This document shows positions 1-41,285 of a DNA stretch of 41,285 bases, piece after piece. Origin of the DNA: Streptosporangium minutum (lineage in GTDB: Bacteria > Actinomycetota > Actinomycetes > Streptosporangiales > Streptosporangiaceae); the NCBI RefSeq assembly GCF_002149035.1, contig NZ_NGFP01000012.1, forward strand, positions 28,831 through 70,115, in the 5' to 3' direction. A program made the translations under genes and the position numbers. Within the stretch, counting starts at the first letter, position 1, and every line of letters begins with the position of its first letter. The notes beneath the pieces are model-generated. The model did no database searches. It was given only the letters and a program-made list of their open reading frames with translations, and was not told the origin of the DNA.

Positions 1-3000
1 CCGTCCGGGATCGGCGCGCCGGTGAACGCGATGTCGCCGGGCAGCACCGCCTCGGCGCGCAGGTCCACGGCCTCGGCCGGCCGGCCGTCCACGACGGCGG
101 CCAGCTCGGCCAGGTCGGCCGTGGCGAAGATCGCGGTCATCGGGACCGCGACCCCCAGCTCGGCGGCGATCCTGGAGACGATCTGCGGCGCCAGCAGCGA
201 GTGGCCGCCCAGGTCGAAGAAGTTGTCCCCGCGCCCCGGATCCGCCTTGAGCACCTCGGCCCAGATCGCCGCGAGCGCCTGCTCGGTGCCCTCCCTCGGC
301 GGCTCGTACGGCACGGCGTCGCCGGCCTCGTCCGGCTCCGGCAGGGCCCGGAAGTCGACCTTCCCGTGGGAGGTGAGCGGCAGGGCGGCGAGCATGACCA
401 CGGCGCCGGGGATCATGTAGCCGGGGAGCCGGTCGGCGAGGAAGGCGCGCAGCGCAGCGACGGTGAGCGGCTCGCCCACCAGGTAGGCGACCAGCCGCCG
501 GGCACCGGCGGTGACCACGGCCTCGCGGACGCCGGGATGGGCCAGGCAGGCCGCCTCGACCTCGCCCGGCTCGATCCGGTTGCCGTGGATCTTCACCTGA
601 CGGTCGGTCCGGCCCAGGAACTCCAGGTTCCGGTCGGGGCGGAACCTGGCCAGGTCGCCCGTGGCGTACATCCTGGCTCCCGGGCGGGGCGAGAACGGGT
701 CGGGCAGGAAGCGTTCGGCGGTCAGGCCCGGACGGCCGAGGTAGCCGTGGGCCAGGCACTCGCCGGCGACGTGCACCTCGCCGGGCACCCCGATCGGAGC
801 CGGGTTGCCGTGCCGGTCGAGCACGTAGACGCGGGTGTGCGGCAGCGCGGTCCCGATCGGCAGGTGCGTGGCCGCGCCGAGTTCCGCCCCGTCGACGGTG
901 CGGTAGGCGGTGGCGCAGACGGTCGCCTCGGTGGGGCCGTAGTGGTTGTAGAACGCGACCCGGCCGCCGGTCAGCCCGGCCCAGACCCTGAGGCGCTCCA
1001 GCGGGACGCTCTCGCCGCCGACCATCATCGCGGTGAGCGGGACGTCCCCGGCGCCGGCCTCCGCGTCCAGGTGCTCGACCCACTGCTGCCACAGCGCGGA
1101 GGCGGTGTCGACCATGGTGATCGCGTGCTCGGCGCACAGGCCGACGAGCGCGGGGCCGGTGAGCGAGGCGGGGTCGGGGTGCAGCACCAGCGCGGCGCCG
1201 CTGATCAGCGCGGGGAAGACGTCGCCCGCCGAGGCGTCGAAGCTGAGCGGCGGGACCATCAGGACGCGCTCCCCCGGCCCGAAACCGTGCAGGTCCCGGA
1301 AGGACCTGGCCAGGTGGGAGAGGGTGCGGTGGCCGACCACCACCCCCTTGGGGCGCCCGGTGGATCCGGAGGTGTAGATCACGTAGGCGGCCTGGTCGGG
1401 ATGCCGGGCGGCCGCCTTCGGGGCCGCCGTCCTGTCCGTCGTCCAGAAGGCGAGGTCGGCGCGTGTCACGATCGGCCCGGTGAACCCGGCGAACCCGGCC
1501 TCCTCGGCGATCGCCACGGCCGCCCCGGAGTCCGCCAGCAGGTAGGCCAGCCGCTCGGCGGGCTGCGCCGGATCCAGCGGCACGTAGGCGGCGCCCGCCT
1601 TCAGGATCCCCAGCAGCGCCACGACGGCCTCGGGGCCGGCGGTCAGTCCCAGCGCGACCCGCGCGCCCCGGTCCGCGGGCTCCCCGGACGGCGCCGCCTG
1701 GGCCAGCAGGAGGCGCAGGCGTCCGGCGACGGCGGTGGAGGCCCGGTCGAGCTCGCCGTAGGTGAGCACCGTGCCGGAGGAGGCGCCGCGGCCGCCGGCC
1801 GTGCCGGGGACGACGACGGCGGGGGCGTCCGGCGTCCGGGCGGCCTGCCGGGCGATCAGGTGGTCGAGCAGGAGCGCCCCGGGATCCCAGGCGAGATCCT
1901 CGGGAGGGTCGCCGAGGACCGCGGCGAGCTCGGCCGCGGGCAGGATCTCCAGCTCCGACAGGCGGCGGCCCGGCTCCGAGACGACCGAGTGGAGCAGCGT
2001 CTCGTAGTGGACGCCCATCCGCTCCACCGTGGAGCGGTCGAACAGGTCGGTGTTGTAGGAGAACATGAGCTGGACGTGGGTGGAATAGACGATCACGTCC
2101 AGGGCGAGGTCGAACTTGGCTCCGGCCAGACCCGACAGCACCGGCTCGGTGCGGAGGCCGTCGAGGGAGAGCGCCCCGCTGTCGGGGTTGCCCAGCATGA
2201 GCATCGTCTGGAACAGCGGTGTCCTCGCCGGGTCCCGGTCGAGCCGCAGCTCGCCCACCACCCGCTCGAACGGCACCGCGGCGTGGCCGTACATGGTGAA
2301 GGCGCGCCGCCGCACCCGCTTGAGCGTCTCGCGGAAGGTCGGGTCGCCCGCCAGGTCGGCGCGCAGGGCCAGGGTGTTGATGAAGATGCCGAAGACCTGC
2401 TCGAACTCCTCGTGGTCGCGGCCCGCGACGGGAGTCCCGACGCAGAAATCCTTCTGCCCGCTGTAGCGGGAGAGCAGCACCTGGTAGGCGGCCAGCAGGG
2501 TCATGAACGGCGTGCAGCGCTCGGCCCTGGCCAGTCCGGTGACCCGCTGCCACAGCTCCAGCGGGATCCGGTGGACGACCAGGTCCCCGTTGCTGGTCTG
2601 TACGGCGGGGCGCGGCCGGTCGGTGGGCAGTTCCAGCGCCGGCACGTCGTCGAGCTCCCGGAGCAGGCCGGCGACGTCGGCGGACTGCTCGCGCTGCAGG
2701 CGGACGTGGTCGCGGTACTGCCGCTCCGGGGGTGCGAGCGGCGACGGCAGCCCGGTGGTGAAGGCCGCGTACAACGTGGCCAGCTCGGCGAACATCACCT
2801 GCTCGATCGACCACGCGTCGCCGGCGATGTGGTGCACGACCAGCAGGAGGATGTGCTCGCCGGGGCCGGTGCGCAGCAGGCTCGCCCGGAGCAGCGGCCC
2901 CTCGGCCAGGTCGAACGGCCGGTTGCTCCGCTCGGCGAGCAGTTCCGCCGGCGACTGCCCGGCGAGCGGTCCGCCGGTCAGGTCGAGCCGTTCGATCTCC

Positions 3001-3227
3001 ACCGGGGCGGGGTCCAGGACCAGCGCGACCGGGGCGCCGCCGACCTGGGGGAAGACGGTCCGCAGTGCCTCGTGCCTGGCCACGATCTCGCTCAGTGCCC
3101 GGGCCAGCGCGTCGGAGTCGAGCGGCCCGATGAGCCGCTCGCAGACGACCATGTTGTAGGTCCCGTCCCCGGGGGTGAGCCGGTCCAGGAACCACAGACG
3201 CTCCTGGGCGTAGGAGAGCGCGCTCAC
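1..3227 (-). CDS. Nonribosomal peptide synthetase, C-A-PCP then probable reductase domain (3' end outside window)
   Basis: The frame starts at GTG 3227, inside the stop of the carrier-protein gene (GTGA overlap), and stays open to base 1, giving about 1075 residues. Seen in order: a condensation domain from residue 1 (LSYAQERLWFLDR at the N terminus, HHIAGDAWS at about 132-140, with Ala where DG is usual); an adenylation domain with YTSGSTGRPKG near 620, FDASAGD, NHYGPTEATVC and SHGKVDFRALP; and a carrier domain with DNFFDLGGHSLL, phosphopantetheine Ser about 1010. By-eye alignment to the GrsA pocket gives roughly D-A-G-A-M-V-H-V-C-K, which I cannot match to a known substrate. After the carrier domain, DLRAEAVLPGDI resembles the linker that opens terminal thioester-reductase domains, so release as aldehyde or alcohol is inferred. 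It is the third cistron of a minus-strand operon and adds one monomer by thiotemplate chemistry. Confidence 0.93.
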   Translation of the reverse strand, partial: MSALSYAQERLWFLDRLTPGDGTYNMVVCERLIGPLDSDALARALSEIVARHEALRTVFPQVGGAPVALVLDPAPVEIERLDLTGGPLAGQSPAELLAERSNRPFDLAEGPLLRASLLRTGPGEHILLLVVHHIAGDAWSIEQVMFAELATLYAAFTTGLPSPLAPPERQYRDHVRLQREQSADVAGLLRELDDVPALELPTDRPRPAVQTSNGDLVVHRIPLELWQRVTGLARAERCTPFMTLLAAYQVLLSRYSGQKDFCVGTPVAGRDHEEFEQVFGIFINTLALRADLAGDPTFRETLKRVRRRAFTMYGHAAVPFERVVGELRLDRDPARTPLFQTMLMLGNPDSGALSLDGLRTEPVLSGLAGAKFDLALDVIVYSTHVQLMFSYNTDLFDRSTVERMGVHYETLLHSVVSEPGRRLSELEILPAAELAAVLGDPPEDLAWDPGALLLDHLIARQAARTPDAPAVVVPGTAGGRGASSGTVLTYGELDRASTAVAGRLRLLLAQAAPSGEPADRGARVALGLTAGPEAVVALLGILKAGAAYVPLDPAQPAERLAYLLADSGAAVAIAEEAGFAGFTGPIVTRADLAFWTTDRTAAPKAAARHPDQAAYVIYTSGSTGRPKGVVVGHRTLSHLARSFRDLHGFGPGERVLMVPPLSFDASAGDVFPALISGAALVLHPDPASLTGPALVGLCAEHAITMVDTASALWQQWVEHLDAEAGAGDVPLTAMMVGGESVPLERLRVWAGLTGGRVAFYNHYGPTEATVCATAYRTVDGAELGAATHLPIGTALPHTRVYVLDRHGNPAPIGVPGEVHVAGECLAHGYLGRPGLTAERFLPDPFSPRPGARMYATGDLARFRPDRNLEFLGRTDRQVKIHGNRIEPGEVEAACLAHPGVREAVVTAGARRLVAYLVGEPLTVAALRAFLADRLPGYMIPGAVVMLAALPLTSHGKVDFRALPEPDEAGDAVPYEPPREGTEQALAAIWAEVLKADPGRGDNFFDLGGHSLLAPQIVSRIAAELGVAVPMTAIFATADLAELAAVVDGRPAEAVDLRAEAVLPGDIAFTGAPIPD

Positions 3228-3514
3228 GCGAGCTCTCCTCGCAGCCGCGTGACCTCCTCGGCCAGGCCGGCGATGGTGGGATTGTCGAAGAAGACGTCGA
3301 GGGAGACCTCCACGCCGAGCCTGCGCCGGGTCCTGGCGATGATCTGGGTGATGGTCAGCGAGTGCCCGCCGAGGTCGTAGAGGTCCTCCTCCAGGCCGAT
3401 GTCGTCGATACGGAGGATCTCCTGCCAGATCTCGCGCACCTGTGTGATCACGGGGTCCTCCTGCTCCGGGCGTTCGAGCGCGGCGTCCGGGGCCGGAGAG
3501 AACAGGTCGGTCAC
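3224..3514 (-). CDS. Stand-alone peptidyl/acyl carrier protein
   Basis: This 96-residue free carrier domain begins at GTG 3514, overlapping the stop of the condensation-like gene (GTGA), and its own stop overlaps the NRPS start, so all three cistrons look translationally coupled. The Ppant attachment motif DLYDLGGHSLTITQI is intact, and helices typical of PCPs follow (RTRRRLGVEVSLDVFFDNPTI split over the domain). The roughly 25-residue N-terminal lead (LFSPAPDAALERPEQEDPV) is acidic and proline-rich, like a docking or linker segment. It probably presents a thioester-bound building block to the neighbouring condensation proteins. Which A domain loads it cannot be read from the sequence; the downstream NRPS A domain is the only one in the window. 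Confidence 0.9.
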   Translation of the reverse strand: MTDLFSPAPDAALERPEQEDPVITQVREIWQEILRIDDIGLEEDLYDLGGHSLTITQIIARTRRRLGVEVSLDVFFDNPTIAGLAEEVTRLRGELA

Positions 3515-4635
3515 TGAAGCTCCTCGTCGGGTTCGGGGTGAGGCGGTTCCGGAAGGTCGGCGATTCTCACCTGCGGCTCGGCGGCGATGACGCGCAGCAG
3601 GGCCCGCAGGTATCCCGCGACGCGGGCCACGTCGTCGTGGTCGATCGTGGTGGGGTTGAAGCGCAGGCCCAGGGTCAGGCTCAGGTCGCCGTCCACGGCC
3701 TGGACGTGCAGTGCGCGGCGGGAGGCGCCGTTGAAGACCGTCCACTCCACGCCGGCCCCGATGCCGGGGAAGCCCGGCGCGGACGCCCTTCTGCGGTAGC
3801 TGAGGAGCACCGGGCGGGAGGTCGTCCTCGGCGGCGCGTGCCGGAACCGGTACAGCTCGCGGAGCTCGGCCTGGACCGTGCGCAGGTAGGCGGGGAGGTC
3901 CTCGTCGAGCTCCGGATGCGGGACGAACGGCACCTCCGCCACGAAGTTCCCGATGTGGTGCCGTGTCTCGCCGGTGCGGGTGCCCAGGTCGAGGGCGAGG
4001 GGGGACCCGGTGGTGCCGTGGCGGCGCAGCAGCACGCCCAGCACGGCCACGAGCAGTTCGAACCTGGTCGCCCCCAGCGCCGTGGCCGCGGCGGCGACCC
4101 CGTCGAACTCCGCTCCGCCGAGCACCATCTCGACGATCTCGCCGGGGCCGGTGCCGCCGGGGTCCGCGCGCAGGCCGGGCAGGAGGAGCTCGGCGGGTGC
4201 GCGGTCGCGCTCCTTCCAGAAGGCCGCGGCGCCGTCGACCTGGGGGCGCTCGCCGTACGGCGGCGCCAGTGCGGGCAGTGCGGCGCGCGAGAAGTAGGCG
4301 TCGGCCAGATCGCGGAGCAGGACGTCCTTGGAGCCGCCGTCGAACACCCGGCCGTGCGCCGTGAAGATCAGGCGGTGCCGGTCCGGTCCCAGCGTGACCA
4401 GCGTGAACCGGGCGAGCGGGCCACGGTCCAGGTCGAACGGGCGGGCGATCTCGGCGGCGGCGACCTCCGGGTAGCGCCGGGACGACGAATCGACCCTGCT
4501 GACCCGGACCCGGCCGAGCACCGGGTGCCGTGCGGCGACGGCGGCGCACGCGCCGAGCAGCGCGGGGACGTCCAGGGGACCGTTCAGGTGGAGCACCAGC
4601 GGGATCCCCCGCAGGTCGAAAGAGGCGTGCGACAT
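3511..4635 (-). CDS. Stand-alone condensation-like protein with altered active site
   Basis: The 374-residue protein has the size and layout of a single condensation-domain fold: an N-terminal half with an RHPVLGRV segment, a core motif, and a C-terminal half with a GNFVAEVPFV stretch typical of the floor of the C domain. At the catalytic HHxxxDG position it reads HGRVFDG (residues 94-100), so the first His and the DG are kept but the second, normally catalytic, His is Gly. It may be a non-catalytic or noncanonical C domain, for example a scaffold or an acyltransferase using another base. It is the first gene of the operon with the free PCP and the NRPS. The start is ATG 4635, with a GAGGGA stretch upstream. 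The divergent neighbour is the GH3 hydrolase, and a dyad lies between them. Confidence 0.85.
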   Translation of the reverse strand: MSHASFDLRGIPLVLHLNGPLDVPALLGACAAVAARHPVLGRVRVSRVDSSSRRYPEVAAAEIARPFDLDRGPLARFTLVTLGPDRHRLIFTAHGRVFDGGSKDVLLRDLADAYFSRAALPALAPPYGERPQVDGAAAFWKERDRAPAELLLPGLRADPGGTGPGEIVEMVLGGAEFDGVAAAATALGATRFELLVAVLGVLLRRHGTTGSPLALDLGTRTGETRHHIGNFVAEVPFVPHPELDEDLPAYLRTVQAELRELYRFRHAPPRTTSRPVLLSYRRRASAPGFPGIGAGVEWTVFNGASRRALHVQAVDGDLSLTLGLRFNPTTIDHDDVARVAGYLRALLRVIAAEPQVRIADLPEPPHPEPDEELQ

Positions 4636-4712
4636 CCTGTCCGTCTCCCTCGTGGGTGACTTCTCTTCGGGCAGGCGACGGGGGCATGGGTCACCCCGGA
4701 CAGACTTTTAAT

Positions 4713-4725
4713 AGGAAAGTTTCCT
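4713..4725. promoter_or_regulatory. Perfect dyad AGGAAA-G-TTTCCT, candidate ROK-type operator
   Basis: The 13-bp inverted repeat sits in an unusually AT-rich strip between the divergent NRPS operon and the GH3 gene. The extended TTAATAGGAAAGTTTCCTG resembles the A/T-flanked GGAAA/TTTCC palindromes that ROK sugar regulators bind in actinobacteria (family knowledge, from memory). A related imperfect dyad lies beside the ROK gene at 9723-9737. Binding is inferred. Confidence 0.5.
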
Positions 4726-4806
4726 GTCTATTTACGCAACCCGAATGCTACACATGTGGTACGCCTGAAACAAGCGATGAGTGGTGAACCGAATCTGGAG
4801 GCTCTG

Positions 4807-6321
4807 ATGATCGTTCGTGGCGGCCTGAGTGGCGCGAGCCCCGAACTGGCCGGGCTTGCCGACACCGTGCTACAGCCCGGGTTCGTGGGTGTGGAGGTGC
4901 CCGACTGGCTGCGCAGACGCCTCGGCGAGGGGCTCGGAGGGGTTGCGCTCTACTCCCGAAACCTTGTAGACAGTGCGCAGGTCAGAGCGCTGACCGCCGC
5001 TCTCAGGGCGGAGAACCCCGACGTGGTGATCGCCACCGACGAGGAGGCTGGCGACGTCACCCGGCTGGAGGCGCTCACCGGCAGCTCCCGCCCGGGGAAC
5101 CTCGCGCTCGGCGCGGTGGACGACCCCGAGCTGACCGAGCTGGTCGCCCGCGGGGTCGGGCGCGACATGGCCGAGGCCGGCATCACCCTGAACTACGCCC
5201 CCGTGGTGGACGTCAACTCCGATCTGGACAACCCCGTCGTCGGCACCCGCGCGTTCGGCGCCGACCCCTGGCTGGTGGCCCGGCACGCCCGCGCGTGGGT
5301 CACCGGCCTCCAGTCGTCCGGGGTGGCCGCCTGCGCCAAGCACTTCCCCGGTCACGGGGCCACCGCCGTGGACTCCCACAACGACCTGCCGACCGTGTCC
5401 TACTCCGCCGAGGAGCTCGCCGCCACGGCGCTCCCGCCGTACCGGACCGCCATCGAGGCCGGGGTGCGGGCCGTGATGACCGGCCACCTGCTCGTCCCCG
5501 CCTACGACCCCGACTTCCCCGCCACGATGAGCAGCCGCATCCTGGTCGGGCTGCTCCGCGAGGAGCTCGGCTTCGACGGCCTGATCGTGACCGACGGCGT
5601 GGAGATGCCCTCGGTCGCCGAGCGGTACGGCGTGACCGGCGCGGCCGTCCGGGCCCTGGCCGCCGGGGCCGACGCCGTCTGCGTGGGCGGCGAGCGCAAG
5701 GGGGCCGGCGTGGTCGGATTCATGCGCAACGCCATCATGGCCGCCGTGATCGACGGCACGCTCCCCGAGGAGCGCCTGGCCGAGGCCGCCTCCCGGGTGC
5801 GCCGCCTGGCCGCCTGGTCGGCCGAGCAGCGCCAGGTCGCGTGGGCGACGGATCAGGCGCCTCTCACCCCGGCCGGGCTCACGGCGGCCCGGCGTGCCGT
5901 GCGGGTCCTCGGCGCGGGGCTGCCGCTGACCTCGGCGCCGCAGGTGATCGAGTTCGTGTCCGAGACGAACATCGCCATCGACCGGGCCACCCCGTGGGGC
6001 GTCGCCACGCCGCTGTCGGCGCTGCTCCCCGGCACCACGGCGGTACGGCTCGGCCCCGAGGACGAGGTCCCGCCGGTGCCCGGCGGGCGCCCGCTGGTGA
6101 TCGTGGTGCGGGACGCCCACCGGCACGCCTGGGTGTCGGCCCGGCTCGACGCGCTGCTGTCCGGGCGTCCCGACGCGGTCGTGGTGGAGATGGGGCTGCC
6201 GGGCCCCGGGACGCCCGGCGGCACGCACATCACCACCTACGGCGCGACGACCGCGTGCGGCCAGGCGGCGGCCGAACTCCTGGCCGGTCAGTCCTCCCTG
6301 ACCCGCACCGGCCCGCGCTGA
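4807..6321 (+). CDS. nagZ: Glycoside hydrolase family 3, beta-N-acetylhexosaminidase (NagZ-like)
   Basis: The 504-residue protein is predicted to remove terminal beta-linked N-acetylglucosamine, as NagZ does from muropeptides or chito-oligosaccharides. Seen: the GH3 N-terminal TIM-barrel sequence TDEEAGDVTRLE, NYAPVVDVN, the NagZ-type loop KHFPGHGATAVDSHNDLP (from residue 178), whose His and Asp supply the acid/base, and the nucleophile motif VTDGVEM (Asp about 263). A further C-terminal domain of roughly 150 residues follows, longer than in the minimal enterobacterial NagZ. The start ATG 4807 is chosen because GGAGG lies 5 nt upstream; in-frame upstream starts lack a good site. No signal peptide is seen, so it should be cytoplasmic. 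It is transcribed away from the NRPS operon, with a ROK-like dyad in the shared upstream region. Confidence 0.88.
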   Translation: MIVRGGLSGASPELAGLADTVLQPGFVGVEVPDWLRRRLGEGLGGVALYSRNLVDSAQVRALTAALRAENPDVVIATDEEAGDVTRLEALTGSSRPGNLALGAVDDPELTELVARGVGRDMAEAGITLNYAPVVDVNSDLDNPVVGTRAFGADPWLVARHARAWVTGLQSSGVAACAKHFPGHGATAVDSHNDLPTVSYSAEELAATALPPYRTAIEAGVRAVMTGHLLVPAYDPDFPATMSSRILVGLLREELGFDGLIVTDGVEMPSVAERYGVTGAAVRALAAGADAVCVGGERKGAGVVGFMRNAIMAAVIDGTLPEERLAEAASRVRRLAAWSAEQRQVAWATDQAPLTPAGLTAARRAVRVLGAGLPLTSAPQVIEFVSETNIAIDRATPWGVATPLSALLPGTTAVRLGPEDEVPPVPGGRPLVIVVRDAHRHAWVSARLDALLSGRPDAVVVEMGLPGPGTPGGTHITTYGATTACGQAAAELLAGQSSLTRTGPR

Positions 6322-6339
6322 GCCCTGCGGAACGCCTCA

Positions 6340-6365
6340 CGGCGGCCACCCGGGGATGGCCGCCG
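6340..6365. terminator. Hairpin between convergent genes
   Basis: GGCGGCCA and TGGCCGCC pair perfectly around an 8-nt loop, extended by one C-G pair. It begins 18 nt after the GH3 stop and lies 28 nt from the stop of the opposing deacetylase gene. There is no T run, as is common in actinomycetes. It could end transcripts from both sides. Confidence 0.6.
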
Positions 6366-6392
6366 GACGGACCGGGCCGGCGCGGCCGGGCG

Positions 6393-7094
6393 TCAGTCGT
6401 CGACGGCCCACACCAGCTCGTGCTGGAGCGGGCCCGGCATGGCGAGGAACTCCCCGTAGTCGCAGGCGAGCGGTGCGATCTGTGAGGCGTACGCCAGCAC
6501 GGCACGCCGCTTGGCCGTCCACTCGTCGCCCTCCAGCCGGATCCGCAGCTCGGGGCGGATCCGGTGCCGCTCCGCGAGGGCCCGGACCGGCGGCTTGCCG
6601 GCCAGGGCCTGATCGGCCGAGGCGGTCCCCCACTCACGGACGGCGGCGGCGTACGGAAGGTCGGCGTAGACCCACGGCGGCCGGGCGCCGGCCTTGCGCA
6701 GCGCGTCCAGCGCCTGGTCGCGGACCGCCTCGTGGTCGGCGTTGCCGATCCCCATCGGGATCAGCACCCGCGTCTCCGGTGTGACGTGGCCGGCGAGGAA
6801 GCCCTCCAGCTCCCGGAGCCGCAGCCCCGCCACCGGGGCGTCGGGATGCGCCAGCGCCACCTGGTCCACGCCGAGGATCTCGCACGCCCGCGCGTCCTCC
6901 GCCCGCCGTTCCCGCGCGGTCTCCTCTGCCGAGGCGAACCCGCACAGCCGGTCCCATGCCGAGATCTCCTCGCCCGGCGTCCCGCCCAGCGCCGTGACGA
7001 CCACCGCCGGCCCCTCGTCGCGGGCGAGCAGCCCCGCCACCGACAGGACCGCGTCGTCGAAATGCGGCGAGACCACGATCGTCCGCCAGCTCAC
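6393..7094 (-). CDS. PIG-L family deacetylase
   Basis: The 233-residue protein is a zinc-dependent N-deacetylase of the PIG-L/MshB/LmbE fold, acting on N-acetylglucosamine-type groups in known members. Seen: the N-terminal metal motif SPHFDDAVLS (His 11, Asp 13-14, replacing the usual AHPDDE) and the second metal region IGNADHEAVRD (His 121; the first His of the common HxDH is Asn). The start is GTG 7094, overlapping the stop of the methyltransferase gene (GTGA), so the two are co-translated. The open frame continues far upstream but there it only overlaps the methyltransferase. Role inferred from context: it exposes an amine that the coupled NodS-like enzyme could methylate. The substrate is not identifiable. 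Confidence 0.85.
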   Translation of the reverse strand: MSWRTIVVSPHFDDAVLSVAGLLARDEGPAVVVTALGGTPGEEISAWDRLCGFASAEETARERRAEDARACEILGVDQVALAHPDAPVAGLRLRELEGFLAGHVTPETRVLIPMGIGNADHEAVRDQALDALRKAGARPPWVYADLPYAAAVREWGTASADQALAGKPPVRALAERHRIRPELRIRLEGDEWTAKRRAVLAYASQIAPLACDYGEFLAMPGPLQHELVWAVDD

Positions 7095-8350
7095 CCCGCC
7101 TCCCCTGACCTGGTCAGCACGAGCCCGCGGCTGCCTCGCTTGCGCAGGTAGGCGAGGCCGTCGCAGATGGACTCCAGCGTCGGCGGGGCGAGTTCGAGCC
7201 GTTCGGCCACCCGCCAGGTGGACTGCCGCCGCAGCCACGGCCAGACCCGGTCGTTGAGCTGACCGGTCTCCAGGGCGATGAGGATCCGGTCGGTCGGCAG
7301 GGCGTCGAGCAGCGCCAGGTCCTGGTCGTAGTAGAGCATCTCGATCAGCAGGTACGCCGCGGCCGGACGGTTCCGGTGGGCGGCCAGGTCCTCCAGGCTG
7401 TCCGGCGTCACCTCCACCCCGGGCCCGGACCGCTCCGCCGTGACGACTCCGGCTCCCGCCGGTCTGGCCGCACCCGGATCGGCGCCGCCTCGGGCTCCCG
7501 TCAGCCCTGCCGTACCGGGGCCGGAGCCCGGACCGGCCCCCAGCCGCTCGGCCAGCCGGGCCCGGAACCCGGCGTTGGGCTCGGTGGCCTGGAGGGTGTA
7601 CCCGTTCCCGGCCAGCCGCCGGGTCAGCTCGCCCTCGCAGGCGCCCACCTCCACTATCGGCCCGTCGTCCGGCGCGCACCACCGGGCGACCCATGCCGCC
7701 GTCGCGTCGAGCCGGGCGGCCTCGTAGGCCGACCGGCCGAACTCCCATGGGTCGTCGGCCACCGCGGCGTCGTCCCCGAGGCTGGAGATCAGCGCGTACA
7801 GCCGGTTGGCCTGGGTCGCATCGGCGGCGAAGAAGCGTTCGACCACCGGGACCCGGTCGGTGGTGACGAGCCGGTCGGCCACCCGGCTGCGGAGCAGCTC
7901 CCCGGCGTGCCGGTTGATGAAATCGATCTTGATGTCGGCCTCGGTCCCGATGAGCGCGATCGCCTCACCGGGGACCGTCTGCAGGAAGGGGTTGTCCCCC
8001 ACCGAGTACGTCACGGTCAGGCCGGGGACCGCGCGGGAGACGGTCCAGCCGAACCGGGCCCGGCGGATCCGGTGGTCGGCCGGCGAATGGGTCCAGACCT
8101 CGGCGGGCGGCCCGCCCAGCCAGCCGGCCACCTCCTCGGGGGCCGGCAGCGGGGCCGTGTTGCCGCCGGGCTCCACGAGGGGGGCCAGCAGCTCCAGCCG
8201 CTCCCCCGGCGGCAGCCCCGCCGGCAGGGTCACCCACGACGCCGACTGACCGACGACCACCCTGATGTCCCGGTCGGCGTGACGCCTCAGGACGGACACG
8301 AACTCGAGAGCGACGTCCTCGGCATGCAGAACGGCGATGACGACCGTCAT
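7091..8350 (-). CDS. NodS-like SAM-dependent methyltransferase with extra N-terminal domain
   Basis: The 419-residue protein carries a class I methyltransferase domain in its second half: PIVEVGACEGELTRRLA is motif I, followed by LQATEPN at the end of beta 2. This domain is closest in style to NodS, which N-methylates deacetylated glucosamine in rhizobial Nod factors. The first half (about 200 residues, MTVVIAVLHAEDVALEFVS onward) is a separate alpha/beta domain I do not recognise. A Gly/Pro/Ala-rich insert follows motif I. ATG 8350 is preferred; GTG 8371 in frame has no Shine-Dalgarno sequence. It is the first gene of a two-gene unit with the PIG-L deacetylase. The NodS link is based on fold and pairing, not a computed alignment. 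Confidence 0.75.
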   Translation of the reverse strand: MTVVIAVLHAEDVALEFVSVLRRHADRDIRVVVGQSASWVTLPAGLPPGERLELLAPLVEPGGNTAPLPAPEEVAGWLGGPPAEVWTHSPADHRIRRARFGWTVSRAVPGLTVTYSVGDNPFLQTVPGEAIALIGTEADIKIDFINRHAGELLRSRVADRLVTTDRVPVVERFFAADATQANRLYALISSLGDDAAVADDPWEFGRSAYEAARLDATAAWVARWCAPDDGPIVEVGACEGELTRRLAGNGYTLQATEPNAGFRARLAERLGAGPGSGPGTAGLTGARGGADPGAARPAGAGVVTAERSGPGVEVTPDSLEDLAAHRNRPAAAYLLIEMLYYDQDLALLDALPTDRILIALETGQLNDRVWPWLRRQSTWRVAERLELAPPTLESICDGLAYLRKRGSRGLVLTRSGEAG

Positions 8351-8472
8351 AGAACCCCGATCTCTGATCACGGAATCATGTCTTTTCTATGACATTTCCG
8401 CGCCAGCATAGACGATCTTCGCGGCACCGCAACGGGTACGGAGCTGGAAGAATCGTCTGTCCCACCGGGCTC

Positions 8473-9657
8473 TCAGGGCGCGAAGATCTCCTCGCGCGCC
8501 TGCTCCAGGGCGGCGAGAACCGCACCGCGCAGCACCGGGTTCCCCTCGACCTCGCTGGCTACCACCTGCGGGCGGACCGGGCAGATCCGGGCCACCGCCT
8601 CCTCGATCCTGGAGGTCAGCGCGCCCCCGCCCGCCTGGCTCACCTCTCCTGCCAGCACCACGAGCCCGGGGTCGAGCACGACGGAGACCGATGCCACGCC
8701 CAGCGCCAACCGCTCGGCGATCTCGTCCAGCAGGGGCTCCCCGCGCTCCCCGGCCTCGACGGCCGCCGCGACGCACTCGGCGGCGCTGCCTCCCCCGAAG
8801 CCGTGGGTGGCGGCGAGCTCGGCCACCGCCTCCGCGCTGACCAGCGACTGCAGGCCGCCCGCGAGCGAGGGCAGCCGCCCGGGCACCGCCCGCACGTCCG
8901 CGGCCAGCGGCACGCCGGGCACGGGGAGGTAACCGATCTCGCCCGCGCTCCCGGACCGGCCGCGGTGCAGCCGGCCACCGAGCACGACGCCGAGGCCGAT
9001 GCCCCGGCCCACCCAGAGCAGCACGAAGTCGTCGACGTCCCGCGCCGCGCCCAGGGTGCGCTCGGCGACGGCGACGAGGTTCACATCGTTTTCAATCTTG
9101 ATGTCCCGACGCAGGTCACGGGCGAGCGCCTCATGGATGCCCTCGTGCCAGCCCGGCAGGTCGAAGGAGAAACGGACGTCCCCGGTCCGGGGATCGACCA
9201 CACCCGGCGTGCCGATCACGACCGACCGCAGCTTGGAGAGCGCGACCTTGGCCGACCGGCATGCCTTGACGACCGCGCTGTGCACGAGGGCGACCGGGTC
9301 GTCGTGCCCGTTCGGCGCGACCGTCACCTCGGCGACGATCTCCCCGTGGATATCCGCGATGGCGGTGGTGACGAATTCCGGGCCGACATCCAGGCCCGCC
9401 ACATAGGCAGAGGAGGGGATAATTCCATAAAGCGCCGCATTAGGCCCTCTCCCGCCCGCCTGCTCCCCCGCCACCTCGACCAGACCGCGCTCCTCCAGAC
9501 GGGCGAGCGTCTGTGACGCCGTCACCTTGGAAAGGCCGGTGAGCTCCCCGATCTGGCCCCGCGTCAGCGGTCCCGAGTCAAGCAACAGCTCCAGGGCGGC
9601 CCGGTCGTTGATCTCCCTCAATAGCCTGGGCACGCCAGGACGTCGCTCCATACGCAT
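8473..9657 (-). CDS. ROK family transcriptional regulator
   Basis: The 394-residue protein has an N-terminal winged helix (about 10-80: LTRGQIGELTGLSKVTASQTLARLEERGLVEV) and a ROK sugar-kinase-like domain beginning GLDVGPEFVTTAIADIHG. The ROK zinc motif CxCGxxGCxE is absent; the region after SAGEIGYL has no Cys, as in several regulators that have lost kinase function. It probably binds a sugar or sugar phosphate and represses genes nearby. It is divergent from a condensation-like gene, and dyads in the shared region, one like that upstream of the GH3 gene, suggest it controls itself, that gene, and perhaps the hydrolase and NRPS operon. ATG 9651 is an alternative start. Confidence 0.9.
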   Translation of the reverse strand: MRMERRPGVPRLLREINDRAALELLLDSGPLTRGQIGELTGLSKVTASQTLARLEERGLVEVAGEQAGGRGPNAALYGIIPSSAYVAGLDVGPEFVTTAIADIHGEIVAEVTVAPNGHDDPVALVHSAVVKACRSAKVALSKLRSVVIGTPGVVDPRTGDVRFSFDLPGWHEGIHEALARDLRRDIKIENDVNLVAVAERTLGAARDVDDFVLLWVGRGIGLGVVLGGRLHRGRSGSAGEIGYLPVPGVPLAADVRAVPGRLPSLAGGLQSLVSAEAVAELAATHGFGGGSAAECVAAAVEAGERGEPLLDEIAERLALGVASVSVVLDPGLVVLAGEVSQAGGGALTSRIEEAVARICPVRPQVVASEVEGNPVLRGAVLAALEQAREEIFAP

Positions 9658-10032
9658 GCTCTCTTGTTCGCCGTTTCCCCGTCGCTTTTACATTCAGATA
9701 AGAATAGCGGTTCTATTCATTAATAAGGCTTCCTGATAGTTTAGCCCCATGGAGGCCTCGCGGGGGGCCGCAGGGGCGCCCCTCGCCATGCCGCCCGCCT
9801 CCCGGTCCGCCCGCGCCCGCGTCGCCCGATCCGCCCGATCCGTCCCGCGCCCGCACCGTGTCCACCCCGCGCCATGTCCGCGTCGCCGGGAAACCGCTCT
9901 CCCCGGCCCCCTTTCTCCCCGCCGCCGGAAAATCGAGGCTTGCGACGCTCGCCCGTCGCGTGGAACACTCCCGAAAACGGTAAAGGTTCTTTTCAGTAAG
10001 AGCCTTCCGTGGGTGGCGAGGCAGGTCTCGAC
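9658..10032. promoter_or_regulatory. Intergenic region between ROK gene and condensation-like gene, with three dyads
   Basis: The first 80 bp are AT-rich, unlike the surroundings. They hold a perfect GAATAG/CTATTC inverted repeat (9702-9718, 5-nt spacer) and ATAAGG-CTT-CCTGAT (9723-9737, one mismatch), which shares TTAATA and TTCCTG with the box at 4711-4726. The rest, 9740-9980, is GC-rich with short CGATCCGCC-like repeats and no convincing gene. A hairpin at 9983-10006 precedes the next start. Confidence 0.5.
9983..10006 (+). promoter_or_regulatory. Leader hairpin AAGGTTCTT / AAGAGCCTT
   Basis: The 9-bp stem has one G-T pair and a TTCAGT loop. It ends 26 nt before ATG 10033 and abuts GTG 10009, which is one reason to prefer the ATG. 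It could affect translation initiation of the condensation-like protein. Confidence 0.4.
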
Positions 10033-11706
10033 ATGGACACCATCATCAGGATCGCAGCCGACTACGCGGGACGGCCGACCCGGAACGGGCCCGTCACGAT
10101 GGGTCAGGCCAACATGGCGCGTTGCGTGCTCCGCGACCCGCCGCTCCACATGAACTTCCGCGTCACCAAACACCTTCCGGCGGGAACGACCTTCACCGCC
10201 GTCACCGAGGCGGTCGGACGGCTGCTCTCCCGGCACGAGAGCCTCCGGGCCACCATCCGCTCCGGCGTCCAGCATGTGCCCGGGGCCGGGGTGTTCCCCA
10301 TCGAGGTGTACGGCGCCGCGACGGACGGCGCCGGGCCGGAGGCCGCCGAGCACGCCCTGGACGGGCTCGCCGAGGAGGTCGGCCTGCGGATGCAGGGCGC
10401 CCGGTTCGACGTGGAGGCCGAGCTCCCCATCCGGGTTGCCGTGATCACCGACAGGGACGTGCCGCGCCGGGCGGTCTTCGTCCTCCCCCACACCTCGGTG
10501 GACGCGATCGGCCTGGCCACCGTCATGCGTGAGTGGGAACGCCTGATCCGGGGTGACGCCGTACCCGCTCCGTGCCCCATGCAGCCGCTCGAACTGGCCG
10601 TCGCCGAGGGCACCCCGCTCGCCCGGCGGCGCACCGAGGCGGCGCTGCGGCACTGGGAGACCCAGCTCAGGCGCGTGCCGCAGTCCATGTTCGCGATCGA
10701 CGAGGTGGCCGACGCCGACGCGATCCGCCCACGGCTCAGGGTCCGCTCCGCCGTGGCCGGCGAGGCGCTGGGCGCCGTCGCGAGCCGTACCGGGGCAAGC
10801 CGCTCGGTGGTGACGCTCGCCGCGCTGGGCATGCTGATCGGCCTGCGGAACACCCAGCGGACCTGCGTGATCGCCTCGCTGTCGAGCAACCGGGTCCGTC
10901 CCGAGCTGCGCGACTACGTGGGGCCGCTGGCCCAGGACGCGCTGATGGCCGCCGACCTCGACGTTCCCACCTTCGATGAGGCGGTCCGGCGCTTCCGCGG
11001 CGCCTCCCTGGCCGGATACCAGCACAGCCGCTTCGACTCCACCGCGCTCTGGGAGGTCATCGAGGGCGTCAACGCCGAGCGGGGGGTGAACTTCGCACGC
11101 GACTGCGTCTTCAACGACATGAGCGGCGTCACCGTCGCCGACCGGGAGCCCCCGCCCGCCGCCGACGTCGAGTGCGGCTGGCTGCCCGAGGCCTCGCTCC
11201 CCGCGCATCTCGCACTCTGGGCCAACCGGCTGGAGGAAGAGGTGGACCTGACGTTCTGGATCGATCCACGGGTGATGTCCCGCCAGGAGGCGGAGGGTTT
11301 CGGGACCGGGCTCGTCAGGCTGCTGATCGAGGCCGGGGACCGGGTGATCCCCACGGCGGAGATCCCGGCCGTCTCCGGGGTCGCGCCCGCCGGCCACGGA
11401 CCCGGCTGGGTCCACGTCGACTCCTGCTGGGTGAGCCTCGACGCGGTCGGCCGGCTGGTCGGCGAGGCCGTCGGCGGGCGGCCGCACCGCGTGATCCACG
11501 GTGCCGACGGACGCCTGATCTGCCACGTCACCTCGGGAACCCCCGAGGAGATCCACGCCGCCTGTCTCGCCCTGCTGCCGGGCCGCACCTCCGCCATGAC
11601 GCCCCACCACTACGTCGTGCACCGGCCCGCGCCCGGCGACACCTGGCTGGACAGCCCCGTGGTGACCGAGGGTGACGGACGCCGACTCAATTCTTTCCTG
11701 ACCTAG
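10033..11706 (+). CDS. Stand-alone condensation-domain-like protein
   Basis: The 557-residue protein has a condensation/CoA-acyltransferase-superfamily fold. Seen: MGQANMARCVL near the start (C1-like), RHESLRATIR (about 68-77, C2-like), and PHTSVDA (152-158) at the HHxxxDG position, where the catalytic second His and Asp remain and the first His is Pro. The final 100 residues (after about 450) go beyond a single C domain and are unrecognised. There is no A or carrier domain. It could condense a carrier-bound acyl or aminoacyl group with a free amine. It is divergent from the ROK regulator and faces the Rrf2 gene 38 bp downstream. GTG 10009 is an alternative start; GAGGCAGG upstream of ATG 10033 favours the latter. 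Confidence 0.75.
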   Translation: MDTIIRIAADYAGRPTRNGPVTMGQANMARCVLRDPPLHMNFRVTKHLPAGTTFTAVTEAVGRLLSRHESLRATIRSGVQHVPGAGVFPIEVYGAATDGAGPEAAEHALDGLAEEVGLRMQGARFDVEAELPIRVAVITDRDVPRRAVFVLPHTSVDAIGLATVMREWERLIRGDAVPAPCPMQPLELAVAEGTPLARRRTEAALRHWETQLRRVPQSMFAIDEVADADAIRPRLRVRSAVAGEALGAVASRTGASRSVVTLAALGMLIGLRNTQRTCVIASLSSNRVRPELRDYVGPLAQDALMAADLDVPTFDEAVRRFRGASLAGYQHSRFDSTALWEVIEGVNAERGVNFARDCVFNDMSGVTVADREPPPAADVECGWLPEASLPAHLALWANRLEEEVDLTFWIDPRVMSRQEAEGFGTGLVRLLIEAGDRVIPTAEIPAVSGVAPAGHGPGWVHVDSCWVSLDAVGRLVGEAVGGRPHRVIHGADGRLICHVTSGTPEEIHAACLALLPGRTSAMTPHHYVVHRPAPGDTWLDSPVVTEGDGRRLNSFLT

Positions 11707-11733
11707 CGCATAAGCAGTCAATAGCAGGCGGGA

Positions 11734-11743
11734 TAATCGATTA
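11734..11743. promoter_or_regulatory. Palindrome TAATCGATTA overlapping a possible -10, 1 nt before the Rrf2 start
   Basis: The 10-bp perfect palindrome ends at 11743 and the ATG is at 11745. GATAAT (11732-11737) fits a -10 placed for a leaderless transcript. No Shine-Dalgarno sequence is present. An Rrf2 dimer binding here would block its own promoter (inference). Confidence 0.4.
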
Positions 11744-11744
11744 C

Positions 11745-12194
11745 ATGCGTCTATCCGCTCGTGTCGACTATGCCCTGCGTGCCGCCGCCGAACTCGCCGC
11801 CGCCGGCGAGGGACCAACCACTGTGGGTGAGCTGGCCAAAGAGCAGGACATGCCGCCCAAGTATCTGGAGAACATCCTCCTGCAGATGCGCCGGGCGGGC
11901 CTGGTCCGCGGTCAGCGTGGCCCCGAGGGCGGTTACGTGCTGGCCCGGCCGGCCGCGGAGATCACCTTGGCCGACGTGATCCGCGCCGTGGACGGCCCGC
12001 TGGCCAACGTGCGGGGCGAGCGGCCCGAGCATGTCGACTACCGGGGCCCCGCCGAGTCGTTGCAGCAGGTCTGGATCGCGTTGCGGGCCAGCGAGCGGGC
12101 GATCCTGGAGGAGGTCACGCTTGACAGCGTGGCCACCGGCGCGCTTCCCGAGCGGGTCCGCCAGCTCGCCGCCGACCCCGCCGCCTGGGACTGA
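11745..12194 (+). CDS. Rrf2 family transcriptional regulator, cysteine-free
   Basis: The 149-residue protein shows a full Rrf2 winged helix: MRLSARVDYALRAAAELA, then VGELAKEQDMPPKYLENILLQMRRAGLVRGQRGPEGGY (in pieces). Members such as NsrR and IscR bind Fe-S clusters through three Cys; this protein has no Cys at all, so it must sense something else or act by DNA binding only. The start looks leaderless. It is followed 10 nt later by endonuclease VIII on the same strand, so the two may be co-transcribed. Confidence 0.88.
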   Translation: MRLSARVDYALRAAAELAAAGEGPTTVGELAKEQDMPPKYLENILLQMRRAGLVRGQRGPEGGYVLARPAAEITLADVIRAVDGPLANVRGERPEHVDYRGPAESLQQVWIALRASERAILEEVTLDSVATGALPERVRQLAADPAAWD

Positions 12195-12204
12195 GCGGGC
12201 TCCC

Positions 12205-12996
12205 GTGCCCGAGGGCGACGTCGTCTACCGCACCGCGAGGCGGCTCGGCCAGGCACTCGACGGCCGGATCCTGACGCGTTCCGACTTCCGCGTGCCACGC
12301 CACGCCACGGCCGATCTCACCGGCCGTGCCGTGCTGGAGACCGTCTCGCGCGGCAAACACCTGCTCACCCGGGTCGACGGCGGCCTGACCGTCCACACCC
12401 ATCTGCGCATGGAGGGGAGCTGGCAGATCTCACCCGCCGGCCGTCGGCCGCCCCCCGGCGACGTGGTCCGCCTGGTGCTGGCCAACGCCGAATGGCAGGC
12501 GGTGGGAGTACGGCTCGGCGTGGTCGACCTGGTGACGACCGCTGAGGAGGATCGGCTCGTCGGGCATCTCGGACCCGACCTGCTGGGACCGGACTGGGAT
12601 CCGGCGGAGGCCGTACGGCGGCTGGCGGGGAACCCCGGGCTGACCATCGGAGAGGCGCTGCTCGACCAGCGCAACCTGGCGGGGATCGGCACCGTCTATC
12701 GGGCCGAGACGCTTTTCCTCGCGGGGGTCTCGCCGTGGCGGCCGGTGGGGACGATCGAGGATGTGAGGAGGATCGTTGCGCTCGCGCAGCGGTTACTGCA
12801 CACCAACAGAGAGCGGGAACGGCGCGTGATGACGGGCGATGCCCGCGCGGGCCGGAGCACGTGGGTCTACGGCAGGGCAGGAAGACCTTGCCTGCGCTGC
12901 GGACGTCGGATCAGTCGCGGGGAGATGGGGGCACAGCCGCAGGAACGGCTGATCTTCTGGTGCCGTCACTGCCAGCCGGAAGAACCGACCGGCTAA
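12205..12996 (+). CDS. nei: Endonuclease VIII / formamidopyrimidine-type DNA glycosylase
   Basis: The 263-residue base-excision repair enzyme removes oxidised pyrimidines and nicks the abasic site. After Met removal the N terminus is [13 protein letters not shown], giving the catalytic Pro and Glu. The Lys loop [10 protein letters not shown], the helix-two-turn-helix sequence [17 protein letters not shown] and a C-terminal CLRC...CRHC zinc finger (near 231-257) are all present, so it looks active. GTG 12205 is the only start that puts PEG first. Its stop overlaps the clgR stop tail to tail by 3 nt, leaving no room for a separate terminator. Confidence 0.93.
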
Positions 12997-13352
12997 GCGG
13001 CGACCATGTCGTTGACTTCGGGAAAGACGGAATCCGGGAGGGAACCGGGCACGGTCTCGGCGATCGGCAGACGCTCCCGTTCGGGAACATCGCCGGCGAG
13101 CACTGGGGCGTGCTGGAGCTCGGCCAGTGCGAACTGGTCGGAGACCTCACGGAGCACCTGTGAAAGCGGCACCCCGAGGGCGCCGCAGATTGACGCGAGC
13201 AGCTCAGAAGAGGCTTCCTTCTGACCACGTTCCACCTCGGACAGGTATCCGAGGGAGACACGGGCCAGTGTGGACACCTCACGCAAGGTGCGGCTCTGCC
13301 GCACCCGCAGCCGCCGCAACACGTCACCGAGCAGCTGACGCAGCAGGACCAT
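12993..13352 (-). CDS. clgR: ClgR-type XRE family regulator of Clp protease genes
   Basis: The 119-residue protein matches Clg[15 protein letters not shown], then the helix-turn-helix [40 protein letters not shown] and an acidic tail. ClgR activates clp and other proteostasis genes and is itself degraded by ClpP; the C terminus here ends in MVAA, the kind of alanine-ended tail that ClpXP recognises. ATG 13352 is chosen because GGGAGGGAG lies about 7 nt upstream; an in-frame ATG at 13460 would add 36 basic residues not typical of the family. Position next to cinA, pgsA and ftsK matches the conserved actinobacterial order. Confidence 0.9.
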
Positions 13353-13559
13353 CTGTCGCTCCCTCCCCGGCGCGGGCGTCTTCGCGACACTCCGCGCGAT
13401 CGGTTCGTGCCGCCCGTTCTTCGAACGCGACCCTTGGTACATACTCCTCGCCGTCATCATCGCTTGACCTTTACCTCACTCACATCTCCACCGTACCTGT
13501 ATCCACCGACACCGCGGCAGACCGTGGTGAGCATGTTCGCTGGGGACGTAACGCGGTAA

Positions 13560-14063
13560 TCACCCGGAATGTTCCCCCAAGTTCGCCTCCAGCACACCTT
13601 GCAGCAGATCCACAGCCTCATTCACCGTCGATTGGCGAATTTCCTCACGTGACCCGTCAAGCCGGAGATCCCGGTGCCATACCCGCCCATCGGGCCCGCT
13701 AACGGCCAGGTGCACGGTGCCGACCGGTTTGCCGTCCTGCGGATCGGGACCGGCCACCCCGGTGGCGGCCAGACCGTAGGTGGAACCGGTGAGCCGGCGC
13801 ACACCGCTCGCCATCGCCGCGGCGACCTGCGGGTGGACGGCCCCCTCGCGTTCCAGCAGCTCGGCGGGGACGCCCAGCAGGCGCTCCTTGAGCTCGGTGG
13901 CATAGGAGACGACCCCGCCCACGAAGGCCGCCGACGCACCGGCGGGGCCGGTGAGCGCGGCGCCGATCAGCCCCGCCGTCAGCGACTCCGCCACCGCCAC
14001 CGTCTCGCCCTTGCGGACGAGCAGCGAGAGCACGTGGGTGGCGGCGAGCAGGCGGTGACTCAT
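13560..14063 (-). CDS. cinA: CinA C-terminal-domain protein, nicotinamide-nucleotide amidase
   Basis: The 167-residue protein is predicted to hydrolyse NMN to nicotinate mononucleotide (PncC activity). It contains only the CinA C-terminal domain: VAVAESLTAGLIGAAL, AAFVGGVVSYATELKERLLGV and TYGLAATGVAGPDPQDGKPVGTV (in pieces) are its typical motifs. ATG 14063 overlaps the pgsA stop (ATGA), so it is coupled to pgsA. A 98-bp gap follows before the 13460-13352 clgR leader, and GTTCGC at 13535-13540 there is half of a ClgR-like box. Confidence 0.92.
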   Translation of the reverse strand: MSHRLLAATHVLSLLVRKGETVAVAESLTAGLIGAALTGPAGASAAFVGGVVSYATELKERLLGVPAELLEREGAVHPQVAAAMASGVRRLTGSTYGLAATGVAGPDPQDGKPVGTVHLAVSGPDGRVWHRDLRLDGSREEIRQSTVNEAVDLLQGVLEANLGEHSG

Positions 14064-14665
14064 CGGGCCCGCGCCCGCTTCGCCACCTGCCGCAGTTTGA
14101 CCGCGCGGATCACGTAGTCGAGCCCCGTGCCCACCGTCACGACGACAGCCGCCCCCATGACGGTCCAGCGGATCGGCTCGGGCACACCCGGCCACATGTA
14201 GGAGACGATCGCCGCGATCTGCAGGACGGTCTTCACCTTGCCGCCGTAGCTGGCCGGTATGACGCCGTGCCTGATGACCGCGAAGCGCAGGACGGTGACT
14301 GCCAGCTCCCTGCCGAGGATCACGATGGTGACCCACCAGGCCAGCTCTTCCAGGGCCGAGAGGCTGATCAGTGCGGCACCGATCAGGGCCTTGTCGGCGA
14401 TCGGGTCGGCGATCTTCCCGAAGTCGGTGACGAGGCCGTAGCGGCGCGCCAGCTCCCCGTCGAGCAGATCGGTGAGCGAGGCCACCAGGAAGACCACCAG
14501 CGCGGTGACGCGCCAGCCGGAGCCCGGCAGGAAGAGACAGAACACGAAGAACGGAACCATCGCCAGCCGTATCACCGTGACGACGTTGGCGATGTTCCAT
14601 GCGCTCACCTTGGGGCGCGTGGCTGCCGCGGTCGGATCAGTGCCGGTCTCTGGCGTGTTGGTCAT
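14060..14665 (-). CDS. pgsA: CDP-diacylglycerol--glycerol-3-phosphate 3-phosphatidyltransferase
   Basis: The 201-residue membrane enzyme makes phosphatidylglycerol phosphate from CDP-diacylglycerol. The CDP-alcohol phosphotransferase signature is complete: DLLDGELARRYG followed by FGKIADPIADK, with the Asp residues that bind the metals. Several hydrophobic segments cover the rest (IRLAMVPFFVFCLFLPG, VTALVVFLVASL, WWVTIVILGREL). The start ATG 14665 lies 25 nt from the rimO stop, so it probably shares the rimO transcript, and its stop overlaps the cinA start. Confidence 0.93.
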   Translation of the reverse strand: MTNTPETGTDPTAAATRPKVSAWNIANVVTVIRLAMVPFFVFCLFLPGSGWRVTALVVFLVASLTDLLDGELARRYGLVTDFGKIADPIADKALIGAALISLSALEELAWWVTIVILGRELAVTVLRFAVIRHGVIPASYGGKVKTVLQIAAIVSYMWPGVPEPIRWTVMGAAVVVTVGTGLDYVIRAVKLRQVAKRARAR

Positions 14666-14690
14666 ACGCTCTCCCGGCCCGGCGGCGCGT

Positions 14691-16100
14691 TCACGAGGCT
14701 GCCTTGATTCGGGCGATCAGGTCGACCCCTTCGGAGTCGACCACGACGGCCCGGACGATCTGGCCGGGGACCAGGCCGATGCCCTGGACCGTCACGGAAC
14801 CGTCGACCTCCGGCCCCTGGTGGGCCGCACGGCCTTCGTAGCCGCCGTCGCCGAGATCCTCCTCGATGAGGACGTCCACCTCCGTGCCGATCCGCTCCTC
14901 GGCCCGCTGGGCCATGAGCTCCTCGGCCAGCTCGGTGAGCGCGGCCACCCGGGCGTCGACGGTCTCCTGGTCCAGCTTCCCGGGGAGCGCTGCCGCCTCG
15001 GTGCCGTCCTCGTCGGAGTAGCCGAAGACGCCGATCACATCGAGCCTGGCCTCCTGGAGGAAAGCCGTCAGCTCGGCGAACTCCTCCTCGGTCTCGCCGG
15101 GGAAGCCCACGATGAAGTTGGAGCGCACGCCCGCCTCGGGGGCGATCGCCCGGACGCTCTCCAGCAGGTCGAGGAAGCGCCGGGGGTCGCCGAAGCGGCG
15201 CATCCGGCGCAGCACCGAGCCGCTGGCGTGCTGGAAGGAGAGGTCGAAGTAGGGGGCCACGCTCTCGGTCGAGGCGATCATCTCCAGCAGGCCCGGGCGG
15301 AGCTCGGCGGGCTGCAGGTAGCTGACCCGCACCCGCTCGATGCCCTCGGTCGCGGCGAGGGAGGGCAGCAGCTTCTCCAGTGCCCGCAGGTCGCCGAGGT
15401 CCTTGCCGTAGGAGGTGGAGTTCTCGCTGACCAGCACGAGCTCCTTGACGCCCTGCCCGGCCAGCCACGCGGCCTCGCTGACGAGCTCCTCGGGACTGCG
15501 TGAGACGTAGGCGCCGCGGAAGGCCGGGATGGCGCAGAAGGTGCAGCGCCGGTCGCAGCCGGAGGCCAGCTTCAGCGAGGCCACCGGCCCGTCGCCCAGG
15601 CGCTTGCGCAGCGGCCGGGGGCCGCTGGCGGGAGCCAGCCCGTCGGGCAGCTCCCCGTGGCCGGGGATGTTGGTCTTGGGGGCGGCGGCGCGCTCGACCG
15701 GCGAGATGGGCAGCAGGGTCCTGCGGTCACGGGGACTGTGCGGGACGAGCGGCTTGCCCTCCAGCACGTCGTCCAGACGCGTGCCGATCTGGGTGTAGTC
15801 GTCGAAGGAGATGACGGCCGCCGCCTCGGGCAGCGCGTCGGCGAGCTGGTCGCCGTAGCGCTCGGCCATACAGCCCGCGGCGACCACCTTGGCCCCGGAG
15901 TCGGCCGCGGCGAGCAGCGTGTCGATGGAGTCCTTTTTCGCTGAGTCGATGAAGCCGCAGGTGTTGACGACGATGACATCGGGGTCGTCGTCGCCCACCT
16001 GCCAACCGGCAGCCTCAAGACGCGCGGCGAGCTCCTCGGAGTCGACCTCGTTGCGCGCGCAGCCCAGTGTGATCAGCGATGCGGTTCGGCGGGATGACAT
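14691..16100 (-). CDS. rimO: Ribosomal protein S12 methylthiotransferase RimO
   Basis: This radical-SAM enzyme of 469 residues (ATG 16100; GTG 16109 is also possible) adds a methylthio group to Asp of ribosomal protein S12. The N-terminal domain has the three cluster Cys in [24 protein letters not shown] and [10 protein letters not shown]. The radical-SAM motif is [13 protein letters not shown], and a TRAM-type beta domain closes the protein ([14 protein letters not shown] onward). A Pro/Lys-containing insert lies between the first two domains ([20 protein letters not shown]), common in actinobacterial homologues. It is upstream of pgsA in the same orientation and about 70 nt from the HTH/DUF4115 gene. 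Confidence 0.93.
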
Positions 16101-16169
16101 GGTGAACACTACGGTATCGGGAGTTGGCCACTACCGATGCACCTCCCCCGTCACAAGCTCGCCGCGGGA

Positions 16170-16940
16170 CTAACCGGGCTGGGGCGCGGAGGCCCCGTAG
16201 GAGCGGTTGAGGACCTGTCCCGAGGGACCGGGGGTCCCGAGATTCTTGCCGTTCACCTGCAGCAGGAAGGCTCCCCCGTCGCCGAAGGTGACCTTCACCC
16301 CCTTCTTCGCCTTCCAGACGGAGGTTTTACCCGCCTCCAGCATGCCGGAGAAGAGTTTCCGGCCTCCCGTTTCCGTCACGTCGAGCCAGGACGAGCGCTT
16401 CGCCTTGACCTGGAAGACGACCAGGTCGCCCCGCTTGCCGGTCGCCGGCGCCGCCGCGTGGCGCGACGGGTTCGGCGTGACGGCCCGGCCGGTCGGCGAG
16501 GCCGCCGGCGGCGGCACGGCCGGCACCGAGGCCGGGCGGACGTCCGCCGTGGGCGTGTCCCCGCCGCCCATCATCTTCACCACGCCGAACACCACGACGA
16601 TGGCCAGCGCGACCGCCATCGCGGTCGTCCAGTTGGGTGAACGGCTCTCCCGGATCTTGATCGGCGTGTCCGCCTGGAACACACTGGCCGCCCGCACAGG
16701 CAGCGGCACGCCCCCGTGCGACTCGTCGTACTTGTGCACCATGGTCTCCGGGTCCAGCCCGATGACCTTGGAGATGTTACGGATGTGTCCCCGCGCGTAG
16801 AAGTCTCCCCCGCACTGGGAGAAGTCATCCCGCTCGATCGCGTGGATCAGCGCCTCACGAACGCGCGTGCGCGCGCTCAACTGCCCGACGGTCAGACCCG
16901 CCGCCCGACGCGCCTCTGCCAGATCGCTGCCAATGCTCAT
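16170..16940 (-). CDS. RodZ-like HTH protein with membrane anchor and DUF4115
   Basis: The 256-residue bitopic membrane protein has an N-terminal XRE-like helix-turn-helix (GSDLAEARRAAGLTVGQLS to about 80, with YARGHIRNISKVIGLDP), one transmembrane helix (TTAMAVALAIVVVFGVVKMM, near 123-142), a Pro/Thr/Ala-rich linker and a C-terminal DUF4115 beta domain (FQVKAKRSSWLDVTETGG onward). This is the RodZ architecture; in rods RodZ links MreB to the wall machinery, while in actinobacteria the role is less clear. It sits between ftsK and rimO, as in many actinobacteria. ATG 16940 is chosen since GGGGGCG precedes it. Confidence 0.88.
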   Translation of the reverse strand: MSIGSDLAEARRAAGLTVGQLSARTRVREALIHAIERDDFSQCGGDFYARGHIRNISKVIGLDPETMVHKYDESHGGVPLPVRAASVFQADTPIKIRESRSPNWTTAMAVALAIVVVFGVVKMMGGGDTPTADVRPASVPAVPPPAASPTGRAVTPNPSRHAAAPATGKRGDLVVFQVKAKRSSWLDVTETGGRKLFSGMLEAGKTSVWKAKKGVKVTFGDGGAFLLQVNGKNLGTPGPSGQVLNRSYGASAPQPG

Positions 16941-17020
16941 AGCGCACGCCCCCAAGCCCCCGACGCTGCGTAGTGAACCCTATTCAACCAGTAATCGAAC
17001 GGGGCTCGTGCGGTGGGGGG

Positions 17021-19537
17021 TCATTCTCCGCGCAGGTCAGCCAGCAGGCCCGCGAGTTCGTCCGGCTTGACGATCACCTCCCGGGCCTTCGACCCCTCGC
17101 TCGGCCCGACCACGTTCCTGCTCTCCAGCAGGTCCATCAGGCGGCCCGCCTTGGCGAAACCGACCCGCAGCTTGCGCTGGAGCATCGAGGTCGAGCCGAA
17201 CTGGGTGGTCACGATCAGCTCGGCCGCCTGGATCAGCAGGTCGAGGTCGTCGCCGATGTCCTCGTCGATCTCCTTCTTGGCGGTCGCGGCGGCGGCCACG
17301 TCGTCGCGGTACTCGACCTGCATCTGGGTCTTGCAATGGGCGACGACCTCGTTGATCTCCTTCTCGGAGACGAAGGCGTTCTGCAGCCGCATGGGCTTGC
17401 TGGCGCCCATCGGCAGGAACAGCGCGTCACCCTGGCCGACCAGCTTCTCGGCGCCCGGCTGGTCCAGGATGACCCGGCTGTCGGCGAGGCTGGAGGTGGC
17501 GAACGCGAGGCGGGAGGGGACGTTGGCCTTGATCAGGCCGGTGACGACGTCCACCGAGGGTCGCTGGGTGGCGATCACCAGGTGGATGCCCGCCGCACGG
17601 GCGAGCTGGGTGATGCGGACGATGGAGTCCTCGACGTCGCGCGGGGCGACCATCATCAGGTCGGCGAGCTCGTCCACGATCACCAGCAGGTAGGGGTAGG
17701 GCTGGTAGACCCGCTCGCTGCCCGGCGGCGGCACGAGCTTGCCCGCCCGCACGGCCTTGTTGAAGTCGTCGACGTGCCGGAAACCGCTGGCGGCCAGGTC
17801 GTCGTAGCGGCGGTCCATCTCGCCCACCACCCACTCCAGCGCCTCGGCGGCCTTCTTGGGGTTGGTGATGATCGGCGTGATGAGGTGCGGGATGCCCTCG
17901 TAGACACTCAGCTCGACCCGTTTGGGGTCGACGAGCACCATGCGGACCTCGTCCGGGGTGGCGCGCATCAGGATCGAGGAGATGAGGCCGTTGACGCAGA
18001 CCGACTTACCGGCGCCGGTGGCGCCCGCGATGAGCAGGTGCGGCATCTTGGCCAGATTGGCCACGATCGTGCGGCCCTCGACGTCCTTGCCGAGGCCGAC
18101 GATCATCGGGTGCTGGTCGGCCTGGGCCACCTGGGAGCGGAGGATGTCGCCCAGCGACACGAGGTCCTTGTCGGTGTTCGGGATCTCCACGCCGATGGCC
18201 GACTTGCCGGGGATCGGGCTCAGGATCCGGACGTCGGCCGACTTGACCGCGTAGGCGATGTTCTTGGTGAGCGCGGTGACCTTCTCGACCTTGACGGCCG
18301 GGCCGAGCTCGATCTCGTAGCGCGTCACCGTCGGCCCGCGGGTGAACCCGATCACCTGGGCGTCGATGGCGAACTGCTCCAGCACGCTGGTCAGCGCGTT
18401 GACCACGACGGTGTTGGCCTTGGTCTGCGGCTTGGGCGCGCTGCCCGGGCGCAGGAGCTGCGAGTCCGGCAAGGTGTACGGCCCGGACTGCGAGGAGAGC
18501 ACGAGCTGCTCCACCTTGCGCGGCGCCGGGGTCGGCTCGGGCGGCTCGGCCCTGGGGACCGCGGCCTCCTCCTCGTCCGCCAGACCCGGCACGATCTCCG
18601 GGGAGTGCTCGGGGCCCTGCTTGTTCTGCGACTCGGTGACGACCGGGGTGTCGTACGGCTTGATGTGGTCGCCGACCTCCGCCCCCTCCTCCGGCTTCTT
18701 GCGCGAGGGCCGCTTCCTGGGCTCGCGGGGCTTGGCCGGGAGGTCCCTGTTGAAGAGCATGTGCTTGATCTCGGCCAGCCGCTCCGGGATCCGGTGCACC
18801 GGCGTGGCGGTGATCACCAGGATGCCGAAGCCGGACAGGATCAGCAGCAGCGGGATGGTGACGAAGGCGGGCAGGATGCTCGCCGGAGGCGCCGAGACGA
18901 CGAAGCCGATCATGCCGCCGGCAGCCGACACCTTGTCCATGCCGTCGGATCCGCCTCCGGACGGGTACGGCGTGTCGTGCACGACGTGCACGACGCCGAG
19001 GACGCCGACGGTGAGAGCCGACCACCCGATGATCATCCGGCCGGTGTCGGCGTTCTGGTCCGGGTGGCGCAGCAGCCGCCAGGCCAGCAGCGCCAGCAGG
19101 ATCGGGATCAGCCAGGCCAGCGAGCCGAAGACGCCGTGCATGACGGCGTTGACCACCGTGGAGACCGTGCCCGTGCTCTCCCGCCAGGTCATCGCGGCCA
19201 GCACGATCGCCCCGGAGAACACCGCCAGGCCGAGCCCGTCGCGGCGGTGCACCGGATCCAGCTCCCGCGCATTCTGGCCGAGGGCCCGCGCCGCGCTGCC
19301 GATGCCGCCCGCGAGCAGCATCCAGATCCCCATGAACAATTTGCCGATCATGGTGAAGACCCAGCCGATCGGGTCCTGGTTCGGCGTGACGGGCCTGCGG
19401 GCCTGGGCCGTGGTCCTCGCCCGCGTGGCGGCCCCCCGCCTGGCGGGAGCCTTGCGGGGCGAGGAGGACCCGGACCGGCCAGAGGACCCCTTGGCGGGGG
19501 TCTTGCCTGAGGCGCCTTTAGACGTACGGGTGGCCAT
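17021..19537 (-). CDS. ftsK: DNA translocase FtsK/SpoIIIE
   Basis: The 838-residue septal DNA pump clears chromosome ends during division or sporulation. The basic N terminus (ATRTSKGASGKTPAKG) is followed by four or so transmembrane helices between about 65 and 260, a charged Pro-rich linker, then the motor: Walker A IAGATGAGKSVCVN near 506 and Walker B-like LLVIVDELADLMM. The winged gamma domain at the end (TQFGSTSMLQRKLRVGFAKA) reads KOPS-type sequences. ATG 19537 begins a typical Lys/Ser-rich head; no strong Shine-Dalgarno sequence is visible. It is separated from rnj by a 358-bp region with two hairpins. Confidence 0.95.
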   Translation of the reverse strand: MATRTSKGASGKTPAKGSSGRSGSSSPRKAPARRGAATRARTTAQARRPVTPNQDPIGWVFTMIGKLFMGIWMLLAGGIGSAARALGQNARELDPVHRRDGLGLAVFSGAIVLAAMTWRESTGTVSTVVNAVMHGVFGSLAWLIPILLALLAWRLLRHPDQNADTGRMIIGWSALTVGVLGVVHVVHDTPYPSGGGSDGMDKVSAAGGMIGFVVSAPPASILPAFVTIPLLLILSGFGILVITATPVHRIPERLAEIKHMLFNRDLPAKPREPRKRPSRKKPEEGAEVGDHIKPYDTPVVTESQNKQGPEHSPEIVPGLADEEEAAVPRAEPPEPTPAPRKVEQLVLSSQSGPYTLPDSQLLRPGSAPKPQTKANTVVVNALTSVLEQFAIDAQVIGFTRGPTVTRYEIELGPAVKVEKVTALTKNIAYAVKSADVRILSPIPGKSAIGVEIPNTDKDLVSLGDILRSQVAQADQHPMIVGLGKDVEGRTIVANLAKMPHLLIAGATGAGKSVCVNGLISSILMRATPDEVRMVLVDPKRVELSVYEGIPHLITPIITNPKKAAEALEWVVGEMDRRYDDLAASGFRHVDDFNKAVRAGKLVPPPGSERVYQPYPYLLVIVDELADLMMVAPRDVEDSIVRITQLARAAGIHLVIATQRPSVDVVTGLIKANVPSRLAFATSSLADSRVILDQPGAEKLVGQGDALFLPMGASKPMRLQNAFVSEKEINEVVAHCKTQMQVEYRDDVAAAATAKKEIDEDIGDDLDLLIQAAELIVTTQFGSTSMLQRKLRVGFAKAGRLMDLLESRNVVGPSEGSKAREVIVKPDELAGLLADLRGE

Positions 19538-19808
19538 GCTAGTGAGGCTAACGAGACGGATGGTGGATCGCGCGGAGGCTCGCCGGGAGCGGTGCGAACC
19601 GTACCCGAACGCGTATGGCGGATCAATCATCGCCGCGCGACCGGCGCGCTGCGCCTGGGCGACCCCGTACGTCCTCCTCGCCCCCTGCACGCGGGATGGG
19701 CGCGTCGGGCTGGGTACGGCTGACGCGGATTCCCCCCTCGCCCCTGCCTGCGGGGTGGGCGCGCGGCAGGCCTCGCGCGGGCCGGGCGGGAGCTCGCCGG
19801 GCAGGCCG

Positions 19809-19839
19809 CGGCGGGCCGGCGAGGATCACCGGCCCGCCG
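19809..19839 (-). terminator. Second hairpin downstream of rnj
   Basis: An 11-bp perfect stem (CGGCGGGCCGG with CCGGCCCGCCG) encloses a 9-nt loop. It follows the first rnj hairpin by 17 nt on the minus strand, forming a tandem pair. There is no T tract. Confidence 0.65.
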
Positions 19840-19856
19840 GCGCCGGGAGGAGCAGG

Positions 19857-19887
19857 CCGTACGGCGGCCGGTGTGACCGCCGTACGG
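19857..19887 (-). terminator. Hairpin terminator just after rnj
   Basis: CCGTACGGCGG pairs perfectly with CCGCCGTACGG across a 9-nt loop, starting 8 nt after the rnj stop codon. It is the strongest terminator candidate in the window and closes the dapA-rnj transcript, although it lacks a T tail. Confidence 0.8.
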
Positions 19888-19895
19888 CGAGCAGG

Positions 19896-21581
19896 TCAGA
19901 CCTCGATCACCACGGGGATGATCATCGGGCGGCGGCGGTAGGTGTCGCTCACCCAGCGCCCGACGGTCCTGCGGACCACCCGGCGGATCTGCTGGACGTC
20001 CATCATCCCGTCGGCCGTGTGCTCCTCCACGGCCTTCTCGATCTGCGGGATGACCTCCTCCAGGCGGTCGGGGTCGATGCCCGATCCCCTGGCGTGGATC
20101 TCCGGGCCGCCGGCGAGCTTGCCGTTGGCGGTGTCGACCACGATGACGACGGAGATGAAGCCCTCCTCGCCCAGGATCCGCCGGTCCTTCAGCGCGTAGT
20201 CGGTGACGTCGCCCACCGAGGTGCCGTCCACGTAGACGTAGCCGGCGGAGACCGCGCCCACGATCTTCGCGCGGCCGTCGAGCAGGTCGACCACGACGCC
20301 GTCCTCGGCGATCACGATGTGGTCGTCGGGCACCCCGGACAGCGCGGCGATCTTGGCGTGCGCCCGCATGTGCCGCCACTCGCCGTGCACCGGCATGAAG
20401 TTGGACGGCCTGGTCACGTTGAGCAGGTAGAGCAGCTCGCCCGCGGCGGCGTGCCCGGAGACGTGCACCTTCGCGTTGCCCTTGTGCACCACGCGGGCGC
20501 CCCACCGGGCCAGCCCGTTGATCACCTTGTTGACCGAGGTCTCGTTGCCGGGCACCAGCGAGGAGGCCAGCAGCACGGTGTCGCCCTCGGCGACCCTGAT
20601 CGGGTGGTCGCGGTTGGCCATGCGCGACAGCGCGGCCATCGGCTCCCCCTGGGAGCCGGTGCAGATCAGCACCACGTCCTCCGGCGGCCAGGTCTCGATC
20701 TCCTTGGAGTCGACGATCAGGCCCGGCGGCACCTTGAGGTAGCCGAGATCACGGGCGATGCCCATGTTGCGCACCATGGAGCGGCCGACCAGCGCGACCT
20801 TGCGGCCGTGCTTGTGCGCGGCGTCCATGACCTGCTGGACGCGGTGGACGTGGGAGGCGAAGCTCGCCACGATCACGCGTTTCTGGGCGGTGCGGACCAC
20901 CTCGTCGATGACCGGCGCGATCTCCCGCTCGCTGGTGACGAAGCCCGGCACCTCCGCGTTCGTCGAGTCGGACATCAGCAGGTCGACGCCCTCGGCGCCG
21001 AGCCTGGCGAAGCCGCCCAGGTCGGTCAGCCGCCCGTCGCTGGGCAGCTGGTCCATCCGGAAGTCACCGGTGTGCAGCACGATGCCCGCGGGGGTCCTGA
21101 CCGCGACGGCCAGCGCGTCCGGGATCGAGTGGTTGACCGCGAAGAACTCGCACTCGAACGGCCCGAACCGGTGCCGCTCCCCCTCGACGACCTCGAGCTT
21201 GGACGGTTGGATGCGGTGCTCGGTGAGCTTCGCCTCGATCAGCGCCAGCGTCAGCTTCGATCCCACGACCGGGATGTCGCGGCGCTCCCGCAGCAGGTAC
21301 GGCACGGCGCCGATGTGGTCCTCGTGCCCATGGGTCAGCACCACGGCCTCGACGTCGTCCAGGCGGTCCCGGATGTATTCGAAGTCGGGCAGGATCAGGT
21401 CGATGCCCGGCTGGTCGGGCTCGGGGAACAGCACCCCGCAGTCGATGATCAGCAGGCGGCCGTCGTACTCGAACACCGCCATGTTGCGGCCGATCTCACC
21501 GAGACCGCCCAGCGCGACGATGCGCAGCGCGCCTTCGGGCAGCAGCGGCGGCGGCCCGAGTTCGGGATGGGGGTGACTCAT
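19896..21581 (-). CDS. rnj: Ribonuclease J
   Basis: The 561-residue metallo-beta-lactamase/beta-CASP nuclease acts in mRNA turnover and rRNA maturation with 5'-3' exo- and endonuclease activity. Seen: ALGGLGEIGRNMAVFEYDG, the zinc motif LTHGHEDHIGAVPYLL (near 80-95), HTGDFRMD, the beta-CASP motif SDSTNAEVPGFV, and the later HVSGHAAAGEL. A C-terminal domain of about 110 residues matches the RNase J type. It is downstream of dapA, an order conserved in Streptomyces and relatives, with a 164-bp gap that includes a small hairpin. GAGAGG lies about 10 nt before the ATG. Confidence 0.95.
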   Translation of the reverse strand: MSHPHPELGPPPLLPEGALRIVALGGLGEIGRNMAVFEYDGRLLIIDCGVLFPEPDQPGIDLILPDFEYIRDRLDDVEAVVLTHGHEDHIGAVPYLLRERRDIPVVGSKLTLALIEAKLTEHRIQPSKLEVVEGERHRFGPFECEFFAVNHSIPDALAVAVRTPAGIVLHTGDFRMDQLPSDGRLTDLGGFARLGAEGVDLLMSDSTNAEVPGFVTSEREIAPVIDEVVRTAQKRVIVASFASHVHRVQQVMDAAHKHGRKVALVGRSMVRNMGIARDLGYLKVPPGLIVDSKEIETWPPEDVVLICTGSQGEPMAALSRMANRDHPIRVAEGDTVLLASSLVPGNETSVNKVINGLARWGARVVHKGNAKVHVSGHAAAGELLYLLNVTRPSNFMPVHGEWRHMRAHAKIAALSGVPDDHIVIAEDGVVVDLLDGRAKIVGAVSAGYVYVDGTSVGDVTDYALKDRRILGEEGFISVVIVVDTANGKLAGGPEIHARGSGIDPDRLEEVIPQIEKAVEEHTADGMMDVQQIRRVVRRTVGRWVSDTYRRRPMIIPVVIEV

Positions 21582-21716
21582 GCGGTCACACCTCTCTTAC
21601 AGGTCTCACAAGCGTGGGCTGGTCCCCCGGTCGGCAGGACTGCTCCCTCGCCGAGCACTCCGGTCTTCAGCGGACCGTTGTTTCCTCTGTTGTTCAAACT
21701 CCCGTTCCTCCCCACT

Positions 21717-21734
21717 GCGACCGATGCCGGTCGC
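21717..21734 (-). promoter_or_regulatory. Small hairpin between dapA and rnj
   Basis: GCGACCG and CGGTCGC pair around a 4-nt loop, starting 11 nt after the dapA stop on the minus strand. It may partly terminate the transcript or mark an RNA-processing site between the two genes. Confidence 0.5.
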
Positions 21735-21745
21735 GACGTTCCTAC

Positions 21746-22672
21746 TCATGAAACAACCCCGTCGGACAGCTTCACGCCGCCCGCGATCAAGTCTTCTCTC
21801 AGCCGCGCGACCTGCTCTTCGGTGGCCTCCACCAGTGGCAGTCGCGCCGGTCCCACGGATCGCCCCACCAGGGTCAGCGCCGCCTTCGCCATGATCACAC
21901 CGCCGGCCTGCGTCATGATCCCGGAGATCACCGGGAGCAGCCTGCGGTGGACGGCGAGCGCGCCCGAGACGTCGCCCGAGCGGTACAGCCCTATCATCGC
22001 GGCGATCTCCGCGCCGACGACGTGCCCGACGACGCTGACGCACCCGGCGGCGCCGACCGACAGCCACGGCAGGTTGAGCGTGTCGTCACCGGAGTAGAAC
22101 GCCAGGTCGGTGGCCGCCATGATCTGCGACCCGGCGAACAGGTCGGCCTTGGCGTCCTTCACCGCGACGATCCGCTCGTGACGGGCGAGCCGTACAAGGG
22201 TGGCGGTCTGGATCGGCACGCCGCTGCGGCCGGGAATGTCGTAGAGCATGACCGGCAGGCCGGTGGCGTCGGCGACGGTGGTGAAGTGGCGGTAGAGCCC
22301 CTCCTGCGGCGGCTTGCTGTAGTACGGCGTCACCAGCAGGAGGCCGTGGGCACCCGCGCGCTCGGCGCCGCGGGCCAGCCCGACACTGTGGTGGGTGTCG
22401 TTGCTGCCCGCTCCGGCCACGACGGCGGCGCGATCGCCGACCGCCTCGACGACGGCGCGCAGGAGGCGTTCCTTCTCGTCGTCGGAGGTGGTCGGGGACT
22501 CACCCGTCGTGCCGCTCACGACGAGGCCGTCGTTGCGCTGCTCGTCCACCAGGTAGGTGGCAAGGCGCTGCGCCCCCTCGTAGTCGACCGCGCCGTCATC
22601 GGTGAACGGCGTGACCATGGCGGTCAGCATGCGGCCGAAGGGTGCGTCGGAGGTTCCAGTTGGCGCTGCCAT
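21746..22672 (-). CDS. dapA: 4-hydroxy-tetrahydrodipicolinate synthase
   Basis: The 308-residue aldolase condenses pyruvate with aspartate semialdehyde, the first committed step to diaminopimelate and lysine. Seen: LTAMVTPFTDDGAVD, the substrate loop VVSGTTGESPTTSDDEK, MLYDIPGRSG with the catalytic Tyr, and VAVKDAKADL with the Schiff-base Lys. The length is normal. ATG 22672 is the first start that gives the usual short N terminus; upstream in-frame sequence is rich in Arg and Pro and unlike the family. It leads the dapA-rnj unit. A perfect palindrome lies 65 bp upstream. Confidence 0.95.
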   Translation of the reverse strand: MAAPTGTSDAPFGRMLTAMVTPFTDDGAVDYEGAQRLATYLVDEQRNDGLVVSGTTGESPTTSDDEKERLLRAVVEAVGDRAAVVAGAGSNDTHHSVGLARGAERAGAHGLLLVTPYYSKPPQEGLYRHFTTVADATGLPVMLYDIPGRSGVPIQTATLVRLARHERIVAVKDAKADLFAGSQIMAATDLAFYSGDDTLNLPWLSVGAAGCVSVVGHVVGAEIAAMIGLYRSGDVSGALAVHRRLLPVISGIMTQAGGVIMAKAALTLVGRSVGPARLPLVEATEEQVARLREDLIAGGVKLSDGVVS

Positions 22673-22736
22673 AGACCGAACGGTACCCGGATCCACCCAA
22701 ACGGTGGACCCCGCCACCCCGCCTAGCCTCAGTGCA

Positions 22737-22751
22737 CCTTCGGACCGAAGG
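22737..22751. promoter_or_regulatory. Perfect palindrome CCTTCGG-A-CCGAAGG upstream of dapA
   Basis: The 7-bp arms with one central base end 65 bp before the dapA start. Position suits an operator for dapA or a 5'-UTR hairpin. The binding protein is unknown. Confidence 0.45.
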
Positions 22752-22909
22752 GTGAAAACCCTCCCGAGACACCTCGTCACATGCCGTAAAGGCGGATACG
22801 CCGCGTCGTCCGGCGGCGTCGGGCCGCCTCCGGGCGGGTACGGCCGCCACCCGGGCGACAGAGACCACCAAATGTTCCATATGTGAGCAAAAAAGAAGTA
22901 AGAGGATTT

Positions 22910-22948
22910 ATGTCCATTTTTAACATGATCATCATTTCCCGGACATGA
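22910..22948 (+). CDS. Possible 12-codon Ile-rich leader peptide
   Basis: ATG 22910 has AAGAGGA 3 nt upstream and encodes MSIFNMIIISRT, ending at TGA 22946-22948. Four of the 12 residues are Ile, and a strong hairpin starts 5 nt after the stop, an arrangement seen in attenuators. The codons are AT-rich, unlike real genes here, so chance is possible. Nothing downstream is an Ile biosynthesis gene; the next plus-strand gene is a GntR regulator. Confidence 0.25.
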   Translation: MSIFNMIIISRT

Positions 22949-22953
22949 AAGAA

Positions 22954-22991
22954 GCCGCCGATATGTGCTCGGGGGTACACACATCGGCGGC
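22954..22991. terminator. 14-bp hairpin in the AT-rich intergenic region
   Basis: GCCGCCGATATGTG pairs with CACACATCGGCGGC with one A-C mismatch, around a 10-nt loop. On the minus strand it is followed by TTCTTTC, a weak T tract, so as a terminator it fits better in that direction. No minus-strand gene lies just upstream of it, suggesting a short RNA or read-through control. Confidence 0.55.
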
Positions 22992-23074
22992 CTCTACCGT
23001 TGAATCGCGGGCGCTTACGCGGGCGTTACACGGTCTCTGAGATATTTTCAGCCGCTTTTCAGAGCACCCCAAAG

Positions 23075-23086
23075 TTGGAGCTCCAA
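23075..23086. promoter_or_regulatory. Perfect 12-bp palindrome TTGGAGCTCCAA upstream of the GntR gene
   Basis: The palindrome is centred 82 bp before the GTG start of the GntR/UTRA regulator, a good place for an autoregulatory operator. It does not match the GGTCTAGACC-type HutC sites I know. Confidence 0.4.
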
Positions 23087-23162
23087 ATTGCCGCCATTAC
23101 CCTGAGTTGCCCATCGAATACGACAGGATGGGACGACGCCTGTCGAACCCAGGGATGGACAC

Positions 23163-23888
23163 GTGGCAACCTCCGATCCTGTCTACCTGCGCGTCGTCGC
23201 CGATATCCGCCGGCAGATCGTCGACGGCTCCCTTCCCCCCGGCGCGCCGATCCCCTCCCGCGCCCAGCTCACCCGCAAGTACGGCGTGGGCGAGACGGCC
23301 GCCCGCCACGCGCTGCGCGTGCTCGCGGCCGAGGGCCTGATCGTCGGCCGCGTCGGCTCGGGCCACTACGTCCGCGACCGCCCGGTGCTGCTCCCCCTGC
23401 ACCGCTGGCGCTTCCACGACCACCACGCCCCCTTCGGAGCCGACATCCAGTCGCAGGGCGCCCGCGCCACCTGGGACTGGCGGGCCGAGCCCGCCGAGGC
23501 CACCCCGGACATCGCCCAGCGCCTGCGCCTGGACGACTCCGCCCCGGTGACCCGCACCCACTACGTCTTCCGGGGCGACGGCAGGCCGGTCCAGCTCGCC
23601 ACCTCCTACGAGCCCGCCGAGTTCAGCGAGCCTCCCGCCGAGGAGAGCTCCCGCGGTCTGGTAGCCCGGCTGTCCGCCCTCGGCGTCAAGGTCACCGAGA
23701 TAGTGGAGCAGGTCTACACCCGCGTCCCCCAGCCCGCCGAGAGCGACACCCTCGCCCTCCCCGCGGGCGTCCACGTCCTGCACGTGGAGCGCACCCACTG
23801 GGCCGGCGACCGCCCGGTCGAGACCAGCGACATCGTCATCCCCGGCGACCGCTTCCGCCTGGTCTACGCCCACTCCCTACAGCCCTGA
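23163..23888 (+). CDS. GntR/HutC family regulator with UTRA domain
   Basis: The 241-residue protein has a GntR winged helix at the N terminus (PVYLRVVADIRRQIVDGSLPPGAPIPSRAQL, in pieces, then YGVGETAARHALRVLAAEGL) and a UTRA ligand domain from about 75 to 235 (WDWRAEPAEATPDIAQRLRL, VTRTHYVFRGDGRPVQLATSY, VLHVERTHWAGDRPVETSDIVI). UTRA proteins bind small metabolites such as sugars or amino acids; the ligand cannot be told. GTG 23163 is preceded by AGGGATGGACAC. The downstream neighbour is convergent (FAD monooxygenase), so the target is probably itself or distant genes. Confidence 0.9.
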   Translation: MATSDPVYLRVVADIRRQIVDGSLPPGAPIPSRAQLTRKYGVGETAARHALRVLAAEGLIVGRVGSGHYVRDRPVLLPLHRWRFHDHHAPFGADIQSQGARATWDWRAEPAEATPDIAQRLRLDDSAPVTRTHYVFRGDGRPVQLATSYEPAEFSEPPAEESSRGLVARLSALGVKVTEIVEQVYTRVPQPAESDTLALPAGVHVLHVERTHWAGDRPVETSDIVIPGDRFRLVYAHSLQP

Positions 23889-23927
23889 GCGGCCCGGACC
23901 GGCTTCTTCGCAGGATCCGGGAGACGC

Positions 23928-25496
23928 TCAGGCCGACGCCCGCGCCGCTCCCGCACCGGCGCCCGCCACGGCGGGCGCGCCGAGCCATGCGGACAGGGCC
24001 GCCTCCAGCGCGCCGAAGTCCACCTGGCCGGTGTCGGCGGCCCAGGCGACGACGCCGTCGGGCCGCACGAGCAGTCCCGCCAGCCCGGCCCGGCCGGGGA
24101 GGTCCTCGGCGACCACCCTCAGCCGGTCGTCGTAGCCGGATGCCGGGCCCCGCAGCTCTCCGGCCGGGTCCAGCAACAGCGCCCCGCCCCCGTGCAGGTG
24201 GTCGGCGAGCCTGGACCCGTCGGCCAGTTCGAGATCCGGCGCGCTGCCGCCGACCAGCGGGTGGCCGCCGGGAAGGTCGTAGCGCTGCCAGACCCCGGAG
24301 ATCTTCTTGACGAAGTGGGTGGTCCCGGCGACGGTCTCCGTCAGCTGGGTCACCACCTCGCGCAGCGCTCTGGCGTGGGGGTCGGGGCGCATCAGCGCGA
24401 TCTGGGCGCGCGTCCAGTCCAGCACCCAGGCGCCGATTGGGTGGCGTTCGGCGGTGTAGGTGTCCAGTAGCCCTTCCGGCGCCCACCCCCGCACGGTGGC
24501 GGCGAGCTTCCAGCCGAGGTTCACCGCGTCCCCGAGGCCGAGGTTCAGGCCCTGGCCGCCGAAGGGCGAGTGGACGTGGGCGGCGTCGCCGGCCAGCAGC
24601 ACCCGTCCGAGCCGGTAGGTGGTCGCCTGGCGGGCGTTGTCGGTGAACCGGGTCGCGGTCTTGACGCCGGTCACGACGACGTCGGCCCCGCTGACGTTCC
24701 TGATCGACGCCTGCAGTTCATCGGCGGTGACGGGGGTGTCCCGGCCGGCGGGGGCCCCGCCGAACTCCACGGTGAGGATGCGGCCGGGCATCGGGCCGTG
24801 CGCGTAGACGCCGGTGGGGGTGGCGTGCCAGCCCGCCCCCAGCGCCTCGGCGCCCTCCATCTCCACCATGGCCTGATGGGCGGTGATCTCCGGGCCGGTG
24901 CCGGGGAAGTCGAAGCCGGCGAGCTTGCGGACCATGCTCCTGCCCCCGTCGCAGCCGACCAGCCAGCGCCCTCGGACCGGCCCCCTGCCCGTCGCGACGG
25001 TCACCCCGTCGTCGTCGGCCTCGAAACCGGTCAGCTCCACGCCCCGGCGTACCTCGGCTCCCAGATCGGCGGCGCGTTCGGCGAGGAGGACCTCAAGCTG
25101 CTGCTGACCGACCATGCCGACCAGATCGGCGGGGCCGTGTCCGTTCAGGTCGGGGTCGGACGGGTCGAGCCGGTCGGCACTGAGCGTGATCCCCGCGAAG
25201 TGACCGGCGAACCTCGGCGGCGCCTTGGCGGGCTTGCCCTCGGGGAGCCGCTGCCGCATGAACGCGGCGAACCGCTCCAGGTTCTCCTCCTGGGCCTTCT
25301 GAAGGCCGGGCAGCAGGCCGCGCCGGTAGAGCGCCTCCACGCTGGGCGTGTTCAGCGACCCGGCCTTGATGGTGGGGTCCACCTCGGTCAGCCGTTCCAG
25401 CACCACCACCGAGGCGCCACCGAGCCGCAGCTCGCAGGCCAGCATCAACCCCACGGGACCGCCCCCGGCCACGACCACGTCGACGTCGTACGACAT
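23928..25496 (-). CDS. FAD-dependent aromatic monooxygenase, PheA/TfdB type
   Basis: The 522-residue flavoprotein hydroxylates phenolic or polyketide-type substrates with NADPH and oxygen. Seen: the N-terminal dinucleotide motif VVVAGGGPVGLMLACEL, the conserved WLVGCDGGRSMVRKLAG, and the second FAD motif LLAGDAAHVHSPFGGQGLNLG (in part; near 300). A C-terminal thioredoxin-like domain begins near 410, as in phenol hydroxylases and rifampicin monooxygenase, which it resembles; an antibiotic-modifying role is possible but not shown. AGGAGG lies 7 nt before ATG 25496. It is divergent from a TetR gene with repeats between, so the TetR protein most likely represses it. Confidence 0.9.
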   Translation of the reverse strand: MSYDVDVVVAGGGPVGLMLACELRLGGASVVVLERLTEVDPTIKAGSLNTPSVEALYRRGLLPGLQKAQEENLERFAAFMRQRLPEGKPAKAPPRFAGHFAGITLSADRLDPSDPDLNGHGPADLVGMVGQQQLEVLLAERAADLGAEVRRGVELTGFEADDDGVTVATGRGPVRGRWLVGCDGGRSMVRKLAGFDFPGTGPEITAHQAMVEMEGAEALGAGWHATPTGVYAHGPMPGRILTVEFGGAPAGRDTPVTADELQASIRNVSGADVVVTGVKTATRFTDNARQATTYRLGRVLLAGDAAHVHSPFGGQGLNLGLGDAVNLGWKLAATVRGWAPEGLLDTYTAERHPIGAWVLDWTRAQIALMRPDPHARALREVVTQLTETVAGTTHFVKKISGVWQRYDLPGGHPLVGGSAPDLELADGSRLADHLHGGGALLLDPAGELRGPASGYDDRLRVVAEDLPGRAGLAGLLVRPDGVVAWAADTGQVDFGALEAALSAWLGAPAVAGAGAGAARASA

Positions 25497-25539
25497 GCCA
25501 CACCTCCTGGCGAAATATCTACCGTCGCTAAAAACTTAC

Positions 25540-25568
25540 TTCAACTATAAATTTTTATCAACTATAGT
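25540..25568 (+). promoter_or_regulatory. Leaderless promoter for the TetR gene, with direct repeats as candidate operator
   Basis: TTCAAC (25540-25545), a 17-bp spacer and TATAGT (25563-25568) stand 6 nt before GTG 25575, so transcription should start at the start codon. TCAACTATA occurs twice (25541-25549 and 25558-25566), one copy covering each promoter element, and TTACT/AGTAA ends are inverted. TetR binding is inferred. Confidence 0.6.
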
Positions 25569-25574
25569 AATTTT

Positions 25575-26204
25575 GTGAGCAACGAGCCTGGACTCCGCGA
25601 GCGGAAGAAGCTGCAGACCCGCAAACTGATCTCGGATGTGGCCTCAGGCCTCTTCATGAGGTATGGGTTCGACAACGTCACGGTGGCCGAGGTGGCCGAG
25701 GCGGCCGGCGTCTCGACGAAGACGGTCTTCAACTACTTCCCCCGGAAGGAGGACCTCTTCCTCGACCGGTTCCCCGAGGCCGCCGAGCTGATCACCCGGG
25801 CGGTCCGGGAGCGCCCCGAGGGCGAGGAGCCGCCGGCCGCGCTGCGCCGTCTGCTGCTGGACCTCCTGGAGCGGCGTCACCCCCTCGGGGGGGTCGGTGA
25901 CGGCTACCAGTTCTTCTGGCAGGTCATCCTGGACTCCCCGTCGCTGCAGGCACGGGCCAGGGAGCTGGTGGACGGGCTGGAGAACCTGCTCGGCGTGCTG
26001 TTCGCCGAGGCCTCGGGGGCCGGCCCCGGCGATCCGTGGCCCCGGGTGACGGCGGGGCTGGCCGTCTCGGCCTACCGCACGACCTACATCATCACCGCCC
26101 GCCGGATCCTCGCCGGCGAACGCTTCGATGACGTCATAGACGACCACATCGCCCTGCTGAACCGTTCCTTCGACGCCCTGGACCGGGCACTGGCCTCCGG
26201 CTGA
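25575..26204 (+). CDS. TetR family transcriptional regulator
   Basis: The 209-residue protein has a standard TetR DNA-binding domain: RKKLQTRKLISDVASGLFMRYG, then VTVAEVAEAAGVSTKTVFNYFPRKEDLF (in pieces), up to about residue 60. The C-terminal ligand domain is divergent, with helices around LRRLLLDLLERRHPLG and FFWQVILDSPSLQARAREL. GTG 25575 appears to be leaderless. It probably represses the divergent FAD monooxygenase and itself in response to a hydrophobic ligand, the usual pattern for such pairs. Confidence 0.92.
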   Translation: MSNEPGLRERKKLQTRKLISDVASGLFMRYGFDNVTVAEVAEAAGVSTKTVFNYFPRKEDLFLDRFPEAAELITRAVRERPEGEEPPAALRRLLLDLLERRHPLGGVGDGYQFFWQVILDSPSLQARARELVDGLENLLGVLFAEASGAGPGDPWPRVTAGLAVSAYRTTYIITARRILAGERFDDVIDDHIALLNRSFDALDRALASG

Positions 26205-26334
26205 GGCCTCCCCGGCTCCGGCTCCGGCCCCGGCAGCCGCGTCGGCGAGGACGGTCACCGGCGGACCGCTCCGTGACCCACCGGAGCCTCGGGGCCATCG
26301 GGCCTGCCCAGGGGCTCACGGAGGAAGGTCCGGA

Positions 26335-26769
26335 TCAGACGTGGGTGACCAGGAGGGTCACGCCCGCCTCGCCGCCGCAGTCGACGAAAACGGGACCGAC
26401 GCCGTTGCCGATCTCGCGGGAGAGGGTCGCCTTCGCCACGAATCCGTCCGGGTTGTCGTCGATGATGCGGATGTTCTTCAGCACCGGCCTGCCGCTGAAC
26501 CCGCTGAACACGGCGTTGAGCTTCTTACCTCCGCCGCAGTGGCCGGTGATCGTCACCTCTTCACCTCGCCTGGCGGTGGGGTTGGGGCTGACCTGGACGA
26601 CCGCCCTGGCGCCCTTCGGCGGCCGCGGCGCAGCCACCTCGGTTGTGGTCGTGCCGGTCACACCGGTCGTGCCGGCCTTGTCACCGGCGAACGCACCGCC
26701 GGCGCCCAGCCCGAGCACCCCGGCGGTCAAGCTCGCCCCGAGGATCACGGCGATCGTCTTCTTGCGCAT
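26335..26769 (-). CDS. Small secreted protein of unknown function
   Basis: The 144-residue protein has a Sec signal peptide: RKK, a hydrophobic core IAVILGASLTAGVLGLGAGG, and a probable cut after AFA at residue 28. The mature part opens with a Thr/Pro-rich stretch and then a single beta-rich domain of about 95 residues (RAVVQVSPNPTARRGEEVTI onward), perhaps Ig-like, with two Cys (78 and 131) that could form one disulfide. No catalytic motif is seen. AAGGAG lies 6 nt before the ATG. A CRP-like palindrome and a TAGGCT -10-like box lie about 110 bp upstream. Confidence 0.8.
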   Translation of the reverse strand: MRKKTIAVILGASLTAGVLGLGAGGAFAGDKAGTTGVTGTTTTEVAAPRPPKGARAVVQVSPNPTARRGEEVTITGHCGGGKKLNAVFSGFSGRPVLKNIRIIDDNPDGFVAKATLSREIGNGVGPVFVDCGGEAGVTLLVTHV

Positions 26770-26880
26770 GGCGACTCCTTCGCGGAGGGCTTCTCAGCCC
26801 GTGCTACGTGGTGATCCCTTGTCGTGCCGGATCTGCCTGGTAGGTAGCCGACGGGATCGCCACGGGTTCTCGCCAGCCTA

Positions 26881-26902
26881 GATTGTGATGTGCATCACAA
26901 TC
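26881..26902. promoter_or_regulatory. 22-bp perfect dyad containing TGTGA-N6-TCACA
   Basis: Arms GATTGTGATG and CATCACAATC are separated by 2 bp. The core matches the CRP/FNR-family consensus TGTGA-N6-TCACA. On the minus strand TAGGCT (26880-26875) directly follows, a possible -10 for the secreted-protein gene 106 bp downstream, so the site would cover its -35. radC lies 334 bp to the other side. Confidence 0.6.
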
Positions 26903-26954
26903 AGACGCGGTCCGGTGGTGACCGCGACGGCCGAGGCAAGCGTCGAGACCGTGT

Positions 26955-27050
26955 CGCCCGCCCGCGCACGGCGGGCGGGCGAACGGCGGACGGGAACACG
27001 GCCGACGCACGAACGACGGGCGAACGGCGGACGGCGGACGGCGGACGGGA
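26955..27050. repeat. Hairpin and short tandem repeats upstream of radC
   Basis: CGCCCGCC and GGCGGGCG pair at 26955-26977 around a 7-nt loop. A 17-bp unit GGGCGAACGGCGGACGG occurs at 26977-26993 and 27018-27034, and the heptamer ACGGCGG is repeated three times at 27024-27044. The rest of 26770-27235 shows no gene. Confidence 0.5.
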
Positions 27051-27235
27051 ATGACGGGCGGGCAGGAACGAGGCCCCCACCTACGGACCCCGTCCGAGGA
27101 CGTCCGGCCGTCCTGGACGTGAACGGTGACATCCTTCACCAGCGGATCGCCGCCCGGGGGCATCCGGGCGCCCGAGGCCGGACTGTCGGTGCGCCCTGGT
27201 AGAACCGACCTGGTTTCCCGAGCCGGAGGTGCCGA

Positions 27236-27892
27236 TTGCGCGTCAAGGACATGCCACCCAACGACCAGCCGCGCGAGCGGCTCCTGTCGAATGGCGCGAC
27301 CGCCCTGGCAGACCGGGAGCTGCTCGCCCTGCTGATCGGCTCGGGAAGCCGGGGCACCAACGCGGTCGAGCTCGCCTCCCATCTGATCGCCCACTGCGGC
27401 GACCTGCGCGGGCTGGCCCGCTCCGACGCCCACCGCCTGATGTCGGTCCCCGGCATCGGCCCGGCCAAGGCCGCCCGGGTCATCGCCGCCTTCCACCTCG
27501 TACGGCAGGCACAGTCGGAGCCGGAGCGCCGCCGGATCACCTGCTCGGGAGACCTCGCCGCCGTCGCCTCCCCGCTCCTGCGCGGCCTCAGCCACGAACG
27601 CGTGGTCGTGGTGGTCTGCGACCCGGCCGGCGCGGTGACCCGCAAGACGATCGTCAGCGAGGGCGGCAGCGACCACGCCCCGGCCCCGGTCCGCGAGATC
27701 ATCACCACCGTCCTCACCTCCGGCGGCTCCTCGTTCGGCCTGGCCCACAACCATCCCAGCGGCTCCCTCGACCCCAGTCCGGCCGACCTGGAGGTAACCG
27801 CCCGTCTCAGCGAGGCCGCCGAGACCGTCGGCCTCCGCCTCCTCGACCACGTGATCGTCACCGACACCGCCTGGCGCCGCATCGCCGCCTGA
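27236..27892 (+). CDS. radC: RadC-family JAB domain protein
   Basis: The 218-residue protein has an N-terminal helix-hairpin-helix part (LMSVPGIGPAKAARVIAAF, near 68-86) and a C-terminal JAB/MPN metalloprotease-like domain with the metal motif AHNHPSGSLDPSPAD and an upstream Glu in VREIITTVLTSGG. Despite its name, a repair function is not established; RadC proteins are often linked to mobile DNA. TTG 27236 is chosen because GGAGG lies 6 nt upstream and gives the usual start MRVKDMPPNDQPRERLL. It borders the repeat-rich accessory region. Confidence 0.93.
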   Translation: MRVKDMPPNDQPRERLLSNGATALADRELLALLIGSGSRGTNAVELASHLIAHCGDLRGLARSDAHRLMSVPGIGPAKAARVIAAFHLVRQAQSEPERRRITCSGDLAAVASPLLRGLSHERVVVVVCDPAGAVTRKTIVSEGGSDHAPAPVREIITTVLTSGGSSFGLAHNHPSGSLDPSPADLEVTARLSEAAETVGLRLLDHVIVTDTAWRRIAA

Positions 27893-27928
27893 GGCGGCCT
27901 CCACCTGACGGCACTCCCGCCTGACAGT

Positions 27929-28023
27929 GGCTCGCCCAGTTGCAAGTCGTTTGACCGTGGCTCGCTCGACAGTGACTCCCCGCGCGGCGGCTCGCCCGGC
28001 TGCAAGTCGTTTGACCGTGGCTC
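27929..28023. repeat. Two 35-bp direct repeats with 60-bp period
   Basis: Copies at 27929-27963 and 27989-28023 differ at 2 of 35 positions and include TGCAAGTCGTTTGACCGTGG. Shorter degraded TGGCTC-GAC units continue to about 28065, giving a decaying minisatellite look. Confidence 0.75.
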
Positions 28024-28074
28024 TCTTGACGGTGCCTCGCCTGGCAGCGGCTCCCTCGACGGGACTCTCTTGCC

Positions 28075-28241
28075 GGTGGTCCCGCGCCACCCGGTTGGCG
28101 CGGGACCACCGTCGGCTCCCGGCGGGCGGATTCATGGGATGGCCCGCCGGGAGCGAGACCCGGCGGGCGGTGGGGAAGAGATGCCCGCCGGGAGCTTGGA
28201 TGGTGGTCCAGCATCCGCCCTTCAACGGATGCGGGACCACC
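28075..28241. mobile_element. MITE-like 167-bp element with 11-bp terminal inverted repeats
   Basis: It starts with GGTGGTCCCGC and ends with the exact inverse GCGGGACCACC, flanked by GCC on both sides, a possible 3-bp target duplication. Inside are a perfect 15-bp hairpin (28075-28110), a 13-bp one (28115-28154), a 10-bp one (28159-28192) and a bulged 15-bp one (28202-28241). It has no coding capacity. The hairpins could instead form a structured RNA or the radC terminator. Confidence 0.5.
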
Positions 28242-28242
28242 G

Positions 28243-28283
28243 CCCTGCCTCCCCGACCGTCATGGCCCATCGGAGAGGCAGGG
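28243..28283. terminator. Hairpin between the MITE-like element and gene 28345-28638
   Basis: CCCTGCCTC with GAGGCAGGG plus CCGA with TCGG, one mismatch between them, enclose a 13-nt loop. It lies 62 bp beyond the stop of the minus-strand gene and could terminate it. Confidence 0.5.
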
Positions 28284-28344
28284 AGCTATGGGATGCCCGG
28301 ACGGAGGGGCACTCGCCCCGCCACCGAACGTGCTTGCCGGGTGG

Positions 28345-28638
28345 TCAACGCGCGCTGCCGATCAGCAGGCGGAGCCACAACGCCTCCACCTCCTTGGAGA
28401 GCACCCAAGGCGCCTCGTGCACGGTCACCACTCCTCTCAGCCGGTGCGTCCGCCGTACGAACATCAACCCACCCGCCCGGCACAGCTCGTAGAAGGTCGC
28501 CCGGCAGTCACAGGTGTGCTCCTTCACCCTCACCCGATCGGCCCTCGGCACCTCCGGCCGCCAGTCGATCACCTCATGCGTCGCCTGCAACGGCGCAAGA
28601 TGGTGCCCGTGATGCCGCTCCCCCCACGCCACGACCAC
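28345..28638 (-). CDS. Small conserved-looking protein with Cys-x-Cys motif
   Basis: The 97-residue protein starts at GTG 28638 with GAGGGG about 8 nt upstream. The C-terminal half (TCDCRATFYELCRAGGLMFV, then TVHEAPWVLSKEVEALWLRL) reminds me of small actinobacterial proteins of unknown function found near GntR/XRE genes and integrative elements; I cannot name the family. Three Cys and the His cluster ERHHGHHL might bind metal. It is divergent from the first double-GntR gene, sharing its operator region, and may be its target. Confidence 0.6.
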   Translation of the reverse strand: MVVAWGERHHGHHLAPLQATHEVIDWRPEVPRADRVRVKEHTCDCRATFYELCRAGGLMFVRRTHRLRGVVTVHEAPWVLSKEVEALWLRLLIGSAR

Positions 28639-28695
28639 CGTTCACCCCTCACTTCTGGCCGATCACTCAAGGATCATAGTTCACCTTAATTCCAA

Positions 28696-28767
28696 TGGTC
28701 TAGTACACGTATTCATTAGTCGATCAGACGTCTGGTTTCTGGCTAGACGTACCTTTTGGTCTATCAT
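28696..28767. promoter_or_regulatory. Operator/promoter region of the first double-GntR gene
   Basis: TGGTCTAGTACAC (28696-28708), CAGACGTCTG (28725-28734, perfect palindrome) and TGGTCTATC (28757-28765) contain GGTCTA half sites typical of GntR/HutC operators. TATCAT (28762-28767) is placed as a -10 for a leaderless transcript at ATG 28775. This strip is AT-rich relative to its surroundings. Confidence 0.5.
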
Positions 28768-28774
28768 GCAGAGC

Positions 28775-29260
28775 ATGCTTGACCGTGAGGGCCCAGTACC
28801 GGTGTACAAGCAGGTCGCCGAGATGATTCGCACGCGCATCGCGGCCGGTGATCTCGGACCCGGCGAAGCCGTGCCCAGCGAGGCCGAGCTTGAGGTCGAG
28901 TACGGCATCGCCAAGACGACGGCACGCCGGGTCGCCCGCGAACTCCGCGAGCAGGGACTCGCCTACACGATCCAGGGAGAGGGCACCTTCGTCGGCGAGC
29001 CGGGAACTCCGAGGCCGGCCGATCAGATTCCGGTGTACCAGCAGATCGCGGCAGGGATTCAAAGCCGGATCGAGGCGGGTGAACTGCTGCCGAACCGGCG
29101 CATCCCCAGCGAGAAAGAGCTGATGCGCAAGCACGGCGTCGCGAAAGCCACGGTGCGCCAGGCGATGGCCTTCCTGCGCGATCAGGGATGGGTGTTCACC
29201 GTGGAGTATCGCGGCACGTACGTGTCACCCGCCGAGAGCTGGCCCCGACCGACAAAATAA
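28775..29260 (+). CDS. Protein of two tandem GntR winged-helix domains, no effector domain
   Basis: The 161-residue product (from ATG 28775; ATG 28766 also possible) is two complete GntR DNA-binding domains in a row. Domain 1 is PVYKQVAEMIRTRIAAGDL to about residue 70 (GEGTFVG); domain 2 is PVYQQIAAGIQSRIEAGEL to about 150 (RGTYVS). Both keep the recognition helix (IAKTTARRVARELREQGL; VAKATVRQAMAFLRDQGW). Nothing follows that could bind a ligand or dimerise, unlike standard GntR proteins. One chain could thus fill both half sites of an operator. A paralogue of the same architecture follows 98 bp downstream. GGTCTA half sites precede both. Confidence 0.88.
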   Translation: MLDREGPVPVYKQVAEMIRTRIAAGDLGPGEAVPSEAELEVEYGIAKTTARRVARELREQGLAYTIQGEGTFVGEPGTPRPADQIPVYQQIAAGIQSRIEAGELLPNRRIPSEKELMRKHGVAKATVRQAMAFLRDQGWVFTVEYRGTYVSPAESWPRPTK

Positions 29261-29280
29261 CCAAGATGCCCGCAAAGCAG

Positions 29281-29352
29281 TCACCATAGGTCTACCACCC
29301 ATATCAATTGGTGCGGTTCACCACTCCATTTCCCCGACCGCCCCACTACCGT
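29281..29352 (+). promoter_or_regulatory. Promoter/operator region of the second double-GntR gene
   Basis: ATAGGTCTACCA (29287-29298) repeats the GGTCTA core seen upstream of the first paralogue. TACCGT (29347-29352) could be a -10 for leaderless initiation at GTG 29359, matching the arrangement in the first gene. The -35 is not clear. Confidence 0.4.
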
Positions 29353-29358
29353 GTGGCT

Positions 29359-29943
29359 GTGCTGGATCACGAGGGCGACACCCATCTGTACGTTCAGATA
29401 GCCGACGCCATTCGGCGGCGCATCTTGGCAGGTCGGCTCGCTCCCGGCGACGCCGTACCGAGTGAGACCGAGCTGCGAAGCGAGTTCGGCGTCGCCAGGA
29501 CGACTGCCCGGCGAGCGATCAGAGTGCTCCGGGACGAGGGTCTCATCCATACGGCACAGGGCGAGGGCACGTTCGTCGGCCCGGCCGGTAAGACCCGGCG
29601 TGAACCGCAGAGGACAGCGCTCTACCAGGTGATCGCCAAGGACCTGGTCCGCCGCATCAGACACGGTGATCTCAAACCCCGACGCCCCATACCGAGCGAG
29701 AGCACTTTGATGCAGCAGCACGGTGTCGCCCGGGAGACGGTGCGTCGCGCGGTCGGCCTTCTCCGGGAACAGGGATGGGTCTACACGGTGCCCCATCGCG
29801 GCACGTACGTGTCACAGCCCGAGAAGTGGCCCGACTCCGCGAAACTCCCCCCTCCCGCGACCGAGGCGGAGCGAGAGCGGACGCTCGCCGGCACCGAGTG
29901 CATCGGGCCCATCCTCGACGGACTCTGGGCCGAAGGGCGCTGA
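29359..29943 (+). CDS. Second double-GntR winged-helix protein, paralogue of the preceding gene
   Basis: The 194-residue product has two GntR domains: LYVQIADAIRRRILAGRL to about 75 (GEGTFVG), and LYQVIAKDLVRRIRHGDL to about 155 (RGTYVS). It is closely similar along its length to the gene before it, with a further 35-residue tail (PPPATEAERERTLAGTECIG). GTG 29359 is chosen by analogy with the paralogue (VLDHEG against MLDREG); in-frame TTG 29308 would add 17 residues. The pair is an evident tandem duplication of a fused tandem domain. The targets are unknown; the divergent 97-residue gene and the pair itself are the best guesses. Confidence 0.87.
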   Translation: MLDHEGDTHLYVQIADAIRRRILAGRLAPGDAVPSETELRSEFGVARTTARRAIRVLRDEGLIHTAQGEGTFVGPAGKTRREPQRTALYQVIAKDLVRRIRHGDLKPRRPIPSESTLMQQHGVARETVRRAVGLLREQGWVYTVPHRGTYVSQPEKWPDSAKLPPPATEAERERTLAGTECIGPILDGLWAEGR

Positions 29944-30105
29944 AGAGACGAGCTCGGCTTCATACCCATGGGAATCCATCCCGCATCCGGAGACAGAGCA
30001 GCTTCTGCCGCTCTTCACCGGAGCCGCCGAAGCCTTGCATGTCGCATGCGGGTGAGAGTGAGCCACCGGGTCCCGGCTGCCATCACGGAGATCGGCGAGC
30101 ACAAG

Positions 30106-30170
30106 CGCTATCCGTCCCCGGGATCGGACTGGACGCCGAATGCCACCGAGGCGAGATCCTTGCCATCCAC
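30106..30170. repeat. 65-bp direct repeat, copy 1
   Basis: This copy matches 31360-31424, with about 12-13 differences over 65 bp; CGGACTGGACGCCGAA is identical in both. On the minus strand each copy encodes the C-terminal end of a frame, DGKDLASVAFGVQSDP here and DGEDLASVTFGVQSDP there. Confidence 0.8.
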
Positions 30171-30362
30171 CTCCACGGTGGATCCGTTCCCCGGCGACAT
30201 CGCGACCACCGCGCCCTTCAGCGCGGCGACCTGGTGCCGCAACCGGGACGGCAGCACCTGCTCGATCCTGGTCAGAGCGCGCAGCGAAGCCTCTTCGGCC
30301 CCTGCCACCTGGCCCGCCGCCGTGGTGTTCGGAGGCGTGGGGCCGGCGTCCCGTGCCCTCAC
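30108..30362 (-). pseudogene. Fragment of a YafY-type WYL-domain regulator, fused to an unrelated C-terminal end
   Basis: The segment VAGAEEASLRALTRIEQVLP-SRLRHQVAAL is what lies between the HTH and WYL domains of YafY/DeoR-type regulators. The HTH before it and the WYL domain after it are missing. The frame instead ends in the DGKDLASVAFGVQSDP sequence shared with the broken gene at 31362. It is therefore a chimeric remnant. It abuts, back to back, the C-terminal piece of an epoxide hydrolase on the plus strand; both lack their N termini. Confidence 0.65.
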
Positions 30363-30544
30363 CGGTTCCGACGGGCGTGGCGAACTTCCTCGGCGACCGG
30401 GCGATCCGCGGGCTGGCGGAGCTGTCGAACACGATCACCCACTGGTCGCGGTTCCCCCGCGGCGGGCACTTCGCGTCGCTCCAGGCTCCGGATCTGCTGA
30501 TCTCGGACATCCGGCGGTTCTTCCGTACGGTGCGCCCGCGGTAG
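30363..30544 (+). pseudogene. C-terminal remnant of an epoxide hydrolase (alpha/beta hydrolase)
   Basis: Starting near VPTGVANFLGDRAIRG and running to the stop at 30542-30544, the frame carries THWSRFPRGGHFASLQAPDL and DIRRFFRT, the last about 55 residues of epoxide-hydrolase-type alpha/beta hydrolases, including the catalytic His in GGHF. The nucleophile domain and start are absent; sequence to the left belongs to the minus-strand regulator fragment. It cannot be functional. Confidence 0.8.
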
Positions 30545-30631
30545 CCGGCCGGTCGGGCATGCCCGACCCGGGCACCGGCACGCGCGGCGGGCGTCACCGG
30601 GTGCATCATGGACCGAAGACACGATCATGAA

Positions 30632-31350
30632 ATGGAGCCGATGCCCTCACCATCACGGCGCCGTCGCGCCGCAGCTGCCCGCCGGGCGACGGCCGGAGGC
30701 GGGCTGGCGGCCACGCCCATCCTCGACTGGGAGCATCCCCGGGTCCTGGAGTTGGCGGCCGGAGTCCAGGACCCGGGCGCCGGGACGGGCCGGGATCTGC
30801 TGATCACGGCCCACCGGCTCATCGCCGCACGGGTGCGCCCGGTGTACGCCATGAACGAAGGGCAGCCTGTCTCCAGGACGCTCGCCCTGGGGCGTGGGTC
30901 GTGCAGCCAGCGGCTGGCGCTCCTGGAGGCCGTGGCGCGGGCCTGTGGGATCGCCAGCCGGGTCAGAGGACTGCTGGTGGAGGGACGCTTCTGGTATCCG
31001 CGCTTCCCCGGCTGCGGGCGCTGATCCCCCGCCAGGTGGTGCTCGCCTGGCCGGAGTTCCTTCTCGACGGCCGGTGGACGGCCGTCTCGGAGCTCTACGG
31101 CGACCTGGGCACCCTGCGGGCGGGAGGCCGGTTCACCAACACCGACGGCGAGACGCTCTTCGACGCGGTCGCCCGCACCGCCGTGGACTGGGACGGTGTC
31201 ACCTGCACGGCGTGCGACCTGTCGGGCCACGTACTGGCCGATCTAGGCTATTTCGACTCCCGCGACGAGCTGTTCAGGGTGGATGGTCAGACCCTGTGCC
31301 TGCCGGTCCGCGTCATCGCGGACCCCGTCATGAGCCGCTGGACGGCTTGA
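30632..31350 (+). pseudogene. Transglutaminase-like protein interrupted by a frameshift
   Basis: The first frame (ATG 30632; ATG 30608 also possible) runs to TGA at 31022 and includes the transglutaminase-like core GRGSCSQRLALLEAVARACG with its Cys, then VEGRFWYPRFP. The homologous protein continues in another frame as RLRALIPRQVVLAWPEFLLD and on to 31350. Re-reading one C in the CCCC run at 31003-31006 (a -1 shift) joins the halves exactly, giving about 240 residues. A one-base loss, a sequencing error, or a programmed -1 slip could explain it. The substrate is unknown. Confidence 0.75.
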
Positions 31351-31359
31351 GCACGGAGC

Positions 31360-31424
31360 CGCTATCCGGCGTCCGGATCGGACTGGACGCCGAAGGTCAC
31401 CGAGGCGAGGTCCTCGCCGTCCAT
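31360..31424. repeat. 65-bp direct repeat, copy 2
   Basis: This is the partner of 30106-30170, offset by 1254 bp in the same orientation. The sequence between them holds the broken regulator, epoxide hydrolase and transglutaminase genes. Confidence 0.8.
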
Positions 31425-31659
31425 CTTCCGGTGTTCAGGCGCAGCGGCCGGGGTGAGCGAGCAGACGTCGACGGCGAAGCCGGAGTGGATGCCGAGGCTC
31501 CTGTCCAGCCCGTCGAGCTCCGGGGCGGCCGGGTTGACCACGAGCCGGCCACTGAACCGTAGCGGTCGCTCCTCCTCGGCGGCGGGCACCATGACCGGCT
31601 CTCCGAACTCGTCGGCCGGGCGTGAAGGTGCGATCCGTCCGTGCCTCGTCCCGCGGCAC
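31362..31659 (-). pseudogene. C-terminal part of an unrecognised protein, probably frameshifted
   Basis: The main frame (31592-31362) reads RPLRFSGRLVVNPAAPELDG, then AVDVCSLTPAAAPEHRKMDG and the shared end. It has no good start. Upstream, protein-like sequence continues in a different frame as VPRDEARTDRTFTPG, and the join at about 31620-31625 fits a single-base frameshift (FTPG-RPADEFGEP). I do not recognise the family. It lies 31 bp downstream of the DUF1707 gene in the same orientation. Confidence 0.5.
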
Positions 31660-31690
31660 GCGGAGAAGGCCCGCGTCGGCGGGCCGCTCG

Positions 31691-32293
31691 CTACCTGCTC
31701 TTCTTCTTGCGGGCCTTGCGCTTGACCTCGACCCCGCCCCAGAAGGCGAACCCCGTCACCACGATCCGGGGCGCGCCCGGCCGGCCGACCCCGCTCGCCT
31801 CATGGCCGAACCCGCCCATGAAGCCGAGCCCGGTCACGAACACCTCGGCGTCGTCGGGCACGACGACCTCGACACCCCCCATGACGGCGAACGCCCGGAT
31901 CTTCATCTCCCGCCCGGTGAACACCGCCTCACGGAGGTCGATCTTGCCGCCGCCCCAGAAGGCCAGGGCGGTGAAGTTCCGGGGGGCCCGCCAGCGGCCG
32001 GCGCGCTTGAAGCCACTCATGATCCCGACGGCGACGCCGCTGGTCGGCGCGTCCGGGTCATAATCGATGGAGCTCGGCGTGGCCGTCGAGCGGGAGATGT
32101 CCGGCAGGTCGCCGGTGAGCAGTTCCAGGTCGGCGTAGGTCTTGGCGGTGTAGACCGCCGCCAGCCTTTCCTCGAACTCGTCCATGGTCAGCCGGCCGTC
32201 GCCGACCGCGTTGCGGAGAATTGCGGAAGTCTGGTCGCGGTCGCGGTCAGCGGCTCGTATTTCCCGCGGATCCCGGTCTGGAAGGCTCGCCAT
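31691..32293 (-). CDS. DUF1707 domain protein, possible envelope-stress or SHOCT-like protein
   Basis: The 200-residue protein begins with the actinobacterial DUF1707 domain: REIRAADRDRDQTSAILRNA, VGDGRLTMDEFEERLAAVY and YADLELLTGDLP (residues 10-65). After a linker, a C-terminal beta-rich part repeats FWGGGKIDLREAVF, FAVMGGVEVVVPD and FAFWGGVEVKRK, like the LiaF/DUF2154 toastrack fold. The tail is very basic (KRKARKKKSR). No membrane segment or signal peptide is seen. The function is unknown. Confidence 0.88.
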   Translation of the reverse strand: MASLPDRDPREIRAADRDRDQTSAILRNAVGDGRLTMDEFEERLAAVYTAKTYADLELLTGDLPDISRSTATPSSIDYDPDAPTSGVAVGIMSGFKRAGRWRAPRNFTALAFWGGGKIDLREAVFTGREMKIRAFAVMGGVEVVVPDDAEVFVTGLGFMGGFGHEASGVGRPGAPRIVVTGFAFWGGVEVKRKARKKKSR

Positions 32294-32472
32294 GCCTTGG
32301 AGACTAAAGGGTCGATCGCCGGGACAGGCCCTCAGGTGCCGACCTGACGGGGCTTTCGTCGGATGCAGGGCGCGGATTCCCGAAGGGCCGCGCCGATCCC
32401 GGCGGGCGGGTCCTCGCCGGGGGAGCGGCCGCCCCGGCCGGGTCGGACGGGTCCCGCGGTTCCGCCGCCACG

Positions 32473-32775
32473 CTAGTCCGGCAGCTTGGCGGCGATGACC
32501 TGGATCTTGATGATGTTCGGAGGCTTCTCGAAGAGATCGGGGGCCCGCTCCGTCAGGGCCTTGGCGATCTCACCCTGCAGGTGGGCCTCGCGGCCCGGCT
32601 CGTCGGGGAAGAAGTCGACGATGGCGTAGAGCGAAGAGCTCATGCGGATCGCGAACCAGGCGGTGGTCGCGGGCTCCGCCTCGGCGAGCGGGAGCGCTTC
32701 CCTGAGGAAGCTCTCCACCTCGGCCTCCTTGCCGAGCTTGGCTTCGAGCGGAATGAGAAATCCCAGGGTGACCAT
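32473..32775 (-). CDS. Antibiotic biosynthesis monooxygenase (ABM) domain protein
   Basis: The 100-residue protein has the dimeric alpha/beta-barrel ABM fold: VTLGFLIPLEAKLGKEAEVE, SFLREALPLAEAEPATTAWF and YAIVDFFPDEPGREAHLQGE. Such proteins include quinol monooxygenases (YgiN) and cofactor-free anthrone oxygenases, but also many of unknown role. ATG 32775 has AGGAG 6 nt upstream, which decides the start over in-frame upstream codons. It stands alone, 178 bp before the DUF1707 gene. Confidence 0.88.
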   Translation of the reverse strand: MVTLGFLIPLEAKLGKEAEVESFLREALPLAEAEPATTAWFAIRMSSSLYAIVDFFPDEPGREAHLQGEIAKALTERAPDLFEKPPNIIKIQVIAAKLPD

Positions 32776-32899
32776 GCGGGCTCCTGCCGGTTCCGGAGAG
32801 TTTCGCTGTCTCACCTCAGCGTCTCCGTCACAAGGCCACGATTACACCGCGGGTCGTCCCGGGACCTCTACGCGAAAAGACGCCACTCCCCCTGTCCGG

Positions 32900-33376
32900 T
32901 CACGCTCCGGTCCGCGACCGCAAGACTTCCAGGGCCCGATCGGCGTGGGCCTGCATGCTCGTCTCGCTGTGGATCACCTCCAGGAGGCGGCGGTCCACGT
33001 CGACGACGAAGGTCATCCGGCGCGTGAGGAAGGGCCCCACCGCGATGTTGCGCCGGGCGCCGAGCTGCCGGGCGACGGCGCCGTCCGGATCCGACAGCAG
33101 GGGGAAGCCCAGGTCGTAGGTGTCGGCGAACCGCCGCTGGCGGTCGACCGCGTCGCGGCTGATCCCGACCCGGGTCGCCCCCACGGCGGCGAACTCGGCC
33201 GCCAGGTCCCGGAAGTGGCAGCTCTCCGCCGTGCACCCCGACGTCATGGCGGCCGGGTAGAAGAACAGCACCACCGGCCCCGCCGCCACGAGGTCACTGA
33301 GCCGCCGTGACGTCCCGGTCTCGTCGAGAAGCTCGAAATCCTCGACCACGTCTCCCACCGCGAGACTTCCACCCAC
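32900..33376 (-). CDS. Peroxiredoxin, BCP/PrxQ type
   Basis: The 158-residue thiol peroxidase reduces H2O2 and organic peroxides. Seen: VVLFFYPAAMTSGCTAESCHFRDL, with the peroxidatic Cys and a resolving Cys five residues later (CTAESC), the PrxQ arrangement. Then come GISRDAVDRQRRFADTY, FPLLSDPDG and RMTFVVDVDRRLLEV. The usual Thr/Pro before the Cys reads MTSGC rather than PxxxTxxC with Pro in YPAAMT, still canonical. GTG 33376 is chosen because GGGAGG lies about 7 nt upstream; the frame upstream is not protein-like. Confidence 0.92.
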   Translation of the reverse strand: MGGSLAVGDVVEDFELLDETGTSRRLSDLVAAGPVVLFFYPAAMTSGCTAESCHFRDLAAEFAAVGATRVGISRDAVDRQRRFADTYDLGFPLLSDPDGAVARQLGARRNIAVGPFLTRRMTFVVDVDRRLLEVIHSETSMQAHADRALEVLRSRTGA

Positions 33377-33733
33377 GACATGTCCTCCCTGTGCCACCGA
33401 ACGGCTCCCGCCTCCGTACTTCGTGACCGGCGGGACCGGAGGCTGGTGCTCCGGCCCCCCATTGTGGGTCGAGTCATCACTTGAGGGACACCTCCCGGGC
33501 GGTCCCGTCGCGGAAACGGCGGTCCCGCCGTGAAACCGGGCACGACGCCTACGGACCGGTTCCACAGGGGGGCACCGCGCGGGCCGGAGCGCGTCACGGG
33601 GACCGGGGAGCGGGCACCGGCCGGGCCGACCGGGACGGCGGTGGGCTCCGCCCGCGCGCCCAGGCGACGCCACACAGGGTGACGAATACATTGCTTATCG
33701 TTACGTTCAGTCGCATCAGCCACAGGAGAAACC
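33377..33733. other. 357-bp region between divergent peroxiredoxin and lipase genes
   Basis: It must hold both promoters. Close to the lipase start, an AT-richer strip includes TATCGT (33696-33701) and TACGTT, possible -10 elements. ACGGCG/CGCCGT forms a small dyad near 33520. I see no gene. Confidence 0.4.
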
Positions 33734-34564
33734 GTGCGCCACCAGCTTCTCGCAGCCCTCGTCACCGTCCCGCTGATCACCTTCGGCACCGGCACCGGTG
33801 CCGTCCCGGCCACCGCCCGGCCCGCCGCGACGCAGGTGAACTACGCGGCCTTGGGCGACTCCTTCTCCTCCGGTTCCGGCGCCGGGGACTACGACCCCGA
33901 CAGCGGGCTGTGCCGGCGCAGCGCCAACTCCCACCCGATCCTGTGGGCCCGCGCCAACCGTCCCGACGGTTTCAGGTACGAGGCGTGCGGCGGGGCGGTG
34001 ACCGACGATGTGGTGGCGCGGCAGGTCCCCGACGCCCTGGACGGCGACACCACCCTGGTCACCGTCACGATCGGCGGCAACGACGCCGGTTTCGAGGCGG
34101 CCGTCGTCAACTGCGTCGTGGTCGGCAGCGAGGCCGAGGACTGCAACCGCGTCCTCGACGAGGCCGGGCGGTTCGTCGACCAGAGGCTGCCCGGCAAGCT
34201 CGCCTGGACCTACGGCGCCATCCGTGACGCCGCCCCGGCGGCGGAGGTCCTGGTCTCCGGCTACCCGCACCTGTTCGAGCCGGGCCACCCGTTCGGCTGC
34301 GGCGTCGCCGAATGGAGGCGCGACCGCATGAACCTGCTCGCCGACCACATCAACACGGTCATCCGGGAGCAGGCCGAGAACGCCGGTTTCCGCTACGTGG
34401 ACGTGCGCGACGCCTTCGCCGGGCACGGGGTGTGCGCTCCCGGCGGGATCCAGCGGGAATGGATCACCCGCATCATGCCGACGAACACCTGGCAGTCCTA
34501 CCACCCGAACCGGCGCGGGCAGTCCTCGGGCTACCTGCCGGCTCTCAGCGCCGCCATCGGCTGA
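33734..34564 (+). CDS. Secreted SGNH-family lipase/esterase
   Basis: The 276-residue exported hydrolase has a signal peptide (RHQLLAALVTVPLITFGTG, probable cut after TARPA near 30). The SGNH blocks are YAALGDSFSSGSGAGDY with the catalytic Ser, an ACGGAVTDDV stretch, TIGGNDAGFE, and SYHPNRRGQ with the catalytic His. Six Cys in the mature part should form three disulfides, as in Streptomyces lipases of this type. AGGAGAAACC precedes GTG 33734 directly. It is followed by 96 bp and a convergent gene. Confidence 0.93.
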   Translation: MRHQLLAALVTVPLITFGTGTGAVPATARPAATQVNYAALGDSFSSGSGAGDYDPDSGLCRRSANSHPILWARANRPDGFRYEACGGAVTDDVVARQVPDALDGDTTLVTVTIGGNDAGFEAAVVNCVVVGSEAEDCNRVLDEAGRFVDQRLPGKLAWTYGAIRDAAPAAEVLVSGYPHLFEPGHPFGCGVAEWRRDRMNLLADHINTVIREQAENAGFRYVDVRDAFAGHGVCAPGGIQREWITRIMPTNTWQSYHPNRRGQSSGYLPALSAAIG

Positions 34565-34660
34565 CCGGGCCACCTCCCGGCTCCCGGCACCACCGCCGGC
34601 TGACCGGCCGCCCACCGGTTCTCGGCACCGCCGCAGGCCTCCCCGCGGCCGGGACCCGGA

Positions 34661-35428
34661 TCAGCCAGCCGTACCGGTGGGCGGGCGCCGTGCCCTCCGC
34701 GGGCGCAGGCGGGTCACGACGGTGACGGGCGCGAAGATCGTGAACAGCAGCGGCACCGCGCCCGCCCAGAGCGGTGCGAGGTGCACCACCAGCGACGCGC
34801 AGAGCGCGCCGGCGGCGAGAGCCAGGACGATGACCGCGCGGCGGAGGGCGTCGGCGGTCCTGCGCGACGCCAGCGACTGCAGCAGCGAGGTGAGGGTGCC
34901 GGTGACGAAGGTGGTCGTGATGCCGGCGACGTTGACGCGCCGGGCCGCCGCGGCCTGCAGGCCCATGGCGCAGGACGCCACGGCGATCAGCAGGAGCGTC
35001 GAGGAGTGCCCGGGTTCGGCGTCGCAGAGTATCCAGCCGATGAGGAACACGACGTGGAGGGCGAGGCAGATCCAGAGCAGGCGGGTGACGGCCAGGGGCC
35101 ACGACTCGTTCCCCCGGCCGCGGTCGGGCACCTTGAAGCCGATGAAGACCCCGATGGAGAAGATCACGCATGCGAGGCCGGAACGTATCACCCGGATCTG
35201 CCAGTTCTCCCCGCCGACGAGTGCGACGAGGATCAGGTTGCCGGTCATGTTGGCGGTGAAGACGCCTCCGAGCGCCAGGAACGCGACCCCGTCCATCGCG
35301 CCCGCCCCCAGGGTCAGGAAGACCAGGACGACGTAGCTCCACCGTCGCGGGTCGCCTCCCGCCGGTGAGGCTGCGGAGGCGGCCCCGCGCGCGGGTGGCG
35401 GCGGCGGTTCCGCGTCGGAGTGGGTCAT
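34661..35428 (-). CDS. DUF1275 (YoaK-like) membrane protein
   Basis: The 255-residue protein has about six transmembrane helices and the DUF1275 signatures GAMDGVAFLALGGVFTANMT and NVAGITTTFVTGTLTSL. The N terminus is Pro/Ala-rich and cytoplasmic (MTHSDAEPPPPPARGA) and the C terminus is basic (RLRPRRARRP). The transported substrate, if any, is unknown. Its start is 39 nt after the diiron gene stop, so it is probably the third gene of the minus-strand unit led by the EamA transporter. Confidence 0.9.
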   Translation of the reverse strand: MTHSDAEPPPPPARGAASAASPAGGDPRRWSYVVLVFLTLGAGAMDGVAFLALGGVFTANMTGNLILVALVGGENWQIRVIRSGLACVIFSIGVFIGFKVPDRGRGNESWPLAVTRLLWICLALHVVFLIGWILCDAEPGHSSTLLLIAVASCAMGLQAAAARRVNVAGITTTFVTGTLTSLLQSLASRRTADALRRAVIVLALAAGALCASLVVHLAPLWAGAVPLLFTIFAPVTVVTRLRPRRARRPPTGTAG

Positions 35429-35467
35429 GGAGCCGGCCCGGGGCGCTTCCCTGTCGTCCCGCCGGGG

Positions 35468-36490
35468 TCAGAACACCGGGATGATGTCTTCGGGGTCGAG
35501 GAAGTCAACCTCGACGCCTTCGATGTCGAGTTCGGGGATGGCCGGGAACTCGATCCCCCAGCGCTCCACGATGGCGCGGATCCGGGCCATGGCGACCCGC
35601 CAGTTCTCCGCCTGCTCCTCGTAGGAGAGCACGCCGAGCCCGGCGTCGCGGGCGTGGTCCATCAGGACGCGGTGGTTGTGCAGGAAGTAGGGGGGCAGTT
35701 CCCAGAAGCCGCCCGGCGGCTCCCAGAGGATCATGGAGAGGAAGACGAACCCGGCGCGGAGCTGGCGGGTGATCAGCGAGCGGGTGTCGTCGGTGAGGCC
35801 GGGCCACTCGTTCTCCAGGATGGTCATGCAGATCTGGAGATGGCGCGACTCGTCGCGGCCGATGCGGTGGAACATCTCGCTGAACACCGGGTGCTCGGTG
35901 CCGGTGGCCATGCCGCGGAACAGGGTGGAGGCGGCCATCTCGCCCATCATGAAGCTGGTGAACAGCACCGGCAGGCTGTATTTGCCGACGGCGCCGCTGT
36001 AGCCCGTCCAGTAGCGGCCGCCGTTGTGGTAGAGCCAGCCGATGTTGTTGTGGGCCGCCCTCTCCAGGTCGGTGGCGGGGACCCAGTCGAGCGGCCCGCC
36101 CGGCCAGAGCCGGGCGATGGTCCGCTGGCAGCACTCCTCGTGGTTCATCTCGTCACGCGTGATCGAGAAGAAGCACTTGCGGACCGGGTCCTCCTCGTGC
36201 TTCTCGAACGCCTGGATGGTGGCGCGGGCGAAGACGGCCGGGCCCGAGGCGTCGAAGTTGGCCAGCACGGAGAACCAGTACATGATCCCGAGCCGCTGTT
36301 CGACGGTGAAGTCGCCGGGGTCGAGGCCGTCCCAGGGCAGGTCGGCCGGGTTCCAGACCGTGCGCTTGGACTTCTCGTAGATGGCCGCCAGCTTGCCTGT
36401 CTCGACCCGCCACTCCATCGGATAGATGTTCGGCTGAGGGATCTCCGGAGCGGGCCAGAAGCCGCCTTCGGGAATCGACAGGTCCGCCAT
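35468..36490 (-). CDS. Ferritin-like diiron protein, oxidase/oxygenase of unknown substrate
   Basis: The 340-residue protein has the four-helix diiron ligand pattern of ribonucleotide reductase R2-like and AurF-like oxygenases: E114-M-N-H117 in TRDEMNHEECC, E184 in MMGEMA, and E214-S-R-H217 in GRDESRHLQI, with a likely first Glu in the helix ATIQAFEKHEED. There is no Tyr-radical signature I can name, and the C terminus (LDIEGVEVDFLDPEDIIPVF) is not the R2 type. It may hydroxylate, desaturate or N-oxidise a small molecule or lipid. GGGGTGG precedes the ATG. It is 57 nt downstream of an EamA transporter and upstream of a DUF1275 gene, suggesting a shared pathway. Confidence 0.82.
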   Translation of the reverse strand: MADLSIPEGGFWPAPEIPQPNIYPMEWRVETGKLAAIYEKSKRTVWNPADLPWDGLDPGDFTVEQRLGIMYWFSVLANFDASGPAVFARATIQAFEKHEEDPVRKCFFSITRDEMNHEECCQRTIARLWPGGPLDWVPATDLERAAHNNIGWLYHNGGRYWTGYSGAVGKYSLPVLFTSFMMGEMAASTLFRGMATGTEHPVFSEMFHRIGRDESRHLQICMTILENEWPGLTDDTRSLITRQLRAGFVFLSMILWEPPGGFWELPPYFLHNHRVLMDHARDAGLGVLSYEEQAENWRVAMARIRAIVERWGIEFPAIPELDIEGVEVDFLDPEDIIPVF

Positions 36491-36547
36491 GATCCACCCC
36501 TTTTGTGACAGATACAGCTCATATCCTGCGCTCGGATGTCACATCTT

Positions 36548-37489
36548 TCAAGAGCGTGCCCGCTGGCTCATGGCGACACACACCAGTACGGCGAGCGCCG
36601 CCGCGACGGTCACCGCGCCGAACCGCTCGTCGAGGAGGAGCCAGGCCCACAGCAGCGTCAGCAGCGGCTGGGCGAGCTGGGTCTGCCCGGCGCGCGCGAT
36701 CCCGCCCGCGGCCAGTCCCGCGTACCAGGGGATGAAACCGAGGAACATGGAGATCAGCCCCGCGTAGGCGAACCCGGCCAGCGACGTCGCGGTGGGCCGC
36801 ACGTCCGTGGTCAGCGCCAGGGCGACCGTCGCGGGGACGGTGAGCGGGACGGCGACGACCAGGGCGTAGGAGATCACCCTCCAGCCGGGCGTCTCGCGGG
36901 CCAGGCGGCCGCCCTCGGTGTAGCCGGCCGCGGCCGACAGCAGCGCCCCCACGAGGAGCAGGTCGGCTCCGGTGGCGTGGCCGCCGTCCCGGCTGAGGGT
37001 GAAGGCCGTGATCGAGACGGCTCCGAGGGCGCAGGCCGCCCAGAACACCGGCTTCGGCCGCTCCCCTCCGCGCAGGACGGCGCAGGCGGCGGTGGCGGCG
37101 GGAAGGAGCCCGATGACCACCGCGGCGTGGGAGGCGCCGGCCCCGGCGTCGAGCGCCAGCCCGCTGAAGACGGGGAAGCCGAAGACCACCCCGGCCACGA
37201 TGACGAGATAGGACCGGAGGTGGGATCTGGGCGGCAGCAACGGCCCCCTGGCCGCCACCAGGAAGACCAGCGCCGGGACCGCCGCGATCACGGCTCGCCC
37301 GATCGCCACGAGGTAGGGGTCGAACCCCTCCATCGCGAAGACCGTCGCCGGGAACGACCCGGAGAACGACAGCACCCCGAGACCGGCCAGCAGGGTCCCC
37401 CGCCACGCCGTACCGGAGGACGCCGCGCTCCCGGCGGGCGTGCCGACCGCTACTCGACCTGAGACGATAGCGCTATCCTTATCATTCAT
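36548..37489 (-). CDS. EamA/DMT-family transporter
   Basis: The 313-residue protein has ten hydrophobic helices in two EamA repeats (LLAGLGVLSFSGSFPATVFA and LAGFAYAGLISMFLGFIPWY open them). Such proteins export amino acids or other metabolites. ATG 37489 is the only reasonable start; the open frame beyond it overlaps the MocR gene. This ATG shares two bases with the ATG of the divergent MocR gene, so the mRNA must be leaderless or start within the neighbour. It leads a probable operon with the diiron and DUF1275 genes and is likely regulated by MocR. Confidence 0.9.
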   Translation of the reverse strand: MNDKDSAIVSGRVAVGTPAGSAASSGTAWRGTLLAGLGVLSFSGSFPATVFAMEGFDPYLVAIGRAVIAAVPALVFLVAARGPLLPPRSHLRSYLVIVAGVVFGFPVFSGLALDAGAGASHAAVVIGLLPAATAACAVLRGGERPKPVFWAACALGAVSITAFTLSRDGGHATGADLLLVGALLSAAAGYTEGGRLARETPGWRVISYALVVAVPLTVPATVALALTTDVRPTATSLAGFAYAGLISMFLGFIPWYAGLAAGGIARAGQTQLAQPLLTLLWAWLLLDERFGAVTVAAALAVLVCVAMSQRARS

Positions 37490-37511
37490 GAATGACGATA
37501 GCAGTATCGTC
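37463..37511. promoter_or_regulatory. Twin dyads flanking overlapping start codons of the transporter and MocR genes
   Basis: GATAGCGCTATC (37466-37477, perfect) and GACGATA-GCAG-TATCGTC (37494-37511, perfect arms) lie on either side of TTCATGAA, in which both ATGs sit. Each dyad is inside one gene's first codons and upstream of the other gene's start. TATCCT (37474-37479) and, on the minus strand, TATCGT (37500-37495) are placed as -10 boxes for leaderless transcripts. Confidence 0.65.
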
Positions 37512-38885
37512 CGTCTGGCTACCGTGATCCGTGAGGAGACGGCGCGGCTGCGCCCCGGGGACAGGCTGCCATCAAGCCGGGAGCTGGTGCGGCTCCACGG
37601 CGTGAGCCCGGTGACCGTGTCGCGGGCACTTGCCCGGCTTGCCGCGGAAGGTCGAGTGATCACCAGGCCGGGCAGCGGGACCTACGTGGCCCCCGCGGTC
37701 ACCCGGGTCGGCGGCGCGGCGGACCTGTCCTGGCAGACGGTCGCGCTCGGCGACCGGGTGGTGGACGACGCGGAGGTGAGCGGCCTGCTCACTCCCCCGC
37801 CGGACGACGTCATCCCGCTCACCGGCGGCTACCTCAACCCGGCCCTGCGCCCCGCGAAGGCCCTGTCAGCCGCCGCCACCCGCGCGCTCCGCCGCCCGGA
37901 CGTCTGGGCGCTGCCGCCGCTGAGCGGCGTTCCGGAGCTGCGCGGCTGGTTCGCGCAGGAGGCGGGGGGCGACGTCACCTCCTCGGACGCCCTCGTGGTC
38001 AGCGGCGGGCAGTCCGCCCTCACCCACGCCTTCCGCGCCCTCACCGCCCCGGGCACCCCGATCCTCGTCGAGACGCCGACCTATCCGGGCGCGCTCGCCG
38101 CCGCACGGGCCGCCGGACTCCGCCCGACGGCCGTACCCATGGATCGCGACGGGGTGCGACCTGAGCTCCTCGCGGAGGCCTTCGCCGTCACGGGCGCGCG
38201 GGTCTTCTTCTGCCAGCCGACCCTGCACAACCCCACCGGCGCGACCCTGTCCCTCGAACGGCGCGGGCAGGTGCTCGCGATCGCCCGGGCGGCCGGGGCG
38301 TTCGTCGTCGAGGACGACTACGCCAGGTATTTCGCGACGGAGCCGGTCCCGCCGTCGATGATCTCACTGGACGCCCACGGCACGGTCGTGCACGTCAACT
38401 CCCTCACCAAGGTCCTGTCGCCCAGCATGCGGGTCGCCGGAGTCGTCGCCCGCGGCCCGGCCGCGCGGCGGCTCAGAGCCAGCCAGGTCGTGGAGTCGTT
38501 CTTCGTCGCCAGGCCGCTGCAGGAGACGGCGCTGGAGTTCGTCGGCTCGCCCGCCTGGCCGCGCCACCTGGCCGGGCTGGGCGCCGAGCTGGCGGCCCGC
38601 AGGAACGCGCTCGCCACCGCGCTGACCGCCTGGATGCCCGCCGCCGGGATCCACCTCCTCCCACGGGGCGGCCTGCACCTGTGGGTACGGCTCCCGCCCG
38701 ACCGGGACGAGGAGACCGTGGTGGAGGCGGCCCGGCGGGCGGGCGTCATGGTGAGCCAGGGACGCATCTACTACCCGGCCGAGCCGCCGGGCCCCCAGCT
38801 CCGGCTGACCCACTCGGCGGCTCTCCGCCTGCCGGAGCTGGCCGAGGGCGTCCGGCGGCTGGCGACGGCACTGGACGCCGCCTGA
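37488..38885 (+). CDS. MocR-type regulator: GntR winged helix fused to aminotransferase-like domain
   Basis: The 465-residue protein has an N-terminal GntR domain (VIREETARLRPGDRLPSSRE, VSPVTVSRALARLAAEGRV, to about 70) and a fold-type I PLP domain from about 110. The PLP Lys is K308 in NSLTKVLSPSMR, with FCQPTLHNPTGATL and VVEDDYARYF as further cofactor-binding motifs, so PLP binding is expected. MocR proteins sense PLP or amino-compound adducts. ATG 37488 suits the domain start and overlaps the divergent transporter's ATG; a longer frame from 37440 is less likely. It probably controls the transporter operon and itself through the twin dyads. Confidence 0.92.
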   Translation: MNDDSSIVRLATVIREETARLRPGDRLPSSRELVRLHGVSPVTVSRALARLAAEGRVITRPGSGTYVAPAVTRVGGAADLSWQTVALGDRVVDDAEVSGLLTPPPDDVIPLTGGYLNPALRPAKALSAAATRALRRPDVWALPPLSGVPELRGWFAQEAGGDVTSSDALVVSGGQSALTHAFRALTAPGTPILVETPTYPGALAAARAAGLRPTAVPMDRDGVRPELLAEAFAVTGARVFFCQPTLHNPTGATLSLERRGQVLAIARAAGAFVVEDDYARYFATEPVPPSMISLDAHGTVVHVNSLTKVLSPSMRVAGVVARGPAARRLRASQVVESFFVARPLQETALEFVGSPAWPRHLAGLGAELAARRNALATALTAWMPAAGIHLLPRGGLHLWVRLPPDRDEETVVEAARRAGVMVSQGRIYYPAEPPGPQLRLTHSAALRLPELAEGVRRLATALDAA

Positions 38886-39016
38886 CCCCGGAAGGCGAGA
38901 CACGCCCGGTACCACATGTCCCCTTCCAGATCAACACCATTGAAAATCCTTTGGCGGTGTCGCAACGAATACAACCCCCTAATGGCATACAGTGGTTGTG
39001 AAGAGGTGATCTAACC

Positions 39017-39571
39017 ATGGACAACCCCGCCGACCTGGTGTGCGACTTCGTCAACAGCTACGACGTCGAGAGCGGGACCGACGACCTCCCCACTCCCGCC
39101 GCGCTGGCCGCGTGGCTCGCCAGGCGGGAGCTGATCGGCCCCGGAGACACCGCCGGCGACGACGACCTCGCCCTGGCCGTCGATCTCCGCGAGGCCCTCC
39201 GCGCGGCGCTCCGGGCCAACCACGACGGCCGCACCCGCGACCGCGACGACCGCGAGCCCGGACCGCCCCGCCTGTTCACCGGACTCCCCCTGCGGGTCGC
39301 CCTGACCGCCGGGGGCCCCGTCCTCGAACCGGTCGCGGCCGGCGTGCCCGGCGGGCTGGCCAGGATCACGGCGGCGGTGATGGGCGCGTACGCCGACGGG
39401 ATGTGGCCGAGGCTGAAGGTGTGCACCGAGAGCACCTGTCAGTGGGCGTTCGTCGACTCGTCCAAGAACCGCTCGCGCTCCTGGTGTTCCATGAGAGTCT
39501 GCGGCAACCGCACCAAGACTCGGGCATATCGGGCTCGCCGTCAGACGGAGACAGCTCCGCGTCATCTCTGA
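39017..39571 (+). CDS. CGNR zinc-finger (ABATE domain) regulator
   Basis: The 184-residue protein has an N-terminal ABATE-type domain (LVCDFVNSYDVESGTDDLPT, LREALRAALRANHDG) and a C-terminal CGNR zinc finger: VCTESTCQWAFVDSSKNRSR, then WCSMRVCGNRTKTRAYR, with the four Cys and CGNR box complete. These are stress-linked DNA-binding proteins in actinobacteria. AGAGG lies 9-10 nt before ATG 39017. A possible terminator stem CCCCGA/TCGGGG spans 39580-39610, and the GNAT gene follows 132 bp later. Confidence 0.92.
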   Translation: MDNPADLVCDFVNSYDVESGTDDLPTPAALAAWLARRELIGPGDTAGDDDLALAVDLREALRAALRANHDGRTRDRDDREPGPPRLFTGLPLRVALTAGGPVLEPVAAGVPGGLARITAAVMGAYADGMWPRLKVCTESTCQWAFVDSSKNRSRSWCSMRVCGNRTKTRAYRARRQTETAPRHL

Positions 39572-39703
39572 GTCGGATTCCCCGATACGGTGTAGGAGCC
39601 TGTCTCGGGGATCCACCCGCCTGATGCCCGCTCGCGTGGCACGAGACCCACGAGACAGCGCTTCCTGAGGCGACGGCAGACGGCAGAGAAGGAGCGGGCC
39701 GAG

Positions 39704-40315
39704 ATGGCAGACGTAGGCGTGCGGGCGGCTCGGCACGATGATGTCGCCGCGGTGACGAGCACCCAGATCCGCGCCTGGAAATACGGTTACCGGGATTTCC
39801 TTCCCGAGGGACCGCTGGAGCAGATGACCGGTCCCGCCGCCGAGGAGATGTGGCGGCGCCAGTGGGACGAGGCGATCATCACTCCGCCGTCCTCGCGGCA
39901 CCGGGTGCTGGTGGCGGTGGAACAGGTCGTCCTCGACACCGACGCGTTCCCCGCTCTCGGTCCCGGCGGCATCGAGGCCGCCGCGGCGATGCGCGGCGCC
40001 GAGCGCGTGGTGGGCCTCGCCTCGCACGCCCCGGCGGAGGATCCCGACCTGGACCCGACCACCACCGCCGAGATGCTCACCTTCCTGGTGGATCCCGACC
40101 ACGTCCGGCGCGGGCACGGCAGCCGCCTGCTCAACGCGACGGTCGACTACCTCCGTGACGACGGCTACCACACCATCGTGACGTGGGTGTTCGCCGACAA
40201 CCACGGTCCGCTCGGATTCCTGGAATCGGCCGGTTGGGGCGAAGACGGAGCTGAGCGGGTCCTGAACATGGGCCGGCCGGTGCGGATGGTCCGGCTGGCC
40301 ACCGACATCAGCTAG
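39704..40315 (+). CDS. GNAT family N-acetyltransferase
   Basis: The 203-residue protein opens with VRAARHDDVAAVTSTQIRAW, typical of GNATs, and has the acetyl-CoA loop TFLVDPDHVRRGHGSRLLNA (motif A, RxxGxG) and the C-terminal VFADNHGPLGFLESAGW (motif B). A roughly 25-residue insert rich in Ala and Gly (FPALGPGGIEAAAAMRGA) lies before the central beta strands. The substrate is unknown. AAGGAG lies about 10 nt upstream of ATG 39704. menA begins 88 bp downstream. Confidence 0.9.
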   Translation: MADVGVRAARHDDVAAVTSTQIRAWKYGYRDFLPEGPLEQMTGPAAEEMWRRQWDEAIITPPSSRHRVLVAVEQVVLDTDAFPALGPGGIEAAAAMRGAERVVGLASHAPAEDPDLDPTTTAEMLTFLVDPDHVRRGHGSRLLNATVDYLRDDGYHTIVTWVFADNHGPLGFLESAGWGEDGAERVLNMGRPVRMVRLATDIS

Positions 40316-40403
40316 CCAGAGCCGCGGACACCGGCCGGGACCACCGCCATCGGCCGGCTCCCGGTCCCGCGGCAGCAAACGTCCGAGAGGAACCCGCAAC
40401 ACC

Positions 40404-41282
40404 ATGGCCACCCCGAGCCAGTGGATCGCCGGAGCCCGTCCGCGCACCCTTCCCGCCGCCGTCGTCCCCGTCGCCGTCGGCACCGGTGTCGCGATCGGGT
40501 ACGGCGGAGCGGTCTGGTGGCGGGCCCTGCTCGCCCTGTTCGTAGCACTCGCGCTGCAGGTGGGCGTGAACTACGCCAACGACTACAGCGACGGCGTGCG
40601 CGGCACCGACGACGAGCGGGTCGGCCCGATGCGCCTGGTCGGTTCGGGGGCGGCGTCGCCTCGCGAGGTCCTCGCCGCGGCGCTGGGCTGCTTCCTGGCC
40701 GCCGCGGCGGCGGGGCTGGTCCTGGTCGTCGCCACCGGCGCGTGGTGGCTGCTGCTGGTCGGCGCGGTGTCGATCGCGGCCGCCTGGTTCTACACCGGCG
40801 GCTCCAGGCCCTACGGCTACCGCGCGCTCGGTGAGATCTCGGTGTTCGTGTTCTTCGGCCTGGTCGCGGTGGCGGGCACCACGTTCGTGCAGCTCGAATG
40901 GCTGCCCTGGACGGCCCTGGCGGCCTCGGTCCCGGTGGGCCTGCTGGCCTGCGCGATGCTGGTGGTCAACAACCTGCGTGACATCGTCACCGACCGCCCG
41001 GCCGGCAAGCGCACCATGGCCGTGGTGCTCGGCGACACCCGGACCCGCACCCTCTACACCCTCTGCCTGGCGCTCCCCCTGGTCATCGCGGTGGCCCTGA
41101 CGCCGTGGCAGCCGTTCGCGGCGCTGGCCGTGCTCGCCACGCCGCTCGCGATCGGACCGGTGAAGGCCGTCAGGCAGGGCGCCACCGGCCCCGCCCTGAT
41201 CGCCACGCTCCAGCAGACCGGCCGCTTCCAGCTCGTCTACGGCCTGCTGTTCACCGTCGGCCTGGCGCTGCACGCCCTGTAG
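40404..41282 (+). CDS. menA: 1,4-dihydroxy-2-naphthoate polyprenyltransferase
   Basis: The 292-residue integral membrane enzyme attaches the polyprenyl chain in menaquinone synthesis. Seen: the first Asp-rich motif NYANDYSDGVRGTDDER (near 57-73) and the second NNLRDIVTDRPAGKRT (near 192-207), within eight or nine hydrophobic helices. The N-terminal QWIAGARPRTLPAAVVPV is the usual MenA start. The gene is complete, ending 3 bases before the window edge. Actinobacteria use menaquinone as main respiratory quinone, so this is probably essential. No other men gene is in view. Confidence 0.95.
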   Translation: MATPSQWIAGARPRTLPAAVVPVAVGTGVAIGYGGAVWWRALLALFVALALQVGVNYANDYSDGVRGTDDERVGPMRLVGSGAASPREVLAAALGCFLAAAAAGLVLVVATGAWWLLLVGAVSIAAAWFYTGGSRPYGYRALGEISVFVFFGLVAVAGTTFVQLEWLPWTALAASVPVGLLACAMLVVNNLRDIVTDRPAGKRTMAVVLGDTRTRTLYTLCLALPLVIAVALTPWQPFAALAVLATPLAIGPVKAVRQGATGPALIATLQQTGRFQLVYGLLFTVGLALHAL

Positions 41283-41285
41283 CCC

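Follow-up and report, generated by a model that had tools for sequence, protein, structure and literature searches.

The window, by which we mean the whole 41,285-nucleotide stretch of Streptosporangium minutum DNA that was analysed, opens on the minus strand with an NRPS gene of C-A-T-thioester reductase architecture (positions 1-3227; Pfam C, A and PP-binding; NAD_binding_4; TIGR01746), which starts at 3227 and whose reductase end lies to the left of the window, reaching C24:27750. On the same strand are the gene for a carrier protein (PCP; 3224-3520, start position approximate; PP-binding, 71.3 bits) and that for C3, a free-standing condensation-type protein (3511-4635; Pfam Condensation, 75.2 bits) in which the catalytic His is replaced (HGRVFDG). 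GH3_2, a NagZ-type beta-N-acetylhexosaminidase-like protein with an intact KHFPGHGxxxxDSH motif (Pfam GH3, 242 bits), is encoded on the plus strand at 4756-6321. The minus strand then carries the genes for a PIG-L family deacylase (6393-7094, with a GTG start at 7094; Pfam PIG-L, 45.8 bits against a cut-off of 28.2) and a NodS-like methyltransferase of two domains (7091-8371), together referred to below as the pair. Further to the right lie ROK2, a regulator of a sugar-uptake locus (8473-9657, minus strand; Pfam ROK, 132.6 bits) whose place beside Rrf2/Nei2 is conserved, and C4, a second free-standing condensation-type protein (10009-11706, plus strand; Pfam Condensation, 39.9 bits) with its catalytic His intact (PHTSVDA). 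An Rrf2 regulator gene (11745-12194) and a Nei2 glycosylase gene (together 11745-12996, plus strand), conserved next to ROK2, form the right-hand boundary. The first-pass annotation had named GH3, PIG-L, NodS-like, ROK and condensation genes, and all are present at or near where it placed them.

Coupling and domain structure of the pair

The methyltransferase stop codon and the PIG-L start codon share a GTGA on the minus strand (7094-7091), which bears out the 4-nt overlap noted at first reading. Across 9 complete Streptosporangiaceae pairs the overlap was 4 nt in 6 and 1 nt in 3, counts that depend on the start codons chosen (in at least one of the 1-nt cases, S. saharense, an upstream GTG would give 4 nt). 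Given that the overlap is 1 or 4 nt in 9/9 pairs, the coupling is conserved and not due to chance.

The description of the methyltransferase as NodS-like holds for its C-terminal half (residues about 199-426; 7094-7777, minus strand) and needs correction for the gene as a whole, which is predicted to encode an additional N-terminal domain of PIG-L fold (residues 1-204; 7760-8371, minus strand). NodS (PF05401) was the sole Pfam match of the protein at E up to 0.01, yet it scored 16.4 bits against a cut-off of 24, and assignment to the NodS family from sequence alone was rejected on that score. At a looser limit of E up to 1, Pfam NodS also matched all 11 aligned homologues, the best value being 5.4e-6. 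By VIA, the solved NodS structure (3ofk) came first of the 50 listed for the C-terminal domain (Z 18.4; next, 17.1), while by Foldseek E-value it ranked 13th. For the N-terminal domain, the first 22 VIA rows were PIG-L/LmbE-fold proteins with Z of 9.6-10.8, TT1542 and GalB being among those that we take to have this fold, and the next row dropped to 5.3. By Foldseek, GalB alone came within E 0.001, and the deacetylases followed at 0.005-0.12. Sequence comparison with the window PIG-L alignment by hhalign gave a probability of 0.1, which is not significant, though the same motif was aligned, and a search against PDB sequences found no match at E up to 10. In the modelled domain H16, E18, D19 and H100 stand at the motif places; E18 and D19 are kept in 12/12 homologues, and H16 and H100 are kept in 9/9 Streptosporangiaceae and both lost in 3/3 homologues outside the family. 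We report here for the first time that the N-terminal half of this methyltransferase models as a PIG-L/LmbE fold hidden from sequence searches and the C-terminal half as closest to NodS. In the Streptosporangiaceae proteins, the hidden domain may still be able to bind metal.

The separate deacylase is more readily placed by sequence, with PIG-L (PF02585) matching at E up to 0.01 in 10/10 homologues. HFDD and H121 are retained in the window protein, and H11, D14 and H121, which by assumption from MshB we take to be metal ligands (HxDD plus the last His of HxDH), are invariant in 10/10 sequences (alignment A2). Judged by eye in the same alignment, the first His of HxDH, which presumably has a role in the PIG-L family, is replaced by Asn in 9/10 rows, the window protein included, and by Gln in 1/10. 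The nearest solved structures were those of the glycopeptide-antibiotic deacetylases Dbv21 (E 2.1e-13, profile) and Orf2* (E 3.1e-10). Weak NCBIfam matches to BshB2 (E 1.2e-5) and Mca (E 0.0009) would suit an LmbE/Mca-type amidase that cleaves a biosynthetic mycothiol conjugate, with the methyltransferase acting on the released thiol or amine, and lincomycin biosynthesis provides a precedent for such cleavage. However, these scores fall far under the BshB2 and Mca cut-offs and the protein is more like Dbv21 and Orf2*, and we consider a mycothiol-conjugate amidase highly improbable. Deacylation and N-methylation, as proposed at first reading, are the natural interpretation of translationally coupled genes of these families.

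Distribution of the pair

In five Streptosporangium loci the pair lies between ROK and GH3. Two Nonomuraea have it at another place within the cluster, and two more have it outside. In a sample of 200 Streptosporangiaceae genomes, small and made up of relatives, the methyltransferase was present at an identity of at least 62% in 4/200, the S. minutum genome included, and 6 further weak matches span only 50-80 residues. The FAD monooxygenase of the cluster, at an identity of at least 67% and within 15 kb of ROK2, was found in 6/200 (among the matches listed); the 67% threshold was set after viewing the list, and the best copies of 40 other genomes, at 39-63%, were taken as paralogues. All 4 methyltransferase genomes are among these 6 (Fisher p 2.3e-7, uncorrected for relatedness), which carry a linked C-A-T-reductase/FAD/OMT/DUF6875 module. 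Similarly, the FAD monooxygenase at 67% or more was present in 7/7 named Streptosporangiaceae genomes with the pair, N. lactucae lying outside this count, and stood on another contig in two. The pair is missing from G179 and G100, which are among the 6 genomes with the module, indicating that it is not essential.

Outside the cluster, the pair lies near guaA in N. ceibae and Nonomuraea sp. SBT364, with the NRPS module on another contig in both. Streptomyces NRRL F-5135 and the Streptomyces-type genome G315 have a methyltransferase-DUF1796-PIG-L arrangement with no NRPS match in the 20 kb read, and SID13031 has the methyltransferase only, outside the cluster. For species outside the reference set, genes were for the most part assigned by eye, and G315 was likewise compared by eye, outside alignment A1. 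The first-pass annotation had held that pairs lacking NRPS genes nearby would count against a joint pathway, and this objection applies in part: such pairs exist in NRRL F-5135 and G315, whereas in N. ceibae and SBT364 the pair is off-cluster but the module is in the genome.

These five off-cluster occurrences of the pair or the methyltransferase are consistent with a function of its own, for example in envelope glycan or glycolipid editing, the location in NRPS clusters then being a matter of hitch-hiking. A polysaccharide deacetylase, a DegT sugar aminotransferase and a GT2/glycerophosphotransferase gene 4-28 kb from the N. ceibae pair favour the glycan version of this idea, but a collagenase and two regulator-like genes part them from the pair; an AMP-binding gene with a carrier gene also lies 11-14 kb away. 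Distant PIG-L relatives adjoin a glycosyltransferase gene in both plasmid loci read, out of seven matching, and the plasmid search with the methyltransferase gave no match. Within the family sample, however, the methyltransferase occurs only where the module is present, and we regard an independent function as unlikely but not far-fetched.

The sugar-uptake locus and the condensation proteins

The sugar genes form an uptake locus of ROK, GH3, ABC transporter, ROK and VanX-like genes, with the NRPS cluster in and beside it; ROK1, a binding protein, two permeases, GH3_1 and the VanX-like gene stand beside the cluster. The sugar-binding protein is nearest to NgcE, at a score under the cut-off. 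The uptake locus lacked cluster genes in 8/19 chosen Streptosporangiaceae loci, which is not a frequency, as the loci were hand-picked, some of them as apparent empty sites. These were 20-kb stretches, apart from 40 kb for G189 and a stretch ending only 2.1 kb past VanX for G148, and the ROK2 matches of the family search include paralogues. An uptake locus that includes ROK and a GH3 paralogue can occur without NRPS genes, and on this ground we rejected ROK and GH3 as specific partners of the pair. The earlier grouping of GH3 and ROK with the pair is not supported, their flanking of it being confined, among the loci read, to the five Streptosporangium loci. ROK and GH3 are part of an older and distinct sugar-uptake locus that houses the cluster; they could regulate or feed the cluster, yet they do not go with the pair.

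The condensation proteins, proposed as NodA-like partners, also fail to track the pair. C3 and C4 both occur in G189 and G196, where the pair is absent; in N. endophytica and N. typhae, whose loci do have the pair, neither protein was found at the locus. The catalytic His of C3 is lost in 6/6 orthologues (G or A in its place) and that of C4 is retained in 7/7. The condensation gene C2, at an identity of at least 55%, lies within 25 kb of ROK1 or ROK2 on the same contig in 35/46 family genomes with C2 (among the matches listed), implying that condensation genes and the uptake locus travel together. In the other 11 (among the matches listed), the genes are far apart on one contig in 3 and on different contigs in 8. 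In G044, one of the 8, DMFA2 is at a contig edge, beside ROK1. NodA had no match in the S. minutum genome, and control genomes likewise gave none. No glycosyltransferase and no NodC/chitin-oligomer synthase was recognised among the genes of C24:1-41826, on a contig that starts inside the cluster; these genes were judged by Pfam, apart from perm2, MbtH and two carrier genes of small size, which were assigned by eye or place.

An amino-sugar-containing peptide would draw these genes together: GH3 and the importer would supply an N-acetylated amino sugar, which PIG-L would deacetylate, the NodS-like enzyme N-methylate and a condensation protein acylate. Deacetylation and N-methylation both occur in Nod factors, the PIG-L relatives in the PDB are glycopeptide pseudoaglycone deacetylases, and the NgcE-like binding protein and the C2-ROK linkage point in the same direction. 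Against this stand the importer-ROK-GH3 locus without NRPS genes, the independence of C3 and C4 from the pair, the restriction of the ROK and GH3 neighbourhood to Streptosporangium among the loci read, and the failure to recognise a glycosyltransferase or NodA in the window's cluster. We judge such a product distinctly unlikely. As for a single Nod-factor-like set, what survives of that proposal is the deacylation and N-methylation chemistry of the pair, without GH3, ROK and the condensation proteins.

Proposed role and relation to known systems

Based on the gene identities, the coupling, the folds modelled for the two halves of the partner protein and the co-occurrence with the C-A-T-reductase/FAD/OMT/DUF6875 module, we tentatively favour, at a little short of an even chance, a translationally coupled tailoring unit that N-deacylates and N-methylates a product made by the surrounding NRPS cluster. 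In this scheme PIG-L would take the acyl group off an amide nitrogen and the partner methyltransferase would N-methylate the freed amine, while the hidden PIG-L-fold domain fused to the NodS-like methyltransferase could allow the partner protein to bind the same product. A shared substrate for the two enzymes, its identity as the NRPS product or a sugar attached to that product, and the sequence of the steps are our inferences. The points against a tailoring unit are the lack of the pair in G179 and G100, the off-cluster pairs, NRRL F-5135 and G315 without NRPS matches, and the missing His of HxDH. A bolder version sees the pair as a deacylase-methyltransferase machine of three domains (canonical PIG-L, hidden PIG-L-fold and NodS-like), which would turn N-acyl into N-methyl on the peptide made by a cluster located in, and maybe controlled by, an amino-sugar/muropeptide uptake locus; this seems to us possible but rather doubtful.

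Judged from titles, the literature on PIG-L with NodS or SAM methyltransferases, on Streptosporangium NRPS with kynurenine monooxygenase, 7-hydroxy-/7-methoxytryptophan clusters and P422, and on ROK/NagZ uptake loci or free-standing condensation proteins with deacetylases held nothing on this cluster. For DUF6875 the literature yielded one paper (PMC13307353). The analysis points to an NRPS family in which the C-A-T-reductase goes with a FAD monooxygenase, an O-methyltransferase and DUF6875; the literature searched gave no product for this family. By uncovering a predicted PIG-L-fold domain in a NodS-like methyltransferase, it also makes a defined enzyme pair available to test. It is a caution, too, against reading function from gene neighbourhood: in these soil bacteria, the sugar genes next to the pair belong to an older locus where the NRPS cluster settled, and are mostly the address of the pair, not proof of a Nod-factor-like product.

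Among known systems, the C-terminal domain superimposes on rhizobial NodS (3ofk) with 2.4 A over 169 residues, but at 13% identity, and the window protein carries the extra N-terminal PIG-L-fold domain. Proteins named at NCBI as bifunctional PIG-L deacetylase/class I SAM methyltransferase resemble it, going by that name, in joining both folds in a single chain; unlike in those proteins, the fused PIG-L half here has diverged beyond the reach of Pfam and is accompanied by a further PIG-L gene of the canonical kind, downstream of it. In its genes the uptake locus resembles loci that import chitobiose/GlcNAc or muropeptides and have an NgcE-type binding protein, GH3 NagZ and ROK, but it differs in having NRPS genes inserted, and the sugar that it imports is putative. 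The closest parallel for the deacylase is with Dbv21 (A40926, 3dfi) and teicoplanin Orf2*, natural-product tailoring enzymes of the same PIG-L subfamily. The window protein and Dbv21 have SPHxDDAVLS and DLPYA stretches in common in their alignment, whereas Dbv21 has HPDH and the window protein is without the first His of HxDH. In contrast with Dbv21 and Orf2*, the window PIG-L is coupled to a methyltransferase, and neither a glycopeptide NRPS nor a glycosyltransferase was recognised here.

Gene content of the cluster

The window forms the right-hand part of contig C24 (28831-70115) in a draft genome of 9.58 Mb, and its gene identities were checked with Pfam and NCBIfam. The start of an NRPS gene (minus strand) occupies the left edge, followed by a carrier protein, condensation protein C3 (3511-4635, minus), the GH3 hydrolase GH3_2 (4756-6321, plus), a PIG-L enzyme (6393-7094), a NodS-like methyltransferase (7091-8371) and the ROK regulator ROK2 (8473-9657), the last three on the minus strand, and condensation protein C4 (10009-11706, plus). 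To the right of C4 are Rrf2 and Nei2 genes, and then housekeeping-type genes (CinA, CDP-alcohol phosphatidyltransferase, radical SAM/TRAM, RodZ, FtsK). The sequence GTGA is common to the methyltransferase stop codon TGA (7093-7091) and the PIG-L start codon GTG (7094-7092). The gene calls bear out both the PIG-L, NodS-like, GH3, ROK and condensation gene set of the first-pass annotation and the 4-nt overlap of the PIG-L/methyltransferase pair.

The remainder of the NRPS, of C-A-T-thioester reductase architecture, lies left of the window on the same contig (C24), with an MFS exporter and an O-methyltransferase beyond it. Also to the left are an FAD monooxygenase (top NCBIfam match VioC, under cut-off), DUF6875, MerR, the GH3_2 paralogue GH3_1, two permeases, a sugar-binding protein (top NCBIfam match NgcE, under cut-off), the ROK gene ROK1, a VanX-like dipeptidase, a dimethylformamidase-like protein, condensation protein C2, small carrier and MbtH genes, a two-module NRPS, an AMP ligase, condensation protein C1, a carrier and, at the contig end, an E1-alpha subunit. 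The VioC-like monooxygenase and O-methyltransferase genes adjoin the DUF6875 gene (C24 23076-25069, window -5754 to -3761). DUF6875 proteins are reported to be heme enzymes that oxidise tryptophan (PMC13307353); this report and the neighbouring genes suggest that the C-A-T-reductase NRPS might use an oxidised, methoxylated tryptophan, and we regard such an oxidised tryptophan unit in the product as no more than a lead.

Position within a sugar-uptake locus

Among the matches listed, a ROK2-like gene was present at E <=1e-90 in 173 of 200 Streptosporangiaceae genomes, our own included, although some of these matches will be paralogues. Nineteen loci that we chose from the match list were compared, and eight (G101, G142, G009, G062, G170, G005, G158 and G148) had no other cluster genes in the stretch read. 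Their gene order was Rrf2, ROK2, GH3_1, permeases, binding protein, ROK1, accompanied by a VanX-like gene in six. In G101, ROK2 and GH3_1 are ~240 bases apart, measured between their matched ends; on C24, the NRPS module occupies this interval together with GH3_2 and the pair. The sugar genes are therefore a locus separate from, and older than, the cluster, and much of the neighbourhood evidence for the proposed joint Nod-factor-like pathway is accounted for by where the cluster sits.

GH3_2 adjoins ROK2 in G095 and G121, with no C-A-T-reductase module between GH3_2 and GH3_1, and G142 retains short GH3_2 remnants between ROK2 and GH3_1 (L073 7394-7581), where other species keep the gene, indicating a decayed copy. 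GH3_2 thus looks like an old duplicate inside the uptake locus. The motif KHFPGHGxxxxDSH is conserved in all GH3 copies listed. C2 was found at an identity of at least 55% in 46 family genomes, 35 of which, among the matches listed, carry a ROK1 or ROK2 match on the C2 contig no more than 25 kb away. The linkage of C2 to the uptake locus is itself old, so locus and cluster may have a regulatory or nutritional link. In Streptosporangium saharense, a gene that by eye resembles carbamoyltransferases of the NodU/HypF type lies between DUF6875 and GH3_1 (L051 5246-6865; G202 C6 145246-146865). P450-like and MarR-type genes, recognised only by eye, adjoin the VanX-like gene in Nonomuraea endophytica (L107 2505-4098; contig C8 217505-219098) and in N. 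typhae.

Distribution of the pair and of C3 and C4

The catalytic His of C4 is conserved in all seven orthologues. The second His of HHxxxDG is gone from C3 in 6/6, and a carrier protein of its own adjoins C3, which is perhaps a non-catalytic condensation fold. Both proteins occur in G189 and G196, where the pair is absent, and neither was found in the two Nonomuraea loci carrying the pair within the cluster, making C3 and C4 poor candidates for a NodA-like acylation step linked to the pair.

The pair lies between ROK2 and GH3_2, within the cluster, in our genome, S. canum (G180, the nearest named relative found, assigned to the same genus by genome search; methyltransferase identity 96%), G123, S. 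carneum and S. saharense, and adjoins DUF6875, again within the cluster, in N. endophytica and N. typhae; in N. lactucae a methyltransferase fragment adjoins VanX at a contig end. With starts chosen by us, six of the nine complete Streptosporangiaceae pairs have a 4-nt frame overlap and the other three a 1-nt overlap. The methyltransferase occurs in 4/200 family genomes (own included), with weak partial matches only in six more, and was found in 2/396 genomes of the phylum (our own and G315). The module, scored as an FAD monooxygenase at a level of at least 67% and within 15 kb of ROK2, is present in six of the 200, including all four methyltransferase genomes; in the other two, G179 and G100, no methyltransferase was found.

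The expectation that the pair would recur beside NRPS genes in other actinomycetes holds for these in-cluster Streptosporangium and Nonomuraea loci, but not for N. ceibae, Nonomuraea sp. SBT364 or two Streptomyces-type loci. In the first two, the pair is near guaA, outside the cluster, which is on a different contig. In Streptomyces NRRL F-5135 and G315, a DUF1796 gene separates methyltransferase and PIG-L, and this three-gene set is possibly the older form of the pair. In the Streptomyces-type loci (L039 10001-12959 and L100 9640-12492), the set has no NRPS matches nearby. Neither the cluster binding protein nor the FAD monooxygenase was found in the NRRL F-5135 genome; SID13031 has the methyltransferase with no PIG-L match, an FAD-monooxygenase paralogue at 44% and no binding protein found.

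The pair is best read as a coupled unit of a putative N-deacylase and a putative N-methyltransferase that would tailor a product of the NRPS cluster. The main rival, a role in envelope glycans, draws on N. ceibae, where the unlinked pair is surrounded by glycan-type genes: a polysaccharide deacetylase 4 kb off, a DegT-type sugar aminotransferase at 18 kb and a GT2/glycerophosphotransferase gene at 28 kb. A collagenase gene adjoins that pair, and an AMP-binding gene and a carrier lie 11 and 13 kb off; these surroundings point equally to a glycan and to a peptide role in this species. A sulfotransferase gene is also present within ~30 kb (L030 5444-19116 and L031 3617-16261).

Predicted architecture of the two enzymes

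Structural models were built for the full methyltransferase from 11 homologues (mean pLDDT 78) and for its N-terminal 204 residues alone (mean pLDDT 86), and were compared with the PDB. The models indicate that the methyltransferase combines two proteins in a single chain. For the C-terminal part, the top VIA-align match was NodS (3ofk; Z 18.4, 2.4 A over 169 residues; runner-up Z 17.1), while Foldseek placed NodS at rank 13 among many methyltransferases. For the N-terminal part, VIA rows 1-22 were all of the PIG-L/LmbE fold (Z 9.6-10.8; next row 5.3), including BshB, MshB, Orf2*, Dbv21, diacetylchitobiose deacetylases and LnmX, together with TT1542 and the hydratase GalB, which we take to be PIG-L/LmbE-fold proteins. 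The top Foldseek rows were the same families, with GalB alone passing E 0.001, and sequence-profile comparisons of this part showed no PIG-L/LmbE kinship. H16, E18, D19 and H100 stand at the motif places, forming a putative metal site. E18 and D19 are conserved in 12/12 sequences (11 aligned rows, and G315 by eye); positions 16 and 100 are His in all nine Streptosporangiaceae and in none of three homologues from elsewhere, a pattern that may be a single event, as the nine may form one clade.

In the PIG-L enzyme itself, H11, D14 and H121 are invariant across ten rows. By sequence, its closest solved structures are Dbv21 and Orf2*, and the alignment with Dbv21 shows the stretches SPHxDDAVLS and DLPYA in both proteins. 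The window PIG-L, a predicted enzyme, differs in that its HPDH motif lacks the initial His.
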